A stretch of 64,000 nucleotides of DNA from Desulfuromusa kysingii (GTDB taxonomy: Bacteria > Desulfobacterota > Desulfuromonadia > Desulfuromonadales > Geopsychrobacteraceae). The stretch's first letter is position 1, and each line of letters opens with the position of its first letter. Below are positions 1 to 64,000 of the stretch, piece after piece. The notes under the pieces are model-generated. The model was given only the letters and a program-made list of their open reading frames with translations. It had not been told where the DNA came from and searched no databases. A program made the position numbers and the translations under genes. Where the stretch lies: contig NZ_FNQN01000008.1 of the NCBI RefSeq assembly GCF_900107645.1, forward strand, positions 1 through 64,000. Reading direction: 5' to 3'.

Positions 1-2
1 AA

Positions 3-173
3 CCAACTGGAGCCGTCGTTGGTCAACAACCATTTGGTGGAGGACGAGCCTCAGGGACCAATGACAAGGCCGGTAGCAAACAAAATCTGATGCGCTGGGC
101 TTCAGTCCGTGCCATTAAAGAAAACTTTGTACCGCCACAAAGTTTTGAATACCCCTTCTTGGAGCAAGAATAA
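3..173 (+). CDS. 1-pyrroline-5-carboxylate dehydrogenase, C-terminal end (partial)
   Basis: Only the last 56 codons are in the window; the gene enters from the left edge in frame from base 3 and stops at TAA 171-173. The translation contains QPFGGGRASGTNDKAGS followed by a tail ending in YPFLEQE. This is the typical C-terminus of P5C dehydrogenases of the aldehyde dehydrogenase superfamily, which oxidise glutamate semialdehyde/P5C to glutamate with NAD. The next gene is a stand-alone proline dehydrogenase, so proline oxidation here uses two separate proteins and not a fused PutA. Family assignment is firm. The catalytic Cys and Glu lie outside the window, so intactness cannot be judged. Confidence 0.88.
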   Translation, partial: PTGAVVGQQPFGGGRASGTNDKAGSKQNLMRWASVRAIKENFVPPQSFEYPFLEQE

Positions 174-180
174 ATTGACC

Positions 181-220
181 CGCCCCGTCCGATAACGGTG
201 ACAGACGGGGCGCTCTCTTA
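181..220 (+). terminator. GC-rich hairpin between P5C dehydrogenase and proline dehydrogenase genes
   Basis: The arms CGCCCCGTC (181-189) and GACGGGGCG (204-212) form a perfect 9-bp stem with a 14-base loop, followed by the pyrimidine-rich CTCTCTTATT. It lies just after the P5C dehydrogenase stop and before the proline dehydrogenase start. It may be a partial terminator or a processing hairpin that sets unequal expression of the two genes. The T-tract is poor, so full termination is unlikely. Confidence 0.5.
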
Positions 221-250
221 TTGAACCACACCGACCAGCAGGACAAAGTG

Positions 251-1159
251 ATGTCAATTTTTAATTATGTTGTATCTAAATCCATTATGTACGTTCCAAA
301 ACCAATCATCAGCCACTTTGCCAAAGGGTACATTGCAGGATCAACATTGGCAGATGCCGTTCAGCTCACGAAAGACCTGAACCAACAAGGGATCATGACA
401 ACGATTGATATTCTTGGTGAGTTCATCACCACCATGGATCAAGCGGTCGGGTTTAAAAATGACGGTCTGAATATTTTACGCACCATTGATCGCGAAAATC
501 TGGATGCCAACCTGTCAATCAAACCAACCCAAATGGGGCTGCTTCTTGACAAAGAGCAATGCTATGGAATTATTCGCGAGCTCGTCGCCGAAGCCAAAGA
601 ACTGAAGAACTTTATCCGCATTGACATCGAGGATGTTCCCGTTACCGACGACACCTTCGAATTCTTCCGCAGACTGCGTGAAGAGTTTCCAGGCCATGTC
701 GGCACCGCACTACAAGGGTATCTCCGCCGCACCCCAGACGATGTCGTTGCCATGGCTGACGGCTATCAGAACTACCGTCTCTGCAAAGGGATCTACATCG
801 AATCCCGGATGGATGCGTGGAAACACCCCCAAGCCATCAACCGGAACTACGTAACCTGCCTTGAACAACTCCTCAAACAGGGCGCTTATGTCGGCATTGC
901 TACCCATGATGAGTCTTTGGTTTTTGAAGCGATGAACATAATTCGAAAATTGGATCTGAACCCTGACCAATATGAATTCCAGATGCTGTTAGGGGTTGAT
1001 GAAGAATTACGGAAAATCATCCTTGCCGCCGGACACAGACTGCGTATTTATGTCCCCTATGGGGAAGATTGGCTCCCCTACTCACAACGTCGGCTCAAAG
1101 AAAATCCAACAATAGCTCAGCACGCTTTAAAGCAAATTTTTGGTTTAAACAAGCATTGA
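251..1159 (+). CDS. Proline dehydrogenase (monofunctional, FAD-dependent)
   Basis: 302 residues, the usual size of single-domain bacterial proline dehydrogenases, which are FAD-containing TIM barrels oxidising L-proline to P5C and passing electrons to quinone. The barrel strands run from the TIDILGE segment to the end. A family signature is near the C-terminus: YVPYGEDWLPYSQRRLKENP, where the two arginines bind the proline carboxylate. The segment YRLCKGIY matches the family's RLVKGAY strand. I chose ATG 251 because AGGAC precedes it at good spacing; an in-frame TTG at 221 would add ten residues that look unlike a family N-terminus. It follows the P5C dehydrogenase gene, so the pair gives proline to glutamate. 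The nearby Liv transporter may supply substrate (inference). Confidence 0.9.
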   Translation: MSIFNYVVSKSIMYVPKPIISHFAKGYIAGSTLADAVQLTKDLNQQGIMTTIDILGEFITTMDQAVGFKNDGLNILRTIDRENLDANLSIKPTQMGLLLDKEQCYGIIRELVAEAKELKNFIRIDIEDVPVTDDTFEFFRRLREEFPGHVGTALQGYLRRTPDDVVAMADGYQNYRLCKGIYIESRMDAWKHPQAINRNYVTCLEQLLKQGAYVGIATHDESLVFEAMNIIRKLDLNPDQYEFQMLLGVDEELRKIILAAGHRLRIYVPYGEDWLPYSQRRLKENPTIAQHALKQIFGLNKH

Positions 1160-1282
1160 TATCAACTTTCTGTTATTTTAATGAAATATCGCATCCTGAT
1201 CGGCAATTTGATTGACCGCTCAGGAGCGGATAGGTACCTTTCCATAAAACGTTGTTTTCAACAATCAAACGAGGAGGAACAC

Positions 1283-2413
1283 ATGAAAAGAACTTTCCGC
1301 AACATCCTTTTAACTCTCAGTGCGATCACCCTGATGGCCGGTCTCTCATGGGCTGACACCCTCAAGGTTGGTGTGCAAGCACCGATTACTGGAAGTTATG
1401 CCAACGAAGGTCAAGGCATTGAAGATTCCGTTCGTCTGCTCGCCGCACAAATTAACGCCAGTGGTGGCGTTATGGGGAAACAGATTGAAGTTATCCCTTG
1501 CGATGATCAAGGGACAGCTATGGCAGCTGCAATCTGTGCTAAAGACTTGGTTAACAAAGGTGTTGCCATGGTTATCGGTTCCTACACCTCGACCTGTGCT
1601 GAAGCCGCTCAGAAGACCTATTTCAACGCTGGCGTTCTGCAAACATCCGATGGGACTGCCGACAGCCTGACCGAACATGGCTATTGGACATTCCTGCGCA
1701 ATTCTTTCCCGAACAGCGCTGAAGCTGTTTTTGCTGCCAACTATATGGTGAACGTAAAAGCATACAAAAACATCGCTGTCGTCTCTGACTTCTCCAGCTA
1801 TGCCACCGGCCTCGCTGACGCCGTCATTGCTGAAGTCAAAAAAGCAGGTGGTAATGTTGTCACTTATGCCAAAATCAAAGCTGATTCTCAGAACTTCACC
1901 CCAGTGCTGACCAATATCAAGTCAAAAAAACCTGATGTCATCTTCTACGCCGGTTACTATACCGACGGTGGTCAACTGCGCGCCCAGCAGGTTGCTCTTG
2001 GGATCAAAGCTGACTTTATCGGTGGTGACGCCAATGACAATCCAGACTTCATGAAATTAGCTGGTTCCGCTGCTACAGGCGCATTTATTATCAATGTACC
2101 ATCCCCAGAATTGCTCCCTTATGATGTTGCTAAAGATTTCCTGAAAAATTACCAAGCAACTTACGGCAAACTACCACCATCCATCTGGACCTTGATGAAT
2201 GCTGATGGTATGCGTGCTATCATTTATGGCATGGAACAAACCAAAAGCTTTGACAATAAAAAAGTCGCTGACTTCCTGATGAGCATGGATAAGCCCCTAC
2301 CAGGGATTACTGGTCCATTACAGTTCGCCAAAGATGGCAACCGTATTGGCAGCAGCTACATGACTTTTGAAATTCAAGCTGACAACAGTTACAAAGTTGT
2401 GCACGCTCAATAA
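1283..2413 (+). CDS. Periplasmic substrate-binding protein of a Liv/HAAT-type amino-acid ABC transporter
   Basis: 376 residues. The N-terminus is a clear Sec signal peptide (MKRTFRNILL followed by a hydrophobic core, cleavage after SWA), then a type I periplasmic binding fold beginning LKVGVQAPITGSYANEGQGI, typical of LivJ/LivK proteins. Start ATG 1283 is set by GAGGAGGAAC directly upstream; an in-frame ATG at 1181 lacks a ribosome site and would bury the signal peptide. It is the first gene of a five-gene set with two permeases and two ATPases. The specificity cannot be read from sequence: branched-chain amino acids are the default for the family, but the proline-degradation genes upstream make proline or another amino acid possible. 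Confidence 0.9.
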   Translation: MKRTFRNILLTLSAITLMAGLSWADTLKVGVQAPITGSYANEGQGIEDSVRLLAAQINASGGVMGKQIEVIPCDDQGTAMAAAICAKDLVNKGVAMVIGSYTSTCAEAAQKTYFNAGVLQTSDGTADSLTEHGYWTFLRNSFPNSAEAVFAANYMVNVKAYKNIAVVSDFSSYATGLADAVIAEVKKAGGNVVTYAKIKADSQNFTPVLTNIKSKKPDVIFYAGYYTDGGQLRAQQVALGIKADFIGGDANDNPDFMKLAGSAATGAFIINVPSPELLPYDVAKDFLKNYQATYGKLPPSIWTLMNADGMRAIIYGMEQTKSFDNKKVADFLMSMDKPLPGITGPLQFAKDGNRIGSSYMTFEIQADNSYKVVHAQ

Positions 2414-2441
2414 CAATGCTTAAACATCTGTAGAACAATAA

Positions 2442-2484
2442 AAAGGGGGCGGGGACGTGCCTGTGGTACATTTTCGCCCCCTTT
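2442..2484 (+). other. Intercistronic hairpin after the binding-protein gene
   Basis: Arms AAAGGGGGCG (2442-2451) and CGCCCCCTTT (2475-2484) form a perfect 10-bp stem in the 176-base gap between the binding protein and the first permease. No T-run follows, so it is more likely a 3' stabiliser or partial terminator. Such an element would leave the binding-protein mRNA in excess over the permease mRNA. Confidence 0.5.
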
Positions 2485-2589
2485 GTCTGCCATTCAGAGG
2501 TGAGAGAAGGAGAACAAACCTTTTCTGACTTGTGAATAGCAGGATATTTAACTGAGACAGCCTTACCAAAATAACAGGAGCAAGTTTCC

Positions 2590-3486
2590 ATGGATATTTT
2601 TCTGCAACAGTTGGCAAACGGCCTGACGATCGGCAGCATGTTTGCTCTGGTAGCACTTGGCTACACCATGGTCTATGGGGTAATGAAGTTAATCAACTTT
2701 GCCCATGGCGACATGGTCGCGGCCTCAGCTTTCGTCGGCTTGACGATCTATACTCAGGTGCTGGGGCAGGCAACCTCTTTGATCGCGGTTATTGCAATTT
2801 TTCTGCTGTCTGCAATGGTCATGGCCTGCGTCGGAATTCTACTTGAACGCCTTGCCTACCGGCCACTTCGCGAAGCACCTCGACTTTCCGCTGTCGTTTC
2901 TGCTCTGGGAGCCAGCCTGGTCATTCAAAACGGCATCATGTTGATCTGGGGTCCCCAGATGCGCATCTTCCCTGAACTTGTTCCCCAAGTCTATTGGGAT
3001 CTCGGTGGAGTTGTTATCAGCTTAATCCAGGTGCTCATTCTGGTTTTCTCACTCGTCTTGATGATCGCACTCTACCTGTTTGTTGAAAAAACCCGGATGG
3101 GTGCGGCTATTCGGGCCAGTGCTATCGATCAGGATGCGGCCAGACTTATGGGGATCAACGTCAACAGTGTTATTGCCCTGATCTTTATTATCGGCTCATC
3201 CTTAGGGGCTGTCGGTGGCCTGTTCATCGGTCTCTATTATCGTGGCATCACCTTCAACATGGGTTGGCAATATGGCCTCTATGCTTTTATTGCTGCAATT
3301 CTCGGCGGTATTGGCAACATCCCCGGTGCCATGCTTGGTGGCATGCTGCTCGGATTATTTCAAGCGTTTATCGCCGGTTACATTTCGAGTACCTGGGCTG
3401 ATGCCTTTACCTTTATCCTTTTGATCCTGATCCTGATTGTCCGCCCCACCGGACTACTCGGTGAGCGGGTTGCGGAGAAAGTCTGA
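2590..3486 (+). CDS. livH: ABC transporter permease LivH-like
   Basis: 298-residue integral membrane protein with about eight hydrophobic segments, of the LivH branch of the HAAT permeases. The N-terminal QQLANGLTIGSMFALVALGY and the later LINFAHGD loop are family hallmarks. The cytoplasmic coupling segment MGAAIRASAIDQDAARLMGI, which contacts the ATPases, is also present. ATG 2590 is preceded by AGGAG at suitable spacing. The stop overlaps the next start by one base, showing translational coupling with livM. It forms the transmembrane channel together with LivM. Confidence 0.93.
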   Translation: MDIFLQQLANGLTIGSMFALVALGYTMVYGVMKLINFAHGDMVAASAFVGLTIYTQVLGQATSLIAVIAIFLLSAMVMACVGILLERLAYRPLREAPRLSAVVSALGASLVIQNGIMLIWGPQMRIFPELVPQVYWDLGGVVISLIQVLILVFSLVLMIALYLFVEKTRMGAAIRASAIDQDAARLMGINVNSVIALIFIIGSSLGAVGGLFIGLYYRGITFNMGWQYGLYAFIAAILGGIGNIPGAMLGGMLLGLFQAFIAGYISSTWADAFTFILLILILIVRPTGLLGERVAEKV

Positions 3487-4442
3487 TGAAAAATCTAGCT
3501 CGTTTGGGCTTTCCAGCCTTCCTCATTATCATGGCAGTTCTACCGAATATGCTGAATTCACGCTGGCAAGCCGTCGCTATTACCTTTTTGATTTTTACTG
3601 TTGTTGCCCTGTCACAAGATATTATTCTTGGCAAAGCAGGGATGTTTAATATGGGACAAGCCTTGTTTTTTGGTATGGGGGCCTATATTACAGCAATCCT
3701 TAATTCTCAATACGGTTGGCCAATACTGGTAACGATTCCTGTTGCCATCATTCTTCCGGCACTGTTCGGCGTTCTCTTGTCTGGTCCCATTATCCATCTA
3801 CGTGGCGATTATTTATTGGTCGTCACGATTGGCTTCAACATTGTATTCGTACAGGTGGTCCAAAACAATCTCGGTGGGATAACAGGTGGGCCAAATGGCA
3901 TCTTCGGACTTGACTCCATCAGCATATTTGGCAAACAGCTGACCGATCAGCTATCGGTCTACTACTTTGCCTTTGTCGTACTCCTGATCACCCTGGGAAT
4001 CATGCGCAACCTAGAAAAAAGCAAGGTGGGCCGCGCTCTCCATTATTTACGTGAGGATCAACTGGCGGCCGAAAGTATCGGTATCAACACGCGGATTTAC
4101 AAAATTTTTGCTTTTGCTCTAGGTGCTGGTATCGCAGGCTTGGCCGGCACAGTCTTTGCGGCCCAGTATTCTGCCGTCAGTCCGGAAGCCTTTGAATTTA
4201 TCCAATCAGTTCTGTTCTTCAGTATTGTTCTGGTTGGTGGATCATCAATACCAGGGGTCTTGCTAGGTGTTTTTGTCATGTTTGTTCTCCCTGAAATATT
4301 TAGAGAATTTGCAACCTGGCGCTTTTTCATCTTTGGTTTTGCAATGATTCTGGCAATGATTCTGCGTCCACGCGGTATCTGGCCAGCCACTTTTGGTAAA
4401 ATCCCCAAGTTCTTGATCAAGGAATCGAACCATGGCGCATAA
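3486..4442 (+). CDS. livM: ABC transporter permease LivM-like
   Basis: 318 residues, polytopic, and the second permease of the HAAT transporter. Family features are the GKAGMFNMGQALFFGMGAY segment near residue 55, the GPIIHLRGDYLLVVTIGFN loop, and the coupling segment VGRALHYLREDQLAAESIGI. Its start overlaps the livH stop by one base and its 3' end overlaps livG by 11 bases, so the genes are coupled. Length is normal for the shorter LivM proteins. It should pair with LivH to form the heterodimeric membrane channel. Confidence 0.92.
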   Translation: MKNLARLGFPAFLIIMAVLPNMLNSRWQAVAITFLIFTVVALSQDIILGKAGMFNMGQALFFGMGAYITAILNSQYGWPILVTIPVAIILPALFGVLLSGPIIHLRGDYLLVVTIGFNIVFVQVVQNNLGGITGGPNGIFGLDSISIFGKQLTDQLSVYYFAFVVLLITLGIMRNLEKSKVGRALHYLREDQLAAESIGINTRIYKIFAFALGAGIAGLAGTVFAAQYSAVSPEAFEFIQSVLFFSIVLVGGSSIPGVLLGVFVMFVLPEIFREFATWRFFIFGFAMILAMILRPRGIWPATFGKIPKFLIKESNHGA

Positions 4443-5208
4443 TGAACTGATCCTGACGAATGTCACTAAACGCTTCGGTGGACTGACAGCTGTTGATGAC
4501 CTCAGCATGAAAGTTAAAGAGGGCCAGATTTACGGAGTAATTGGTCCAAATGGTGCTGGGAAAACAACTGTTTTTAACTGTATCACCGGTATTTATAAAT
4601 CTGAAGAAGGCTCGGTCAATTGGAATGGTGAAGAAATTCGCGGCATGACCCCGTACCAGATCGTCGACCGTGGTATCGTCCGTACCTTCCAGACAATTCG
4701 ACTGTTCAGCCAGATGTCAGTCGCTGAAAACATCATGAGCGGCAGACACATCAAGAGCAAGCAGAAGATGTGGCACGGGATAGTGCACACCCCGGCTTCC
4801 AGACGTGATGAACTGGACAACTGGTGTAAAGTTGAAGAACAACTTGAATTTTTTCAGCTCAGTGAATTTGCTGCGACACCGACCAAATCTCTTCCCTACG
4901 GCATTCAACGCCGGGTGGAAATGGCCCGTGCGATGGCAGTAGAACCAACGCTACTCATCTTGGATGAACCGGCAGCCGGACTCAATGATAAAGAGACCTT
5001 AGGCTTGCTGGAGACGATCTACAAAATCCGCGAAAAAGGGGTCACGGTACTACTGATTGAACACGATATGGACATGGTTATGGAGGTAACCGACTACCTT
5101 ACGGTTATTAACTTTGGTAAAAAAATTGCTGAAGGAACTCCCGCGGAAGTGCAGAAGAATCCTGCGGTTATAGAAGCGTACTTGGGAAGTGAGGATGACG
5201 ATGAGTAA
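4432..5208 (+). CDS. livG: ABC transporter ATP-binding protein LivG-like
   Basis: 258 residues, cytoplasmic ATPase. Walker A is GPNGAGKT at about residues 38-45. The signature loop is the LivG-type LPYGIQR at 154-160 (the family often has YG in place of GG), Walker B is LLILDEP at 174-180, and an H-loop follows in LLIEHDMD. A C-terminal segment ending in AYLGSE is the usual LivG tail. It overlaps livM by 11 bases and its stop follows the livF start signal closely. It energises uptake together with LivF. Confidence 0.94.
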   Translation: MAHNELILTNVTKRFGGLTAVDDLSMKVKEGQIYGVIGPNGAGKTTVFNCITGIYKSEEGSVNWNGEEIRGMTPYQIVDRGIVRTFQTIRLFSQMSVAENIMSGRHIKSKQKMWHGIVHTPASRRDELDNWCKVEEQLEFFQLSEFAATPTKSLPYGIQRRVEMARAMAVEPTLLILDEPAAGLNDKETLGLLETIYKIREKGVTVLLIEHDMDMVMEVTDYLTVINFGKKIAEGTPAEVQKNPAVIEAYLGSEDDDE

Positions 5209-5920
5209 CGATGCCCTGTTTGAAATAAAAGATCTTGAGGTGTCCTACGGCAGCATCGCCGCGATTAAAGGGATTTCTCTTGAAGTCCATAAAGGTGAAA
5301 TCGTCACCATTCTTGGTGCTAATGGTGCGGGAAAAACTACGACAATGCGCACCATCAGCCAGCTCCTCAAAGCAAAGTCAGGATCGATTAAGTTTAAAGG
5401 GGAGGAACTGACACAACTGCCCGCCCACAAAGTTGTCAAGCTCGGGGTCAGTCAATCACCAGAGGGGCGCCGAGTATTTGGCATTCTGACTGTCGAAGAG
5501 AACCTGATGTTGGGTGCTTTTGTCAAAACTAAAATGAATAAAGAGACGTTAGACTGGGTTTATCAACTTTTCCCCCGCTTGAAAGAGCGGCGTAAGCAGT
5601 TAGCTGGCACCCTGTCTGGTGGTGAACAACAGATGCTCGCCATCGGTCGGTCGCTGATGAGTGATCCTGAAATGCTGCTCCTTGATGAACCATCACTTGG
5701 TCTCGCACCAATCCTGGTTAAAGCAATCTTTGAACAGATCAAGATAATCTCCAATAAGGGACTCACAGTGCTGCTGGTTGAACAGAACGCCAAAGCGGCG
5801 TTAAAGTTAGCAGATCGCGGCTATGTCCTGGATGTTGGAACCATTGCTCTATCGGGAACATCAGCTGAACTGTTAGCATCTGAAAAGATCCAGGAAGCCT
5901 ATCTCGGCAAGAAAAACTAA
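5201..5920 (+). CDS. livF: ABC transporter ATP-binding protein LivF-like
   Basis: 239 residues. Walker A GANGAGKT is at about 39-46, the signature motif LSGGEQ at 138-143, Walker B LLLDEP at 159-164, and the C-terminus ends in EAYLGKKN, all typical of LivF. I chose ATG 5201, which lies inside the last codons of livG and has GAGG six bases upstream. A GTG at 5189 would add four residues but has no better ribosome site. It is the last transport gene of the operon; a stress protein gene follows after 21 bases and may be co-transcribed. Confidence 0.93.
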   Translation: MSNDALFEIKDLEVSYGSIAAIKGISLEVHKGEIVTILGANGAGKTTTMRTISQLLKAKSGSIKFKGEELTQLPAHKVVKLGVSQSPEGRRVFGILTVEENLMLGAFVKTKMNKETLDWVYQLFPRLKERRKQLAGTLSGGEQQMLAIGRSLMSDPEMLLLDEPSLGLAPILVKAIFEQIKIISNKGLTVLLVEQNAKAALKLADRGYVLDVGTIALSGTSAELLASEKIQEAYLGKKN

Positions 5921-5941
5921 TTTTCACGGTAAGGGAAGAAT

Positions 5942-6751
5942 ATGAATCTTAAAGACATCCTTGTTCATATCGATGAGCGTCCGACCTGCACCTCGCGACT
6001 GGAAACAGCGATCGCCCTGGCAACGCAGCAGAAATCGCAATTGACAGGTATCTACGTCATTCCCCACCCCCACTTCGTCGCTCATCAACACAACCGGCAG
6101 GAGTTTGCTGAGCAAGCAAAACAAAACTTTAAAACGGCGACGGAAGCCGCTGGAGTGGCATCTGACTGGATTTGTATCGACAGCCAAAAAAGTGGACTGA
6201 ATGTCCCCACGGCTCTCAATATCCACGCCCATTATCGTGACCTGCTGGTCATCAGTCAAACCGACGAGGAAGCGCCGGATCGTGCGATCCCCAACAACTT
6301 GCCTGAAAAGACCATCCTTGGTTCCGGCCGACCGGTCTTAGTTGTCCCCTATGTGGGGCAGTTCAAACATGAGTTCAAGCGGATTCTGATGGCTTGGCGC
6401 GGAGGACCGGAATCATCACGTGCGCTGCATGATGCGATGCCCATCCTGAAAGCAAGCCGCCAGATAAAAGTTCTTACCGTTCAAGGGCGGGAAGGTGACG
6501 AAGCATATCAGTCCCATGAAGCCGACATCTGCAAACATATGGCCCGTTACCAATTGCCGTTAGTCTGCGAAAAACGGCTTAGCGGGCCTTTGAGTGTCGG
6601 CGATATGCTCTTGAACAGCTGCACCGATTTTAGTGCTGATCTGCTTGTCATGGGAGCAACGGAACAATCAAGACGAGGGTACACGACTCTGGGCGAAACA
6701 GGTCGCCATATTCTCAAATGCATGACCGCCCCGGTACTGATGTCTCATTGA
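5942..6751 (+). CDS. Universal stress protein, tandem UspA domains
   Basis: 269 residues made of two UspA-type alpha/beta domains (about 1-135 and 145-269). The second ends with [20 protein letters not shown], a variant of the family's nucleotide-binding G-rich loop, followed by the usual final strand [11 protein letters not shown]. The first domain has a weaker loop and probably does not bind ATP (inference). The gene begins 21 bases after livF with GGGAAG before the ATG, so it may be the last gene of the liv operon. The role of such proteins is general stress tolerance, and no specific target can be named. Confidence 0.85.
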
Positions 6752-6785
6752 GACATGCAGCGTTGACACAAGAGGGAGAATATTC

Positions 6786-7124
6786 TTGGAAGAGATTTCC
6801 TGGCAACAGTTTGATCAAATTGAACTGCGTAGTGGAACAATTATCGAGGTCGAAGATTTTCCAGAGGCACGGGTACCGGCTTACAAGATCAGGGTTGATT
6901 TTGGGCCTAAAATAGGGATCAAAAAATCGAGTGCCCAGATCACCGATTTGTACCGTAAAGAAGACCTTCTGGGTCGCCAGATTATTGGTGTTGTCAATTT
7001 TCCAGAAAAGCAGATCGGCCCTTTTCGTTCCCAATGTCTGATCTGTGGTTTTTATCAGGACGATCGCTCTGTCGTACTGGCAGTACCAGAGCGACAGGTT
7101 GGGAATGGGGCGAAACTTGGATAA
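6786..7124 (+). CDS. csaA: CsaA-like tRNA-binding-domain protein
   Basis: 112 residues, the length of CsaA/YgjH proteins, which are dimers of a single OB-fold tRNA-binding domain related to the methionyl-tRNA synthetase C-terminus. Visible family strings are [17 protein letters not shown] and [21 protein letters not shown]. The start is TTG 6786, preceded by AGGGAG. No ATG in this frame would keep the first strand ([14 protein letters not shown]). The usual proposed roles are RNA binding or an export-linked chaperone. It ends three bases before the convergent ligase gene with no visible terminator. Confidence 0.85.
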
Positions 7125-7126
7125 TT

Positions 7127-7975
7127 TTACAATCCGTGGTCGCTTCTTAAGCGTAAAAATGATGGAAACTTTGGAATCCCTGATAGGTATTTACCGTAAT
7201 ACTTAAAGGTAATCACCTCCCCAACTGCTGGCGGATTTTTACGCTCTTTATCGCTGAAACCCGTGCCAACCCGAAACTGCGTCCCATCGTTGAGTTCTAC
7301 CAATAACGCACCAAGCCAGCCCGTATTTCTTCCCTTACCGGGAAGGTGGGCAATAACTGTTGCTTCTGCATCCTGATAACTTTTCACTTTGAGGATTTCC
7401 ATACTGCGCCCGGCAGAATAAACCGCATTGGGATTGCGAACGATTAACCCTTCGCCACCCAGATCTTCAATATGCTGCAATTCCCGCTGTAAATGCCTCT
7501 TATCTTTGACGACAATTTGCGGGATAACAAATACATAAGCGGAAGGATGTTCTACAAACCAATCCTGAGCAACTTTAATCCGTCGTGTAAATTCTCCGGG
7601 GGCATCAGGAACATCAAAAATCGCAAATTTTAGAGCAAGCCAACCATCGTGTGTTTGTTTACGCTTCACGATGGATATCGTCTGCTCAAAAGTGTTGCGT
7701 CCTCCCCAAAGTTCCCCTTCGAGAGGAAAAGTTGGTAAATCACGGGTAAAGAGTGCGGGTGGATTAAGAAGATGACCATTTTTTGAGAATAACTTCTCCC
7801 CGTCCCAATAACCACGCACTCCGTCAAGTTTTTCACTCATCAGCCAACCAGAAATCTCAACCGGCTCTGCATACACCTTGGGAAGCATGGGGGCAGCAGC
7901 GTGACTTTGACCTAAGGACAAAAAGAGACCAGATAATAGCAAACAAAGAATTTTAACCCGCTTTAAATTACGCAA
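7127..7975 (-). CDS. Secreted ATP-dependent DNA ligase (LigE-like)
   Basis: 282 residues. The N-terminus is a Sec signal peptide (ten residues with lysines and arginines, a leucine-rich core, cleavage near SHAAA). The rest is a minimal ATP-dependent DNA ligase. The nucleotidyl-lysine motif is EKLDGVRG with Lys at about 49. Motif III is LEGELWGG, motif IV EGLIVRNP, motif V MEILKVKSYQDAEATV, then a compact OB-fold with TFKYYGKYLSGIPKFP. No extra DNA-binding domain is present, which fits the Lig E class predicted to act in the periplasm. It should seal nicks in duplex DNA. It stands alone, so its biological use (repair of imported or extracellular DNA) is inference. Confidence 0.9.
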   Translation of the reverse strand: MRNLKRVKILCLLLSGLFLSLGQSHAAAPMLPKVYAEPVEISGWLMSEKLDGVRGYWDGEKLFSKNGHLLNPPALFTRDLPTFPLEGELWGGRNTFEQTISIVKRKQTHDGWLALKFAIFDVPDAPGEFTRRIKVAQDWFVEHPSAYVFVIPQIVVKDKRHLQRELQHIEDLGGEGLIVRNPNAVYSAGRSMEILKVKSYQDAEATVIAHLPGKGRNTGWLGALLVELNDGTQFRVGTGFSDKERKNPPAVGEVITFKYYGKYLSGIPKFPSFLRLRSDHGL

Positions 7976-8119
7976 TGTTCCCCCTCCAGAATTGTTGGCA
8001 ATGTGGTAACAACTCGGTTGATTTTAACAATGGAACCTGTACAATTTCTGACGATGACAATTTTCCTTTATGGAAGTTCGCTGTCTACCTTCCACCTGCA
8101 GTCCATTTCTAAGAAGAAG

Positions 8120-8449
8120 ATGCCCATGCCACAGCGCCAATTCAGTCCGCTATACTCATCCATTTACGCCCTGGTGAAAATGATACCCTTAGGGTACGTC
8201 TCTACTTACGGTCAGATCGCCCGACAACTGGGTTGTAGCGCACGCACTGTCGGTTTTGCCCTGGCAGCGCTTCCACCCGGCCACGATATCCCCTGGCAGC
8301 GGGTGATCAACAGTCAAGGTCGAGTCAGTCCACGTTCTGGAGGAGATGGAAACATTTTACAGCAGGATTTACTTGAAACCGAGGGGATACAATTCGACCA
8401 GCAAGGGCGAATCAACTTAGATCAATATGGTTGGCTATTTATAGGATGA
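8120..8449 (+). CDS. Alkyltransferase-like (ATL) protein, catalytically dead MGMT homologue
   Basis: 109 residues with the C-terminal DNA-binding domain of O6-alkylguanine-DNA alkyltransferase. GYVSTYGQIARQLG is the winged-helix region with the arginine finger nearby (SARTVGFAL). The active-site region reads IPWQRVINSQG, so Trp replaces the methyl-accepting Cys of the usual PCHRV. That substitution defines ATL proteins, which bind O6-alkylguanine and recruit nucleotide excision repair. I chose ATG 8120, which gives the normal ATL length and has AAGAAGAAG upstream. A GTG at 8003 is open in frame but would add 39 residues of unrelated sequence. Confidence 0.88.
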   Translation: MPMPQRQFSPLYSSIYALVKMIPLGYVSTYGQIARQLGCSARTVGFALAALPPGHDIPWQRVINSQGRVSPRSGGDGNILQQDLLETEGIQFDQQGRINLDQYGWLFIG

Positions 8450-8457
8450 GTCAGTGA

Positions 8458-9018
8458 TTAAAAAATAAACGGGATAAACATTTTAGAACGGCTCTTATAC
8501 TCGAGATAATCAGCTCCCCAAAAGGTGACATTTTCAGCCTCTTCAACCTTTGCAGTGAATAGTAGCGCTACAGAGACCAACCCGACAGCGGTCAGAGTCA
8601 ATAAATCTATCCGCTTTAAAAACGCCCCCCAAGCAAGCAATAACAACGACGTATACATTGGATGGCGAATATATCGATACAGACCGTCCACAACCAGATG
8701 TTGGGTGTTTTCAAAGGCTAAATTTTCCGGAGCAGACTGACGCTGGCCTTGTCCTCCCATCCGTCTGAGCAAACCAAGTCCATGCACAACCAGGACAATA
8801 GAAACAGCTAGCAGCAACCATGAGAGGCAGTGCAACCCTGAAAAGGGCTGATCAAACCAGACCGGCTGATTATACAACAGCAAACAGGCTATGCCGACAA
8901 AAGCAAAATAACGATAGAATCCATGGGAGCGGGGATTGCACAAAGAACGCCTGGAAATCACGGTGAAGAAAATGGTCACCATGACAAAGGCAACAGAGCG
9001 CAGTACAGTTGAGTCCAC
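8458..9018 (-). CDS. Isoprenylcysteine carboxyl methyltransferase/PEMT-type membrane protein
   Basis: 186 residues with about five hydrophobic segments. The diagnostic part is LVVDGLYRYIRHPMYTSLLL at about residues 108-127, the SAM-binding region of ICMT, phospholipid N-methyltransferase and related membrane methyltransferases, followed by a late AEYLEYK-like stretch (GADYLEYKSR). The substrate in bacteria is unknown. The first codon is GTG without a strong ribosome site, so the start is uncertain by a few codons; GTG or ATG codons within the first 13 residues are alternatives. It converges with the ATL gene, separated by eight bases. Confidence 0.8.
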   Translation of the reverse strand: MDSTVLRSVAFVMVTIFFTVISRRSLCNPRSHGFYRYFAFVGIACLLLYNQPVWFDQPFSGLHCLSWLLLAVSIVLVVHGLGLLRRMGGQGQRQSAPENLAFENTQHLVVDGLYRYIRHPMYTSLLLLAWGAFLKRIDLLTLTAVGLVSVALLFTAKVEEAENVTFWGADYLEYKSRSKMFIPFIF

Positions 9019-9244
9019 CTATGAAATGTCTCCATCTTAAGAACTATAATTTCAGTAGTTCGGGATAGTAATATAATTAGCAACAAGATGGAAAGAGAAT
9101 CGAAAAAAAAGGTTGTCGTTTAAAATTGATGGGACTGGCTTCTCCCCAAAACCGACAACGGACAGAACATACAGTAAATTTTATCTTGGACGCGTCTGAC
9201 CATTCTACAGCCCCTACAGAATTTGTTGTGAGTTTCTATGGATT

Positions 9245-10036
9245 TTATTTTGGTGGATTGTACTGGTAAAAAAGTTCTTTATCACGCTCCAGCTTAGCTT
9301 TTTGCTGTTGTTTCTTTTGCTCATACTGGATCGGGTTATGGGCACGTAATTGCTCTTCTTTCGCCTTACGCTTCCGATCCAGAAGAGCTTTTTGTTGGGC
9401 CAACTGTTCTTCTTTTTCAGCCCTTTTCTGCCTCTTTTCGCGTTGTCTTTCGGCTTGTTGCAGTACCCTGAGTTCTATCATTTCGCGCTTTTCTTCAGGC
9501 ATTTGTTCAAGGCGCTCCTGCCAGCGCTGCTGAACCAAATTACGTATGTCATCGCTGTCTTCTCTGCTTAAATCTTGTTCCGGTTGTAAAGACAGGGCCA
9601 TTTTAGTCTGGGTCATAGCTTCCAACTCGACCGGCACCACCGGCTTTAGGTCATTTTGAGCAAAAGAACCCTGAGGAAAAATTTTCATGCCAATGGGGAC
9701 CAGCTTCATGTCAGCACTGTGTCCATAAATCAGCATGTAGCTTGCGTGAGAATCTTTAGTCAATTTTTTTAACGCGTTTTTCAGTGGCATTGCTGGCACT
9801 GACAGAGAAACGTTCCTTTCGGCCAGTGGCGACATAGAGATATCCATGCCCGTCTGCAGGGCAATCTGTCCAAGGATTAGATCAAGTGAGTGATTGTCGG
9901 CCTCAATACTGAGAAGATCTGTTTCTGCAAAGTACTTGACCTGCAGATTATCTGCCACCTCGGAAAGAGCGGGAGAAACAAAAAACAACAGGAGCAAAAC
10001 ACACACACATAGAAAATCGACAAGTTTCAACATCAA
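9245..10036 (-). CDS. Exported STN-domain protein with charged coiled-coil tail
   Basis: 263 residues. An N-terminal signal peptide (long hydrophobic core, cleavage near PALSEV) precedes an STN/secretin-type short domain of about residues 45-115 (SLDLILGQIALQTGMDIS and NVSLSVPAMPLKNALKKL). This fold is found at the N-terminus of secretins and TonB receptors. From about residue 160 the chain is rich in Gln, Glu, Lys and Arg and should form a long helical or coiled-coil tail (EKREMIELRVLQQAERQREK). There is no secretin or barrel domain, so it is not a secretin itself. It lies 94 bases downstream of the glycine-repeat lipoprotein gene on the same strand and may act with it at the envelope (inference). 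Confidence 0.7.
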   Translation of the reverse strand: MMLKLVDFLCVCVLLLLFFVSPALSEVADNLQVKYFAETDLLSIEADNHSLDLILGQIALQTGMDISMSPLAERNVSLSVPAMPLKNALKKLTKDSHASYMLIYGHSADMKLVPIGMKIFPQGSFAQNDLKPVVPVELEAMTQTKMALSLQPEQDLSREDSDDIRNLVQQRWQERLEQMPEEKREMIELRVLQQAERQREKRQKRAEKEEQLAQQKALLDRKRKAKEEQLRAHNPIQYEQKKQQQKAKLERDKELFYQYNPPK

Positions 10037-10063
10037 ATGTATCTTGTGCCTCCCGATGAAAAT

Positions 10064-10092
10064 TGAGGGCGACGATCTCTTCGCCGCCCTCA
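10064..10092 (-). other. Hairpin between lipoprotein and STN-domain genes
   Basis: TGAGGGCG (10064-10071) pairs with CGCCCTCA (10085-10092), giving an 8-bp stem that can extend inward. On the minus strand it follows the lipoprotein stop and is followed by AATTTTCATC before the next gene. It may be a weak terminator or attenuator that lowers expression of the downstream gene. Confidence 0.4.
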
Positions 10093-10130
10093 GTTGCTAG
10101 CTATTTTCCAAATAGAAATTGGAGTTGTCC

Positions 10131-12155
10131 CTATTCATTAAATGCTTCGGGGACGTCAAGCCAAAAGATGCCATCATCACCAGCGGTGTCACCGATACCG
10201 CCGGAGACATCGATTGAGCCACTGTTGCTGGTCGGGGTCTGTTGCGAGATGAGTTCAACTCGACCACCCGTGCCACCTGTTGTTTCTTCTTCTGCTGCTG
10301 CAACGCCATCGCCACCTGCGGCAATCAGGTCACCGGAATTGACTGTCTGGTAGCCGGAATACATTCCAATACCCAAGCTGTGACCACCCAAAGAGCCGGT
10401 GCCGCCAATGCTGATGATATCGCCACTATTGTTGATATTCAGCAAAGCGATAAGCTCAATTACTCCTCCGTTACCCCCTTGAGCAACACCTTCACCGCCA
10501 TTCGCAGTGATTGTCGCGGTATTGGTCACTTCGTCGTGCCCATAAAACTCAACCCAGCCGGCATCACCGCCTTGGTAACCGAGCCCGCCAGAGACATCGA
10601 TTGTGCCACTATTGGTAACCACGATATCATCAATGGAGTCTTCATTTCCGACCTGAAAAATTAAGGAGCCCCCTGCGCCACCTTTCATACCGTCGATATC
10701 AAGGGCACCCGAACCACCCAGACTACTAATAGCGGCTTCGTTGACGACCGAGCCAAGAGAAATGGGAAGGTGAAGAGCTCCAGAGTTACAGTCAATAGAA
10801 CCACCATCTCCACCGGACCCGTCAGAGCTGTTCCCGCCATTGAGATTGAGGGTAGCAAAGCCGATGATTTCGATCGGCTGTATGTCCGATAGCACAACAT
10901 TGGGATCGGCTATGTTGAAAGAGACAGCGCCACCAGCGCCACCATCTGCTGTGCCATTTCCACCGGCCAGACTGATGTCACCAGTGAATTTAAACTGCCC
11001 CATCGGCATGGATTCTCTCTGTTGGGAATCATAACCATCTTCCTGGGAGAAAGTAAGATCACCACCAGCACCACCATTGCCAGCAGCTCCATCACCACCA
11101 TTAGCAGCAAAGCTGGCATTGATCAAGATCGATCCACTGGCATAGACATCGATATCAGCGGCATCACCACCAGCGTCAGCGGCTCCATCACCGCCATTCG
11201 CGTTGATAACACCACCAACAACAATGTCACCAAAACTATCCTCTCCAGCGAACAAACGGATCAAACCAGAACCACTGCCGCCAGCAATCGAACCGTCACC
11301 ACTGTTGAGGCTGATAACACCCGAGCTCAACAGGCTGGCATTCTTACTGGTTAAATAAATTCTTTGCGCAGCTCCCCCCACACCTGCAGGGTTATCACCA
11401 CCATTGGCGCTGATAACTCCCGTATTAAAAAGAAAACTATTGGCGCTGAAATTAATCTCACCACCGTCACCACCTGCGGTACCATTGGCTTCAACCGTTC
11501 CACGGTTGATAATCATTCCAGAACATTCAAGTCCGATGTCACTGGCTTCAGCCCCTGCGGTGGTTGCCGAAGTGGTGATTAGACCATTTTCACCGATTTC
11601 GATATAAGATTCTGAACCGATATATATCGGACTCAATTCATCAGCAACCGTCAAGGTACCGTTTATCAAAATGGCATCTTGAACACGAAGATCAAAACTT
11701 CCTTCAATAATTAGGACTCCATCCGCTTGGACGTCGATTCCGGTAACCAGAGGATCGTTGTTTTCTCCATCGCCATTGCCGAGAAAAAGCTGATCATTAA
11801 CGAGATAATACCCTCCGTCAACATCAACGCTATCAGCAGCAACAGTAACCATTTCACCGCTAGCGACAGTTAGGACAACTGGGCCGAAACTGTAGGGGTA
11901 ATCCGGCACGGTAAAACTGGTATCAATTGTACCGCTCTTCTTAATCAGAATGTCACCGTAGGTCTCAACAGTAAAATCACCGCCAGCCCCACCAGATCCA
12001 CTTCCACCATTGCCGCCGCTAAGATTCATGACGGCTGTTCCGGTAACGTCAATGTCGCCATTACCGCTGCTATTACTATCACTACAGCCGCTGAGAGTCC
12101 CCAGGGCAAACAAGGTGAGCAAAATCGCTCCCCAATGGAAAAGATGTTTCATCAT
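10131..12155 (-). CDS. Glycine-rich repeat lipoprotein, predicted beta-helix
   Basis: 674 residues. The signal peptide ends in the lipobox LSGC with Cys at position 24. It is followed by a Ser/Asp/Asn/Gly linker and then many imperfect units of the kind ANGGDGAAGNGGAGG alternating with short hydrophobic strands (GEINFSANSFLFNTG, IDVYASGSILINAS). This alternation is what parallel beta-helix or PE-PGRS-like glycine-rich proteins look like. There is no recognised catalytic domain. GGAGG precedes the tandem ATG start. The long 632-base region upstream probably holds its promoter. The function is unknown: surface display, adhesion or matrix are possibilities, not conclusions. Confidence 0.75.
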   Translation of the reverse strand: MMKHLFHWGAILLTLFALGTLSGCSDSNSSGNGDIDVTGTAVMNLSGGNGGSGSGGAGGDFTVETYGDILIKKSGTIDTSFTVPDYPYSFGPVVLTVASGEMVTVAADSVDVDGGYYLVNDQLFLGNGDGENNDPLVTGIDVQADGVLIIEGSFDLRVQDAILINGTLTVADELSPIYIGSESYIEIGENGLITTSATTAGAEASDIGLECSGMIINRGTVEANGTAGGDGGEINFSANSFLFNTGVISANGGDNPAGVGGAAQRIYLTSKNASLLSSGVISLNSGDGSIAGGSGSGLIRLFAGEDSFGDIVVGGVINANGGDGAADAGGDAADIDVYASGSILINASFAANGGDGAAGNGGAGGDLTFSQEDGYDSQQRESMPMGQFKFTGDISLAGGNGTADGGAGGAVSFNIADPNVVLSDIQPIEIIGFATLNLNGGNSSDGSGGDGGSIDCNSGALHLPISLGSVVNEAAISSLGGSGALDIDGMKGGAGGSLIFQVGNEDSIDDIVVTNSGTIDVSGGLGYQGGDAGWVEFYGHDEVTNTATITANGGEGVAQGGNGGVIELIALLNINNSGDIISIGGTGSLGGHSLGIGMYSGYQTVNSGDLIAAGGDGVAAAEEETTGGTGGRVELISQQTPTSNSGSIDVSGGIGDTAGDDGIFWLDVPEAFNE

Positions 12156-12787
12156 TACATATACCTCCCTCTTTCAGTGGTTTTGAATTCTATCGACTTA
12201 AAGCAAAACCTTTGATTTTTTCGAGTGAAAAAACCATTGAAACCTTTCAAATAGTTAATTTATTGCAGATAACTTCTTATTTGCTGGGTAGGATGATTGA
12301 ATGGCCCCCCGATTATTTTTCCCCCCTCCTTTCTTCCACTTTCACAGTGACGATGAATTAGCAATACTCTTAATATCCTCGCCAAGGTCTAATTGACACA
12401 CTAGCAAGTACAGTTTTTTTAAATAATTATCATTTTCTCTACGAAAAGAAAAGTAAGAATAAAAAAAACTTATTAGCTCTAGTTACAAAAACAATAGCCA
12501 ATCACCCTGTCCACCCTTCGCTTAAACAGAGGGTTTAGATATCCTGTTGGTGTCTATCTTCAGATATTTTCAACACCAGAGAGAAGCATTAAACTTAAGA
12601 ATATGGTCCCATAGTCGGTAGACTGGGCACTAACAACGATAGGAGCTTAGGGAGTCAGGTGAGCATGAAAATTATTCCTGCGACGGGCCGACAGTGGCAG
12701 TTGTCAGATCATCATTTAAATATGTTACAATAACCATTTCATGAAACCAAAAAAACTAACCCGTCAATTTTTCTCTTGGAATAAAAG
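12156..12787. other. 632-base intergenic region, AT-rich
   Basis: This divergent spacer lies between the glycine-repeat lipoprotein (minus) and the site-2 protease (plus). It is AT-rich with several A- and T-runs at about 12410-12480. I found no tRNA, known riboswitch signature or repeat array. The right part (about 12600-12735) is less AT-rich and contains a 22-codon open frame at 12665-12733, preceded by CAGGTGAGC, which could be a tiny peptide gene or chance. Promoters for both flanking genes are expected here, but I could not place them with confidence. Confidence 0.5.
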
Positions 12788-13681
12788 ATGAATCCATCGC
12801 AACCTGATCCAGAAAACGACCCCCTCCATATTACGGAGGCGACTATTTTTCCACCACCCCCAAAGAAGAGTCTGTTCCGCAAATTTGGTCCCATCGGCCT
12901 GTTGCTGTTTTACCTGCTCAGCAAGCTCAAATATCTGGGGATTATCCTGCAGATTGGTAAGTTCAAGACCTTCATCACCATGCTGATCAGCATCTGGGCT
13001 TACGCCATGTTCTGGGGTTGGCCCTTTGCGGTCGGCTTTGTTGCGCTGTTGTTTATTCACGAAATGGGCCACGTTGTCGCTCTGCGGATGATGGGCATCA
13101 AGGCGACGGCACCCATGTTCATCCCTTTTATGGGGGCCGTTATCGGCATGAAACAGATGCCTGATAACGCTTTTGCCGAGGCGGTCATGGCCTATGGTGG
13201 ACCATTCCTTGGCACTCTTGGAGCTATTGTCTGCGCGGGAATTGGTTGGCTGACGGGAAACCCTTTCTGGTATGCCTTGGCAATGTCCGGTTTTTTACTC
13301 AACCTCTTTAATCTGTTGCCTATCTCTCCGCTGGACGGTGGCCGGATTATCGGCGTCATCAGCCCGAAATTATGGATTGTTGGGCTGCTCGGAGCCCTGG
13401 CCCTATTTTATTACACCTGGTCACCTATCGTTGGTCTGATTATTATCATGGGGAGCTTGCAAATCTATTCTTCATCCAAAAAATCCGCAGCCGAGAAATC
13501 CCGCTATTATACTGTAACTCCAGGTAAACGAATCGGCATGGGATTGGCGTTTCTCGCCTTGCTTGCGGTCACTTCTGTGGGTATGTTAACAATGCATATT
13601 CCGTTGGATAACCTCCAGAAATATGGCACCGTTGCCCCGGAAAAACTGGAAAACAACCAATCAATCATTCGGATTCGCTAG
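12788..13681 (+). CDS. Site-2-protease-like membrane zinc metalloprotease (M50 family)
   Basis: 297 residues. A proline-rich cytoplasmic N-terminus of about 30 residues precedes several membrane segments. The zinc motif HEMGH is at about 91-95 inside a hydrophobic segment, and the third ligand region NLLPISPLDGGR has Asp at about 183. Together these define M50 intramembrane proteases. No PDZ or CBS domain is present, which fits the minimal FtsH-independent YdiL/Rv-type group. The substrate is unknown; candidates are anti-sigma factors or signal-peptide remnants. The LpxR-like gene starts nine bases after its stop, so the two are probably co-transcribed. Confidence 0.88.
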   Translation: MNPSQPDPENDPLHITEATIFPPPPKKSLFRKFGPIGLLLFYLLSKLKYLGIILQIGKFKTFITMLISIWAYAMFWGWPFAVGFVALLFIHEMGHVVALRMMGIKATAPMFIPFMGAVIGMKQMPDNAFAEAVMAYGGPFLGTLGAIVCAGIGWLTGNPFWYALAMSGFLLNLFNLLPISPLDGGRIIGVISPKLWIVGLLGALALFYYTWSPIVGLIIIMGSLQIYSSSKKSAAEKSRYYTVTPGKRIGMGLAFLALLAVTSVGMLTMHIPLDNLQKYGTVAPEKLENNQSIIRIR

Positions 13682-13690
13682 GAAAAGTTC

Positions 13691-14713
13691 ATGCTCCGTC
13701 ATATTTTTTTATTACTGATAATCGTCGCTATCCCTTTGCGTGCCCACAGCTTGGACCGCTCTTGGACCCATAACATCTACTTTGAAAATGATCTGTTTAT
13801 TGGCACCGATAGCGACTATACCAACGGGGTGAAATACTCCATCACCTCACCGGATCTGAGTCCACAAATCCCCTTGGGTCGAACCTCCAACCTTTCACGG
13901 GCAGCGCTTGAACTCTTCCGTAGTATCCCGTTTGTAAAAGAAGCCCCGGAAGAGACCGGTCACAAAGTTGAGTTTGCCCTGGGTCAGGCGATGTACACTC
14001 CCAAGGATACCAGCCGCTACGACCTGATTGAGGATGATCGTCCCTATGCCGGATACAGCTATTTAGGGATTTCTTACCATCAAAAGAGTGATCTTGACCA
14101 AACCTGGAGCCAGATGGATTCTTCAGAGGTGCAAATCGGCATAGTTGGGCCGTCATCTCTCGCCGAAGATGCCCAGAAGTTTGTCCACCGGGTCCGTGGT
14201 CTGCAACGCCCGAATGGTTGGGATCATCAATTAAAAGACGAGCTTGGAATCACCTTGGCTTTTGAACGCAAATGGCTCTACCACCCGACGCATAAAAAAC
14301 GTTTTTGTGCCGATGCCATCATTCATACCGGAGCCGCAGTGGGAAACGTTATGACCTATCTTAATGCCGGACTTGAAGTACGGGCAGGATGGAATATTCC
14401 CCGGAGCTTTGCGGTATCCCTTATCCGCCCCGCCGGTAGCAGTTGGCACACGGAGGATCCGACACCGAGCATTTATCTGTTCTCTGCCATTAACGGCCGC
14501 TTCGTCGTGCGGGATATTTTCCTCGATGGCAATACCTTCCGCAGCAGTCATCACGTCGACAAGAAGCCTTTCGTGGCTGACATCTCGGCAGGGGTAACGG
14601 CAAAATACCGTCGCTTTTCTCTCAGTCTGGTGAACACTCACCGGACCCGTGAATTTGATCAGCAACTGAAAGAGCATAATTTTGGCTCAATAACGATCAG
14701 CTACGCGTTCTGA
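13691..14713 (+). CDS. LpxR-like outer-membrane lipid A deacylase family protein (DUF2219)
   Basis: 340 residues with a short signal peptide (cleavage near RAHS). The mature N-terminus contains YFENDLFIGTDSDYTNGVKY, matching the LpxR/DUF2219 signature in which the Asn-Asp pair and the YTNG Thr-Asn contribute to the active site. DDRPYAGYSYLGISY and a C-terminal strand ending in phenylalanine (SITISYAF) support a 12-stranded outer-membrane barrel. LpxR removes the 3'-acyloxyacyl chain from lipid A. Whether this member is active is not known. It lies nine bases after the M50 protease gene and probably forms an operon with it. Confidence 0.85.
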   Translation: MLRHIFLLLIIVAIPLRAHSLDRSWTHNIYFENDLFIGTDSDYTNGVKYSITSPDLSPQIPLGRTSNLSRAALELFRSIPFVKEAPEETGHKVEFALGQAMYTPKDTSRYDLIEDDRPYAGYSYLGISYHQKSDLDQTWSQMDSSEVQIGIVGPSSLAEDAQKFVHRVRGLQRPNGWDHQLKDELGITLAFERKWLYHPTHKKRFCADAIIHTGAAVGNVMTYLNAGLEVRAGWNIPRSFAVSLIRPAGSSWHTEDPTPSIYLFSAINGRFVVRDIFLDGNTFRSSHHVDKKPFVADISAGVTAKYRRFSLSLVNTHRTREFDQQLKEHNFGSITISYAF

Positions 14714-14763
14714 AAAGACAATAAAAACAGCGAAAAAGCGACCAGAACAGCCACTCCCCGAGC

Positions 14764-15564
14764 TTAGACCGCGTCAAAAACAATCGGATCATCATCCAGC
14801 TGAAGCGGACAATAACAGTGCGGTGGACGGGACATTTTACGCAAGTCGACATCAACATGAACATCAAAATCAACCACTAACGGCAAGTGATCTGAAAGCT
14901 GTATCGCTGGCACCTGAAAATCTCGGATCACGATCTCTTTACTATGCAGGACAAAATCGAGATGACGGTGTGGAGCATTGCTTGGATAGGTTGGAATGCT
15001 GTCACGATTGGCATTCTGTAACCCTGTAGCTGCCAGGAACAGATTGATTTCATGTTCCCCCCATAGGGCATTGAAATCACCGGTCACCAGACAGGGCTTC
15101 TTGGTGGTTTTCACCAGATTATAAAGCTCTCCCAGTTGTCGATGACGTATCCGCGATCCAAGCGCCAGATGCACCAGATAGACAACCAGATGTTCAAGTT
15201 CCAGTTCAATCACCAGACGTTTCATCCCATGTTCAAAAAAATGAAAGGTTTCATTCCTGATACGTCCCCGAGTCAGAAACGCATTACCCTGCTTTCTCAG
15301 GACCGGAACATGTCGCCAGAATGACTTTTCAGCGTATTTGATTGAATGAGAATGATAGTGCCCCAACGCCCCTGCTAATAATTCAGCCTGATTCTTTCCA
15401 CCGGTACGATATGAGCCATGATCCACCTCAATCAAGCCCACAAGATCCGGTTCAAGTTGCCGCAGAAACGCCGAAATCCGTTGCAGATTTCTGGCGGAAG
15501 AACGCATCGAATCGTGCATCTTCGGACCGGTCGCATAACAGATATTGTAGTGGATAAATCTCAT
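14764..15564 (-). CDS. Endonuclease/exonuclease/phosphatase (EEP) family protein
   Basis: 266 residues covering a complete EEP fold. Motifs in order are MRFIHYNICY at the N-terminus, LVGLIEVDHGS with the metal-binding Glu, VTGDFNALWGEHE with the catalytic Asp-Asn pair, and SDHLPLVVDF with the terminal Asp-His. Start ATG 15564 is chosen because TAGGAGGTG lies directly before it; five upstream codons in frame are not needed. There is no signal peptide, so it acts in the cytoplasm. The substrate (DNA, phosphoester or phospholipid) cannot be told from sequence. Confidence 0.85.
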   Translation of the reverse strand: MRFIHYNICYATGPKMHDSMRSSARNLQRISAFLRQLEPDLVGLIEVDHGSYRTGGKNQAELLAGALGHYHSHSIKYAEKSFWRHVPVLRKQGNAFLTRGRIRNETFHFFEHGMKRLVIELELEHLVVYLVHLALGSRIRHRQLGELYNLVKTTKKPCLVTGDFNALWGEHEINLFLAATGLQNANRDSIPTYPSNAPHRHLDFVLHSKEIVIRDFQVPAIQLSDHLPLVVDFDVHVDVDLRKMSRPPHCYCPLQLDDDPIVFDAV

Positions 15565-15718
15565 CACACCTCCTATCAAAATTAAAGCACGATTGAGCTA
15601 CATAGCAAGAACCACAGAGCACTAATAATTGAGACCATTGAGTCTCCATGGCTTTTCAGTCGTAATTTTGCTAATCTGCTGGCAACCAAAGTTTACCCTT
15701 CAAACACAAGGTCATAAA

Positions 15719-16099
15719 ATGAAACTTCAAGAAAAAGTTCTCCTTTATGGGTTTGCATTATTTAGCGTGATTACCTCATTTTTATTTGTCTTTTATGCGG
15801 TCAATGTCAATTTTAGTCGCGACGCTTCACAGTGGCTGAGACTCTTCTCCTATGTCGCCGGAGGATATGGTCTGTTCAATATCTATATCCTCAGCTGGGC
15901 ATGGCGCATTCAGTCTGCCTGGGCACCCAAAGCTGATATGGTGATCGCTGCATGCTTTTTTGGGGTCGTGATCATGGACACGGTTAGAGAGGGTTTTTCG
16001 ACAAGCATGACAACGATCGGTAGCATATTGGGATTGGCTTTGATTCTCTTGGCTAACTGGTATGCGGTCAACAAAGTCTGTCACCGACACCACCAATAA
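15719..16099 (+). CDS. Small four-helix membrane protein of unknown function
   Basis: 126 residues with four hydrophobic segments (about 8-28, 41-60, 72-92 and 98-117) and a basic His-rich end. I do not recognise the family. ATG 15719 is preceded by CAAGG at acceptable spacing; an in-frame ATG at 15629 would add 30 residues without a ribosome site. It sits between the divergent EEP gene and the hydroxyproline dehydratase gene, 118 bases before the latter. A functional link to either neighbour is not shown. Confidence 0.6.
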   Translation: MKLQEKVLLYGFALFSVITSFLFVFYAVNVNFSRDASQWLRLFSYVAGGYGLFNIYILSWAWRIQSAWAPKADMVIAACFFGVVIMDTVREGFSTSMTTIGSILGLALILLANWYAVNKVCHRHHQ

Positions 16100-16217
16100 C
16101 AACGCCCCGCGCTCCTAACTTCTACACAAATATCTCCCTTGATAACCTTGCATCGTCAATAGCAGACAGAGTAAACTGAGACGAATAATCATCGAGCCAC
16201 CAAAGGGGAGAATCATC

Positions 16218-18674
16218 ATGAAGGTCAACAACATAAACAGTTCAGTTCCTGAGCGTGGTCCCGCATGTGAAGGGAATTTTTACCCTGAAACAGACAACGG
16301 CACAGATCCTGGAATGAACCCGCGCATCCAAAGGCTTCGGAAGCAGAGCGTGAATGCCGAAAATACCCTCTCCATCGAACGTGCTCTGCATGAAACGGCC
16401 TTCTATAAAGAAAACTACGGTAAATATTCAATTCCCGTCCTCCGGGCTTTAAACTTTTACGATCATTGTCAAAAGAAGACCCTCTACATTGGCGATGATG
16501 AACTGATTGTTGGGGAACGTGGTCCAAAACCGAAAGCAGTGCCCACGTTTCCAGAACTGACCTGCCATAGTGTCGAAGACTTTCATGTCCTCAACACGCG
16601 TGAACAACAACGCTATACCATCAGTGAAGCCGATATTGAAACTTACGCCAGGGAAGTTATCCCCTACTGGCAGGGCAAGACCATCCGTGAACGGATCTTC
16701 AGCCATGTCCCGGATGAGTGGCGGGCCGCATATGAGGCTGGATTATTTACCGAATTCATGGAACAACGCGCCCCCGGGCACACTGCTCTTGATGGGAAAA
16801 TCTACCAGACTGGGATGTTGGATTTTAAAGAACGGATCACTGCTGAGATTGCTGCTCTTGACTACCTGAACGACCCGGAAGCAACAGATAAAGCTGAAGA
16901 ACTGAAAGCCATGTCTATCTCTTGTGATGCGGTCATTGCTTTTGCTGCACGTCATGCAGCTCTCGCAGAAAAGATGGCAACACGTGAAAGCGACCCACAA
17001 CGGGCTAACGAACTCAGGGACATTGCTGACGTTTGTCGCTGGGTTCCTGCACATGCACCACGAACGTTCCGTGAAGCAATCCAGATGTATTGGTTTGTCC
17101 ACCTGGGAACAATTACCGAATTGAACGGCTGGGACGCCATGAATCCGGGGCACTTTGATCAACATCTGGCGCCGTTTTACCTGGCTGAAATTGCGGCGGG
17201 AACCCTCACTCGTGAACAAGCCAAAGAACTCCTCTGTTGTTTCTGGATCAAGGTTAACAACCATCCAGCTCCACCTAAGGTTGGGATTACCGCACGTGAA
17301 AGTGGCACCTACAACGACTTCACCAATATCAACATTGGGGGGATCACCAGTGATGGCAAGGATGGGGTCAGTGAAGTCTCCTATATCATGCTTGAAGTGA
17401 TCGAAGAGCTACATATCCTGCAACCAGGCAATTCTGTCCATATCAGCCGGAAGACTCCGGATCGGTTCTTAAATACCGCTTGCAAGGTCATCCGCCAAGG
17501 ACATGGCTACCCTTCTATTTTCAATCCAGACACCTATGTAGTTGAGCTGATGCGACAGGGCAAATCCCTGCAAGATGCTCGTGAAGGAGGTTGCAGCGGC
17601 TGCATTGAAGTCGGTGCCTTTGGTAAAGAGGCATTTATCTTAACGGGTTATCTGAATGTGCCGAAGATTCTCGAAATCACCTTGAATAACGGTATTGATC
17701 CCGTGACCGGAAAAGTGGCCGGGATTCAGACTGGCGATCCGCTGCAATTCAAGAATTATCAAGAGCTCTATGACGCTTTCCTCAATCAGTTAAATTTTAT
17801 CGTCGATACCAAGATTCGGGTCAGTAACTACATTGACCGGATGTTCGCCAAATATGCCCCGGCTCCGTTTCTTTCTGTCGTCATCGATGATTGCATCAGC
17901 AAAGGGAGAGATTATTACGACGCGGGTCCACGCTACAACACCAACTACATCCAATGTACCGGACTGGGAACTGTAACCGACAGCCTGGCAACGCTGAAAA
18001 AACATGTCTTTGAAGATCAAACCTGCAACATGGAACAACTGTTGACCGCGATTAGTAAAGATTTTGTCGGTGAAGAGTTCTTACGCCAGACGATCCTCAA
18101 CAAGACACCTTTTTTCGGCAATGATGATGATTATGCTGACGATATTGCACTGCAGGTTTATCAGGATCTGCTTGCAGCAATAGATGGTAAACCAAACATC
18201 AAAGGCGAAGCCTTCCATCTGAATATGCTCTCGACAACTTGCCACATCTATTTTGGCAAAGTCATGGGTGCAACCCCCAACGGCCGGTTTGCCGGGAAGT
18301 CAATCTCTGATGGGACCTCCCCTTCTCATGGTGCCGATACCCATGGTCCGTCAGCAGTGATCCGTTCACTCACCAAACTTGACCACAGTATGTCGGGCGG
18401 CACTCTGCTCAACCAGCGCTTTCTCCCCAGCCTGCTTAAACGGGATGAAGACATTGCCAAACTCGGACAACTGGTGCGCAGTTATTTCACCCTCGGGGGA
18501 CACCATATCCAGTTTAATATTGTTGATACCGCAACCCTTTACGCCGCACAGGAAAAGCCTGAAGATTACAAGGATCTACTGGTACGAATGGCTGGTTACA
18601 GCGATTATTTCAACGATATGAATGCCGATTTACAACAAGAGGTCATTGAACGGACAGAGAATGAGGCTCTTTGA
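16218..18674 (+). CDS. hypD: Glycyl-radical dehydratase, HypD-like (trans-4-hydroxy-L-proline dehydratase)
   Basis: 818 residues of the pyruvate formate-lyase superfamily. The thiyl-radical site is GGCSGCIEVGAFGKEAF with Cys462 and Glu464; Cys-x-Glu marks the dehydratase/lyase branch and excludes pyruvate formate-lyase, which has Cys-Cys. The C-terminal glycyl-radical loop is RMAGYSDYF with Gly793. Strings such as EFMEQRAPGHT, IQMYWFVHLG and NNHPAPPKVGIT closely resemble clostridial HypD as I recall it, so the likely reaction is hydroxyproline to P5C plus water. About 30 extra residues precede the usual HypD start. AAGGGGAG lies before the ATG. The activase gene follows, and P5C and glutamate enzymes lie elsewhere in the window. 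A different hydroxylated substrate remains possible. Confidence 0.82.
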   Translation: MKVNNINSSVPERGPACEGNFYPETDNGTDPGMNPRIQRLRKQSVNAENTLSIERALHETAFYKENYGKYSIPVLRALNFYDHCQKKTLYIGDDELIVGERGPKPKAVPTFPELTCHSVEDFHVLNTREQQRYTISEADIETYAREVIPYWQGKTIRERIFSHVPDEWRAAYEAGLFTEFMEQRAPGHTALDGKIYQTGMLDFKERITAEIAALDYLNDPEATDKAEELKAMSISCDAVIAFAARHAALAEKMATRESDPQRANELRDIADVCRWVPAHAPRTFREAIQMYWFVHLGTITELNGWDAMNPGHFDQHLAPFYLAEIAAGTLTREQAKELLCCFWIKVNNHPAPPKVGITARESGTYNDFTNINIGGITSDGKDGVSEVSYIMLEVIEELHILQPGNSVHISRKTPDRFLNTACKVIRQGHGYPSIFNPDTYVVELMRQGKSLQDAREGGCSGCIEVGAFGKEAFILTGYLNVPKILEITLNNGIDPVTGKVAGIQTGDPLQFKNYQELYDAFLNQLNFIVDTKIRVSNYIDRMFAKYAPAPFLSVVIDDCISKGRDYYDAGPRYNTNYIQCTGLGTVTDSLATLKKHVFEDQTCNMEQLLTAISKDFVGEEFLRQTILNKTPFFGNDDDYADDIALQVYQDLLAAIDGKPNIKGEAFHLNMLSTTCHIYFGKVMGATPNGRFAGKSISDGTSPSHGADTHGPSAVIRSLTKLDHSMSGGTLLNQRFLPSLLKRDEDIAKLGQLVRSYFTLGGHHIQFNIVDTATLYAAQEKPEDYKDLLVRMAGYSDYFNDMNADLQQEVIERTENEAL

Positions 18675-18720
18675 TTAAAACCCCGGAGGCTTCTAAGGGT
18701 CCAAGAGTATCTGGAAAGCA

Positions 18721-18820
18721 TTTTAACGCAGAGAGCGGAGAGAAAAACAGGGAAACTCTTTGGTTTGATTTTAAAACCTTAAAAACCGCCTTTCACTTTC
18801 TCAGCACCTCAGCGTTAAAG
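18721..18820. repeat. Imperfect inverted repeat between hypD and its activase gene
   Basis: The arm starting TTTTAACGCAGAGAGCGGAG (18721-18745) is an imperfect inverse of the arm at about 18795-18820 containing CTCAGCACCTCAGCGTTAAA. Both ends read TTTAACGC when oriented. The following stretch (TTGGTGTCCTTGGCGCCTTG, 18841-18860) has the look of dispersed intergenic repeats common in deltaproteobacterial genomes. It lies inside the 218-base spacer and may be a repeat element or mRNA processing site. Confidence 0.4.
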
Positions 18821-18892
18821 TATCTTTGATCCGGATCTTCTTGGTGTCCTTGGCGCCTTGGTGACTAACACAGATTTTCAGGCCATACCATC

Positions 18893-19801
18893 ATGCAACA
18901 ACCATTGATCTTCGACATCAAGCGCTACGCCATCAACGACGGTCCCGGTATCCGCATCGTCATATTTTTCAAAGGCTGCCCACTCTCCTGTCTGTGGTGT
19001 CACAATCCCGAAAGCATTGCGCTCCAACCACAGAAATTATTTACTCAGAACAAATGTATCGGTTGTGGTGAGTGTGTCAGGGTTTGTCCACAACAGGCGT
19101 GCCAATTAACCGCTGCTGGCATCGTCACGGATCCACAACGATGTGATTTCGCCGGTCGCTGTGCTGAGGTCTGCCCCACTCTGGCGACGGAAATTTCTGG
19201 CTATCATAAGACGGTTCCCGAGTTACTGAAAATCATCGAGACAGAGCGCACTCTATTCGATCAGTCCGGTGGTGGAGTCACTTTCTCCGGAGGTGAACCT
19301 CTGTTGCATCCAAATTATCTGAGTGAAATTTTGGATCAGTGCGGTCGCAACCAGATCCACCGCACCGTCGACACTTGCGGCTTTGTCAGTCAAGCAACCT
19401 TGCTTGAAGTCAGCAAACGTACCGACCTGTTTCTTTACGATCTGAAGCTGATGGATAGCGACAAACACAAGGCATACACAGGAGTCGACAATACCTTAAT
19501 CCTTTCCAACCTGAAGGCCTTGGCTAAGACCGGTGTCGACATACAGATTCGCATCCCTTTGATCAAAGGGGTCAATAGCGATCGGGAAAACCTTACTGCG
19601 ACAGCAAAGTTTATTGCCAGCCTCGCGGGTGAAAAAAAAGCTATCAGCTTGCTTCCCTATCATGCTACAGCTAGCCATAAATACCAGAAGCTAGGTCAAA
19701 GCTACCTGCATGACAATTTAAAAGAGCCCGATTCAACCGAGCTTGAAACTGCCATCGATTGCTTCCTGACCCATAATCTTGTCGCAACTGTGGGCGGATA
19801 A
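18893..19801 (+). CDS. hypE: Glycyl-radical enzyme activase (radical SAM), HypE-like
   Basis: 302 residues. The radical-SAM motif is CPLSCLWC (Cys29, Cys33, Cys36), followed by a two-cluster ferredoxin-like insert: CIGCGECVRVCP (from Cys55) and CDFAGRCAEVCP (from Cys84). FSGGEPLLHP is the SAM-binding region. This layout is typical of activases for dehydratase-type glycyl-radical enzymes; PflA lacks the insert. It should cleave SAM and place the radical on Gly793 of the preceding dehydratase. The gene follows hypD after 218 bases. ATG 18893 has only a weak ribosome site (CAGG), so expression may be lower than that of the dehydratase. Confidence 0.88.
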   Translation: MQQPLIFDIKRYAINDGPGIRIVIFFKGCPLSCLWCHNPESIALQPQKLFTQNKCIGCGECVRVCPQQACQLTAAGIVTDPQRCDFAGRCAEVCPTLATEISGYHKTVPELLKIIETERTLFDQSGGGVTFSGGEPLLHPNYLSEILDQCGRNQIHRTVDTCGFVSQATLLEVSKRTDLFLYDLKLMDSDKHKAYTGVDNTLILSNLKALAKTGVDIQIRIPLIKGVNSDRENLTATAKFIASLAGEKKAISLLPYHATASHKYQKLGQSYLHDNLKEPDSTELETAIDCFLTHNLVATVGG

Positions 19802-19834
19802 CTGTCCTCTTTTCTCACTTTGGGTCCCATTTAA

Positions 19835-21163
19835 ATGCATAAAAATTCCACTGAACTCAGTTATGGGGAAATCTTCCTTTTCTGGCTCCCTTTAGCGGCA
19901 ACATGGTTGATGATGGCCGTCGAAGGTCCGTTTCTTGCTGCCATCATCGGCCGACTGGCTGAAGAAAAAATGAATCTGGCCGCGTATGGAATTGCTTATG
20001 CTTTTGCATTGATTGCTGAATCGCCGGTCATCATGTTGATGAGTGCCAGCACGGCCTTGTGCCGTGAGGAGAAAAGTTACCGCCGGTTGCGCAACTTCTC
20101 TTTGTCTCTGAGTTTGACCGTGACCCTGTTATTGGCCCTTTTCCTTCTGCCACCACTCTTTAACACAGTCATCATTGATCTGATCGGTTTACCGACTGAC
20201 GTCGCATCACTGACCCATACATCACTATTCTTCCTGCTCCTCTGGCCAGGGGCAATCGGCATCAGACGCTTCTATCAAGGGGTTCTGATTGCCAGACATC
20301 AAACGAAACGAGTTGCCCTCTCGACTCTGTTCCGGCTTGGCACCATGGCAGGCAGTGCTCTGCTCCTTTACCTATACAGTTCTCTTCCGGGTGCTGTCAT
20401 CGGTGCAATTTCTCTTTCTGGAGGCGTCACTGCTGAAGCGTTGCTGGCCCGATATCTGGCTCGACATGCTATCAAAGATCTGTTGCAAACCACTTCGACG
20501 GCGGCACAAAACTTGAGCTATCGGGATATCTGGGATTACTATTTACCTTTGGCTCTTACCCCAGTTATCGGCTTGTCAGTTCACCCACTGGTCACCTTCT
20601 TCCTCGGTAAAAGCCGCGATCCCTTAGAATCTCTGGCGGTGATGCCTGTGATTTACGGTCTCACCTTTATTTTCCGTGCGGTTGGTCTCTCTTATCAAGA
20701 GGTCGCCATTGCTCTGGTTGGTGAGGACCAAAACAATTACCGCAAGGTCAGGAACTTTGCCGTTGTTCTGGGGACGTTCACCTCCGCCGCATTATTTCTG
20801 ATTGCGTTCACCCCGCTGAGCCGATTCTGGTTCCATAACCTTTCCGGCCTCAATGATGTGCTCACAGTCTTTGCTGCGCTGCCGTTACAAATCATGGCCA
20901 TTTTCCCCGCATTGACGGTATTAATCTGCTTTCAGCGTTCTATACTGATTGTCTCTCGAATCACCCGTCCGATCTCCATTGCGACGACAATCGAAGCTGT
21001 TGGAATCTTTTCAGTTTTATTGCTGACGATGCTATACTTCCCGCTTCCGGGTATTGTTGCGGCCACTCTCGCTTATGTTGTCGGTCGATTATTGGCAATC
21101 ACCTCTTTGCAACGTCCACTAGCAGCACAATTGAAAAGACTTGCCACCAGAAAGAATTCTTGA
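19835..21163 (+). CDS. MATE/MOP-superfamily (ANKH-like) membrane transporter
   Basis: 442 residues with about 12 hydrophobic segments. The pattern of two six-helix halves and segments such as WLPLAATWLMMAVEGPFLAA and GAIGIRRFYQGVLIARHQ place it in the MOP superfamily, near the ANKH-like group rather than classic multidrug MATE pumps. The substrate is unknown. It starts 33 bases after hypE and is followed by two EamA-type transporters with overlapping or nearly touching ends, so the five genes may form one transcript. Whether it exports something linked to the dehydratase is speculation. Confidence 0.7.
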   Translation: MHKNSTELSYGEIFLFWLPLAATWLMMAVEGPFLAAIIGRLAEEKMNLAAYGIAYAFALIAESPVIMLMSASTALCREEKSYRRLRNFSLSLSLTVTLLLALFLLPPLFNTVIIDLIGLPTDVASLTHTSLFFLLLWPGAIGIRRFYQGVLIARHQTKRVALSTLFRLGTMAGSALLLYLYSSLPGAVIGAISLSGGVTAEALLARYLARHAIKDLLQTTSTAAQNLSYRDIWDYYLPLALTPVIGLSVHPLVTFFLGKSRDPLESLAVMPVIYGLTFIFRAVGLSYQEVAIALVGEDQNNYRKVRNFAVVLGTFTSAALFLIAFTPLSRFWFHNLSGLNDVLTVFAALPLQIMAIFPALTVLICFQRSILIVSRITRPISIATTIEAVGIFSVLLLTMLYFPLPGIVAATLAYVVGRLLAITSLQRPLAAQLKRLATRKNS

Positions 21164-21167
21164 ATCG

Positions 21168-22076
21168 ATGAGCAACCAACAAACCAAGCTGAACACAAAG
21201 CCCGGCGGACATTGGTTCATTATTGCTGCCGCACTCCTCTGGGGAACAACGGGCACCGCTCAGGCATTTGCCCCAGTCGGTTTTGATCCCAACGTGATTG
21301 GCGCCTTACGTCTCCTCATAGGCGGAGCAGCTCTTTTATTGATTGCCATTAAGCGGAAAGAGCTAGGGAAATTTAGTGACTGGAAACTCCTCCCTGTTAT
21401 CCTTGCAGCAGCATTCACAGCAAGCTACCAAATCTGTTTTTTTGCTGCGGTTGCAAAAACGGGGGTTGCAATCGGCACCATTGTTGGCATCGGCAGCGCG
21501 CCAATTGCAGGGGGAATCCTTGGTTTCTTTTTTCGACGTGAACGTCTCGGAATTCGCTGGCTGACAGCAACAATTCTGGCCGTGACTGGCTGCTCACTCC
21601 TCAGCTTCAGTGGCGGAGACATTGCCGTCGATCCACTAGGAATTCTGCTGGCCCTGGGAGCTGGCCTGTCTTACGCAGCCTACACACTGATGATCAAAGG
21701 ATTGCTGGAAAAGCACTCCCCTAACGCTATTATGGCGGTTGTGGTCATGCTTGGAGCTCTGATTCTCTCTCCGGCGCTCCTGAGTGTCGATATGGACTGG
21801 CTTCTACAACCTCGCGCTATTGGCGTGATTCTCCATCTTGGCATCGCCACTATGGCCCTCTCTTATTGGTTTTTTGCCCGTGGATTGCAGTCAGTCCAGG
21901 TAGCAAATGCCGTCACCCTTTCCCTGGCCGAACCGATGACAGCAGCAATGCTGGGGATTCTCGTGCTCGGTGAACAGTTGAACACTCAGGCCTTCTCCGG
22001 TATCTGCCTGATCTTTGCCGGTCTGGTTGTTCTGGTGATAAAAAGACGTAACAAAAACTATAAGGTGAGTGAGTGA
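21168..22076 (+). CDS. EamA-family (DMT) transporter
   Basis: 302 residues, ten hydrophobic helices in two EamA repeats. WFIIAAALLWGTTGTAQAFA is the start of repeat 1, and the C-terminal LSLAEPMTAAMLGILVLGEQ is the characteristic end of repeat 2. ATG 21168 begins four bases after the previous stop; the in-frame TTG at 21141 would overlap that gene and adds no membrane segment. EamA proteins usually export amino acids or metabolites. The stop overlaps the next start (GTGA), so the two EamA genes are translationally coupled and may work together. Confidence 0.85.
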   Translation: MSNQQTKLNTKPGGHWFIIAAALLWGTTGTAQAFAPVGFDPNVIGALRLLIGGAALLLIAIKRKELGKFSDWKLLPVILAAAFTASYQICFFAAVAKTGVAIGTIVGIGSAPIAGGILGFFFRRERLGIRWLTATILAVTGCSLLSFSGGDIAVDPLGILLALGAGLSYAAYTLMIKGLLEKHSPNAIMAVVVMLGALILSPALLSVDMDWLLQPRAIGVILHLGIATMALSYWFFARGLQSVQVANAVTLSLAEPMTAAMLGILVLGEQLNTQAFSGICLIFAGLVVLVIKRRNKNYKVSE

Positions 22077-22945
22077 CAAATCAGTCGAAGGCAATCATGT
22101 ATGGTCTTTGTGCCGTTCTGCTCTGGTCAACAGTAGCAACGGCTTTTAAACTATCGTTACAACACTTCACCCCGATAGAATTACTCCTTTATTCCGGCTC
22201 TTTTTCAACCTTATTATTAGCAGCCATCCTGCGTTACCAGGGGAAATTCCACCTGGTATTCCAATGTACTCGAAGAGAATACCAATTATCCATCCTCCTT
22301 GGATTGCTCAGTCCGTTTCTCTACTATCTGATCCTCTTTAAAGCCTATGACCTGCTTCCAGCGCAACAGGCGCAACCATTAAATTACACTTGGGCCATCA
22401 CCCTTTCCTTGCTCGCGGTTCCCTTATTGAAACAAAAAATCGGCTGGCAACAGTGGCTAGCCTTACTGATCAGTTATTGTGGCGTCATTGTCATTTCGAC
22501 TGAAGGTCGGCCCTTTAGCCTGCAGTTCACCGATCCCTTTGGAGTTGCGCTGGCACTCATCAGCACCATTGTCTGGTCCCTTTACTGGATTCTGAATACG
22601 CGGGACAAGCGTGATCCGGTCGTCGGATTGTTTGTTAATTTTCTCTGCAGCTTCCCTTTCGTCTTGGGATATTACCTGTTCACCACCGAAATAAGGGTCC
22701 CACCGTTGCATGGGCTCATAGGTGCAGCCTATGTCGGCACTTTCGAGATGGGAATCTGCTTTGTGTTCTGGTTGATGGCAATGAAACTGACCAGTAGTGC
22801 AGCCAGAATCAGTAACCTTATCTTCCTGTCACCCTTCCTCTCTTTAATTTTCATCTATTTTCTCCTCGGTGAAAAAATCTTGCCAGCCACCTTTATCGGC
22901 TTGCTTTTTATTGTCACCGGGCTTTTTTGTCAGCGTATCAAATAA
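22073..22945 (+). CDS. EamA-family (DMT) transporter, second copy
   Basis: 290 residues with ten hydrophobic helices. Its repeat 1 starts GLCAVLLWSTVATAFKLSL and repeat 2 ends with SLIFIYFLLGEKILPATFIG, as in EamA proteins. The start is GTG 22073, which overlaps the preceding stop by four bases and has AAGGTGAG upstream. It is clearly divergent from its neighbour, so this is not a recent tandem duplication. The substrate is unknown. Confidence 0.85.
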   Translation: MTNQSKAIMYGLCAVLLWSTVATAFKLSLQHFTPIELLLYSGSFSTLLLAAILRYQGKFHLVFQCTRREYQLSILLGLLSPFLYYLILFKAYDLLPAQQAQPLNYTWAITLSLLAVPLLKQKIGWQQWLALLISYCGVIVISTEGRPFSLQFTDPFGVALALISTIVWSLYWILNTRDKRDPVVGLFVNFLCSFPFVLGYYLFTTEIRVPPLHGLIGAAYVGTFEMGICFVFWLMAMKLTSSAARISNLIFLSPFLSLIFIYFLLGEKILPATFIGLLFIVTGLFCQRIK

Positions 22946-23047
22946 GGGATTTACTGCCAAAAAAATTGTGTTTTGCCCTTTTTACAGTTAAACTGCCGAT
23001 GCAGGATATCTTTTAGAGATTTTCTACGTGACAAAGGGAGTGGGTTG

Positions 23048-25042
23048 ATGAAGGCAGAATCACAAACACACGCATCTTTGCTACGCAAGATTTCAGCCCT
23101 GAAAGATGAAAACCAGAAACTGCAACGATCCCTCCAGACTGCCAAACAAAACTCCGATCTCTATGAAGCGCTGATTGAATTTGCTGCTGATGCAATCTTC
23201 ATGGGAGACCCTTCCGGTAACATTATCGGTGCCAACCAGAGAGCCGCTCAAATGAGTGGTTACAACTACGATGAACTGGTTGGGATGAAACTATGTCAAT
23301 TCTTTAGCGAATCAGAACAGGGTGAAAAGCCACTGAGGTTTGACCTGCTGCAACAAGGAGAAATTGTCAAAGCTGAACGGCTGCTGTTGCGTAAGGACGG
23401 CACCACGATCTCCGTCGAAATGAATAGCCGGATGCTCCCCGACGGCACCTATCACAGTGTGTTGCGGGACATCACCGCCCACATACAAGCCAATGAAGCC
23501 CTGCGCATTTCTGAAGAGAAATTTTCCCAAATTTTCAGACTAAGTCCGGATGCCATCGCTCTGACACGAATGAAAGATGGCCTCTACCTTGATGTCAATA
23601 TTGCTTTTGTTAATATCGTCGGCTGGTCCTATGAGCAGATAGTCGGCCATTCGGCTCATGCGGATGGTCTTGATATCTGGCGGAACCCGGAAGATCGTCA
23701 GCGGATGCTACAAATTCTTGAAAAAAAAGGTGAAATGAATGCCCTCGAAATAGATTTCAAGGGCAAAAACAACAAAATTATCCATGGCTCGATGTCTGCC
23801 AGGATCATTGAGATCAACAATGAAACCTGTATTTTATCAATCACCCGCGACATCTCTGAACGATTAGCACTGCAGAAAAAACAACAAGATCTTGAACAGC
23901 AAATGCTCCAAGTGCAGAAACTGGAAAGCCTTGGAGTCCTTGCCGGAGGGATTGCTCACGATTTCAATAATATCCTGATGGCCGTCATTGGCAATTGCGA
24001 CTTGGCACAACGCCGCTTGAATCCTGAATCAGCGGTGATGGGCAATCTTCATCAAATTAAACTGGCGACCAGTAAAGCCGCAGATCTGTCCAATCAGATG
24101 TTAGCCTATTCTGGGAAGGGAAAGTTCGTGATTGAATCTCTCAATCTCTCCCTGATTATTGAGGAGATGAAACAGATACTTTCCATCTCCAGCAGCAAAA
24201 AAGCGACCCTGCGCTACGATCTCACCCCGAATATCCCCGACATAGAAGCTGACGCGACTCAAATCCGCCAGATCGTCATGAACCTGGTGATCAATGCTTC
24301 AGATGCTATTGGCAATAACAGTGGTATTATCGCTATTTCAACAGGGGTCATGCGATGCGAACGCGACTACCTGCAAAGCACTTGGCTTGACGAAAAATTA
24401 GAAGAGGGAGATTACACCTATATCGAAGTCGCCGATACAGGATGCGGCATGACTGATGATATGGTTAAACGTATTTTCGAACCTTTTTATACGACTAAAT
24501 TTACCGGTCGCGGGCTGGGGATGGCAGCCGTCCTCGGAATCGTACGCGGCCATAAAGGAGCTATAAAGATCTATACTGAACTGGGCAAAGGCAGTACTCT
24601 GAAAGTCCTTTTCCCCACATCAAATTTAACCGCAGCAAGACAGCAAATAGAACCTGAAGGTTCGCCTTTGAAGGAAAAAGGGCTGGTGCTCCTCATTGAT
24701 GATGAAGAAGCTGTACTCAATATCAGCCAAGAGATGTTAAGTGAATTTGGCTTCGAAGTGATCACCGCAAGAGATGGGATTGAAGCATTACAAATATTTA
24801 AACAGCGCCATGAACAAATCCGCTTTGTTTTAATGGATCTGACCATGCCGAACATGGATGGGGAAGAGGCATTTCGGGAATTCAGAAGGATTGATCCGCA
24901 GGTCAAAGTCATTATCTGTAGTGGTTATAATGAGCAGGAAGTCTCACAAAAATTTGTCGGTAAAGGGCTGGCTGGATTCTTGAAGAAACCCTATATGCTT
25001 AGCGAGCTACAAAACACCATTCAGAAGCTATTAAAGAATTAG
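23048..25042 (+). CDS. Hybrid sensor histidine kinase (PAS-PAS-HisKA-HATPase-REC)
   Basis: 664 residues, no membrane segment, so a cytoplasmic sensor. An N-terminal coiled coil (10-40) leads to PAS domains at about 40-145 and 155-270. The dimerisation/phosphoacceptor helix GGIAHDFNNIL follows with His304. The ATPase domain spans roughly 405-525 (N-box NLVINASDA, G1 DTGCGM, G2 GRGLGMA). A C-terminal receiver has acidic residues 551-552 and phosphoacceptor Asp597 in MDLTMP. ATG 23048 has GGGAG upstream. The ligand is unknown. No response regulator with an output domain is adjacent, so phosphate may go to a protein encoded elsewhere. Confidence 0.9.
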   Translation: MKAESQTHASLLRKISALKDENQKLQRSLQTAKQNSDLYEALIEFAADAIFMGDPSGNIIGANQRAAQMSGYNYDELVGMKLCQFFSESEQGEKPLRFDLLQQGEIVKAERLLLRKDGTTISVEMNSRMLPDGTYHSVLRDITAHIQANEALRISEEKFSQIFRLSPDAIALTRMKDGLYLDVNIAFVNIVGWSYEQIVGHSAHADGLDIWRNPEDRQRMLQILEKKGEMNALEIDFKGKNNKIIHGSMSARIIEINNETCILSITRDISERLALQKKQQDLEQQMLQVQKLESLGVLAGGIAHDFNNILMAVIGNCDLAQRRLNPESAVMGNLHQIKLATSKAADLSNQMLAYSGKGKFVIESLNLSLIIEEMKQILSISSSKKATLRYDLTPNIPDIEADATQIRQIVMNLVINASDAIGNNSGIIAISTGVMRCERDYLQSTWLDEKLEEGDYTYIEVADTGCGMTDDMVKRIFEPFYTTKFTGRGLGMAAVLGIVRGHKGAIKIYTELGKGSTLKVLFPTSNLTAARQQIEPEGSPLKEKGLVLLIDDEEAVLNISQEMLSEFGFEVITARDGIEALQIFKQRHEQIRFVLMDLTMPNMDGEEAFREFRRIDPQVKVIICSGYNEQEVSQKFVGKGLAGFLKKPYMLSELQNTIQKLLKN

Positions 25043-25060
25043 CGCAGCATCTGTCCTGTC

Positions 25061-25747
25061 TCAGGCAAGACCGAACCCCCAAAGTAATCCGATTGCAACA
25101 AAGACAGCCGGAAGAAGATTGCCCACAGGGAGACGTTTTATCCCCATCAAGTCGAGGGAGATAGCGACAATCAGCAATCCGCCGACCGCATTCATCTCCG
25201 TGACCACCGGTTCAGTTAAAATGGTTTGTGCCAACTCTGCAACCAGAGTGATGCTGCCCTGATAAAGGAGCAGCGGGATAATAGAAAAAAGAACTCCGAT
25301 TCCAAGGGTCGACGTCAGCGCAATAGCAGCAACGCCGTCAAGGGCCGACTTAGCGTAAAGAATTGTTGGTTTCCCACCAAGCCCATCCTGTAGCGCACCC
25401 ATGATGGCCATTGCGCCGACGCAGAACAGCAAACTGGAAGAGACAAACCCTTCAGCAATCGTTCCCATCCCGGAAAACCGTTTTTGCAACCTTTTGCCAA
25501 AACTCTCTAGTCGTCTCTCAATTCCAAGAGACTCTCCCACCAAACCACCAAGAATCAAACTGCCGATCACAATCATCAATTGCTGACTCTGTAGTGCCAA
25601 TTGTAAACCAATCAACAAAACCGCTAATCCCAGCCCGAACATCAGAGTTTGACGCATTGCTGATGACAACAACCGACTGCTCCAGCGACCAATCAAACAA
25701 CCGATAATAACAGCAGCAACATTAACCAGCGTTCCTTGTAGTAACAT
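25061..25747 (-). CDS. DUF554 family membrane protein
   Basis: 228 residues with about six hydrophobic segments. The start LLQGTLVNVAAVIIGCLIGR, the GLGLAVLLIGLQLAL segment, FCVGAMAIMGALQDGLGG and the C-terminal GGLLIVAISLDLMGIK are typical of DUF554 (YdfK-like) proteins. I chose ATG 25747 because it matches the family N-terminus; an in-frame GTG at 25795 adds 16 residues. The function of the family is unknown. It converges with the hybrid kinase gene, 18 bases apart. Confidence 0.85.
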   Translation of the reverse strand: MLLQGTLVNVAAVIIGCLIGRWSSRLLSSAMRQTLMFGLGLAVLLIGLQLALQSQQLMIVIGSLILGGLVGESLGIERRLESFGKRLQKRFSGMGTIAEGFVSSSLLFCVGAMAIMGALQDGLGGKPTILYAKSALDGVAAIALTSTLGIGVLFSIIPLLLYQGSITLVAELAQTILTEPVVTEMNAVGGLLIVAISLDLMGIKRLPVGNLLPAVFVAIGLLWGFGLA

Positions 25748-25854
25748 TGAGAATCCACAAAAAAAGGGGAAAAGACCGAAGCAGGACACTACCACAGCCC
25801 ATCACCATGATTCAACAGAATCAACCTAGTGCCGACATAGGCATGTTTTTACTC

Positions 25855-25884
25855 TTGTAATTAGCTTATTTATATATGCATAAT
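25855..25884 (+). promoter_or_regulatory. Candidate sigma-70 promoter for gdhA
   Basis: TTGTAA (25855-25860) and CATAAT (25879-25884) are separated by 18 bases in an AT-rich stretch about 110 bases before the gdhA start. Each box has one mismatch or more to the consensus, so this is a candidate only. Confidence 0.35.
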
Positions 25885-25954
25885 GGTGTTTGTTTTTACC
25901 GAAATTTCCCCTCTTACAATGGTTACATCCCTTATATTTTTGACTCTTTTATAA

Positions 25955-27343
<1,389 letters not shown>

Positions 27344-27364
27344 TTCACAACGGAATAAACGGCA

Positions 27365-27407
27365 ATATTAAGAAGCCCCTGACATTTATTCAGGGGCTTC
27401 TTAATAT
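27365..27407 (+). terminator. Rho-independent terminator of gdhA
   Basis: Perfect 18-bp inverted repeat, ATATTAAGAAGCCCCTGA (27365-27382) and its complement (27390-27407), around a 7-base loop CATTTAT. The stem includes AAGAAGCCCC with matching GGGGCTTCTT, so the T-rich side is inside the stem. It starts 21 bases after the gdhA stop. Confidence 0.85.
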
Positions 27408-27723
27408 GATCACCGAGAATTTGGTTTCGGAATCACGCCCTCCTAATAACCTTCCGGCAGCAGCTAGTACAAGCACATCAACCTCTAAACGGCCACAAAC
27501 CCCACACCTCCGTTGCGCCCTAATTTCAGTTTATTCTCCCCCTTGTTGACACCCCGTTAACAACAAATAAAAAGTCATAGTGTCGTGGTTTCTGCTGTTA
27601 ATGAGATATAATTATTTTTCAACCTTGTCTTGTTGTTCATTTACGCTTAACTACTAGATTAAGATGAGTTTTTTGTCTTATTTTGAAGTCGGTATCTTCG
27701 TATTATAGATGAAAGGAAACAAC
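27408..27723. other. Intergenic region upstream of the OmpA-like lipoprotein
   Basis: About 315 bases without a credible gene. TATAAT occurs at 27607-27612 but no good -35 box lies at the right distance. TTGACA occurs at 27546-27551 without a matching -10. I see no RNA gene or repeat. It probably carries the promoter of the following gene. Confidence 0.4.
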
Positions 27724-29259
27724 GTGGAAAAATATTTCAAGTTCTTATTCGCCGTCGCTATACTATTGATGATCGGGTTGCCCGGTTGTGCAGGACCAAC
27801 CTTGAATGTCGCTCCTGTTGCAATTTCAGACAATCCAACCAGTAAGATATTTGAACTAGAGGACACGCTGGCAGAAGGTCGTAAACAGCAAATTCATGTC
27901 CTCTCCCCAACCTGGTATGCAAAAGCTGCTGACTATCTGGAAAAAGCCAGATATGGTCTCGCCAACGATGATTCTGTCGCCGGGATATTGCAGAACATCG
28001 CTTATGGCCATGCCCATTTTGATAAAGCAAAAGAGTATGCTCTTATTGCTCAATCAGCAATTTCTCAAGCTATCAAGGCTCGCGATCTCGCTAATGCAGC
28101 AGGAGCGGCATCCCTTGGAGAAGATTATCAGAAAGTCGAAGATGAATTTAAAACTCTGACAGCTGATATTGAGAACAATAATCTTTCACGTGCGGAGAAA
28201 AATGAAAGTCAAGTGGCCCAAGACTTTGCCGACCTCGAACTACGGGCGATCAAGGAGAATACCCTGGGAGAGGTCAGAAACTTACTGGCGACAAATATCC
28301 ATAACGGGGCCAAAAAACTTGCTCCTAAAACTCTACAAGAGACTGAAAAAGCTCTGATTGATGCCGACCTGTTTATCACTCAGCAACGCTACGAACGCGA
28401 AGAAATGCAAAACAAAGCAAACGCTGCCCTGTTTCAAGCACAAAGACTTGGCCAGATTATGGCAGCGAGCAATGCATTAAAAACAATGTCCCCCGAAGAT
28501 ATTTCGCTGCGTCAAGAAAGTCAATTACACCAACTTGCCAGCGAACTGGGTAGTCGTGACCTCAGGAATGAACCCACTGATCTCCAGTTACAGAGTATTC
28601 TTGAATCCGTTGTTTCTCTCCAGGAAGACAACCAATATCTAAAAGAAAAACGCCACCAAGAAATGCTTGAATTTGAAGCAAAACTGACAGAAAAACAAAG
28701 TGAGATTGATTCACAAAGACAGCAGATTGCGGCCCTTGAAGGACAAAGTAAAGAAGATCAGAGGGCCCGCGAGCTTATCGCCCTGCAAGAAAAAGAAACC
28801 AAAGCCCGTCTGGAATCTGAACGTCACTTCCAACAGCTCTTCAATGAAGTCCAAGGCCTGTTTGCTCAGGATCAGGCTGAAGTATATAAACAGGCCAAAA
28901 ATCTTGTTATTCGTTTAAAAGCGATGCAGTTTCCTGTTGGAAAAGACCTCATTATGCCTAATAACTATGCTCTTCTGAGTCAGGTCCGCAACGCCATCCG
29001 TACTTTTGGCAATCCGGACGTTGTGATTGAAGGACACACGGACAATACCGGCTCAGCAGCAATCAACGCTCTACTTTCACAGAACCGAGCAGAGGCAGTC
29101 CGGCAGTACTTTATTGCCAACGGAACTCTGGAGGCAGAAAAAATTACTGCTCTTGGTTACGGACCGGAACGGCCCTTAGCGGCAAATGATACTCCTGAAG
29201 GGCGTGCTATTAATCGCCGCATTGATGTGATTATCAAAACAGAAATGTCGAACCATTAG
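27724..29259 (+). CDS. OmpA-family lipoprotein with long helical linker
   Basis: 511 residues. The signal peptide ends in GLPGC with the lipidated Cys at 22. A DUF4398-like helical part (YAKAADYLEKARYGLA, about 55-120) and a long coiled coil (to about 390) follow. The C-terminal OmpA/MotB peptidoglycan-binding domain contains VIEGHTDNTGSAAINALLS and GYGPERPLAANDTPEGR with NRRIDV. It should anchor the outer membrane to peptidoglycan. I chose GTG 27724 because AAAGGAAAC lies at ideal spacing before it; ATG 27709, five codons earlier, has no ribosome site. No operon partner is visible. Confidence 0.8.
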   Translation: MEKYFKFLFAVAILLMIGLPGCAGPTLNVAPVAISDNPTSKIFELEDTLAEGRKQQIHVLSPTWYAKAADYLEKARYGLANDDSVAGILQNIAYGHAHFDKAKEYALIAQSAISQAIKARDLANAAGAASLGEDYQKVEDEFKTLTADIENNNLSRAEKNESQVAQDFADLELRAIKENTLGEVRNLLATNIHNGAKKLAPKTLQETEKALIDADLFITQQRYEREEMQNKANAALFQAQRLGQIMAASNALKTMSPEDISLRQESQLHQLASELGSRDLRNEPTDLQLQSILESVVSLQEDNQYLKEKRHQEMLEFEAKLTEKQSEIDSQRQQIAALEGQSKEDQRARELIALQEKETKARLESERHFQQLFNEVQGLFAQDQAEVYKQAKNLVIRLKAMQFPVGKDLIMPNNYALLSQVRNAIRTFGNPDVVIEGHTDNTGSAAINALLSQNRAEAVRQYFIANGTLEAEKITALGYGPERPLAANDTPEGRAINRRIDVIIKTEMSNH

Positions 29260-29298
29260 ACGAGACAGAGTCCAACTAATTTCTACATTAAAAAAACA

Positions 29299-29326
29299 AA
29301 ACCCCCATGGCCAGCCATGGGGGTTT
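29299..29326. terminator. Bidirectional terminator between OmpA-like lipoprotein and cbiET
   Basis: AAACCCCCATGGC (29299-29311) pairs with GCCATGGGGGTTT (29314-29326). A run of A precedes and T-rich bases follow, so the hairpin can terminate the lipoprotein transcript on the plus strand and the cbiET transcript on the minus strand. The two genes converge here with stops 82 bases apart. Confidence 0.85.
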
Positions 29327-29341
29327 CATCAGCAGAAGATT

Positions 29342-30553
29342 TTACTTCACTGCGGTTAAAATATAAACGGGATCGTAGGCTTCAAATAACTTGTAGTTCG
29401 AATGAGGACAAGTTCGGGCGATATTCACGGTCACCACCTCAACTTCATAACCAGCATTACCAAAATATTCATTGGCTGAGGTCAGGGTATCTAAGGTGCT
29501 GGCATTAAGGACAATTCTACCTCCGACAGCAAGTCTCTGATCGACCGTATCCAATATCTCCCAGAGTCTGCCGCCGCTGCCGCCAATAAATACCCGATCG
29601 GGATCAGGCAATTCTTCCAGGCAATCAGGGGCATCACCTTCAATTAACATGACATTCCGCGTATTAAATTTGAGTAAATTTTCTTTGATAAACTGGCGGT
29701 ATTCACTGTTGCGTTCAATAGCGAAGATCCGTCCATGTGACAGCAGATGATCTGCCTCAACACAGATTGATCCGGAACCTGCACCAATATCCCACAAACA
29801 CATGTCATGCCGTAGTTTCAATTTTGCCAGAGTAACCACCCTCACCTCTTCTTTGGTGATCAACTGCTTGATACTGACAAACTCTTCGTCAGGAATCCCA
29901 AAGGTGGGGATATGACCTTGAATTTCATCTTCGTATTCTCTGATCAGGATTAAAACATTGAGGGGGGCAACATCCAGCTCCTGAAGGCCTTTAACATTGG
30001 TCACCCGGATTTTTTCGATCGGGGTTCCCAGATTCTCGCAGAGGTAAGCCTTATAACCGCTGCGACGACGATTCATCAGCTCCTGAGCGATCATCTCTGG
30101 GGTATTGGTCGCATCGGTCAAGATCGCCGCTTTGTCATTAGAGACAATGCGATCAACCACGTCTTTTAAAGCACGCCCATGAACGGAGATAAAAATTGAA
30201 TCATCCCAAGGCTCACGGATTTTAGCGAAAGCGTATTGAACCGAGGTGACATTGGGCAGAAATTCAATCAGCTCATCAGCAAGATTGCGAAGTAGATAGC
30301 GTCCCAGTCCAAAAAACAGAGGATCTCCTGACGCAAGGACAACCACGCGTTTTTCGCAATTATGTAACCGTGAGACCATCTCGGAGAGATTATGATCATC
30401 AATGGTAACGGTTTCTCCGGGAAAATCAGGAAACAAGCCGAGTAAACGCTCCGCTCCAAAAAGGAGCTCACTATGATTAATCAGTTCAAGTGCCTGCGGT
30501 GTAAATCCTTCGTGTCCTGCGATTCCAGCACCGATAACATGAATTGACTTCAT
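29342..30553 (-). CDS. cbiET: Bifunctional precorrin-6Y/cobalt-precorrin methyltransferase-decarboxylase CbiET (CobL)
   Basis: 403 residues. The N-terminal half (about 1-200) is a tetrapyrrole methylase of the CbiE type (SIHVIGAGIAGHEGFTPQAL, VVVLASGDPLFFGLGRYL). The C-terminal half is the CbiT methyltransferase/decarboxylase with the SAM-binding string LWDIGAGSGSICVEA. Together they methylate C-5 and C-15 and remove the C-12 acetate carboxyl in corrin synthesis. The gene is downstream of the CobC-like gene with a 73-base gap. No other corrin-ring genes are in the window. No cobalamin riboswitch is visible. Confidence 0.93.
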   Translation of the reverse strand: MKSIHVIGAGIAGHEGFTPQALELINHSELLFGAERLLGLFPDFPGETVTIDDHNLSEMVSRLHNCEKRVVVLASGDPLFFGLGRYLLRNLADELIEFLPNVTSVQYAFAKIREPWDDSIFISVHGRALKDVVDRIVSNDKAAILTDATNTPEMIAQELMNRRRSGYKAYLCENLGTPIEKIRVTNVKGLQELDVAPLNVLILIREYEDEIQGHIPTFGIPDEEFVSIKQLITKEEVRVVTLAKLKLRHDMCLWDIGAGSGSICVEADHLLSHGRIFAIERNSEYRQFIKENLLKFNTRNVMLIEGDAPDCLEELPDPDRVFIGGSGGRLWEILDTVDQRLAVGGRIVLNASTLDTLTSANEYFGNAGYEVEVVTVNIARTCPHSNYKLFEAYDPVYILTAVK

Positions 30554-30626
30554 TACTTACCTCCATTTTTGACAATCAACACAATTCAAAAAATCTAACC
30601 GGATCAAAACCATTGATCGAATATTG

Positions 30627-31226
30627 TCACGTATTCAACTTCTTCACGACCGTCGATCCATCCGCATAAAAATCAATAATATTCTCACAACCAAAGTCTT
30701 GTTCAATATGGAACAGGCTCTCCAACGGAGCTCCAATCGCATCAAGCAAAATAACCCGATTGACACCCCCATGACCGACCAGGACAATCTCCTCGCCAGG
30801 GTGGTCAGCGACAATCTTTTTGACAGCAGGACGCACCCGTTCTGCCATCTGCAATAAACTCTCACCAGACGGGGGAGCGACATTGATCATATCATCGAGC
30901 CGTGCCTGCCATAATTCAGGATATTCCTGCTGCAATTGCATCCAGGTCTTCCCTTGCCAATCGCCGATATGTAATTCCCGCAGTTCTTGCATATAGACCG
31001 GTTGCACATTCTGTAATAGAGCAATTTGATCTGCGGCTACGCGGCAACGATAGAGATCACTCGAGTAGATCCCCCCCAAACTCAAATGTTGCAGTCTGCC
31101 TGCAAAAGCAGCAGATTGTTTTCGACCATGTGCAGTCAAATGGATATCATTCTGGCCGTTGTAACGCATCTCTTCAAAACCAACCACCTGTCCATGACGA
31201 AGTAGGTGTAAGCGAGTCGCTTTCAT
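30627..31226 (-). CDS. cobC: Histidine phosphatase, alpha-ribazole phosphatase (CobC)-like
   Basis: 199 residues. The phosphoglycerate-mutase-type motif LLRHGQ with the catalytic His is at the N-terminus, a Glu motif lies around [12 protein letters not shown], and the second catalytic His is in [13 protein letters not shown]. The general family is clear. The CobC role (removing phosphate in lower-ligand assembly of cobalamin) is inferred from the adjacent cbiET gene. It overlaps engB by four bases, so it is translated with that GTPase. Confidence 0.8.
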
Positions 31227-31837
31227 TGATTCGTCACTCCCTCAGGCTTGTTGACATCCAGAGCAGCTTCAATCCGTTCCCAAATCTCGTCCTTGCCCTC
31301 TCTTGTTGTTGCTGAGAACAAAGTGAATGCATCGCGGGGCAGACCCGTTTCGGCGACAATAGGTTTGATCTGCTTCTCTAATTGAGATTTCTTGATTTTA
31401 TCGATCTTGGTAATAACTGGAATCGTTGGCACCGCAAACTCTTCCAACCAATCAAGCATACGCAGGTCTTCTTCCCGTGGAACCCTGCGAATATCAAAGA
31501 TGAAAATAACACCTCGTAACGACTCACGAATTTCAAGATAGTTTCGAATCATGGGGCCCCAGGACTTCTTTACCGCCAAAGGGACTTTTGCAAAACCATA
31601 CCCAGGCAAATCAACCAGCGAAAACTCCCCATTAATGTTGAAAAAATTAATCAACTGAGTCCGTCCTGGTGTCGAAGATGTCCGAACCAGGCTTTTCCTG
31701 TTCACCAAAACATTAATCAACGAACTTTTGCCCACATTGCTGCGTCCGGCAAAAGCAATTTCGGGCAGTTCATTGGGAGGATAATTCCCTGGGCGAGTGG
31801 CACTTTTAATAAATTCTGCTGAAACTATTTTCATCAT
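31223..31837 (-). CDS. engB: Ribosome biogenesis GTP-binding protein EngB/YsxC
   Basis: 204 residues, a typical EngB. The P-loop is GRSNVGKSS at about 31-39, switch II contains DLPGYGFA, and the base-recognition motif is [19 protein letters not shown] is the G2 region. It assists assembly of the large ribosomal subunit. The start is ATG 31837 or the adjacent ATG 31834. It is the first gene of the engB-cobC-cbiET set on the minus strand. Confidence 0.94.
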
Positions 31838-32049
31838 TTATCCATATTTTATAATTCTATATTTTAATCAAAGCAGAATAGCCTATGCAAAACAGGTTGG
31901 CAACTATCAAGCGATTCTTCCGCGGACAATCTCCCAGTCGAGTGTCGGCCCCGGCAACTGCGCTCGCGTATTTCACTTTACAGATCAGTGAACTATTACT
32001 ACAATAGTTAAACATTAGTTATACAATAAATTCCTTAAGGAGAGATAAA

Positions 32050-32562
32050 ATGCTGACGCCAAAACTAGTTAGTGCAATTAATGACCAAATTCAGTTTGAG
32101 TACTATTCCGCATTTATTTACAAAGCTATGCAAGCTTATTTTGAGGCAGAAGATCTTCCTGGTATGGCTAATTGGATGAATATTCAATTTCAGGAAGAGA
32201 TGTCACATGCAGAAAAGATGTTCCAGTTTGTCTGTGAAACAGGTGGTCGCGTATTGTTACAGTCAATGGAAACACCACACAATGATTACAATTCCCCCCT
32301 GCATATCTTTGAAGAGGCCCTCAGGCATGAACAAATTGTCACTGCCAGAATCAACGATCTGATGGATCTGGCACAACAGGAAAAAAACCACGCTGCACAA
32401 ATTTTCCTCCAATGGTTTGTCACTGAACAGGTTGAAGAAGAAGCAAATGCCAGTCATATTATTGCCAAATTGAAGAGAGTCCAAGAAGATGGTCGTGGCT
32501 TGATGATGATTGATCAAGAACTGGCAAAGCGCGTTTTTGTCCCTATTGCAGCTGAAGCATGA
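32050..32562 (+). CDS. ftn: Ferritin (24-mer iron-storage type)
   Basis: 170 residues, all helical. All ferroxidase ligands of bacterial ferritin are in place: Glu17, Glu50, His53, Glu94, Gln127 and Glu130. No haem-ligand Met of bacterioferritin is evident, so this is ferritin proper. AAGGAGAG precedes the ATG. It oxidises and stores Fe(II) in the cytoplasm. The gene is monocistronic, with a long perfect terminator hairpin 51 bases after the stop. I could not identify a Fur box in the AT-rich region upstream. Confidence 0.94.
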   Translation: MLTPKLVSAINDQIQFEYYSAFIYKAMQAYFEAEDLPGMANWMNIQFQEEMSHAEKMFQFVCETGGRVLLQSMETPHNDYNSPLHIFEEALRHEQIVTARINDLMDLAQQEKNHAAQIFLQWFVTEQVEEEANASHIIAKLKRVQEDGRGLMMIDQELAKRVFVPIAAEA

Positions 32563-32613
32563 TGAGAGCATAACCCTTGGATTTGCTTCTGTTATTTCAT
32601 ACAGAATAAAGTA

Positions 32614-32658
32614 AAACCTCAAAAGGCCGTACTATTTTAGTACGGCCTTTTGAGGTTT
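32614..32658. terminator. Bidirectional terminator between ftn and the TRAP operon
   Basis: A perfect 21-bp inverted repeat, with arms at 32614-32634 (AAACCTCAAAAGGCCGTACTA) read as 21 paired bases and 32638-32658, closes a 3-base TTT loop. It lies between the convergent ftn and dctM genes and can serve both strands. Confidence 0.9.
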
Positions 32659-32676
32659 CCTGAGCCATACGCCTTT

Positions 32677-33978
32677 TCAATAAATGCTACTTATCCCGAA
32701 GAATTCTGGAAAAACAATTAAAATAGCCAACACAAAGACCTGAATGATAATAAAAGGGACAACTCCTTTGTAAATATCTGTCGTCTTAACTTCAGACGGA
32801 GAGACCCCTTTTAAATAAAATAGGCTGAATCCGAATGGCGGGGTAAGAAAGGAGGTCTGCAGATTCATGGCCACAAGGATTGCATACCAGATCGGATTAA
32901 TCCCCAAGTTGGCCGCAATCGGTGCCAGAATCGGTACGATGATATAGGAAATTTCAACAAAATCGATAAAAAATCCAAGAACCATAATCACCAGCATGGA
33001 TAGAATCAGGAATCCCCATTTGCCTGCAGGCAACCCCATCATGAAATCTTCAACCAGGTAATCACCACCGGTGTAAGTAAAAACCATTGAAAACGCCGTG
33101 GCACCAACCAAGATAGCAAAAACCATTGCCGTAATTTTAACGGTTTCCAGAGCGCTATTCCACACCATTTTTATCGATAACTGTCGATACATTCCCGCTA
33201 AGATCACAGCCCCCACACCACCGACAGCAGAAGATTCAGTTGGTGTCGCAACCCCGAACAGAATAGAGCCGAGCACCAGAACGATCAAGGTCAATGGAGG
33301 GATAATCGCTTTAAGTGCTCTAATAACCTGCTGTTTTTTAGTCCCATACTCCTTCCCGTCCAGATGAATAGGGGGAGCCAAGTCTTTTTTAAAATAAGTC
33401 AGGATAGCAATATAAATGACATAAAACAGCACCAGAGAGACTCCAGGCCAAAAAGCCGCCATAAACAGGTCACCCACCGGCACTTGAAAAACATCCCCAA
33501 GAATGATCAGAATAATGGAGGGTGGTATAATCTGTCCAAGGGTTCCTGCCGCGCAAATCGCACCCGTCGCCAATTTTTTATCATAGTTATATTTCAACAT
33601 AACTGGCAGAGAGATAACTCCCATAGCAACGACACTCGCTCCAACCACCCCTGTGGAGGCTGCCAATAACGCCCCAACCAAAATTGTTGAAATAGCGACA
33701 CCACCGCGCATTTCACCGAACAGAAAGCCCATGGATTCAAGCAACCGTTCTGCTAACTTGGATTTTTGGAGGATAATTCCCATAAAAATAAACAGCGGGA
33801 TTGCCATCAGAATCGTGTTGTTCATCACCGACCAGATACGGTGCGGCATCATGGCAAACATGCCCTGACCTTCTGCAATCAGACCAAAAACAACGGCAGC
33901 GCCTCCAAACGTAAATGCTACCGGAAAGCCCAACAACAGCAATCCCAGGCAAACAGCAAACATTATTAAACCAATCAT
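32677..33978 (-). CDS. dctM: TRAP transporter large permease DctM (system 1)
   Basis: 433 residues with about 12 hydrophobic helices. LGFPVAFTFGGAAVVFG at the N-terminus and the sodium-site region STGVVGASVVAMGVISLP are typical of DctM, with NLQTSFLTPPFGFSLFYLKG in the second half. It forms the sodium-driven translocator with the small subunit encoded just upstream. The set dctP-dctQ-dctM runs on the minus strand. It is closely similar in motif content to the second DctM at 39159-40478. Confidence 0.93.
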   Translation of the reverse strand: MIGLIMFAVCLGLLLLGFPVAFTFGGAAVVFGLIAEGQGMFAMMPHRIWSVMNNTILMAIPLFIFMGIILQKSKLAERLLESMGFLFGEMRGGVAISTILVGALLAASTGVVGASVVAMGVISLPVMLKYNYDKKLATGAICAAGTLGQIIPPSIILIILGDVFQVPVGDLFMAAFWPGVSLVLFYVIYIAILTYFKKDLAPPIHLDGKEYGTKKQQVIRALKAIIPPLTLIVLVLGSILFGVATPTESSAVGGVGAVILAGMYRQLSIKMVWNSALETVKITAMVFAILVGATAFSMVFTYTGGDYLVEDFMMGLPAGKWGFLILSMLVIMVLGFFIDFVEISYIIVPILAPIAANLGINPIWYAILVAMNLQTSFLTPPFGFSLFYLKGVSPSEVKTTDIYKGVVPFIIIQVFVLAILIVFPEFFGISSIY

Positions 33979-34037
33979 GACAACAACTTCCTTCTATTTA
34001 TGTATAGCGCCAGCGCTATTTATTTGTAGATTTAAAA

Positions 34038-34577
34038 TCAGAGGATATTATCTTCAATCTTTTGTTGCGGGAAAGGCTCCAACCCACGGTAAATACGGAT
34101 ATTCCGCACGACAAATCCCAGGGCAGATATAATCAAAAAAATAAAAGAGAGCGGGATCACAGCCTTGATCAGATAGGTATGCGTTAGCCCCCCTGGATCA
34201 CCGCTGATTTCACCCATCGAGTAAGATTCATGGACAAACCAGATCGAACCACTAATAATCAAATAAGCGAGGGGAATCAGAAAAAATACGGTTCCAGCAA
34301 TATTAACAATGGCTTTCACTTTAGGGCTGAAGCCATCATATAAAACATCGACCCGCACATGTCCTTCTTCTTTTAAGGCATAGGAGATTCCAAAGAGAAA
34401 AACGATAGAAAAAATGTGCCATTCCAACTCTTGCATTGCAATGGAACCAGTACGGAAAAAGTAGCGTAAGATGGCATCATAAAATACGTTGACCAACATC
34501 ACCAACATCAGGACAGCTGAGATCCAGCCGATAACGTCGGAAAAACGATCCAGAATTCTTTCAACTTTTAACAGCAT
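34038..34577 (-). CDS. dctQ: TRAP transporter small permease DctQ (system 1)
   Basis: 179 residues with four hydrophobic helices. MQELEWHIFSIVFLFGISYALKEEGHVRVDVLY contains the family pattern with an acidic-aromatic loop; only its flanks QELEWHIF and HVRVDV need be cited for recognition. ATG 34577 is chosen since it begins the amphipathic N-terminus (MLLKVERILD) and has AGGAT upstream; an upstream in-frame start at 34649 would add 24 residues overlapping the intercistronic hairpin. Confidence 0.9.
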   Translation of the reverse strand: MLLKVERILDRFSDVIGWISAVLMLVMLVNVFYDAILRYFFRTGSIAMQELEWHIFSIVFLFGISYALKEEGHVRVDVLYDGFSPKVKAIVNIAGTVFFLIPLAYLIISGSIWFVHESYSMGEISGDPGGLTHTYLIKAVIPLSFIFLIISALGFVVRNIRIYRGLEPFPQQKIEDNIL

Positions 34578-34614
34578 AATAATCCTGCCGATGACTAATA
34601 GAGGTAAAAAGAGG

Positions 34615-34641
34615 GGCTCCCAGCACCAGTGGCTGGGAGCC
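34615..34641 (-). other. Intercistronic hairpin between dctP and dctQ (system 1)
   Basis: GGCTCCCAG (34615-34623) pairs perfectly with CTGGGAGCC (34633-34641) around a 9-base loop. It lies directly after the dctP stop on the minus strand and is followed by CCTCTTTTTACC. It is probably a partial terminator that keeps the binding protein more abundant than the permeases. Confidence 0.6.
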
Positions 34642-34661
34642 ATAAACAAGGAAGCTATTTT

Positions 34662-35747
34662 TTATTCAAGATTATCTTTTAAATATGCGTAATCAGAAAT
34701 TTCCGTCCAGCGACGTGCTTTTTTCATGTAAGCAGTTTGCGCATCATAAATCTTCTTAAACATAGGGTCTTTAGCCGCAGAAGCTTGTAACAGTTTTTCA
34801 TTTTCAACCTTCATTGCAGCAATGACATCTTTAGGGAAAGTTTTGACTTTAACGTTGGGATATTCGGTCCCCAACTTATCAATGTTTACAGCACTATCAT
34901 TATAGGAACGTGCATACATGTCATAAGCGGAGAATTCCATCGCAACTTCAAGAATTTTTTGCAAATGTTTCGGTAATGCGTCAAACTTTTTCTGATTCAC
35001 CAGAAATTGCAGTTCTGTTGCAGGCTCATGCCAACCGGTATAATAATAAGGGGCAATTTTATGAAACCCCATATTCAGGTCGAGCGAGGGACCTACCCAC
35101 TCCAGAGCATCAATGGTGCCACGATCGAGAGCAGTGTAAAGCTCACCTGGAGGGATGTTTGTGACAACAACACCAAGCTTGGAAAGGACTTCACCCGCAA
35201 AGCCTGGAACCCGCATCTTCAGACCTTGCAAATCACTTAAGCTATTGATTTCTTTCTGAAACCAACCCCCCATTTGATTACTGGTATTACCACCGGGATA
35301 AGAATAGACACCATGGCGGTCGTACACTTCTTTCATCAGCTCCATGCCGCCACCATAATAGAACCAGGCATATTGCTCTGGAGCAATCATACCAAAGGGC
35401 ATAGTCGTAAAGAACATCGTATTCATGTCCTTACCTTTCCAGTAATAAGACGCTGAGTGCCCCATCTCATACTGTCCCGCCTTAACCATATCGAGAACAC
35501 CAAAAGCGGCCTTATGCTTATTGGCTGAATCGATGCGGATTTCCATCTCGCCGTTCGACATCTCCTTAACTAGATCGGCCATTTTGATAACAGCATCCCC
35601 AAAGATAGGAAAGCCTGTCCCCCATGTCTGAGCCAACTTCCAGCGATACTTGGGAGCTGCTTCAGCCTGAGGGGCTAAAATCCCCACCAGCAACAACGAG
35701 CAAACGGTCAGGAGACAAACTGTCATTCGCAGTACAGATTTTTTCAT
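34662..35747 (-). CDS. dctP: TRAP transporter substrate-binding protein DctP (system 1), 2-oxoacid/TakP-like
   Basis: 361 residues with a Sec signal peptide (MKKSVLRMT, hydrophobic core, cleavage near AEA). The mature protein has the branch-specific strings YPGGNTSNQMGGWFQKEI and GLKMRVPGFAGEVLSKLG. In my recollection these are typical of the TakP/monocarboxylate group, which binds pyruvate, lactate and other 2-oxoacids. GTIDALEWVGPSLDL holds the conserved ligand-contact region. ATG 35747 has GGAGGAAAAG directly before it. Exact ligand is not proven. It is the first gene of the dctPQM operon. Confidence 0.9.
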   Translation of the reverse strand: MKKSVLRMTVCLLTVCSLLLVGILAPQAEAAPKYRWKLAQTWGTGFPIFGDAVIKMADLVKEMSNGEMEIRIDSANKHKAAFGVLDMVKAGQYEMGHSASYYWKGKDMNTMFFTTMPFGMIAPEQYAWFYYGGGMELMKEVYDRHGVYSYPGGNTSNQMGGWFQKEINSLSDLQGLKMRVPGFAGEVLSKLGVVVTNIPPGELYTALDRGTIDALEWVGPSLDLNMGFHKIAPYYYTGWHEPATELQFLVNQKKFDALPKHLQKILEVAMEFSAYDMYARSYNDSAVNIDKLGTEYPNVKVKTFPKDVIAAMKVENEKLLQASAAKDPMFKKIYDAQTAYMKKARRWTEISDYAYLKDNLE

Positions 35748-35930
35748 CCTTTTCCTCCACATCCAAAGTAAAATAATTATGGGATGACAAAGATATAGCC
35801 ACTATAATCGTAGACATACAAACTCACCCCAGCTGCCAATATACTGATGATAAGGGCACTCCAACCTGCCCTTTCTCAACTCTGAAAATTTAAACTGGGG
35901 GGAAACAATAGACCAAGGAGTGAATAGGTT

Positions 35931-35959
35931 AGCGGTCGCATAGATCAATTAAGCGGTAG
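35931..35959 (-). promoter_or_regulatory. Candidate LytTR operator: 21-bp-spaced direct repeats upstream of dctP
   Basis: AGCGGTCG (35931-35938) and AGCGGTAG (35952-35959) are direct repeats whose starts are exactly 21 bp apart, two helical turns. LytTR regulators bind two direct repeats at such spacing. The site is 184 bases before the dctP start, next to the LytTR regulator gene. A near-identical pair occurs at 38444-38472. Binding is inferred, not shown. Confidence 0.45.
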
Positions 35960-35984
35960 ATTAACCGGTGACCTATCTTTTGCC

Positions 35985-36695
35985 TCAAAGTTGCAATGAA
36001 ACCTTCAGTTGACGCAGATATCTGCGACTGACCGGAAGGGTGTTACCTGCTCGAGTTTTAATTTCACCCAAACCATTAGCAAAAAAGATGATCTCATCAA
36101 TCCGTTCAGGATTGACCAGATACTGCCGTTGACAACGCAACAGTGCGGTCCGTTCTTCCAGGACTCGTAAAGTCAATTCCGTAAAAAAATGACCATCGTG
36201 AGTCACAACATAAATTCCAGCGACATCTGAATAGACATAATCAACGGTTGCGGGAGAGATAAACTTAACCCTATTGGCAAATTGACAGGGAATATGGCTC
36301 AAAGATTCAGCTTGATAGCGGGGAGGATCTCCCCGTCGAATCATATCTCGGACCTTATTGACCGTCTTCAATAGTCTTTGTGGAGAGACCGGTTTGAGTA
36401 AATAATCGAGAGTTTTTTCTTCAAACGACTTCAAAGCATATTCATTATAAGCCGTGACAAAAACAACATGTGGCATAAGCTCATCTTCAAGCATTGCCAA
36501 TAATTCAAAGCCATTTAGCGCTGGCATTTCAATATCAAGAAATATCAGTTCCGGTTTTTCTGTACGAATTTTGCGCAGAGCATCTATGACATTGGTGCAG
36601 GAACCAAGAATCTCAAACACTCCGGTTGCTCGCACAAGGTGTTCAAGTTCCTCGCGTGCATGTTGTTCATCATCAATGATTAGCGCCCGAATCAT
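35985..36695 (-). CDS. LytTR-type response regulator
   Basis: 236 residues. An N-terminal receiver domain has acidic residues DDE at 8-10, phosphoacceptor Asp54 in IFLDIEMP, and Lys in LLKPVSPQRLL. A C-terminal LytTR DNA-binding domain follows, with RVKFISPATVDYVYSDVAGI and a late RCQRQYLVN segment. It is the partner of the overlapping LytS-type kinase gene (23-base overlap), resembling the BtsSR, YpdAB and LytSR systems. BtsSR and Bacillus LytST respond to pyruvate, which fits the flanking 2-oxoacid TRAP genes. The likely targets are those transporter genes. Confidence 0.92.
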   Translation of the reverse strand: MIRALIIDDEQHAREELEHLVRATGVFEILGSCTNVIDALRKIRTEKPELIFLDIEMPALNGFELLAMLEDELMPHVVFVTAYNEYALKSFEEKTLDYLLKPVSPQRLLKTVNKVRDMIRRGDPPRYQAESLSHIPCQFANRVKFISPATVDYVYSDVAGIYVVTHDGHFFTELTLRVLEERTALLRCQRQYLVNPERIDEIIFFANGLGEIKTRAGNTLPVSRRYLRQLKVSLQL

Positions 36696-38370
36696 CTAAT
36701 ATCTCTTTATCTAAGGGAAACTTTATCTGCACTAAAGTCTTCTCATGCGGGACACAAGCAACTGTAAGACCAAACTCCTGCCCATAAATATTCTTTATCC
36801 GCCGATCAACAAGTCGCATTCCCAGCCCCTGAGGCTCAATGGGTGGACGATAATTTCCTGCATTATCCTCTACCTCTATAATAACAAATCCTGTCTCGCA
36901 GTAAGCCCGAACCCATACTTTTCCATGATCAAGAAGGTGAGCGACTCCATGTTTAATCGCGTTCTCAATAAGTGGTTGTAAGGTAAAAACTGGAATTTGC
37001 AAATTCAACAAGACAGGATCAATTTGTTGGTAAACAAATAAACGCTCACCAAAACGAGCTTTTTCTATTTCCAAATAGGAGCCGATATGCGCCAATTCTT
37101 CTTCTAAAGTGACAATATCCTGGCTCCGTTTCAGATTGGTCCGAAAGAATGTAGAGAGTTGCAACAACAATTCACGTGCCTGTCCCGCATCTTTCCGGAC
37201 AACCGCCATGATCGTATTTAATGCATTAAATAAGAAGTGAGGATTGACCTGTGCCTGAATCAGTTTCAACTCAGACTGCACTAATAGAGATTTTTGTTCT
37301 TCGAATCGGGAGCGCAACAATTGATGGGAATACAGCGTCGCCAAACCTTCACCAAACGACCGATTGATATTAAGAAACAACTTTGTTTTAGGTTCGTAAA
37401 GACTGATGGTTCCGACAACCTCCTGATCCACTTGCAACGGTACCACCAAAACAGAGCCAATCGGACAGTTGTCCACCAATGGACACTTAAAGTTTTCATT
37501 AAAGCCATCGGCGAAGACAACCCGGTTTTCAAATAACGCCTGTTTCGACCATTTGCTGACGACAGAATTCCCGGCATGATGATGATCTGCACCAATTCCT
37601 GAAAATGCCAGAATTTCACTTCGATCGGTAATCGCAACAGCGCCAACTGCTGTTTCTTCGCGGATAATTTCAGCCATTTCCCGCGCCGTTTCAGAGCTGA
37701 ATCCACGACTTAAGATTCCTAAAGTACGATCTGCCACAGTGAAAGCTTTCGAAGAAAACAGGGCTCCGACCTTATCTCGAACGCGACGCTGGTCCCTCAC
37801 CATACTCATAAACAATGCAGCACCAACAGAATTGGCACAAATCATCGGCAGCGCTATCACCTTGACCAGAGCAACAGCATCAGTAAAAGGACGGGCCATA
37901 ATCAGGATGATCGTCATCTGCAACATCTCAGCAACCAAAGTCGTCGCAAAAGCGATTAAAGGATGAAACACCTGCTCAGGTTGTTTACGGCGGTTCAAAT
38001 AAAGATAGACCAGTCCACCGACAAGTCCCTCAACTGTGGTTGAAATGCCACAGGAAAAAGCAGTAAACCCACCAAGGGAAAATCGATGCAAACCGGCAGT
38101 CAGACCAACCGACAGTCCTAATATCGGTCCTCCAATCAGGCCAGCAAGGACAGCCCCAATAGCTCGAGTATTGGCAATCGCTCCCTGAATCGGCAACCCT
38201 TCATAGGTTCCAAGGATTGAAAACAATGAGAAAACGACATAAAGGAACAGAAGTTGTCGTTTTTGTAACTTCCCTCCTGACAGATAGTCCATCGCCGGGG
38301 ATTTACTGAACAGGTACGCGACAACAATGAGTACTGCCGTCTGCTGCAGAAGCTCAAACATTAGCAACAT
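36673..38370 (-). CDS. LytS-type sensor histidine kinase (5TM-LYT, GAF, His_kinase)
   Basis: 565 residues. The N-terminal 190 residues hold the 5TM Lyt receptor (FSILGTYEGLPIQGAIANTR, LIGGPILGLSVGLTAGLHRF). A GAF-type domain spans about 210-350 and contains two cysteines (CPLVDNCPIG, 296-302). The kinase core follows with phospho-His378 in QVNPHFLFNALN and the ATPase boxes N (PLIENAIKHG) and G (GLGMRLVDRR). AAGGA precedes ATG 38370. It overlaps the regulator gene by 23 bases. By analogy to BtsS and LytS it may sense pyruvate or a related acid outside the membrane. Confidence 0.92.
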   Translation of the reverse strand: MLLMFELLQQTAVLIVVAYLFSKSPAMDYLSGGKLQKRQLLFLYVVFSLFSILGTYEGLPIQGAIANTRAIGAVLAGLIGGPILGLSVGLTAGLHRFSLGGFTAFSCGISTTVEGLVGGLVYLYLNRRKQPEQVFHPLIAFATTLVAEMLQMTIILIMARPFTDAVALVKVIALPMICANSVGAALFMSMVRDQRRVRDKVGALFSSKAFTVADRTLGILSRGFSSETAREMAEIIREETAVGAVAITDRSEILAFSGIGADHHHAGNSVVSKWSKQALFENRVVFADGFNENFKCPLVDNCPIGSVLVVPLQVDQEVVGTISLYEPKTKLFLNINRSFGEGLATLYSHQLLRSRFEEQKSLLVQSELKLIQAQVNPHFLFNALNTIMAVVRKDAGQARELLLQLSTFFRTNLKRSQDIVTLEEELAHIGSYLEIEKARFGERLFVYQQIDPVLLNLQIPVFTLQPLIENAIKHGVAHLLDHGKVWVRAYCETGFVIIEVEDNAGNYRPPIEPQGLGMRLVDRRIKNIYGQEFGLTVACVPHEKTLVQIKFPLDKEILDDSGANH

Positions 38371-38443
38371 AGAAAATCCTTTTGATAACCTTCTTCACTC
38401 AGCATAAAGGGATTCATATAACTCTGCAAAGGTTTCACGACCC

Positions 38444-38472
38444 AGCGGTCAGCAAAGACTCATTAGTGGTCA
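38444..38472. promoter_or_regulatory. Candidate LytTR operator between lytS and dctQM (system 2)
   Basis: AGCGGTCA (38444-38451) and AGTGGTCA (38465-38472) are direct repeats with starts exactly 21 bp apart. They lie in the divergent spacer, 74 bases from the lytS start and 140 bases from the dctQ start. Sequence and spacing match the repeat pair upstream of dctP (35931-35959). Role is inferred. Confidence 0.45.
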
Positions 38473-38611
38473 TAACCGAGTAATCCCTGCCAAGACGGAC
38501 CGTTCTTCAATAAAACAAGGATTAATTATTGACTCAAGACAGAAGTTGACAGATTATTACGGGTTCGTTTTTTTCACGGCCTTAAATATCTCTGCGTAAA
38601 ATGGAAACTTT

Positions 38612-39166
38612 ATGAAACTAATCCAGCGAATCGTTCTTACGATAGACAAACTGAGCACCAAGATTGGTCATCTGACGTCCTGGCTTAGCACGATCTTGGT
38701 TTTAACTGTCTGCTACGATGTCTTTACCCGTTATTTTTTACGCAAAAGCAGTGTTGGGGTGCAAGAACTGGAGTGGCATATCTTTGCCGTGCTGTTCATG
38801 CTCTCAGCAGCATACACCCTAAAGATCGACAAGCATGTTCGAGTCGATGTCATCTACACCCAGTTATCACCTCGGGCGAAAGCTTGGGTCAATATGCTTG
38901 GCGGGATTATATTCCTGATTCCCTTTTCAATTTTAGTCATCTGGGCTTCACAAGGATTTATCAGCATGAGCTGGGCCATCCAGGAAACCAGTCCCGATCC
39001 AGGGGGCCTTCCCTGTCGTTATCTCTTAAAGGCGATGATTCCGGTTGGCTTTGGTTTACTTCTCCTCCAGGGGATCGCCCAGATCCTGCGCTCATTTTGT
39101 ACTGTGATCGGTCATCCGATGGAAGACAGTAACACCGAAGAGATAGAGGAACGGTACCATGCCTGA
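38612..39166 (+). CDS. dctQ: TRAP transporter small permease DctQ (system 2)
   Basis: 184 residues with four hydrophobic helices. VGVQELEWHIFAVLFMLSAAY and KHVRVDVIY match the DctQ family and resemble the system 1 protein. GGAAAC lies before the ATG. The 3' end overlaps dctM by eight bases, so the two are coupled. Divergent from the LytS kinase gene, with the repeat pair in between. The matching binding-protein gene is not upstream but downstream on the opposite strand (40553-41647). Confidence 0.92.
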   Translation: MKLIQRIVLTIDKLSTKIGHLTSWLSTILVLTVCYDVFTRYFLRKSSVGVQELEWHIFAVLFMLSAAYTLKIDKHVRVDVIYTQLSPRAKAWVNMLGGIIFLIPFSILVIWASQGFISMSWAIQETSPDPGGLPCRYLLKAMIPVGFGLLLLQGIAQILRSFCTVIGHPMEDSNTEEIEERYHA

Positions 39167-40478
39167 ATATATGTCCCTGGTTCTATTTGCCACAGTTTTT
39201 TCTCTTTTGCTGCTGGGCTTTCCGGTCGCATTCACCCTGGGCGGGGTCTCTCTGATCTTTGGTTATTTCACCTTTGGATTAGGACTGTTCCAACTGCTCC
39301 CCTTGCGGATCTGGGGGACGATGAACAATTATGTCCTCATCGCCGTCCCCCTGTTTGTCTATATGGGGCTCATGCTTGAAAAATCCGGGCTGGCTGAAGA
39401 GCTCTTGGAAACCATGGCCATGTTGTTTGGAAAATTGCGCGGTGGTCTGGCCATTTCAGTTATTGTGGTTGGAGCTGTCCTCGCAGCCTCTACCGGGATT
39501 GTTGGTGCGACCGTTGTCACCATGGGGCTACTATCGCTCCCGACGATGCTCAAACGTGGTTATTCCCCCGAACTGACAACCGGAACAATCTGTGCTGCCG
39601 GAACCCTGGGCCAGATCATCCCCCCCAGTATTGTTCTGGTTCTCCTTGGTAGCGTCCTTAACGTCTCTATTGGTGACATGTTTATCGGGTCAGTTATTCC
39701 TGGGATCATATTGGTCAGTTTGTATATCCTCTGGATTGTCATTGTGGCATTTATCCGCCCTGATGCAGCGCCAGCAATGCCTGCAAGCGAACTTGCCGAT
39801 TTCAGAAAAAACGGGATGTACAAAAAAATCTTCCGTGCATTTCTCTTGCCCTTCTTTCTGATTGTTGCAGTGCTGGGTTCAATTTTTGCCGGCATCGCTT
39901 CACCGACTGAAGCGGCAGCAGTTGGGGCAATGGGTGCAACCTTCTTGACCATCTGGCAAAAAAAGTTCAACCTTCACACCCTACGTGAAGTGATGCGCGG
40001 CACAACCACAATTACCTCTATGGCATTTATCCTCATTGTCGGCGCGAGCGCTTTTGGACTTGTTTTCCGTGGCATGGGAGGAGATCGTTACATCACCAAT
40101 CTCATCCTCAGCACAGGGATGGAACCTGGACACTTTCTCCTCATTGTCATGCTGATCATATTCGTTGCTGGGTTTTTCATCGACTTTATCGAAATCACCT
40201 TTATTATCGTTCCTGTCGTAGCACCAATTTTTCAACATATGGGGATCGACCTTCTTTGGGTGGGGATCTTGATTGCCATGAACTTACAAACATCATTTCT
40301 GACCCCCCCTTTCGGTTTTTCATTGTTTTATTTAAAAGGAGTTGCTCCTCCAGAGATTACCACCTATCAGATCTATAAGGGGATCATCCCCTTTATCGTC
40401 ATTCAGATGATCTGCCTTTTCGTCGTCGTTATCTGGCCTGAGACGGTGACCTGGTTACCGGGATACATGTCAAAATAG
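39159..40478 (+). CDS. dctM: TRAP transporter large permease DctM (system 2)
   Basis: 439 residues, about 12 hydrophobic helices. LLGFPVAFTLGGVSLIFGY, ASTGIVGATVVTMGLLSLP and MNLQTSFLTPPFGFSLFYLK are DctM signatures shared with system 1. GAGGA precedes the ATG, and the start overlaps dctQ by eight bases. It forms the sodium-coupled channel with DctQ. A strong terminator follows 25 bases after the stop. Confidence 0.93.
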   Translation: MPEYMSLVLFATVFSLLLLGFPVAFTLGGVSLIFGYFTFGLGLFQLLPLRIWGTMNNYVLIAVPLFVYMGLMLEKSGLAEELLETMAMLFGKLRGGLAISVIVVGAVLAASTGIVGATVVTMGLLSLPTMLKRGYSPELTTGTICAAGTLGQIIPPSIVLVLLGSVLNVSIGDMFIGSVIPGIILVSLYILWIVIVAFIRPDAAPAMPASELADFRKNGMYKKIFRAFLLPFFLIVAVLGSIFAGIASPTEAAAVGAMGATFLTIWQKKFNLHTLREVMRGTTTITSMAFILIVGASAFGLVFRGMGGDRYITNLILSTGMEPGHFLLIVMLIIFVAGFFIDFIEITFIIVPVVAPIFQHMGIDLLWVGILIAMNLQTSFLTPPFGFSLFYLKGVAPPEITTYQIYKGIIPFIVIQMICLFVVVIWPETVTWLPGYMSK

Positions 40479-40503
40479 AAACTAGTCACAACTTCTAGCA
40501 AAA

Positions 40504-40530
40504 AAAAGCCTGCCAAATCGGCAGGCTTTT
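40504..40530. terminator. Bidirectional terminator between dctM and dctP (system 2)
   Basis: AAAAGCCTGCC (40504-40514) and GGCAGGCTTTT (40520-40530) form a perfect 11-bp stem with a 5-base loop, preceded by A-run and followed by TCTC. It serves the convergent dctM and dctP genes. Confidence 0.9.
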
Positions 40531-40552
40531 TCTCATCTATTCAACCCCAAAA

Positions 40553-41647
40553 TCAATCGAATAATTCATAGTAAGGTTGTTCTGAAATCTTACTCCAAGC
40601 TAACTGTTGCTTTTGAAATGCTTTAAAACTGTCATAAACTTTTTGACTCTCAGGATCATTGGCAACGGCTTCTTCTAAAACCTCTACAGAGTATTTCCGT
40701 AGCTGTGAGATGACATCCGCTGGGAACTTTTTGAGGATAACCCCTTCCTCCTTGAGCATCTTGTCCAAATAGATATTATTTTTAGCTTCCGACTCACAGA
40801 GCACCCACATATTCGATGCGATAGTCGCGTTAGTCACGATTGCCTGTAAATCCTCCGGCAACGCCTCATAAGCACTTTTATTGACGAAAGATTCGAGAAC
40901 ACTACCGGCTTCATGCCAACCGGGATAATAGTAATACTTGGCAACCTTGTAGAAACCCATCATATAGTCATTATAAGGACCAACCCACTCGGTTGCATCG
41001 ATAACACCGCGCTCAAGATTGGTATATAGCTCACCGCCAGCGGAAAGGACAGCAGTCCCTCCTGCTTTGGATAGAACCTTCCCCCCTAAGCCCGGAATGC
41101 GCATTTTCAAACCTTTGAAATCATCCATGCTTTTGATTTCGCGATTAAACCAACCGCCCATCTGCACACCGGTATTGCCTGCAGGTAGTGGCTTCAAATT
41201 AAACTTACTGTAAACGTCTTCCCAAAGTTTCATCCCGCCGCCAGCATAAAGCCAGGCGTTCATCGCCTGCGCATTCATTCCAAAAGGGACAGCCGCAAAG
41301 AATTGAGCTGCGGGAGACTTTCCGGCCCAGTAGTAGGCGGCGCCATGCCCCATCTCTACCATCCCTTGGCTGACAGCATCAAAGGCCTGGAGGGCTGGGA
41401 CCAGTTCTCCGCCACCATACACCTGGATATTCAGACGACCGCCAGACATCGTCCTAATCATCTCGGCCAGTTTGTCCGCACCCTCACCTAGCAGTGGAAA
41501 GTGAGGAGGCCAGGTTGTGACCATCTTCCAATTATAGGTTTTCTCAGCTCGAACAATCGCTGGTGCTCCGATCGTTGTTGCTGTAGCCGCGACCGCTGTA
41601 GCTGCCGTCGCCTTCTTAAGAAAATCTCGCCGAGTGTTATTTTCCAT
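40553..41647 (-). CDS. dctP: TRAP transporter substrate-binding protein DctP (system 2), Tat-exported
   Basis: 364 residues. The N-terminus is a twin-arginine signal (NNTRRDFLKKATAATAVAA, cleavage near VRAE), unlike the Sec signal of the system 1 protein. The mature part has PAGNTGVQMGGWFNREI and LKMRIPGLGGKVLSKAGG, placing it in the same TakP/2-oxoacid-type group. GVIDATEWVGPYNDYMMG is the ligand-contact region. ATG 41647 has AAGGAGACG upstream; an in-frame start seven codons earlier does not. It converges with its presumed permease genes dctQM and is downstream of a PAS kinase gene on the same strand. Confidence 0.9.
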   Translation of the reverse strand: MENNTRRDFLKKATAATAVAATATTIGAPAIVRAEKTYNWKMVTTWPPHFPLLGEGADKLAEMIRTMSGGRLNIQVYGGGELVPALQAFDAVSQGMVEMGHGAAYYWAGKSPAAQFFAAVPFGMNAQAMNAWLYAGGGMKLWEDVYSKFNLKPLPAGNTGVQMGGWFNREIKSMDDFKGLKMRIPGLGGKVLSKAGGTAVLSAGGELYTNLERGVIDATEWVGPYNDYMMGFYKVAKYYYYPGWHEAGSVLESFVNKSAYEALPEDLQAIVTNATIASNMWVLCESEAKNNIYLDKMLKEEGVILKKFPADVISQLRKYSVEVLEEAVANDPESQKVYDSFKAFQKQQLAWSKISEQPYYELFD

Positions 41648-41733
41648 GAACGTCTCCTTGCAAGTCATTTAATGAAAGTATTTATCCGGATGTGAGAATA
41701 TAATTCGGTTCTATAAATGTCAAACCTTTGCAG

Positions 41734-43203
41734 TCAGCAATTCGATTTTTCCACTAGCGGAAAATCGACAATAAAAGTTGCTCCACCTCCAGGGGTCTCT
41801 TCAACCCATGCATTGCCTCCAGAAACCCGAGCAATCTTCGCGACAGTCGCAAGCCCGATTCCCGTCCCTGGGATTCCTTTGCTATGAATGCCGCGTTTAA
41901 AAGGTTCAAATATCTTCTCCCGCTCTTCAGGAGCAATACCAAGACCATGATCGATAACCTTGTAACGGACTCGATCACGATATTTCTTCCCTGAAATTTC
42001 GATACATGGATTCTGATGCACCGCATATTTCAATGCGTTAATCAGCAGGTTTCTAAACAGGTTTGTCAGCAACGATGCCGCGATAGTGACCGATGGAAGG
42101 GGAGCAATAGTTATTTTTGCCCCCGTTTCGAGGACGATATCCGCCAATTCAAGCTGTACATCTGCAGCAATCGAGGTCGCATCAATCGGTGATGTCGGAA
42201 TGTTCATCTTGCCAACCTGTGATAACGACAACAGATCTTCAAGAAGATCCTTCATCTTTTCTGCGGTTTTCCTTATTTCGAAGATACAATCCTGACCGAT
42301 ATCATCCAACTGTTCACCATAGCGCTCATCGAGCAGTTCGGCAAAACCAATCAGGGGTGTTAAGGGTGAGCGCAGATCATGTGAAACAGTCGACACAAAA
42401 GCATCTAATTCTCGATTTGTCTGTTGCAAACGCCGTCGGTACTCCAATCTTTCGGTAATATCCCGACTGACTCCCAACTTATGGGTTGGATTCTCCCTTG
42501 TGGGATAGGGAGTATTGATAATTTCATAAGTCCGACCCGGTTCGCCCAAGGCTTTCTCCTGAAGCACCTCTCGTCCCTTTAATACCTGGGGCAAGGGACA
42601 GTCCAAGCACACAGACTCTCGTTTATAAATCGCTTGATAACAATACTTTTCACCAATCTCACCGATGATGTTTAACATGGCTCTATTGGCAAAGGAGATC
42701 CGATAACTAGGATCACAAATGTATGCGGGATCAACCATGCCATCGAGGACAGCCCGTAAACCTGATTTCTCAAGCTCAAGTTGTTGAGTCCGCTCTTCAA
42801 CCGCAGCCCTCAGACTATGTTCCAATTTCTTGAGACGTGAAGTATCGATAAATGCCTCTATTCCCCCAACAACTTGCCCCCCTTTGTCTCGGAGTAAATC
42901 AACGTTCTTGGTCAATGAAACAGTTCGCCCGTCTTTATGCTGAAATGAACAGCTTAGCCCGATGTCGGGCTTTGGAGTTGATGAGGAAAAGATATCACAA
43001 TCAGTGTGACAAGACTCACCACAAAGGATGGAGCAGTGTTTCCCCACGACCTCTTCTGCGGTGAAACCAGTAATTCTGGTGGCCTCGGCGTTCCAATAAA
43101 TGATGGTCTTATGAAGATCGACTAAAAACAATCCGGTAGGAATAGTTTGCAACAAAGCTTCAAGAGGATATTCAGAAAGCAATTGATACAAGCTTGGATT
43201 CAT
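41734..43203 (-). CDS. PAS-PAS sensor histidine kinase with cysteine-rich PAS domains
   Basis: 489 residues, no membrane segment. PAS domain 1 (about 12-125) has the cluster Cys57, Cys61, Cys65, Cys69 (GKHCSILCGESCHTDCD). PAS domain 2 (about 150-255) has Cys188, Cys199 and Cys202 (ESVCLDCPLP). The HisKA helix carries His275 in STVSHDLRSPL, and the ATPase domain contains NLLINALKYAV and GTGIGLATV. No receiver domain or partner regulator is adjacent. It lies upstream of dctP (system 2) on the same strand, 86 bases apart, but a shared transcript is uncertain. The cysteines may bind metal or respond to redox state. Confidence 0.88.
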   Translation of the reverse strand: MNPSLYQLLSEYPLEALLQTIPTGLFLVDLHKTIIYWNAEATRITGFTAEEVVGKHCSILCGESCHTDCDIFSSSTPKPDIGLSCSFQHKDGRTVSLTKNVDLLRDKGGQVVGGIEAFIDTSRLKKLEHSLRAAVEERTQQLELEKSGLRAVLDGMVDPAYICDPSYRISFANRAMLNIIGEIGEKYCYQAIYKRESVCLDCPLPQVLKGREVLQEKALGEPGRTYEIINTPYPTRENPTHKLGVSRDITERLEYRRRLQQTNRELDAFVSTVSHDLRSPLTPLIGFAELLDERYGEQLDDIGQDCIFEIRKTAEKMKDLLEDLLSLSQVGKMNIPTSPIDATSIAADVQLELADIVLETGAKITIAPLPSVTIAASLLTNLFRNLLINALKYAVHQNPCIEISGKKYRDRVRYKVIDHGLGIAPEEREKIFEPFKRGIHSKGIPGTGIGLATVAKIARVSGGNAWVEETPGGGATFIVDFPLVEKSNC

Positions 43204-43294
43204 CGCTCCTCCTCATGGAAATGATTCTACAAAAAATTTTATTGTATCATTTCATCCTTCCTTGAGGGATATTTTGTTCACCGCCCTTAAAACA

Positions 43295-44026
43295 TCAAGC
43301 CGCCCGACCAATAACAGCGACATAAACAGCTTTGGCTCCACCCGTTAGCAGCACTTGACAACAAGCATCGGCGGTCGCCCCCGTCGTTAACACGTCATCA
43401 ATTAGAAGCACTGTCGCGTTTTCAATCGATCGCTGGATGGCAAATGCTCCTTGCAGGTTCGTGGCTCTCTGCTTAGCCGAAAGACCTTGCTGAGATTGAG
43501 TTTCTTTGACTTTCAGTAACAGATCAGTCAGCACTGGAAGATTTCTGATTTTGGCAAATTCACGTGCCAGCAGCAGTGCTTGATTATAGCTACGTTGCTG
43601 TAGACGCTTATGGTGCAATGGTACCGGAATGACAACATCGAGAGGCAGATCAGCCTCAACTTCCCGCTCAAGTAACACCCCAAGAGAGCGATCCAAACCG
43701 ACCTTACGGTTAAATTTGAAATGGTGTATTGCGCGTCGTAACGACTGATCATAAAGGCCGACGCTGTAAACCTTCTCGTAAGCTGGTCGATTTCTTATGC
43801 AGCGTCCACAAAGATGGGGACGATTAGATTTCCCCGTAAAGGGGAGAGCACAGAGGGGACAATGAGAGGATGGAATAGGAGTGAATCCGGCCAGACAATC
43901 ATCACAGAGGACATCCGTATCTGTCGCGGACAGAGGACGTCCGCAAAGTGGACAAGCGGGCGGAAAGAGTTGCTTAAACAACAGCAGAAAAAACGTTTTT
44001 ATACTTGGAAATCCCCCCATTCCCAT
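43295..44026 (-). CDS. comF: ComF family phosphoribosyltransferase-like protein
   Basis: 243 residues. An N-terminal four-Cys zinc finger pairs (CPLCGRPL, CDDCLAGF) with a second set (CPLCALPF, CGRC), then the phosphoribosyltransferase-like domain with the PRPP motif VLLIDDVLTTGATADAC near the end. ComF proteins are linked to DNA uptake in competent bacteria and are conserved widely without competence. It lies eight bases after gpmI on the same strand and ends the housekeeping run. Confidence 0.9.
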   Translation of the reverse strand: MGMGGFPSIKTFFLLLFKQLFPPACPLCGRPLSATDTDVLCDDCLAGFTPIPSSHCPLCALPFTGKSNRPHLCGRCIRNRPAYEKVYSVGLYDQSLRRAIHHFKFNRKVGLDRSLGVLLEREVEADLPLDVVIPVPLHHKRLQQRSYNQALLLAREFAKIRNLPVLTDLLLKVKETQSQQGLSAKQRATNLQGAFAIQRSIENATVLLIDDVLTTGATADACCQVLLTGGAKAVYVAVIGRAA

Positions 44027-44033
44027 ATCACTT

Positions 44034-45560
44034 TCAACTGATGAATAATGACTTTCCGGTCATCGCAGCCGGTTGTTCTAATCCCAGTAACTCCAGAATC
44101 GTTGGTGCTAGATCAGCAAGAATGCCATCGTGAAGAGGTCGATCCTTGTGTTTTGGATCCACATAGATACAGGGTACCAAATTGGTGGTATGCGCGGTAT
44201 GCGGATGGCCGTTGGCATCCACCATTTGTTCACAATTGCCATGGTCAGCAGTAATCAATAATTGCCCCCCGGCCTGAACCACCGATGCAACCACCCGTCC
44301 CAGACAACTGTCCACCGCTTCCACAGCCTCAATTGCCGCCGACAAAACCCCGGTGTGGCCAACCATGTCACAATTAGCGAAGTTAAGGATAATCAACTGG
44401 TATTCACCGGATTCAACACGCGCAACCACTTTATCAGTCACCTCGACGGCACTCATCGCGGGCTTTTGATCATAAGTTGCAACATCCTGAGGGGAAGGAA
44501 CCAGCACCCGATCTTCACCGGGCCAGGGTTTTTCAACACCACCATTGAAGAAAAAGGTGACATGTGCATATTTTTCTGTTTCCGCAATTCGCAGTTGCTT
44601 TAGTCCAGCTTTGGAGACAACTTCGGCCAGAATATCGGGATAGACCTCAGAAGGAAACGCGACCGGCAGATCAAAGGTTTCATCATACTCAGTCAGACAG
44701 ACGTAATCGACAAGTCTTGGTATTTTATTGCGATGAAACCCGTCAAAGTCTTTCGACGTTAAAGCCCGGGTTATTTCTCTGACACGATCAGAGCGAAAAT
44801 TGAAGCAGATAATGCCATCCCCGTCATTAATGTCACCTGCTTGACTGACAACCCAGGGCTCGACAAACTCATCGGTCTGGTTGGCGGCATAGGCGGCTTC
44901 AATCGCTGTGGCTGAAGAATCTGCCGATTGCCCGACACCTTGAGTCATGGCCAGATAGCACTTTTCAATCCGCTGCCAACGATTATCCCGATCCATCGCC
45001 CAGTAGCGTCCGGTTATGGTGACGACTCTCCCAAGACCAATTTGCTTGAGTTCCGTTTCCAGTTGTTGCAGATATCCACCCGCACTTTTCGGTGGGGTAT
45101 CACGGCCATCCAGAAATGCATGGATACAGACATCTTTAACACCCAGCTTCTGTGCCATCCGGATCAGGGCGTAAAGATGAGTATTGTGGGAGTGGACTCC
45201 ACCGTCAGAGAGCAACCCCAGCAGATGCAGTTTCCCACCTGAGGCCGCTAACTGCTGGTAAAGACTTTTCAACGCCGGATTATCAAAAATTGAACCATCG
45301 GCAATAGCCAGACTGATCCGACTCAAGTCTTGATAAATAATCCGCCCGGCACCAATATTCATGTGTCCGACTTCAGAATTGCCCATCTGCCCATCCGGCA
45401 ACCCGACATCGCCCCCTGAGGCGCTTAAACGACTGACGGGATAGGTCTCCCGGAGAGCATCCAAGACCGGAGTTTTGGCCTGACAAGCAGCATTATTTTC
45501 ACAGCTTTCACTAATTCCCCAGCCATCCAAGATAACTAAGGCTACAGGCCCTGTTCCCAT
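44034..45560 (-). CDS. gpmI: 2,3-bisphosphoglycerate-independent phosphoglycerate mutase
   Basis: 508 residues, the usual length. [10 protein letters not shown] begins the alkaline-phosphatase-like domain, the catalytic Ser62 is in [14 protein letters not shown], and metal ligands are in [10 protein letters not shown] and near HTTNLVP. It interconverts 3- and 2-phosphoglycerate with manganese. I chose ATG 45560, which has GGGAGAGC before it and begins at the stop of the TPR gene. An in-frame ATG at 45581 would overlap that gene by 20 bases. Confidence 0.95.
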
Positions 45561-45561
45561 T

Positions 45562-46932
45562 TCAGCTCTCCCGCGATCCATGTGGAATCATTTTTGGTTC
45601 CTCTATCAGTTTAGCATCCTGAATCTGCTTGCGCTCAGGTAAGACCAGAGAATCCCAGGTTTTACATTCCGGACAACGACTAGACCACTCAGTAAACTTG
45701 GCTCCACAGTTTTCACAGACAAAACCAAGGAACAAGTAACCATCAATTCTTAATGCTTTCTGATACTCAACGACGGCCTCTTCAATATTATTGCGCCGCC
45801 GCTGTGCTTCAGCCAACAGCAGATGCAGTTTGCTGAAATCAACCCCTGAACTTTCCAAATCGGTCAAGTGCTGCATGGCTTCATCAACCATTTCCAGTCG
45901 CAGACAAAGGCGCCCAAGGTACAGTTTAAGAAGTAAATCTTCGCTATCGACCTGCATTTGGCTGCGATAGAAAGCAAGCAACGCAGCGGGGTCTTCAGCA
46001 TCGATATAGAGGTCTTCTAATCTGGCGAGGAAAACGCTTCTCTTCAGCGCCTTATAACCATCCTGATAGACCCGAATAGCATCGGCATCGCGGCCTGCCT
46101 GACGATAGGCATCGCCAAGAGTCACCCGTGCCGGAGTGAACGATACATTGCGTTTGATAATGTCGCGACAAACTTCGATGGCTTGATCTTGTTTGCCATT
46201 TTCGAGTTCATTACGCGCAACCTCATAACGCAATTGCAGTAAAATCTGTTTCTCGATATCGGCTTTGGACCCGGATTTCGATATTTTTAATATCTTCTTC
46301 TGTAATTCAAGGGCATCCTGCCAATTCCCTAAATCCATTTGAATGTCACGTAACGCACGCATTGCTTTGCGGTTATTAACATCGCCATCCAACAATTCTT
46401 TATAGACGGCCATGGCCTCTTCACGCCGGCCACTTTCTTCATAAGTCAGGGCCAGTTTAAAGAGAACCTCTAACCCTTTAGGTTCAATTTTCAGAGCTTT
46501 TTTCAGCAGGTCAATCCCCTCTTGCGGATTTCCCTCTTGCAACGCTACGCTAGCCAGAGCGAGATAACAGTCAATCCGCTGCGGATCCCGGTCTAATGCC
46601 TTTTTCAACAACGCCCGCGCTTGCTTCATATCACCGGAGAGAAGTCGACCGACACCACTCCGATAGATGGCTTCTATCTCTTCTGCCTTCTTTAAGAGAC
46701 GCCCCCCCTTCCAGTTACGGAAGGAATAAATAAATGCGCTCAAAAAATGGATCCCATTGCCTAACAGCAGACCAATCAACAACACACAGATCAGCATGAT
46801 TGCCGATGGCAGAGTGTAACTGAGATCAGTGGTCAGAAAGATTGTCATATCTCCCGGGTTAATTCCCCAGAAGTACAAAAATCCAACAGCAAAGAGGATA
46901 AAAGCTAAAACGAGGACAGCAATTAAAATCAT
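45562..46932 (-). CDS. lapB: LapB/YciM-like TPR protein with fused LapA-like membrane N-terminus
   Basis: 456 residues. The first 75 residues hold two hydrophobic helices around [14 protein letters not shown], resembling LapA (DUF1049). About nine tetratricopeptide repeats follow (for example [20 protein letters not shown]), and the C-terminus has a rubredoxin-like zinc knuckle [21 protein letters not shown]. In Escherichia coli, LapA and LapB are separate and regulate lipopolysaccharide synthesis by guiding LpxC to FtsH. I chose ATG 46932 with GGAG before it; TTG 46944 and ATG 46938 are in frame upstream. The gene is followed directly by gpmI. Confidence 0.85.
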
Positions 46933-46974
46933 GACCATCTCCAAGCTAACCCACAGTGCGGGTCACAGGGTTAT

Positions 46975-47328
46975 TTACTCACCAAACTTTTCTACTTCAG
47001 CTTTACAGTCAACACAATATCGGGAAAATGGCCTGACTTCCATGCGCCGCGCGGGAATCTCTTCTTCGCAGCGGAGACAAAGACCGTAAACACCCTTATC
47101 AATTCGTTCTAAAGCAGCATCAATATCGCGCACTCTGGATCGCTGAGTTTCACTAAGATTCATCAAGACTTCTTGATGATAACTATTGGCAGACATATCA
47201 CCGATGTCGGGAACGCCATCTTTACCCAATGACTGAGAAGCGGCATAAGCACGCTCAGAATCAGCCAAAACTTCATCACGCATCTCAATCAAATGCGCCT
47301 TAATCTCTGCTAGATCTTTAACATCCAT
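46975..47328 (-). CDS. DksA/TraR-family zinc-finger protein
   Basis: 117 residues. A helical N-terminal half (DVKDLAEIKAHLIEMRDEVL, then a DIGDMSANSY loop) is followed by the four-Cys zinc finger CLRC with CVDC, 17 residues between the pairs. DksA-family proteins bind the RNA polymerase secondary channel. The acidic tip of true DksA cannot be confirmed by eye, so regulation or a structural role is uncertain. ATG 47328 has GGAGG about nine bases upstream; ATG 47346 is in frame and possible. It lies eight bases after rlmH (or 25 with the shorter start). Confidence 0.88.
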   Translation of the reverse strand: MDVKDLAEIKAHLIEMRDEVLADSERAYAASQSLGKDGVPDIGDMSANSYHQEVLMNLSETQRSRVRDIDAALERIDKGVYGLCLRCEEEIPARRMEVRPFSRYCVDCKAEVEKFGE

Positions 47329-47353
47329 TGGGCAATCCACCTCCATAAACTAC

Positions 47354-47827
47354 CTACCGGTTATGGTAGGGCTCATTTTTAATAATGGTACAGCTCCGAT
47401 AGAGCTGTTCAAGTAACAAAACTCTAGCCATCTGATGAGTAAAAGTCATCTTTGACAACGACAGGATCAAATCTGCCTGCTTCCGAACCTCAGGAGCTAA
47501 GCCATAAGGCCCACCAACGATAAGACACCAATCGCGGCCACCATGGAGCATTTCTGTGGACAGGAGATCCGCAAATGACTCTGAACCCAGATTTCGTCCC
47601 CGCTCATCAAGAACAATAACAAAAGTCCGGGCAGGGACCTTTTCCAGAAGCCGCTCCCCTTCTCGCTTGAGCAGCCCCGTCTGATCTCCTTTGCGCCCCC
47701 CTTTTTCTTCTTTCAGTTCAACGATATCCAGAGGAAAATACCGTTGGACCCGTGCAGCGTATTCCTGTGCCGCTTCTCGCTGCCAAACTTCAGTCAACTT
47801 GCCAATGCAGATCAGCTTAAACTTCAC
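47354..47827 (-). CDS. rlmH: 23S rRNA (pseudouridine1915-N3)-methyltransferase RlmH
   Basis: 157 residues, the SPOUT methyltransferase RlmH. The knot contains FVIVLDERGRNLGSESFADL, CLIVGGPYGLAP and the C-terminal LSKMTFTHQMARVLLLEQLY ending in NEPYHNR, which is nearly invariant in the family. It methylates the pseudouridine at position 1915 of 23S rRNA. The start overlaps the rsfS stop by one base, so the two are translated together, a common pairing. Confidence 0.95.
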   Translation of the reverse strand: MKFKLICIGKLTEVWQREAAQEYAARVQRYFPLDIVELKEEKGGRKGDQTGLLKREGERLLEKVPARTFVIVLDERGRNLGSESFADLLSTEMLHGGRDWCLIVGGPYGLAPEVRKQADLILSLSKMTFTHQMARVLLLEQLYRSCTIIKNEPYHNR

Positions 47828-48183
47828 TACGCTTCAGTCTGTTCCAGTTCAACCTCGGGAGCTTCACTCCATAGGCCCTCAAGGTCATAAAATTCACGAA
47901 CAGACTGTTGAAACACGTGAACCATAATATCACCATAATCGAGTAGAACCCAGCGCCCCTTGTCCATTCCTTCGATTGCCAACGGCAGGACGTGATGGCT
48001 ATGTTTAAGTTCTGTTTTGATATTTTCAGCGATAGCTTGGACTTGCCGGTCGGATCGTCCCGTAGCAATAAGCAGGTAATCGGTTAGGGTAGAGAGGTCT
48101 CTGACGTCGAGTAACTTGAGGTTCACTGCTTTTTTATCGAGTGCGTACTTAACAGCTAACATTCCTGTTTCTATAGATTGCAA
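47827..48183 (-). CDS. rsfS: Ribosomal silencing factor RsfS
   Basis: 118 residues. KKAVNLKLLDVRDLSTLTDYLL and the following ATGRSDRQVQAIAENI are typical of RsfS/DUF143. WVLLDYGDIMVHVFQ near the end is the L14-binding surface. It blocks subunit joining when nutrients are scarce. The start is TTG 48183, preceded by GAAGG at good spacing; ATG 48162, seven codons later, has AGGA too close. It overlaps rlmH by one base. Confidence 0.94.
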   Translation of the reverse strand: MQSIETGMLAVKYALDKKAVNLKLLDVRDLSTLTDYLLIATGRSDRQVQAIAENIKTELKHSHHVLPLAIEGMDKGRWVLLDYGDIMVHVFQQSVREFYDLEGLWSEAPEVELEQTEA

Positions 48184-48204
48184 ATTATTACCTTCTTATT
48201 TTCT

Positions 48205-48843
48205 TTAAGAATAGAGGTGATGTGCCTTAATATAATCAATGACCGCCAGCGGAACCTGATCCGCGACATCCAGACCTGCAGACACCTTTTGGCGAATGTC
48301 CGTAGATGATACATCTTTACAGGTGTGGGCCACAGCAATCAATGAAAACCCCGTATCACATTGAAGATTTTTGGAGTCGGAATCATAGCAGAAGCGCCCT
48401 GCGATAGCAACTGGGAGAAGCTCTGGTATTGAGCCGACGTACCCAGGTCTGGCCGTTACCACAATATGCGCATACTCAAATAATCGCGGGTAATCTTTCC
48501 AGAGACTCAATTCCTGAAACGAATCAACCCCCATAATAAAATAGTATTCATTCTGTGGATACTTTGCATGGAGTTGTTGTAGCGTTTCTACCGAATAGCT
48601 CGCCCCGCCCCGTCGTCCTTCCAGGTCACAGCTACGGAACTGCGGGGTATTTGCCAGAGCCAGGTCGACCATGGCCAACCGATGCTCAAACGGGATGTCT
48701 GCGGCTAGATCTTTATGTGGGGGTTGACAGGTCGGAATAAACCACACCTGCTCAAGGTTACAACTTTTCTGCACCTCTGCGGCGATATATAAATGACCGA
48801 AATGGATAGGATTAAAGGTTCCCCCAAGCAACCCTATACGCAT
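48205..48843 (-). CDS. nadD: Nicotinate-nucleotide adenylyltransferase
   Basis: 212 residues. The nucleotidyltransferase motif GGTFNPIHFGH is at the N-terminus with His14-x-x-His17 and the SSTDIR motif lies near the C-terminus. It makes deamido-NAD from nicotinate mononucleotide and ATP. ATG 48843 has GGAGG directly upstream. A longer in-frame start at 48885 would overlap proA and adds 14 residues absent from the family. It begins ten bases after the proA stop. Confidence 0.95.
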   Translation of the reverse strand: MRIGLLGGTFNPIHFGHLYIAAEVQKSCNLEQVWFIPTCQPPHKDLAADIPFEHRLAMVDLALANTPQFRSCDLEGRRGGASYSVETLQQLHAKYPQNEYYFIMGVDSFQELSLWKDYPRLFEYAHIVVTARPGYVGSIPELLPVAIAGRFCYDSDSKNLQCDTGFSLIAVAHTCKDVSSTDIRQKVSAGLDVADQVPLAVIDYIKAHHLYS

Positions 48844-48853
48844 ACATCCTCCA

Positions 48854-50110
48854 TTATTCGCGAATTTGACCATCCCCGAGGACAATAAATTTACGTGTGG
48901 TTAGATCTTCGAGCCCCATAGGGCCAAATGAGTGCAGCTTACTTGTAGAGATACCAATCTCGGCTCCTAACCCCAGCTGATTACCATCGGAAAAACGTGA
49001 GGAAGCATTCACCATAACGACACTGGAATTAATTTCGCGTAAAAATCGTTGTGACAAACGATAATCATTGGTCACAATAACTTCCGTATGTAGAGAGCTA
49101 TACGTCTCGATATGTTGGCGTGCCTGTTCATAGTCTGCAACGACACGAACAGCTAAGATCAACTCAAGATATTCTGCCGCCCAATCCTCTTCTGTTGCTG
49201 GGACCAGGTCCTTGACTATTTTTCTTGCTGCTTCGCAACCTCGCATCTCAACACCTGATTGGCGCATTGCAGAGACAATCTGTGGCAAAAATGTGGTCGC
49301 AACATCACGGTGAACCAACAGCGTTTCCATCGCGTTGCAAACACCGGGTCTTTGCACCTTAGCATTCAAACAGATCTGTTCGGCCATCCGCAAGTCAGCA
49401 GCAACATCAACATAGGTATGGCAGACTCCTTTGTAGTGCTTAATGACTGGGATTCGCGAGTTGTTAGCGACATAGCGAATCAAACCTTCACCACCGCGGG
49501 GGATTATAAGATCTATCTGCTCATCAAGCTGCAATAGCTCAGCCACCGCCTCTCTGTCACTCGTGGTTATGACCTGAAGTGCCGCCTGCGGTAACCCCAT
49601 GGACTCTAATGGCTGTTGCAGGATGGCCCCAATCGCGCGGTTCGAATGGATGGCCTCGGAACCACCACGCAAAATCACCGCATTGCCGCTTTTCAAACAT
49701 AACCCAGCAGCATCCGCAGTCACATTCGGTCGTGACTCATAGATAATACCAATCACTCCTAGCGGAATACGCTGCCGTCCGACCTTAATGCCATTGGGCC
49801 GCAACCACATCCCAGATATTTCACCAACAGGATCTGGAAGGAGCGCAACTTCGCGTAACCCGTCGGCCATTGCCACGACCCTCTCAGGGGTCAAGGTAAG
49901 GCGATCAAGCATTGCGGCAGCCATATTATTCTCTCGTGCCACACAGAGATCTCTCTCATTCTCTGCACAGATACGAGCGGAATGATCTTCCAGCGCTGTC
50001 GCCATATTCAAGAGCAACTGATTTTTCGTTGCTGAAGATAAAATTGCCATATCTCTCGACGCCTGTTTTGCGGCCTCAGCCACAGCCAGCATTTGTTCAC
50101 CGATTGACAT
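48854..50110 (-). CDS. proA: Gamma-glutamyl phosphate reductase
   Basis: 418 residues, an aldehyde dehydrogenase-like reductase of proline synthesis. The catalytic Cys is in [19 protein letters not shown], and [20 protein letters not shown] is the nucleotide-binding part. It reduces glutamyl phosphate to glutamate semialdehyde. ATG 50110 overlaps the proB stop (ATGA); a TTG one codon earlier is a possible alternative. proB lies immediately upstream, so synthesis of proline is operon-encoded. Confidence 0.96.
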
Positions 50111-51252
50111 CAATAAATCTCCTCTTCATCTGTCGCTGCTAAAACCAGATTATCCCGGCAGACCACTTCATCCCGGTATTTATAACCGAGCACCTGTTCG
50201 ATCTCAGCGCATTGTTTTCCCATTATTTGTAACACTTCAGCCAAAGAATAGCTGATCACCCCTCTGGCAAACTCCTTGCCTTCCCGTGTACAAAGACGCA
50301 CCGCATCACCGCGCTCAAATCCCCCTTCGACGCCACAAATTCCTGATGGCAACAAACTCTTACCATGCTTCAGGACCGCCGACTGCCCCCCCTCATCAAC
50401 GATCAGTTTGCCTTTGGGTTTTTTAGAAAACGCGATCCAGTGCTTTTTGGCCGTCAATTTTGAGTGAGCCGGCAAAAAATAGGTTCCGACATCTTCACCT
50501 GAGAATACCCGGGCAAGAATATTCGGGCTACGGCCATTGACGATCAAGGTTCCAACACCGCTCAAGCCTGCCCGCTTTGCCGCCTTAATCTTGGTAATCA
50601 TCCCGCCAGTTCCCAAGCTCCCGTGCGATTTTCCACCGAGAGACTCAACTTCTGGTGTGATTCTCTCGACCACAGGGATCATTTTCGCTTCAGGATTAAC
50701 TTGCGGATCCTGATCATAAAAGCCATCAACGTCTGAAAGTATAATTAACAGATCGGCTTCGGAAAGAGTCGTCACCAAGGCAGATAAATTATCATTATCA
50801 CCAAAACGGATCTCCTCGACCACCACAGTGTCATTTTCATTGACTATCGGCGTAATCCCATACTCCAGCAAGGTCATGACCGTATTTCTGGCGTTGAGAT
50901 AGCGGCGGCGATTGGACAAATCATCGCGGGTCAATAAGACCTGAGCCACATCATGATTCAGAGCATGAAAAGTTTCCTGATACTCGTGGATAATTCGAGT
51001 CTGTCCTATGGCTGCGGCAGCCTGTTTTTGCGGAATCGTCTGTGGACGTCCATTAATTCCAAGTTGCCTCTTCCCTGCGGCTACCGCACCAGATGAAACC
51101 ACGATAATTTCCAGACCCTGGTCGATGAGACGACAAATACCTGTAGCAATCGAAGCAACTTGATCATTTTCCAAGCCGTGAGCATCAGAGATGACACCAC
51201 TGCCAATTTTGATGACGACACGTTTCACATGTGCGAGCAAGGCCTTACGCAT
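50110..51252 (-). CDS. proB: Glutamate 5-kinase
   Basis: 380 residues. The amino-acid kinase domain starts [13 protein letters not shown] and has the feedback region [12 protein letters not shown] and [20 protein letters not shown]-terminal PUA domain (about residues 275-370) is present. It phosphorylates glutamate as the first step of proline synthesis and is normally inhibited by proline. It precedes proA with a one-base-offset ATGA overlap and follows obg after 68 bases, as in many deltaproteobacteria. Confidence 0.96.
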
Positions 51253-51320
51253 AAACCCCTCAACTCAAATGAGTATAATCATGTGCCGTTACCCCTGACG
51301 ACACTACAGTGTTTGCAAAG

Positions 51321-52331
51321 TTAAGCTGAACGAAGTCGGTCGAGTTCATCACCAACGGCAGTGACCAACTCTTTTAGCCCTTCACCAGTAACAGCTGATA
51401 CGCTAAAGACCAAATAACCGAGTGATTGAAAATGTTCCATCAATTCCGATGTCTGCTGTCGGACTTCGGGGACATCAATTTTGGTTAAGACAACAATTTG
51501 TGGCTTGCCGGTCAAGGATTGATCATAACGCTTAAGTTCATTGTTAATCATCTCGAAATTTTCAAACGGATCCCCTTCCTGCATACAGGAAGTATCAACA
51601 AGATGGAGAAATAAATCGGTCCGTTCAACGTGTCGCAAAAACCGTGTCCCCAGACCCTGACCTTCGCTGGCACCAGCAATTAAACCAGGAATATCAGCCA
51701 TGACCATGGTCTTGTACCCCCCATACGGAACGACTCCGAGATTCGGGACAAGGGTAGTAAATGGATAATCGGCAATTTTCGGTTTGGCTGCCGACAACGA
51801 TGATATCAAAGTTGATTTTCCAGCATTTGGCAAACCCACTAAACCGATATCTGCCAATAATTTCAATTCCAATCGTAATGACTTAACTTCACCGGGGATT
51901 CCTGGTTGAGCATGCCGTGGAGCTCGATTGGTACTCGTCGCAAAACGGGCATTGCCGCGCCCCCCTTTACCTCCAGGGAGAAACAGTAACGGTTCGCCAA
52001 CTTCAGTCAAATCCGCGAGCACTTCATTGGTTTCATCATCATAGATCAGTGTCCCTTGTGGCACACGCAATTCTAAATCATCACCATTTTTTCCGTGCTT
52101 AGTTTTACCCAAACCTGGCGCGCCATTTTTCGCTTTACAATGATGCAGATAGCGGTAATCAAGCAATGTAGACAGAGCGCTATCGACCACAAAGTAGACA
52201 TTCCCACCGTCACCACCGTCACCACCGTCAGGTCCGCCTCTGGGGACAAACTTTTCACGCAGAAATGAGACACAACCACGGCCCCCATCTCCCGCTTTAA
52301 CTTCGATTCGCACCTGATCAACAAACTTCAT
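51321..52331 (-). CDS. obg: GTPase Obg (CgtA)
   Basis: 336 residues. The N-terminal Obg fold has repeated glycine turns (GGDGGRGCVSFLREKFVPRG and GGPDGGDGGDGGNVY). The G domain follows with GLPNAGKST, DIPGLIAGASEG and TKID motifs. It acts in ribosome assembly and stringent-type stress control. It is downstream of rplU-rpmA, separated by a terminator, and followed by proB. Confidence 0.96.
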   Translation of the reverse strand: MKFVDQVRIEVKAGDGGRGCVSFLREKFVPRGGPDGGDGGDGGNVYFVVDSALSTLLDYRYLHHCKAKNGAPGLGKTKHGKNGDDLELRVPQGTLIYDDETNEVLADLTEVGEPLLFLPGGKGGRGNARFATSTNRAPRHAQPGIPGEVKSLRLELKLLADIGLVGLPNAGKSTLISSLSAAKPKIADYPFTTLVPNLGVVPYGGYKTMVMADIPGLIAGASEGQGLGTRFLRHVERTDLFLHLVDTSCMQEGDPFENFEMINNELKRYDQSLTGKPQIVVLTKIDVPEVRQQTSELMEHFQSLGYLVFSVSAVTGEGLKELVTAVGDELDRLRSA

Positions 52332-52354
52332 CGATTCACTCCGCTAAAAACTCC

Positions 52355-52397
52355 AAAAACGACAGAACCCGGCCACCGCAAAGCGATACCGGGTTCT
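52355..52397 (-). terminator. Terminator or attenuator between rpmA and obg
   Basis: On the minus strand AGAACCCGG (complement of 52389-52397) pairs with CCGGGTTCT (complement of 52364-52372), and a GTCGTTTTTGG tail follows. The 9-bp stem plus T-run is a good intrinsic terminator. It should uncouple the abundant ribosomal-protein mRNA from obg. Confidence 0.75.
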
Positions 52398-52423
52398 TCT
52401 TAATTCATGCTTAACCAAGCTGA

Positions 52424-52678
52424 TCAGTCAGCGTAAACGCTGATATGCTTACGTCCTTGTGCCTTGGTTTCAAACTTTACAACACCGTCAATCTTTGCGA
52501 ACAAGGTGTAGTCCTTGCCACAGCCAACATTCACACCGGGATGGAAAGTTGTGCCACGTTGACGAACCAGGATTGAACCGGAAGAAACTGCTTCACCACC
52601 AAAACGTTTAATACCTAGTCTTTGACCGGCACTATCACGTCCGTTCCTGGAACTACCGGCCGCTTTCTTATGAGCCAT
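52424..52678 (-). CDS. rpmA: 50S ribosomal protein L27
   Basis: 84 residues. [20 protein letters not shown] with [20 protein letters not shown] is the standard L27 sequence, without the cleaved N-terminal extension seen in Firmicutes. Located 12 bases after rplU on the minus strand in the common rplU-rpmA-obg order. Confidence 0.97.
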
Positions 52679-52690
52679 GAGAGTGCCTCC

Positions 52691-52999
52691 TTAAGCTTCG
52701 ATTGCCGCGACTTTAAGTCGGGTAATGGGTTGACGATGGCCGAATTTTCTCCGACTGCCACCGCGCCGTTTGGATTTAAAGATAAGGACCTTCTTATCTT
52801 TTTCCTGGGCTACGATCTGTGCCTTAACCTTTGCACCTGGTACGAGAGGTGTTCCGAGTTTAACCTCTGCGCCACCGACCATGAGGACTTGATCGAGTTC
52901 AATGGTATCACCCACTGCACCGTCAAGCATTTCGACCTTCAACAGGTCGCCTTCGGAAACTTTGTACTGTTTGCCTCCGGTCTTGATCACCGCATACAT
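52691..52999 (-). CDS. rplU: 50S ribosomal protein L21
   Basis: 102 residues. MYAVIKTGGKQYKVSEGD is the standard start and GHRQPITRLKV the standard end. ATG 52999 has AGGAG upstream; a longer in-frame start at 53035 adds 12 residues not found in L21. The first gene of the rplU-rpmA unit. Confidence 0.97.
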   Translation of the reverse strand: MYAVIKTGGKQYKVSEGDLLKVEMLDGAVGDTIELDQVLMVGGAEVKLGTPLVPGAKVKAQIVAQEKDKKVLIFKSKRRGGSRRKFGHRQPITRLKVAAIEA

Positions 53000-53129
53000 T
53001 GTTAATATTCTCCTATATTTTGAGCTAACATACAAACGCAGATATTGCGCTGCAACCGCAGACTTTATATGGTCAATTGATAATTTGTCAAGACAAATCC
53101 TATACCTTTATCTGCTGATGGCTAAACGC

Positions 53130-53159
53130 AAAAGCCCACCTGAATTCAGGTGGGCTTTT
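53130..53159. terminator. Terminator separating the nuo operon from rplU
   Basis: A perfect 30-base palindrome around GAATTC: AAAAGCCCACCTGAA (53130-53144) and its complement (53145-53159). It lies just past the nuoN stop on the minus strand and 130 bases before rplU, so it ends the complex I transcript. Confidence 0.88.
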
Positions 53160-53180
53160 GTAGAATCATAAACTGAGTAA

Positions 53181-54599
53181 TTACAGTAGTGTAGCAACAG
53201 CCTCTTTAGCAGCAGCCAGGATACTCTGCGGCATAGCACCGATCAATATAATTGCGAGAATAAAGAAGGTTCCCATTATCTTTGCTCCGAATGGCAGGAT
53301 AATAACGTCCTGCTCATTGTCAGCAGCGCAATATGCGGCCCGTGCCATCTTCAGGTAATAGAAGGCAGCAACAGCCGCATTCATAATGGCGATAATCACT
53401 AACGCATAGAACCCTTTATCGAGAGCTCCGGTAAACACCATAAACTTACCCATAAAGCCGATGGTCGGTGGCACACCAGCCATGCCAAAGACTGACACAA
53501 GCAAAGTTAGCGCTAACAGCGGAGAGCGGCGTGATAAACCTTTCAGATCATCAAAAGTGACATTTTCACCCTTGGGTGAAATATTGTAAATCACGTAAAA
53601 TGCACCCAAGTTCATCAAGAGGTAACCAATGACATAAAATACCGCAGCTGCCATACCCATTTCATCGGCCGTCAAAATACCAATCATGACATAACCTGCA
53701 TGGGCGATACTGGAGTATGCAAGCAAACGCTTCAAGTCAGTTTGTACCAAGGCACTGAAGTTGCCAAAAACCATTGACATGACAGCGATAACCGCCAAAA
53801 CCCAAGTCACTTGAGTGATATCGACACCGGCGACCGAGACAAACCGGAGCAGGATCAAAACGGCGCCAACCTTAGGCAGAGTTGCAACAAAACCGGTCGT
53901 TTCATTTGCTGCCCCCTGATAAACATCAGGAGCCCAAAAGTGCATAGGGAACATTGCCAATTTATAAAAGAATGCGGTCATGACCAGAACAATTGCAATC
54001 ACCGCCAGAGGTTGCGTTGCAACTAATCCTGGTAGCTTTTCAGTCAGCTCAACAAGGTAGGTTGTATGTGTCAAACCGAAGATATAGCTCATTCCATAGA
54101 GAGTCAAACCCGTCGAAGCAGCCCCAAAAAGGAGATACTTAATTCCCGCTTCTACGTGGATGCGACCTTGTCCCCGGCGAAATGGAATAATGACATACAG
54201 AGCATATGACGATATTTCCAGACTCAACAACATTGTCAGCAGCTCAACAGAACTACTCAAGAAGACCAGACCAAGAGCACTGATCGACAGAAACATGTTG
54301 TATTCTGTATGCAATCTTTCTTCAATCCCAGTCAGACCAGTGCCAAGTAAAAAGACCAGAAACAAACCAAGGACAATGACAACCTTGAACAATTGGGACA
54401 GGGAGTCAATTCGATAGACATCATAAAACATCAGTCCCTGAGTACCAATACTAGCGACAGTGACAACCAAGGTAACCGCTGCCAGCACCAGACTTACTGC
54501 CTGGACAGTACCAGTACGAAACTTGCCCAAGGTCATAAAAAACAAAACCAAGGTCGTCATCATCAGGGCAATTTCTGGCATAAAAACCGTGTTTAGCAT
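53181..54599 (-). CDS. nuoN: NADH-quinone oxidoreductase subunit N
   Basis: 472 residues with about 14 helices, antiporter-like subunit of the complex I membrane arm. The conserved Lys/Glu helices include YALYVIIPFRRGQGRIHVEA and FKGLSR-like DDLKGLSRRSPLLALTLLV. FFYKLAMFPMHFWAPDVYQG has the channel Lys and the invariant HxWxPDVY loop. ATG 54599 is chosen as it starts the first helix; a TTG at 54641 overlaps nuoM and adds 14 polar residues. It is the last gene of the cluster. Confidence 0.93.
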   Translation of the reverse strand: MLNTVFMPEIALMMTTLVLFFMTLGKFRTGTVQAVSLVLAAVTLVVTVASIGTQGLMFYDVYRIDSLSQLFKVVIVLGLFLVFLLGTGLTGIEERLHTEYNMFLSISALGLVFLSSSVELLTMLLSLEISSYALYVIIPFRRGQGRIHVEAGIKYLLFGAASTGLTLYGMSYIFGLTHTTYLVELTEKLPGLVATQPLAVIAIVLVMTAFFYKLAMFPMHFWAPDVYQGAANETTGFVATLPKVGAVLILLRFVSVAGVDITQVTWVLAVIAVMSMVFGNFSALVQTDLKRLLAYSSIAHAGYVMIGILTADEMGMAAAVFYVIGYLLMNLGAFYVIYNISPKGENVTFDDLKGLSRRSPLLALTLLVSVFGMAGVPPTIGFMGKFMVFTGALDKGFYALVIIAIMNAAVAAFYYLKMARAAYCAADNEQDVIILPFGAKIMGTFFILAIILIGAMPQSILAAAKEAVATLL

Positions 54600-54619
54600 A
54601 AGTTGATCCGATTCGTGAG

Positions 54620-56218
54620 TTAAAAGAGGTTCTTGATCCAAGTACCGGCATTTTCCAGCAGTGCATGGCTCTCACCATGATGCACAGCTTCCGGCAGGAC
54701 ACTACCAGCATCTATCTGCTGAAGAAGATGAGCCACACTAGAATCCATCATATCAAGCAGTGGCGTCGGATGAAGACCAATCCAGAAAACAAAAACGGTC
54801 AAGAACGCCAGTTGAATAAATTCGCGGAAGTTACAATCGAACAGAGTGTGTCCGCCTTTGTCTCCATGATCATCACCATGATGGGCATGACCATCTGAGT
54901 CGTCCCAGACCATCTTCTGCATCAGGCGCAGCATGTATGCAGCGGCCAAAACGGCACCGAGAATTGAGATCGCACCAACCAGCGGGTACTTATCGAAAGC
55001 ACCATAAAGAACAAGGAACTCGCCAACAAAACTGTTGGTCCCAGGAAAAGCCAAAGACGAAAGAGAGAATATTCCCAGAAAGGTCACATAGATCGGCATA
55101 AACATTCCGAGCTTGCTGTTATCAGCGATCTCCCGACTGTGGGTCCGCTCATAAATTATCCCGATGAGAATAAACAGAGCACCAGTTGTCACCCCGTGGT
55201 TGATCATCTGAAGCATCGCCCCCTTGATACCAGCATCATTCAAGAGGAAGATTCCCAAGGTCACAAATCCCATATGGCCGACCGAAGAATAAGCGATCAA
55301 CTTTTTAATATCGGTCTGTCCTAAAGCGAGATAACCGCCTACGATGATGCTGACCAGTGACATAATAAGCAATAGGGGGACGAAATATAGTGTCGCCGTC
55401 GGAGCCATAGGCAGACAGAAGCGCAAGAATCCGTAGCCACCCATCTTCAACAGAATACTGGCGAGGATAACAGAACCTGCGACCGGAGCCTCAACATGAG
55501 CTGCTGGCAACCAGGTGTGGAAAGGAAACATTGGCATCTTGATTGCGAAACCAAGGGCACATGCGAGAAAGATCCACACCTGAAATGAAAAGGTGAATTC
55601 AAAAGCCATCAACTCAGGGATAAAGAAGGTTCCAGTTTTGATGTACATAGCGACGATCGATACAAGCAGGAAGATACTTCCAGCAAAGGTGTAGATAAAG
55701 AATTTGATCGAAGCATAGTCTTTTCGTTCACCGCCCCAAATAGCGATGATCAGATACATGGGGACAAGCATCCCCTCCCAGAAGATCCAGAAGAGCACGG
55801 TATTCAAACTGACAAAAACACCGATCATTGCTGTTTCCATCAACAAGGTAACAACAGCAAATTCTTTCCATCGGGTTTTGATGTAGGTCCACGAACAGAG
55901 GACACACAAGGGCATAACCAGGGTAGTGAGCAGCACAAGCAATACACTAATGCCATCGACACCAACGACATAATTGAGATTTAAAGCGGGAAACCAATGA
56001 CGTAACTCAACAAACTGATACTTCGCAGTCGCCTGGTCAAAGTTGCTCCATAGTGGCAGTGAAATAAACGCCGTCACTAAAGTAACAGCAAGAGACCAGA
56101 ATTTGATCACTGTATCACCACGTAAAAACATGGCCACAATTGCTCCGATTACCGGTACGATCAACAGCAACGATAGAATCGGAAAGTTCAATGTATTCAG
56201 GATTAGATAGTTTTCCAT
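54620..56218 (-). CDS. nuoM: NADH-quinone oxidoreductase subunit M
   Basis: 532 residues, 14 or so helices. The N-terminal ILSLLLIVPVIGAIVAM, the Glu helix CVLCSWTYIKTRWKEF, and AIKMPMFPFHTWLPAAHVEA with the central Lys are NuoM features. A His/Asp-rich loop (HAHHGDDHGDKGGH) at about 445-462 is unusual and may bind metal or just be a flexible linker. It pumps protons as one of the antiporter-type subunits. Confidence 0.94.
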   Translation of the reverse strand: MENYLILNTLNFPILSLLLIVPVIGAIVAMFLRGDTVIKFWSLAVTLVTAFISLPLWSNFDQATAKYQFVELRHWFPALNLNYVVGVDGISVLLVLLTTLVMPLCVLCSWTYIKTRWKEFAVVTLLMETAMIGVFVSLNTVLFWIFWEGMLVPMYLIIAIWGGERKDYASIKFFIYTFAGSIFLLVSIVAMYIKTGTFFIPELMAFEFTFSFQVWIFLACALGFAIKMPMFPFHTWLPAAHVEAPVAGSVILASILLKMGGYGFLRFCLPMAPTATLYFVPLLLIMSLVSIIVGGYLALGQTDIKKLIAYSSVGHMGFVTLGIFLLNDAGIKGAMLQMINHGVTTGALFILIGIIYERTHSREIADNSKLGMFMPIYVTFLGIFSLSSLAFPGTNSFVGEFLVLYGAFDKYPLVGAISILGAVLAAAYMLRLMQKMVWDDSDGHAHHGDDHGDKGGHTLFDCNFREFIQLAFLTVFVFWIGLHPTPLLDMMDSSVAHLLQQIDAGSVLPEAVHHGESHALLENAGTWIKNLF

Positions 56219-56271
56219 GACTTCCTACTGTCTAAGAGTAATTGCCTGGCTGGTTAAAATAGCAGTCAGGG

Positions 56272-58038
56272 TCAGACCAGAACTACAACGATAAGGACAA
56301 TGAACAACAGAGCCACTGCAGCGCCAATGTAATGCTGCAACTTTCCGGTTTGAAACTGTCGTACCTGTTCTCCACCCTTAACAACACCACGAGCGCTACC
56401 ATCAAGAGCCCAATCAATCCCTTCCCAATCAAACCAGGAAAGAGCTCGCGCAAGTGCCATTGTCAGACGCAACCCAATATTTTTATAAACATTGCTAATC
56501 CATTCATTTGTCGAACTAACAGGCTTATTTGCAAACCACATGAACCAACCTGCACCGCGACGATAGAACCAATCAAGATCAAGATTTGAGACATCATGAG
56601 GCTTCAGATATTTGACCATGAAATAGAAACCAAGCCCCGTAAAACCAAGGAGATGAAAAGTCTCAGTCAGATGGTAACTGGTGTATGGATGATAATGCAC
56701 AGCGTAGGGCAACATGTCATAAAGATAATCGGGATAGAAACCAAGGAAAATGCACATGAAAGCCGCCATAAACATGCCAACCTGCATATTCCAGTGCGCC
56801 TCTTTTGGTTTCAGACCACTATCTCTCGGGCCGAAAAAGATAAAATAGGGCAACTTGATGCCAACTGAAAGGAACGTCCCGACAGCTGCTAACAGCAGCA
56901 TACTCATAATAACCAACTGATGGTTGTTTCCTGCCGCAGTAATAATCATCGACTTACTGATAAAACCACTCGTTAGCGGGAAGCCAGAAATTGCGATACC
57001 ACCGATAACTGTGAATATCATGGTGTATGGCATATACTTATACAAGCCGCCCAACTCACTAAGTTTGGAACGTCCGGTCATTTCCAGAACACTCCCTACC
57101 CCCATGAACAACAACGCTTTGTACAGAATATGAGCATAAGCATGTGCACTTGCGCCGTTAATCGCCATCTCGGTACCGATACCGACAGCACAGACCATAT
57201 AGCCGACCTGACTAACAATATGATAAGCCAAAATCCGTCGCGCATCATTTTCGATAACCGCGTAAGCAACCCCATACAGAGTCATAATGGCACCCAGGAT
57301 TGTTAACGTTTCAAATCCAGCAAACCCACGTGCGAGAACATAGACAGCAGTTTTGGTCGTAAACGCGCACATAAAGACCGCGCCTGTAACTGTCGCTTCG
57401 GGGTATGCATCAGGAAGCCAAGCATGTATCGGTGGAACAGCGGCATTGAGCATAAAGCCAATCATGATCAAATAATCAGCAACAGTTGCATGATCAACCG
57501 AAATCAGATCAAACGTCAGGTCGCCGACATTCTGATAGCGGAGGAAAATCCCGCCGAGCAGAATCAAGCCACCAAAAGTATGCACGAGTAAATACCGGTA
57601 ACCCGCCTCAATAGAGCGCTTACGTTTGCGGTACCAGATCAGGAAGACAGAGGCGAATGCCATCATTTCCCAGAATATAAATACCGTTAAATAGTCACCG
57701 GCCAAGGTTGTGCCCAATGAACCGGCAACATACAACCAGGCAGCGAAGTGCTGACCACTCTCCTTAACGTGTAGACCAAAAATGCTGCCGATCAACGCCA
57801 TCAAGGTGAATACGTGTAAAAAAACCATCGTCAGTCGGTCAACCCGACCAAAATGGAGTTCGACTCCTAGCCAGTCAACTTTTCCAAATGATTCTGGTAA
57901 GTACTGAATCTGAATAAAAGCTACCAGAGGGATCAAAACCAACCACACCTTCTGGATCTTCATTTTCTTGGCTAAGGGCAATAGCAGCGCACCAACAATA
58001 AACATGGTGGCTGGATGCATAAATATACTACTTGTCAT
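56272..58038 (-). CDS. MrpD-like antiporter subunit with NuoL-like C-terminal arm
   Basis: 588 residues. The core resembles Mrp/Mbh antiporter D subunits (LTVFIFWEMMAFASVFLIWY, AAVPPIHAWLPDAYPEATV, EIVSQ-like YHIVSQVGYMVC). The C-terminal 90 residues have a long amphipathic helix and a last membrane helix with ALDGSARGVVKGGEQVRQFQ and TGKLQHYIG, which match the NuoL lateral helix region. It is therefore the best candidate for the NuoL position. It stands between an 82-residue gene and nuoM, starting 11 bases inside the former's 3' end. Confidence 0.8.
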   Translation of the reverse strand: MTSSIFMHPATMFIVGALLLPLAKKMKIQKVWLVLIPLVAFIQIQYLPESFGKVDWLGVELHFGRVDRLTMVFLHVFTLMALIGSIFGLHVKESGQHFAAWLYVAGSLGTTLAGDYLTVFIFWEMMAFASVFLIWYRKRKRSIEAGYRYLLVHTFGGLILLGGIFLRYQNVGDLTFDLISVDHATVADYLIMIGFMLNAAVPPIHAWLPDAYPEATVTGAVFMCAFTTKTAVYVLARGFAGFETLTILGAIMTLYGVAYAVIENDARRILAYHIVSQVGYMVCAVGIGTEMAINGASAHAYAHILYKALLFMGVGSVLEMTGRSKLSELGGLYKYMPYTMIFTVIGGIAISGFPLTSGFISKSMIITAAGNNHQLVIMSMLLLAAVGTFLSVGIKLPYFIFFGPRDSGLKPKEAHWNMQVGMFMAAFMCIFLGFYPDYLYDMLPYAVHYHPYTSYHLTETFHLLGFTGLGFYFMVKYLKPHDVSNLDLDWFYRRGAGWFMWFANKPVSSTNEWISNVYKNIGLRLTMALARALSWFDWEGIDWALDGSARGVVKGGEQVRQFQTGKLQHYIGAAVALLFIVLIVVVLV

Positions 58039-58276
58039 AATGGTCCTTGTCCCTCTCCAGCCACACGTGTGAGAGCCCTTTACAGAAAACTATCATTGCC
58101 AGACAACCGACGAGAGCGAAGACCGCCCAGAACCCAACCAGGTGATCACCCCAGAAATGGGCATGCGAACGATCTGCAAAAAAATCAAACCCGATAGCAA
58201 AAACCAAATAGGCCACAAATGACCATTTCAGCAGACCAGGCCTTTCCCGCAAGTAAGTTAGAAAATTAACAATCAT
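58028..58276 (-). CDS. Small two-helix membrane protein in the complex I operon
   Basis: 82 residues with two hydrophobic segments (about 17-32 and 47-68), a His/Asp loop (FFADRSHAHFWGDH) and a charged C-terminus (LERDKDHYDK). I do not recognise a named family. It overlaps the preceding MrpD-like gene (58273-58276) and the following one (58028-58038), so it is translationally coupled to both. The position suggests a small accessory subunit joining two antiporter-type subunits (inference). Confidence 0.75.
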   Translation of the reverse strand: MIVNFLTYLRERPGLLKWSFVAYLVFAIGFDFFADRSHAHFWGDHLVGFWAVFALVGCLAMIVFCKGLSHVWLERDKDHYDK

Positions 58277-59766
58277 GACTTCACCAATAGGTTAATAAGG
58301 TCGAGAAACAGAGTTGGATAGACACCAATAAGTACCGAAATAGCTCCAGTTATCACTAGCGGAACCACCATAAACATAATCAGCGGTTGGCTCTCAAGAC
58401 TACTGGTTAAACCTTCATCTTCTGGCAAGGGCTTGCCAAAAAAGGCTTTCAGAACAACTGGAACAAAATACCCGGCATTGAGTAAACTACTGGTCAGCAA
58501 AACACAAAGTAATATCCAGTTATGGAGATCAATTGTCCCCAGGGCCAAATACCATTTGGTCACAAAACCACCGACAGGAGGGACACCAATCATCCCCAAG
58601 GAAGCCAGACCGAAGGCGACCATAGTCCAAGGCATCCGTTTTCCCAATCCACCCATTTCAGAAATGTCTTTTTTACCGGACGCGACAAAGATACAGCCCG
58701 CCGCAAAAAAGAGAGTGATTTTGGCAAATGCATGGTTGGCGATATGGATCAAACCACCCGTAATTGAATTCGGCGTTAACATAGCGACGCCGAGAACAAT
58801 ATAGGACAATTGACTCACCGTAGAGTACGCCAGACGGGCTTTCAGGTTAGTTTTAGTCAAAGCGATAACTGATGCTATCAAGATAGTAAAGGAGACAAAG
58901 TAAGCCGTCATCAGGCCCAATCCGGTCTCATTGAGAATATTGGTACCGAAAATCGACAACATCACACGACTGATGGAGAACACACCGACCTTGACAACAA
59001 CAACAGCATGCAACAATGCACTGACTGGAGTAGGAGCAACCATGGCGTCAGGCAGCCAGTTATGTAACGGCATGATACCCGCCTTGGCAAAACCGAAGAG
59101 GCAAAGCAGATATGCGGCAACAACCACATAACGATCAGCGTCAGCCGGGAAGATTCCCTGGGCAATGTTAGCGGAATTAAAATCCAGGGTGCCACAAACA
59201 ACATAGATGATCACCATGGCCGGCAACAAGAAGGCCTTTGAGGTGAACATCAGGTAAATGATGTATTTTTTGGCCCCCGCATAACCCTCTTCATCTTGAT
59301 GGTGCATAACCAGTGGATAGGTGAAGATGGAAACGATCTCATAGAACAAATACAGGGTGAACAGGTTTCCAGAGAATGCTGCACCCATGGCCGCACCAAC
59401 GGAAACGGCATAACACACATAGAAGCGTGTCTGCGCATGTTCTTCAAGACCACGCATATAGCCAACACAATAGAGGCTGGCAAGAATCCACAGGAACGAT
59501 GCCACAAGGGCAAAGATGACTCCCAGCGGGTCGAGATTCAGCTTAACTGAAACCCCGGGGTAAAGTTCAAACAGGGTATACTGCAGTTGATCTCCGGCCT
59601 GAATCACAGGCAGGAAGCTCAAAACCGAGGCAAAGGTCAGAATAGCACCGATGGTCGACAGGCTATCGCGCAGATTCTCTTTTTTCCCCGTGAGCATAAC
59701 AAGTAAGCCCGTAATCATCGGGATCATCGTTGTTATAACAATTTTACTGGTGATAATTGTGTTCAT
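58273..59766 (-). CDS. MrpD-like antiporter subunit in the complex I operon
   Basis: 497 residues with about 14 helices. FTLYLFYEIVSIFTYPLVMH has the Glu helix, AKAGIMPLHNWLPDAMVAPTP the Lys helix with Mrp/Mnh D-type wording, and TKTNLKARLAYSTVSQLSYI the late Lys helix. It has no long C-terminal arm. It is unlike NuoM or NuoN of the same operon and is closer to multisubunit Na+/H+ antiporters. It lies after nuoK with an 84-base gap, which is the longest in the operon. Confidence 0.85.
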   Translation of the reverse strand: MNTIITSKIVITTMIPMITGLLVMLTGKKENLRDSLSTIGAILTFASVLSFLPVIQAGDQLQYTLFELYPGVSVKLNLDPLGVIFALVASFLWILASLYCVGYMRGLEEHAQTRFYVCYAVSVGAAMGAAFSGNLFTLYLFYEIVSIFTYPLVMHHQDEEGYAGAKKYIIYLMFTSKAFLLPAMVIIYVVCGTLDFNSANIAQGIFPADADRYVVVAAYLLCLFGFAKAGIMPLHNWLPDAMVAPTPVSALLHAVVVVKVGVFSISRVMLSIFGTNILNETGLGLMTAYFVSFTILIASVIALTKTNLKARLAYSTVSQLSYIVLGVAMLTPNSITGGLIHIANHAFAKITLFFAAGCIFVASGKKDISEMGGLGKRMPWTMVAFGLASLGMIGVPPVGGFVTKWYLALGTIDLHNWILLCVLLTSSLLNAGYFVPVVLKAFFGKPLPEDEGLTSSLESQPLIMFMVVPLVITGAISVLIGVYPTLFLDLINLLVKS

Positions 59767-59850
59767 TGCATGTACTTTCTCAAGTGGTGTGTCGTGCCAG
59801 CAAACAGCGTGACTGCCGTTACCAACTGCAAAAACGTCAGAGGTGCAATA

Positions 59851-60168
59851 TCACATTTTCATATCCTGAAGCTCTTCAGGATCTTCACTTTGATACTTAC
59901 GGTACACCGCGATAATCATACTGATCGCGATTGCCGCCTCAGCAGCAGCAATCCCCATAATAAACAAAGCATATATCTGCCCGACGGCAGGATTTGGTGC
60001 GACAAAGTGATTAAATGCCATAAAGTTTAATGCGGCACCGTTGAGGATAAATTCACTCGAGATCAAGATGCCGATCAACGAACGGTGCTGCACCATGCCG
60101 TACAATCCAATAACAAGCAAGACAGCTGCGATAATCAGATATGTATTTAAATTGGAACTGATCATCAT
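59851..60168 (-). CDS. nuoK: NADH-quinone oxidoreductase subunit K
   Basis: 105 residues with three helices. GLYGMVQHRSLIGILISSEF and the Glu in ILNGAALNFMAF, then GIAAAEAAIAISMIIAVYR, are the invariant proton-path helices of NuoK (MrpC-like). The stop of nuoJ overlaps its start by four bases. Confidence 0.95.
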   Translation of the reverse strand: MMISSNLNTYLIIAAVLLVIGLYGMVQHRSLIGILISSEFILNGAALNFMAFNHFVAPNPAVGQIYALFIMGIAAAEAAIAISMIIAVYRKYQSEDPEELQDMKM

Positions 60169-60692
60169 GATGTCTTTTCCTCCCGACCATCACGAGCGAG
60201 AATGATGGCTCCAATAATGGCTGTCAGTAATATGACCGAAATTAATTCAAAGGCCAGACAATATTGATAAAGCAGATTCTCACCGACAAAGCGTATGGAC
60301 ATATCTCCAACCCGCTCTGAGGCTGCTGTAAAATGAGTCCGTAAGATCATGGCGACAAACAAACCAATGAATGCAACGGAACAGGTCACCAGAGCTAGAG
60401 GCAGATTTTTTCTTTCCTGTTTCTTGGCTGCAAGCTGGTCCGGTGTATTACCGATCATGACGCCAAGGACAATGATGATACACACGGCCCCAACATAAAT
60501 CAGGATTTGCATCATCGTCAGAAACGGACTCCCTAAGTAAAAATAGAGACCAGCAACACCGAACAATGCAACCGCCAAGCCTAGAACTGCATGCATTAAC
60601 ATCTTCGAGCGGATAGCCATAAATCCCCCCATGAATGTCAACGCCACAAAACCGTAAAAGAGAGCCTCGGCGACATACTCAAAGACAATCAT
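60165..60692 (-). CDS. nuoJ: NADH-quinone oxidoreductase subunit J
   Basis: 175 residues, five helices. VLGLAVALFGVAGLYFYLGSPF and MQILIYVGAVCIIIVLGVMI are typical of NuoJ, and a C-terminal helix with AFELISVILLTAIIGAII follows. It overlaps nuoI and nuoK by four bases on each side. Confidence 0.94.
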   Translation of the reverse strand: MIVFEYVAEALFYGFVALTFMGGFMAIRSKMLMHAVLGLAVALFGVAGLYFYLGSPFLTMMQILIYVGAVCIIIVLGVMIGNTPDQLAAKKQERKNLPLALVTCSVAFIGLFVAMILRTHFTAASERVGDMSIRFVGENLLYQYCLAFELISVILLTAIIGAIILARDGREEKTS

Positions 60693-61129
60693 TCCCGTTC
60701 CTCCACTCTCTTTAAGAGGTCGAAGTGAAAATTCGCACGCTCATACCCAGCCAATTCATAATCATTGGAATAATCGAGGGTTTTTGTCGGGCAGACCTCA
60801 ACGCATGCACCACATAAACTACACTTGGTAAAATCCAAGTTAAAAACAACACACACCTTGCCCTTGACGCCCTCACGCTTTTCCCCCTCAACGACAATAC
60901 AGTCGGACGGGCATTCACGCATGCAACTACCACAGGATATGCATTTATGTGTTCCGGTATCGGCAAACTTGACCAGATCAATATGACCACGATAATTTGG
61001 AGTGATCTCCAGTTTTTCGCGTGGATACTGGCAAGTAACAATGGGTGAGAACATCGCCTTGATAGTGACCTTCAGGCCAAGGATTAGGCTCCATGCTCCC
61101 CTGAACAACTCTGAGAAATAGGATTTCAT
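60689..61129 (-). CDS. nuoI: NADH-quinone oxidoreductase subunit I (2[4Fe-4S])
   Basis: 146 residues. Two ferredoxin motifs are CISCGSCMRECPSDC and CSLCGACVEVCPTKT, carrying clusters N6a and N6b. The N-terminal amphipathic helix attaches to the membrane arm. It passes electrons to NuoB. It overlaps nuoH and nuoJ by four bases each. Confidence 0.96.
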   Translation of the reverse strand: MKSYFSELFRGAWSLILGLKVTIKAMFSPIVTCQYPREKLEITPNYRGHIDLVKFADTGTHKCISCGSCMRECPSDCIVVEGEKREGVKGKVCVVFNLDFTKCSLCGACVEVCPTKTLDYSNDYELAGYERANFHFDLLKRVEERE

Positions 61130-62112
61130 ACCAGTTTCACCATCACGACAGTTATAAGTAGGTTAACCAGAGAAAATGGGATCAGATACTTCCAACAAAA
61201 GTTCATCAACTGATCGAAACGCGTTCTCGGGTAAGTCCAACGAATCCAGACCAGAAAGAACATCAGCAGATAGACCTTCATTAAAAACCAGACGATCCCG
61301 GTGTATTCAAAAAACGGCAGTGGAATTCCTGAGCTACCGCCAAGGAAAAACACTGTTGCAACACTACAGACAATGAACATATTCGCATATTCACCGAGCA
61401 CGAACAGACTGAAACTCATGCCGCTATATTCGGTATGAAAGCCGGCGGTAAGTTCGCTCTCAGCTTCGGGCAAATCAAACGGGGCCCGGTTTGTCTCAGC
61501 AACCATAGCAACAATATAGATCAGGAATGCCAGAGGTTGAATAACCACAAACCATACCGGGCTCTGTGCCGCGGCAATCTCTTTGAGACTGAACGTATTG
61601 GTCATGAAGACAATCGCCAGCAGAGAAATCAACATCGGAATTTCATAAGCAACGTTCTGTGCCACTGAACGGATAGCACCAAACAACGAATACTTATTAT
61701 TCGAACTCCACCCACCAATCAGAATTGCCAAGACGTTGATAGAGGCGAAAGCCAGAATCACCAGCATCCCGATATCGAGGTCAAAGCCCTGAATTTTCTC
61801 ACTGAAGGGCAAAACCAGCAGGGGAACAAAGACCGGAGCAAAAGCGAGCAGAGGCGCGAGCATATACAGTGGTTTATCCGCATTCACAGGGATTACCAAC
61901 TGTTTACCCATCAGCTTCAAACCATCAACAACCAGCTGATAGAGGCCATGAAAGCCAACCTCCATGGGGCCAGGTCGCAACATGATACGGCCTGCCAATT
62001 TCCGCTCGGCATATCCCATCACCAGAGCATTGCCAAACACGATCACGGCTCCGCAAACGGCACAAACAACGATCCGAATTAGCTCCGGAAGTAAACTGTT
62101 AAAGATTTCCAT
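61126..62112 (-). CDS. nuoH: NADH-quinone oxidoreductase subunit H
   Basis: 328 residues, eight helices. GYAERKLAGRIMLRPGPMEV and ETNRAPFDLPEAESELTAG are the invariant quinone-channel sequences. It begins five bases after the nuoD stop. In standard nuo operons nuoE, F and G sit between D and H; none is present here. Confidence 0.96.
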   Translation of the reverse strand: MEIFNSLLPELIRIVVCAVCGAVIVFGNALVMGYAERKLAGRIMLRPGPMEVGFHGLYQLVVDGLKLMGKQLVIPVNADKPLYMLAPLLAFAPVFVPLLVLPFSEKIQGFDLDIGMLVILAFASINVLAILIGGWSSNNKYSLFGAIRSVAQNVAYEIPMLISLLAIVFMTNTFSLKEIAAAQSPVWFVVIQPLAFLIYIVAMVAETNRAPFDLPEAESELTAGFHTEYSGMSFSLFVLGEYANMFIVCSVATVFFLGGSSGIPLPFFEYTGIVWFLMKVYLLMFFLVWIRWTYPRTRFDQLMNFCWKYLIPFSLVNLLITVVMVKLV

Positions 62113-62117
62113 ATACC

Positions 62118-63245
62118 CTACCTGTCAATCTCGGGGATAACCAGATCAAGAGCCCCCATAGCTGATACCACATCCGAAATAAGCATTCCCTGGCACATCT
62201 CAGGAACAACACTCAAATTTGAATATGACGGGGTTCTCACTTTGAGACGATACGGGACATCCGTTCCATCAGAAACTAGATAAAACGAAAGCTCACCACG
62301 TGGAGACTCTACCGAACTATTATAATCACCGGCAGGAATGTTCAACTTCTTGGGAACCTTAGCTGCCATCACTGGACCTTCTGGCAAACCATCCAACGCC
62401 TGCTCGATAATACGTAAGCTTTGTTCAAGCTCACGGAAACGAACCATGAATGACGCCATACAGTCACCTTTGGTCGCTGTCGGTATCTCAAAATCAAACT
62501 GCGAATAGATTGAATACGGCTCTGCGCGGCGGATATCGTACGCAACACCAGTACCACGCAATAACGGGCCAGTGATACCATAACGATTACAGGTATGAGG
62601 GTTCAGATCACCAACATCATTCAGACGATTCTCCAAAATAACATTGCCGTTGACCAAAGTTTCATATAATGAATAACGACTACGGAGACGATCGATAAAA
62701 GCTCGGGTTTTGGTCACAAACTTTTCATCGATATCCTTACTCACACCACCAACCCGGAAATAGCAATAGGTCAGACGGGAGCCGGTCACATCTTCAAGAA
62801 TATCAAGGATATGTTCGCGGTCATCAAAAGCGTACATAATCGGGGTAAAGGCCCCGAGGTCGAGCAAGTAAGCCCCATACCAGAGCAGATGACTTTGAAT
62901 CCGGTTCAGCTCCGAGGTAATCACACGAATGTATTCAGCCCGCTCAGGCACTTCAATACCGACAGCCTTTTCAAGCAACTGCGCGAAGCCATGGTTATAA
63001 ATCAACGCCCCAAGGTAATCCATCCGTGCCGTATTTGGCATAAATGACTTGGCTGGTTTGAATTCGGCGATCTTCTCATGACAACGATGTCCATAACCGA
63101 GAACCGGCAACAGATGCATCGCGTACTCACCTTCAAGCTCCAGTAGTACCCGCAACACCCCATGAGTACTTGGATGCTGTGGACCCATATTCAGGACATA
63201 GCGATGGTGGCTGCTATCTTCCAATACTTCAATATCCATACTCAT
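62118..63245 (-). CDS. nuoD: NADH-quinone oxidoreductase subunit D
   Basis: 375 residues. MGPQHPSTHGVLRVLLELEG with the quinone-site His, GYGHRCHEKIAE, RGELSFYLVSDG and the end LVIPEIDR are typical of NuoD. It is related to the large subunit of [NiFe] hydrogenases but lacks the metal-binding Cys pairs. It overlaps nuoC by one base. Confidence 0.96.
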   Translation of the reverse strand: MSMDIEVLEDSSHHRYVLNMGPQHPSTHGVLRVLLELEGEYAMHLLPVLGYGHRCHEKIAEFKPAKSFMPNTARMDYLGALIYNHGFAQLLEKAVGIEVPERAEYIRVITSELNRIQSHLLWYGAYLLDLGAFTPIMYAFDDREHILDILEDVTGSRLTYCYFRVGGVSKDIDEKFVTKTRAFIDRLRSRYSLYETLVNGNVILENRLNDVGDLNPHTCNRYGITGPLLRGTGVAYDIRRAEPYSIYSQFDFEIPTATKGDCMASFMVRFRELEQSLRIIEQALDGLPEGPVMAAKVPKKLNIPAGDYNSSVESPRGELSFYLVSDGTDVPYRLKVRTPSYSNLSVVPEMCQGMLISDVVSAMGALDLVIPEIDR

Positions 63246-63787
63246 CAGCTCTGCTCCTGATTCTTGGTGGCTTCGGGCTTCACCTCAGGGACAACCTTAG
63301 GTTTTGGCTCGGGCGCAGGCTCAGGCGGCTTACGCCTTATCGCATCAACATTTTTAACTTTGCCCTCAGCCTTTAATAGCGGCTTCAGATCAACGTCTTC
63401 CTCTGCCAAAATCAACGGGTGAAGATATGGATGGTCAATAAAAACAACACCGTGCAGATCACGAACCTCACGTTCATGCCAGTTAGCACCCTGAAAAATA
63501 TCAGAGATCGTAGCGATTTCACCATTTTCGTCAACGCTGGTCCGAGCCATGACCCGGCAACGGCTCTCATGGTAAGCAAACTGATAGACCATCTCAATCG
63601 CTGGCGCGACATGCACCGCCATCAAACCCACCAGATAAAACCCCTCATCGAGCATCAAAACGGCAAGATCACGCACCTTGTCACGTTCTAAGGAGAGGTT
63701 ATAGTCATAACCACTCACAGCGTAGTCGACCTCTTCAATCGCCGTCGTCAAACCTTGCCACTGTTTTTTTACTTTATTAATGTCCAT
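63245..63787 (-). CDS. nuoC: NADH-quinone oxidoreductase subunit C
   Basis: 180 residues. The core contains HVAPAIEMVYQFAYHE and FQGANWHEREVRDLHGVVF with HPYLHPLIL, which are the NuoC signature (30-kDa subunit). The C-terminal 40 residues are rich in Pro, Glu and Lys (PPEPAPEPKPKVVPEVKPEA), a low-complexity tail. ATG 63787 is used; a longer in-frame start at 63874 would overlap nuoB. nuoC and nuoD are separate genes. Confidence 0.94.
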   Translation of the reverse strand: MDINKVKKQWQGLTTAIEEVDYAVSGYDYNLSLERDKVRDLAVLMLDEGFYLVGLMAVHVAPAIEMVYQFAYHESRCRVMARTSVDENGEIATISDIFQGANWHEREVRDLHGVVFIDHPYLHPLILAEEDVDLKPLLKAEGKVKNVDAIRRKPPEPAPEPKPKVVPEVKPEATKNQEQS

Positions 63788-63791
63788 CGCT

Positions 63792-64000
63792 CTACGCACC
63801 CTCCGGCATCTTGTTCTGCGGGAATGGGAAACGCTTGCCGGTAATTTTTTCCTGCAATTGCAGAATTCCCTCAATCAAGGCTTCCGGGCGTGGAGGGCAA
63901 CCAGGGACGTAAACATCAACCGGGATCAACTTATCAACACCCAGAACAACATCATAGTTTGCCTCAACAGCAAAAGGACCACCAGCTATAGCGCAGTTAC
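63792..64000 (-). CDS. nuoB: NADH-quinone oxidoreductase subunit B (partial)
   Basis: Only the last 69 codons are in the window; the gene continues beyond the right edge and ends at the TAG complementary to 63792-63794. The translation has [14 protein letters not shown] and [16 protein letters not shown], the N2-cluster region of NuoB with two of its cysteines. The stop is followed after four bases by the nuoC start. nuoA is expected further right and cannot be seen. Confidence 0.94.

Follow-up and report, generated by a model that had tools for sequence, protein, structure and literature searches.

The window analysed here, a 64-kb stretch of the Desulfuromusa kysingii genome, carries on its minus strand a two-component pair consisting of the sensor kinase gene btsS (36673..38370) and the response regulator gene btsR (35985..36695), which overlap by 23 bp (36673-36695), suggesting coupled translation. 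The regulator, composed of a receiver and a LytTR domain, is 44% identical to BtsR of Escherichia coli, belongs to the NCBIfam equivalog BtsR (301.3 bits against a cut-off of 246) and is the genome's sole LytTR protein. The kinase matches no NCBIfam model; it shows the 5TM-5TMR_LYT, GAF and His_kinase architecture of BtsS and is about 50% identical to the E. coli protein. According to a previous study, the pyruvate site of E. coli BtsS consists of Arg72, Arg99, Cys110 and Ser113 (PMC10653868), and all four residues are kept here, together with the phospho-accepting His382 (E. coli numbering). The pair, which the original prediction had labelled lytSR, is therefore BtsSR of the pyruvate type, as judged from the BtsR score and the pyruvate residues of BtsS. 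As well, BtsS relatives in two other loci, L040 (4325-6004) and L047 (4324-6000), no longer carry the pyruvate residues (Gly72, Leu99 and Tyr110 in both, and additionally Ala113 in L047) and are candidates for sensing a different ligand, while L040 retains a BtsR-type box after btsR despite this loss.

The btsR gene is followed, in the same orientation, by dctP1 (34662..35744, minus strand; the ATG at 35744 after GAGGAAAAGG was chosen as the start), dctQ1 (34038..34583, minus strand) and dctM1 (32677..33978, minus strand), which encode a TRAP solute-binding protein (Pfam DctP), a small permease and a large permease, respectively, so that all three subunits of a TRAP transporter are present. 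Divergent from btsSR is a second TRAP permease pair, dctQ2 and dctM2 (38612..40478, plus strand). The dctP2 gene (40553-41668, minus strand) is convergent with that pair and not in the same operon, and has no BtsR box upstream. A serine dehydratase gene, the product of which makes pyruvate, directly follows dctP2 in the related locus L029 (978-2192), and an ORF of the same length occupies this position in L027 (997-2211); the window has no serine dehydratase gene after dctP2.

The closest solved structures to DctP1 are 4pet and 5cm6 (E below 1e-155), which we take to be pyruvate-containing structures, followed by ketoacid binders. In TakP, six residues hold pyruvate and a cation (PMC1839085), and DctP1, at 34% identity overall, keeps all six (Tyr100, Gln156, Arg177, Glu214, Trp215 and Glu240); DctP2 also keeps the TakP ligand residues. 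DctP1 is thus predicted to be a binder of the pyruvate or 2-oxo acid type. The signal and the cargo might instead be another small carboxylate, such as lactate or another 2-oxo acid, with BtsR still bound to the repeats described below: the PDB entries near DctP1 comprise lactate-binding as well as ketoacid-binding TRAP proteins, and it has been suggested that LytS kinases can have other ligands (PMC10653868). We regard this as unlikely if quite conceivable, since BtsS keeps the complete pyruvate site, including Cys110 and Ser113, which are variable in other kinases, and DctP1 keeps the TakP site.

The genome encodes no CstA/BtsT-type carrier, the class to which the pyruvate symporter BtsT of E. 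coli is assigned (PMC7730263). Elsewhere in this broad group, BtsSR loci have a CstA-family carrier after btsR or near the pair, and in L033, L035, L041, L043 and L053 such a carrier, instead of a TRAP transporter, adjoins BtsSR; one switch is thus paired with two unrelated transporter classes.

Both spacers flanking the two-component genes contain a pair of direct repeats, as originally predicted: AGCGGTCG and AGCGGTAG at 35931 and 35952, and AGCGGTCA and AGTGGTCA at 38444 and 38465, all exact, on the plus strand and 21 bp start to start. Their orientation relative to transcription is likewise the same, the first pair (box 1) pointing at dctPQM and the second (box 2) at btsSR. These are the only exact matches to AGYGGT-N15-AGYGGT in the 64-kb window, and 100 shuffles of the window yielded none. 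In the genome scan that the original prediction had proposed as a check, the pattern occurs five times across 3.74 Mb against 16 for the reversed control, which is no enrichment, while the three matches outside the two spacers all lie inside long ORFs. Genome-wide enrichment of the motif was accordingly rejected as proof. The 20-bp variant of the pattern is not enriched genome-wide either (one match against eight in the control), and a wider genome search allowing two mismatches returned 17 places against 44 in controls. Of the two-mismatch places examined, only the known site falls outside a long ORF, and on this basis we claim no additional members of the regulon.

The recurrence of one hexamer and one spacing in two short spacers had been described as hard to explain by chance, which proved too strong. 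A blind test, in which any 6-mer pair common to both spacers at a spacing of 10 to 32 was sought, found this pair alone in the real sequences, and at least one shared pair in 7% of Markov shuffles (p ~0.07). Significance derived from the two window spacers was therefore rejected as strong evidence; taken within the window, the repeats are suggestive and not decisive. Since the repeats by themselves are only weakly beyond chance, the case for the sites rests on comparative evidence, namely the relatives, the spacing and the promoter geometry.

Read in gene direction, the repeats match a known operator, the E. coli BtsR (YehT) box, in core and spacing. Box 1 (35929..35957, minus strand) reads ACCGCTTA-ATTGATCTATGCG-ACCGCTAA, with the distal half-site at 35950-35957 and the proximal one at 35929-35936, and box 2 (38442..38470, minus strand) reads ACCACTAA-TGAGTCTTTGCTG-ACCGCTGG, with half-sites at 38463-38470 and 38442-38449; 13 bp separate the half-sites in each. 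The E. coli btsT promoter carries ACCGCTTA-CATCCCTAAAATA-ACCACTCA, oriented likewise and located 137 bp ahead of the start codon. Both window boxes thus consist of direct ACC(G/A)CT half-sites with 13 bp between the 8-mers. The full half-site consensus, which we take to be ACC(G/A)CT(C/T)A, is not present in both halves of the boxes; the six-base core is intact, and positions 7-8 are TA and AA in box 1 and AA and GG in box 2, positions at which the half-sites of relatives vary too. The arrangement ACCGCTTA-N13-ACCACTCA corresponds to the printed YehT-binding oligonucleotide or fragment from btsT (PMC4847170).

With a scoring matrix derived solely from E. coli and distant loci, the two boxes take first and second place in the 64 kb, at 21.88 bits for box 1 and 12.95 bits for box 2. 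The best site in each of 60 resampled windows averaged 11.68 bits with a maximum of 18.57, so that box 1 exceeds all 60, and box 2, which falls within this single-best-site null, leans on conservation and not on its score. The repeat pairs are almost certainly docking sites for a regulator that, like BtsR of E. coli, responds to pyruvate. Another sequence, ACCGGTTA, located 12 bp upstream of box 1, was treated as incidental, as it is not conserved among relatives.

The comparison of orthologous spacers, also proposed originally, was run on 29 loci with btsR relatives (the window and L027-L054), the closest of which in public genomes come from Desulfuromusa and Deltaproteobacteria, and both boxes reappear at corresponding positions in close relatives. 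All six of the closest (L027-L032) have box 1 in the btsR-dctP spacer, no pair deviating from the core at more than one base, and five of these six (L027-L031) have box 2 upstream of btsS, including L031, although dctQ2 is absent next door. In the alignments, conservation is concentrated in islands formed by the half-sites and promoter hexamers; this is clearest for the btsS spacer, where the invariant columns are almost confined to the half-sites, the -35 and the -10. Among Desulfobulbales loci with the order dctPQM-btsSR, boxes precede dctP in L039 and L045, and several others have degenerate boxes only. Several relatives (L033, L036, L037, L038, L039, L043 and L045) have arrays of three half-sites spaced by 20-21 bp and resemble E. 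coli btsT in this respect; the window boxes have two half-sites each.

The spacing of exact half-site pairs over the 29 loci is sharply peaked, with 10 pairs at 20 bp, 12 at 21 bp and two or fewer at each of the remaining spacings between 7 and 60, while sequence resampled from the same loci gave approximately zero. No half-site pair at 20 or 21 bp was found in 614 kb around other LytTR-type relatives. It could be supposed that the repeats bind some other regulator and that the neighbourhood of btsSR is incidental, yet in sequence and spacing the repeats equal the BtsR box of E. coli, and the boxes stay with btsSR when the gene order and the adjoining transporter change, which makes this supposition very improbable.

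The geometry of the promoters provides further evidence. A predicted sigma70-like promoter for dctPQM (35888..35916, minus strand) consists of TTGGTC (35911-35916) and TTAAAT (35888-35893) separated by 17 bp, and one for btsSR (38401..38429, minus strand) of TTGCAG (38424-38429) and TATGCT (38401-38406), also 17 bp apart; each begins 12 bp after its box. These -35 and -10 elements of dctP and btsS fall below the consensus threshold of a generic promoter scan, which misses them, and their -35 hexamers are poor, a feature to be expected of promoters that depend on an activator. We aligned 24 sites, chosen for a box and not for a promoter, on the proximal half-site. The mean sigma70-like score peaks 11-13 bp after that half-site and reaches 11.46 at 12 bp, the highest value among 300 shuffles being 8.29; ten divergent representatives give 10.90 at 12 bp, which no shuffle reaches. 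As the 29-locus spacing set and the 24-site promoter set include related sequences, these counts are not to be read as independent events. In E. coli btsT, the sigma70-like fit at the 12-bp position is poor.

With the promoter geometry added, coincidence as the source of the two repeat pairs becomes barely credible: it is compatible with the blind test and with the lack of genome-wide enrichment of the core pattern, and is disfavoured by the positional conservation among relatives, the spacing peak and the fixed distance to the promoter. It is somewhat less improbable, though still doubtful, that box 1 is a BtsR site and that box 2 serves the divergent dctQ2-dctM2 rather than btsSR, or serves both. 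Box 2 lies within the spacer common to btsS and dctQ2, dctQ2-dctM2 also encode a TRAP permease pair, and the nearby DctP2 keeps the 2-oxo acid ligands. Control of this pair by box 2 is uncertain. Against such an assignment, the box 2 half-sites point at btsS, the conserved -35 and -10 at the standard 12 bp distance are on the btsS side, and L031 retains the box without dctQ2. Moreover, a separate promoter-like site for dctQ2 lies about 59 bp from box 2 (38529..38557, plus strand; TTGACT, 17 bp, GATTAT), which comes from the generic scan, where the number of promoter-like sites is not above that of shuffles.

We therefore favour the reading that both repeat pairs are operators of the adjacent BtsSR and that dctPQM and btsSR are activated in response to pyruvate, with a probability of roughly 0.87; the phosphorylation, the binding, the activation and the ligand are what we infer. 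The original proposal of a LytTR regulator at paired direct repeats two turns apart gains from the conservation, from a promoter geometry shared by the two sites and from the presence of a single LytTR protein, and its suggestion of transporter control together with autoregulation is likewise favoured by the conservation, the L031 arrangement and the promoter geometry. A pyruvate sensor beside a predicted pyruvate importer that is preceded by the operator of the sensor forms a coherent unit.

In the proposed mechanism, the early steps of which rest on work in E. coli and the DNA steps on sequence evidence, external pyruvate, or a 2-oxo acid closely resembling it, would bind the membrane domain of BtsS, which would then phosphorylate BtsR and lead to its dimerisation. 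The half-sites lie two turns (21 bp) apart on the same side of the helix, with their centres at approximately 55 and 76 bp ahead of the transcription start; each would hold one BtsR LytTR domain, and BtsR would recruit RNA polymerase to a weak sigma70-like promoter with its -35 starting about 12 bp downstream. Activation from box 1 would drive dctPQM and increase the uptake of pyruvate or another 2-oxo acid, while box 2 would drive btsSR itself, resulting in positive autoregulation.

The nearest known system is E. coli BtsS/BtsR (YehU/YehT) acting at the btsT (yjiY) promoter, which has the same regulator family, half-site core, 13 bp spacer and orientation, and the pyruvate-binding residues of its kinase are conserved here. 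The target in E. coli is the CstA-family symporter BtsT, whereas here it would be a TRAP importer; the btsT promoter has a third half-site 20 bp upstream, which is not seen at that spacing in the window. As well, the additional box upstream of btsSR has no counterpart in the E. coli btsS-mlrA spacer, and autoregulation cannot therefore be assumed to be ancestral. In the sulfate reducer Desulfovibrio vulgaris, the LytR-type regulator DVU0596, also encoded beside its kinase, controls a nearby CstA-family transporter gene (PMC3333781); its targets are the cstA copies and kdp (PMC3333781), unlike the TRAP transporter here. E. coli YpdA/YpdB and yhjX similarly combine a LytS/LytTR pair with a direct repeat and a pyruvate response, but with a different half-site, GGCATTTCAT.

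BtsSR and the BtsR box are already known, as is the control of cstA by a LytTR regulator in Desulfovibrio. The openly licensed papers searched contained no report of a LytTR or LytS protein paired with a TRAP transporter, and likewise none of a box before btsSR. What appears to be new is the TRAP importer as output and an extra autoregulatory site, both within a known kind of circuit. Probably, BtsSR in Desulfuromonadales and Desulfobulbales kept the box and the promoter geometry and exchanged its output between CstA and TRAP, and the Desulfuromusa group gained the autoregulatory box.

If true, a LytTR system would be in control of a TRAP transporter. The analysis predicts the ligand, regulator, operator, promoter and target of an anaerobe TRAP importer from sequence only. 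In addition, it shows that the BtsR box as defined in E. coli is usable for reading BtsSR regulons far beyond the gamma-proteobacteria, and it argues for one switch being paired with non-homologous carriers, probably for the same nutrient.
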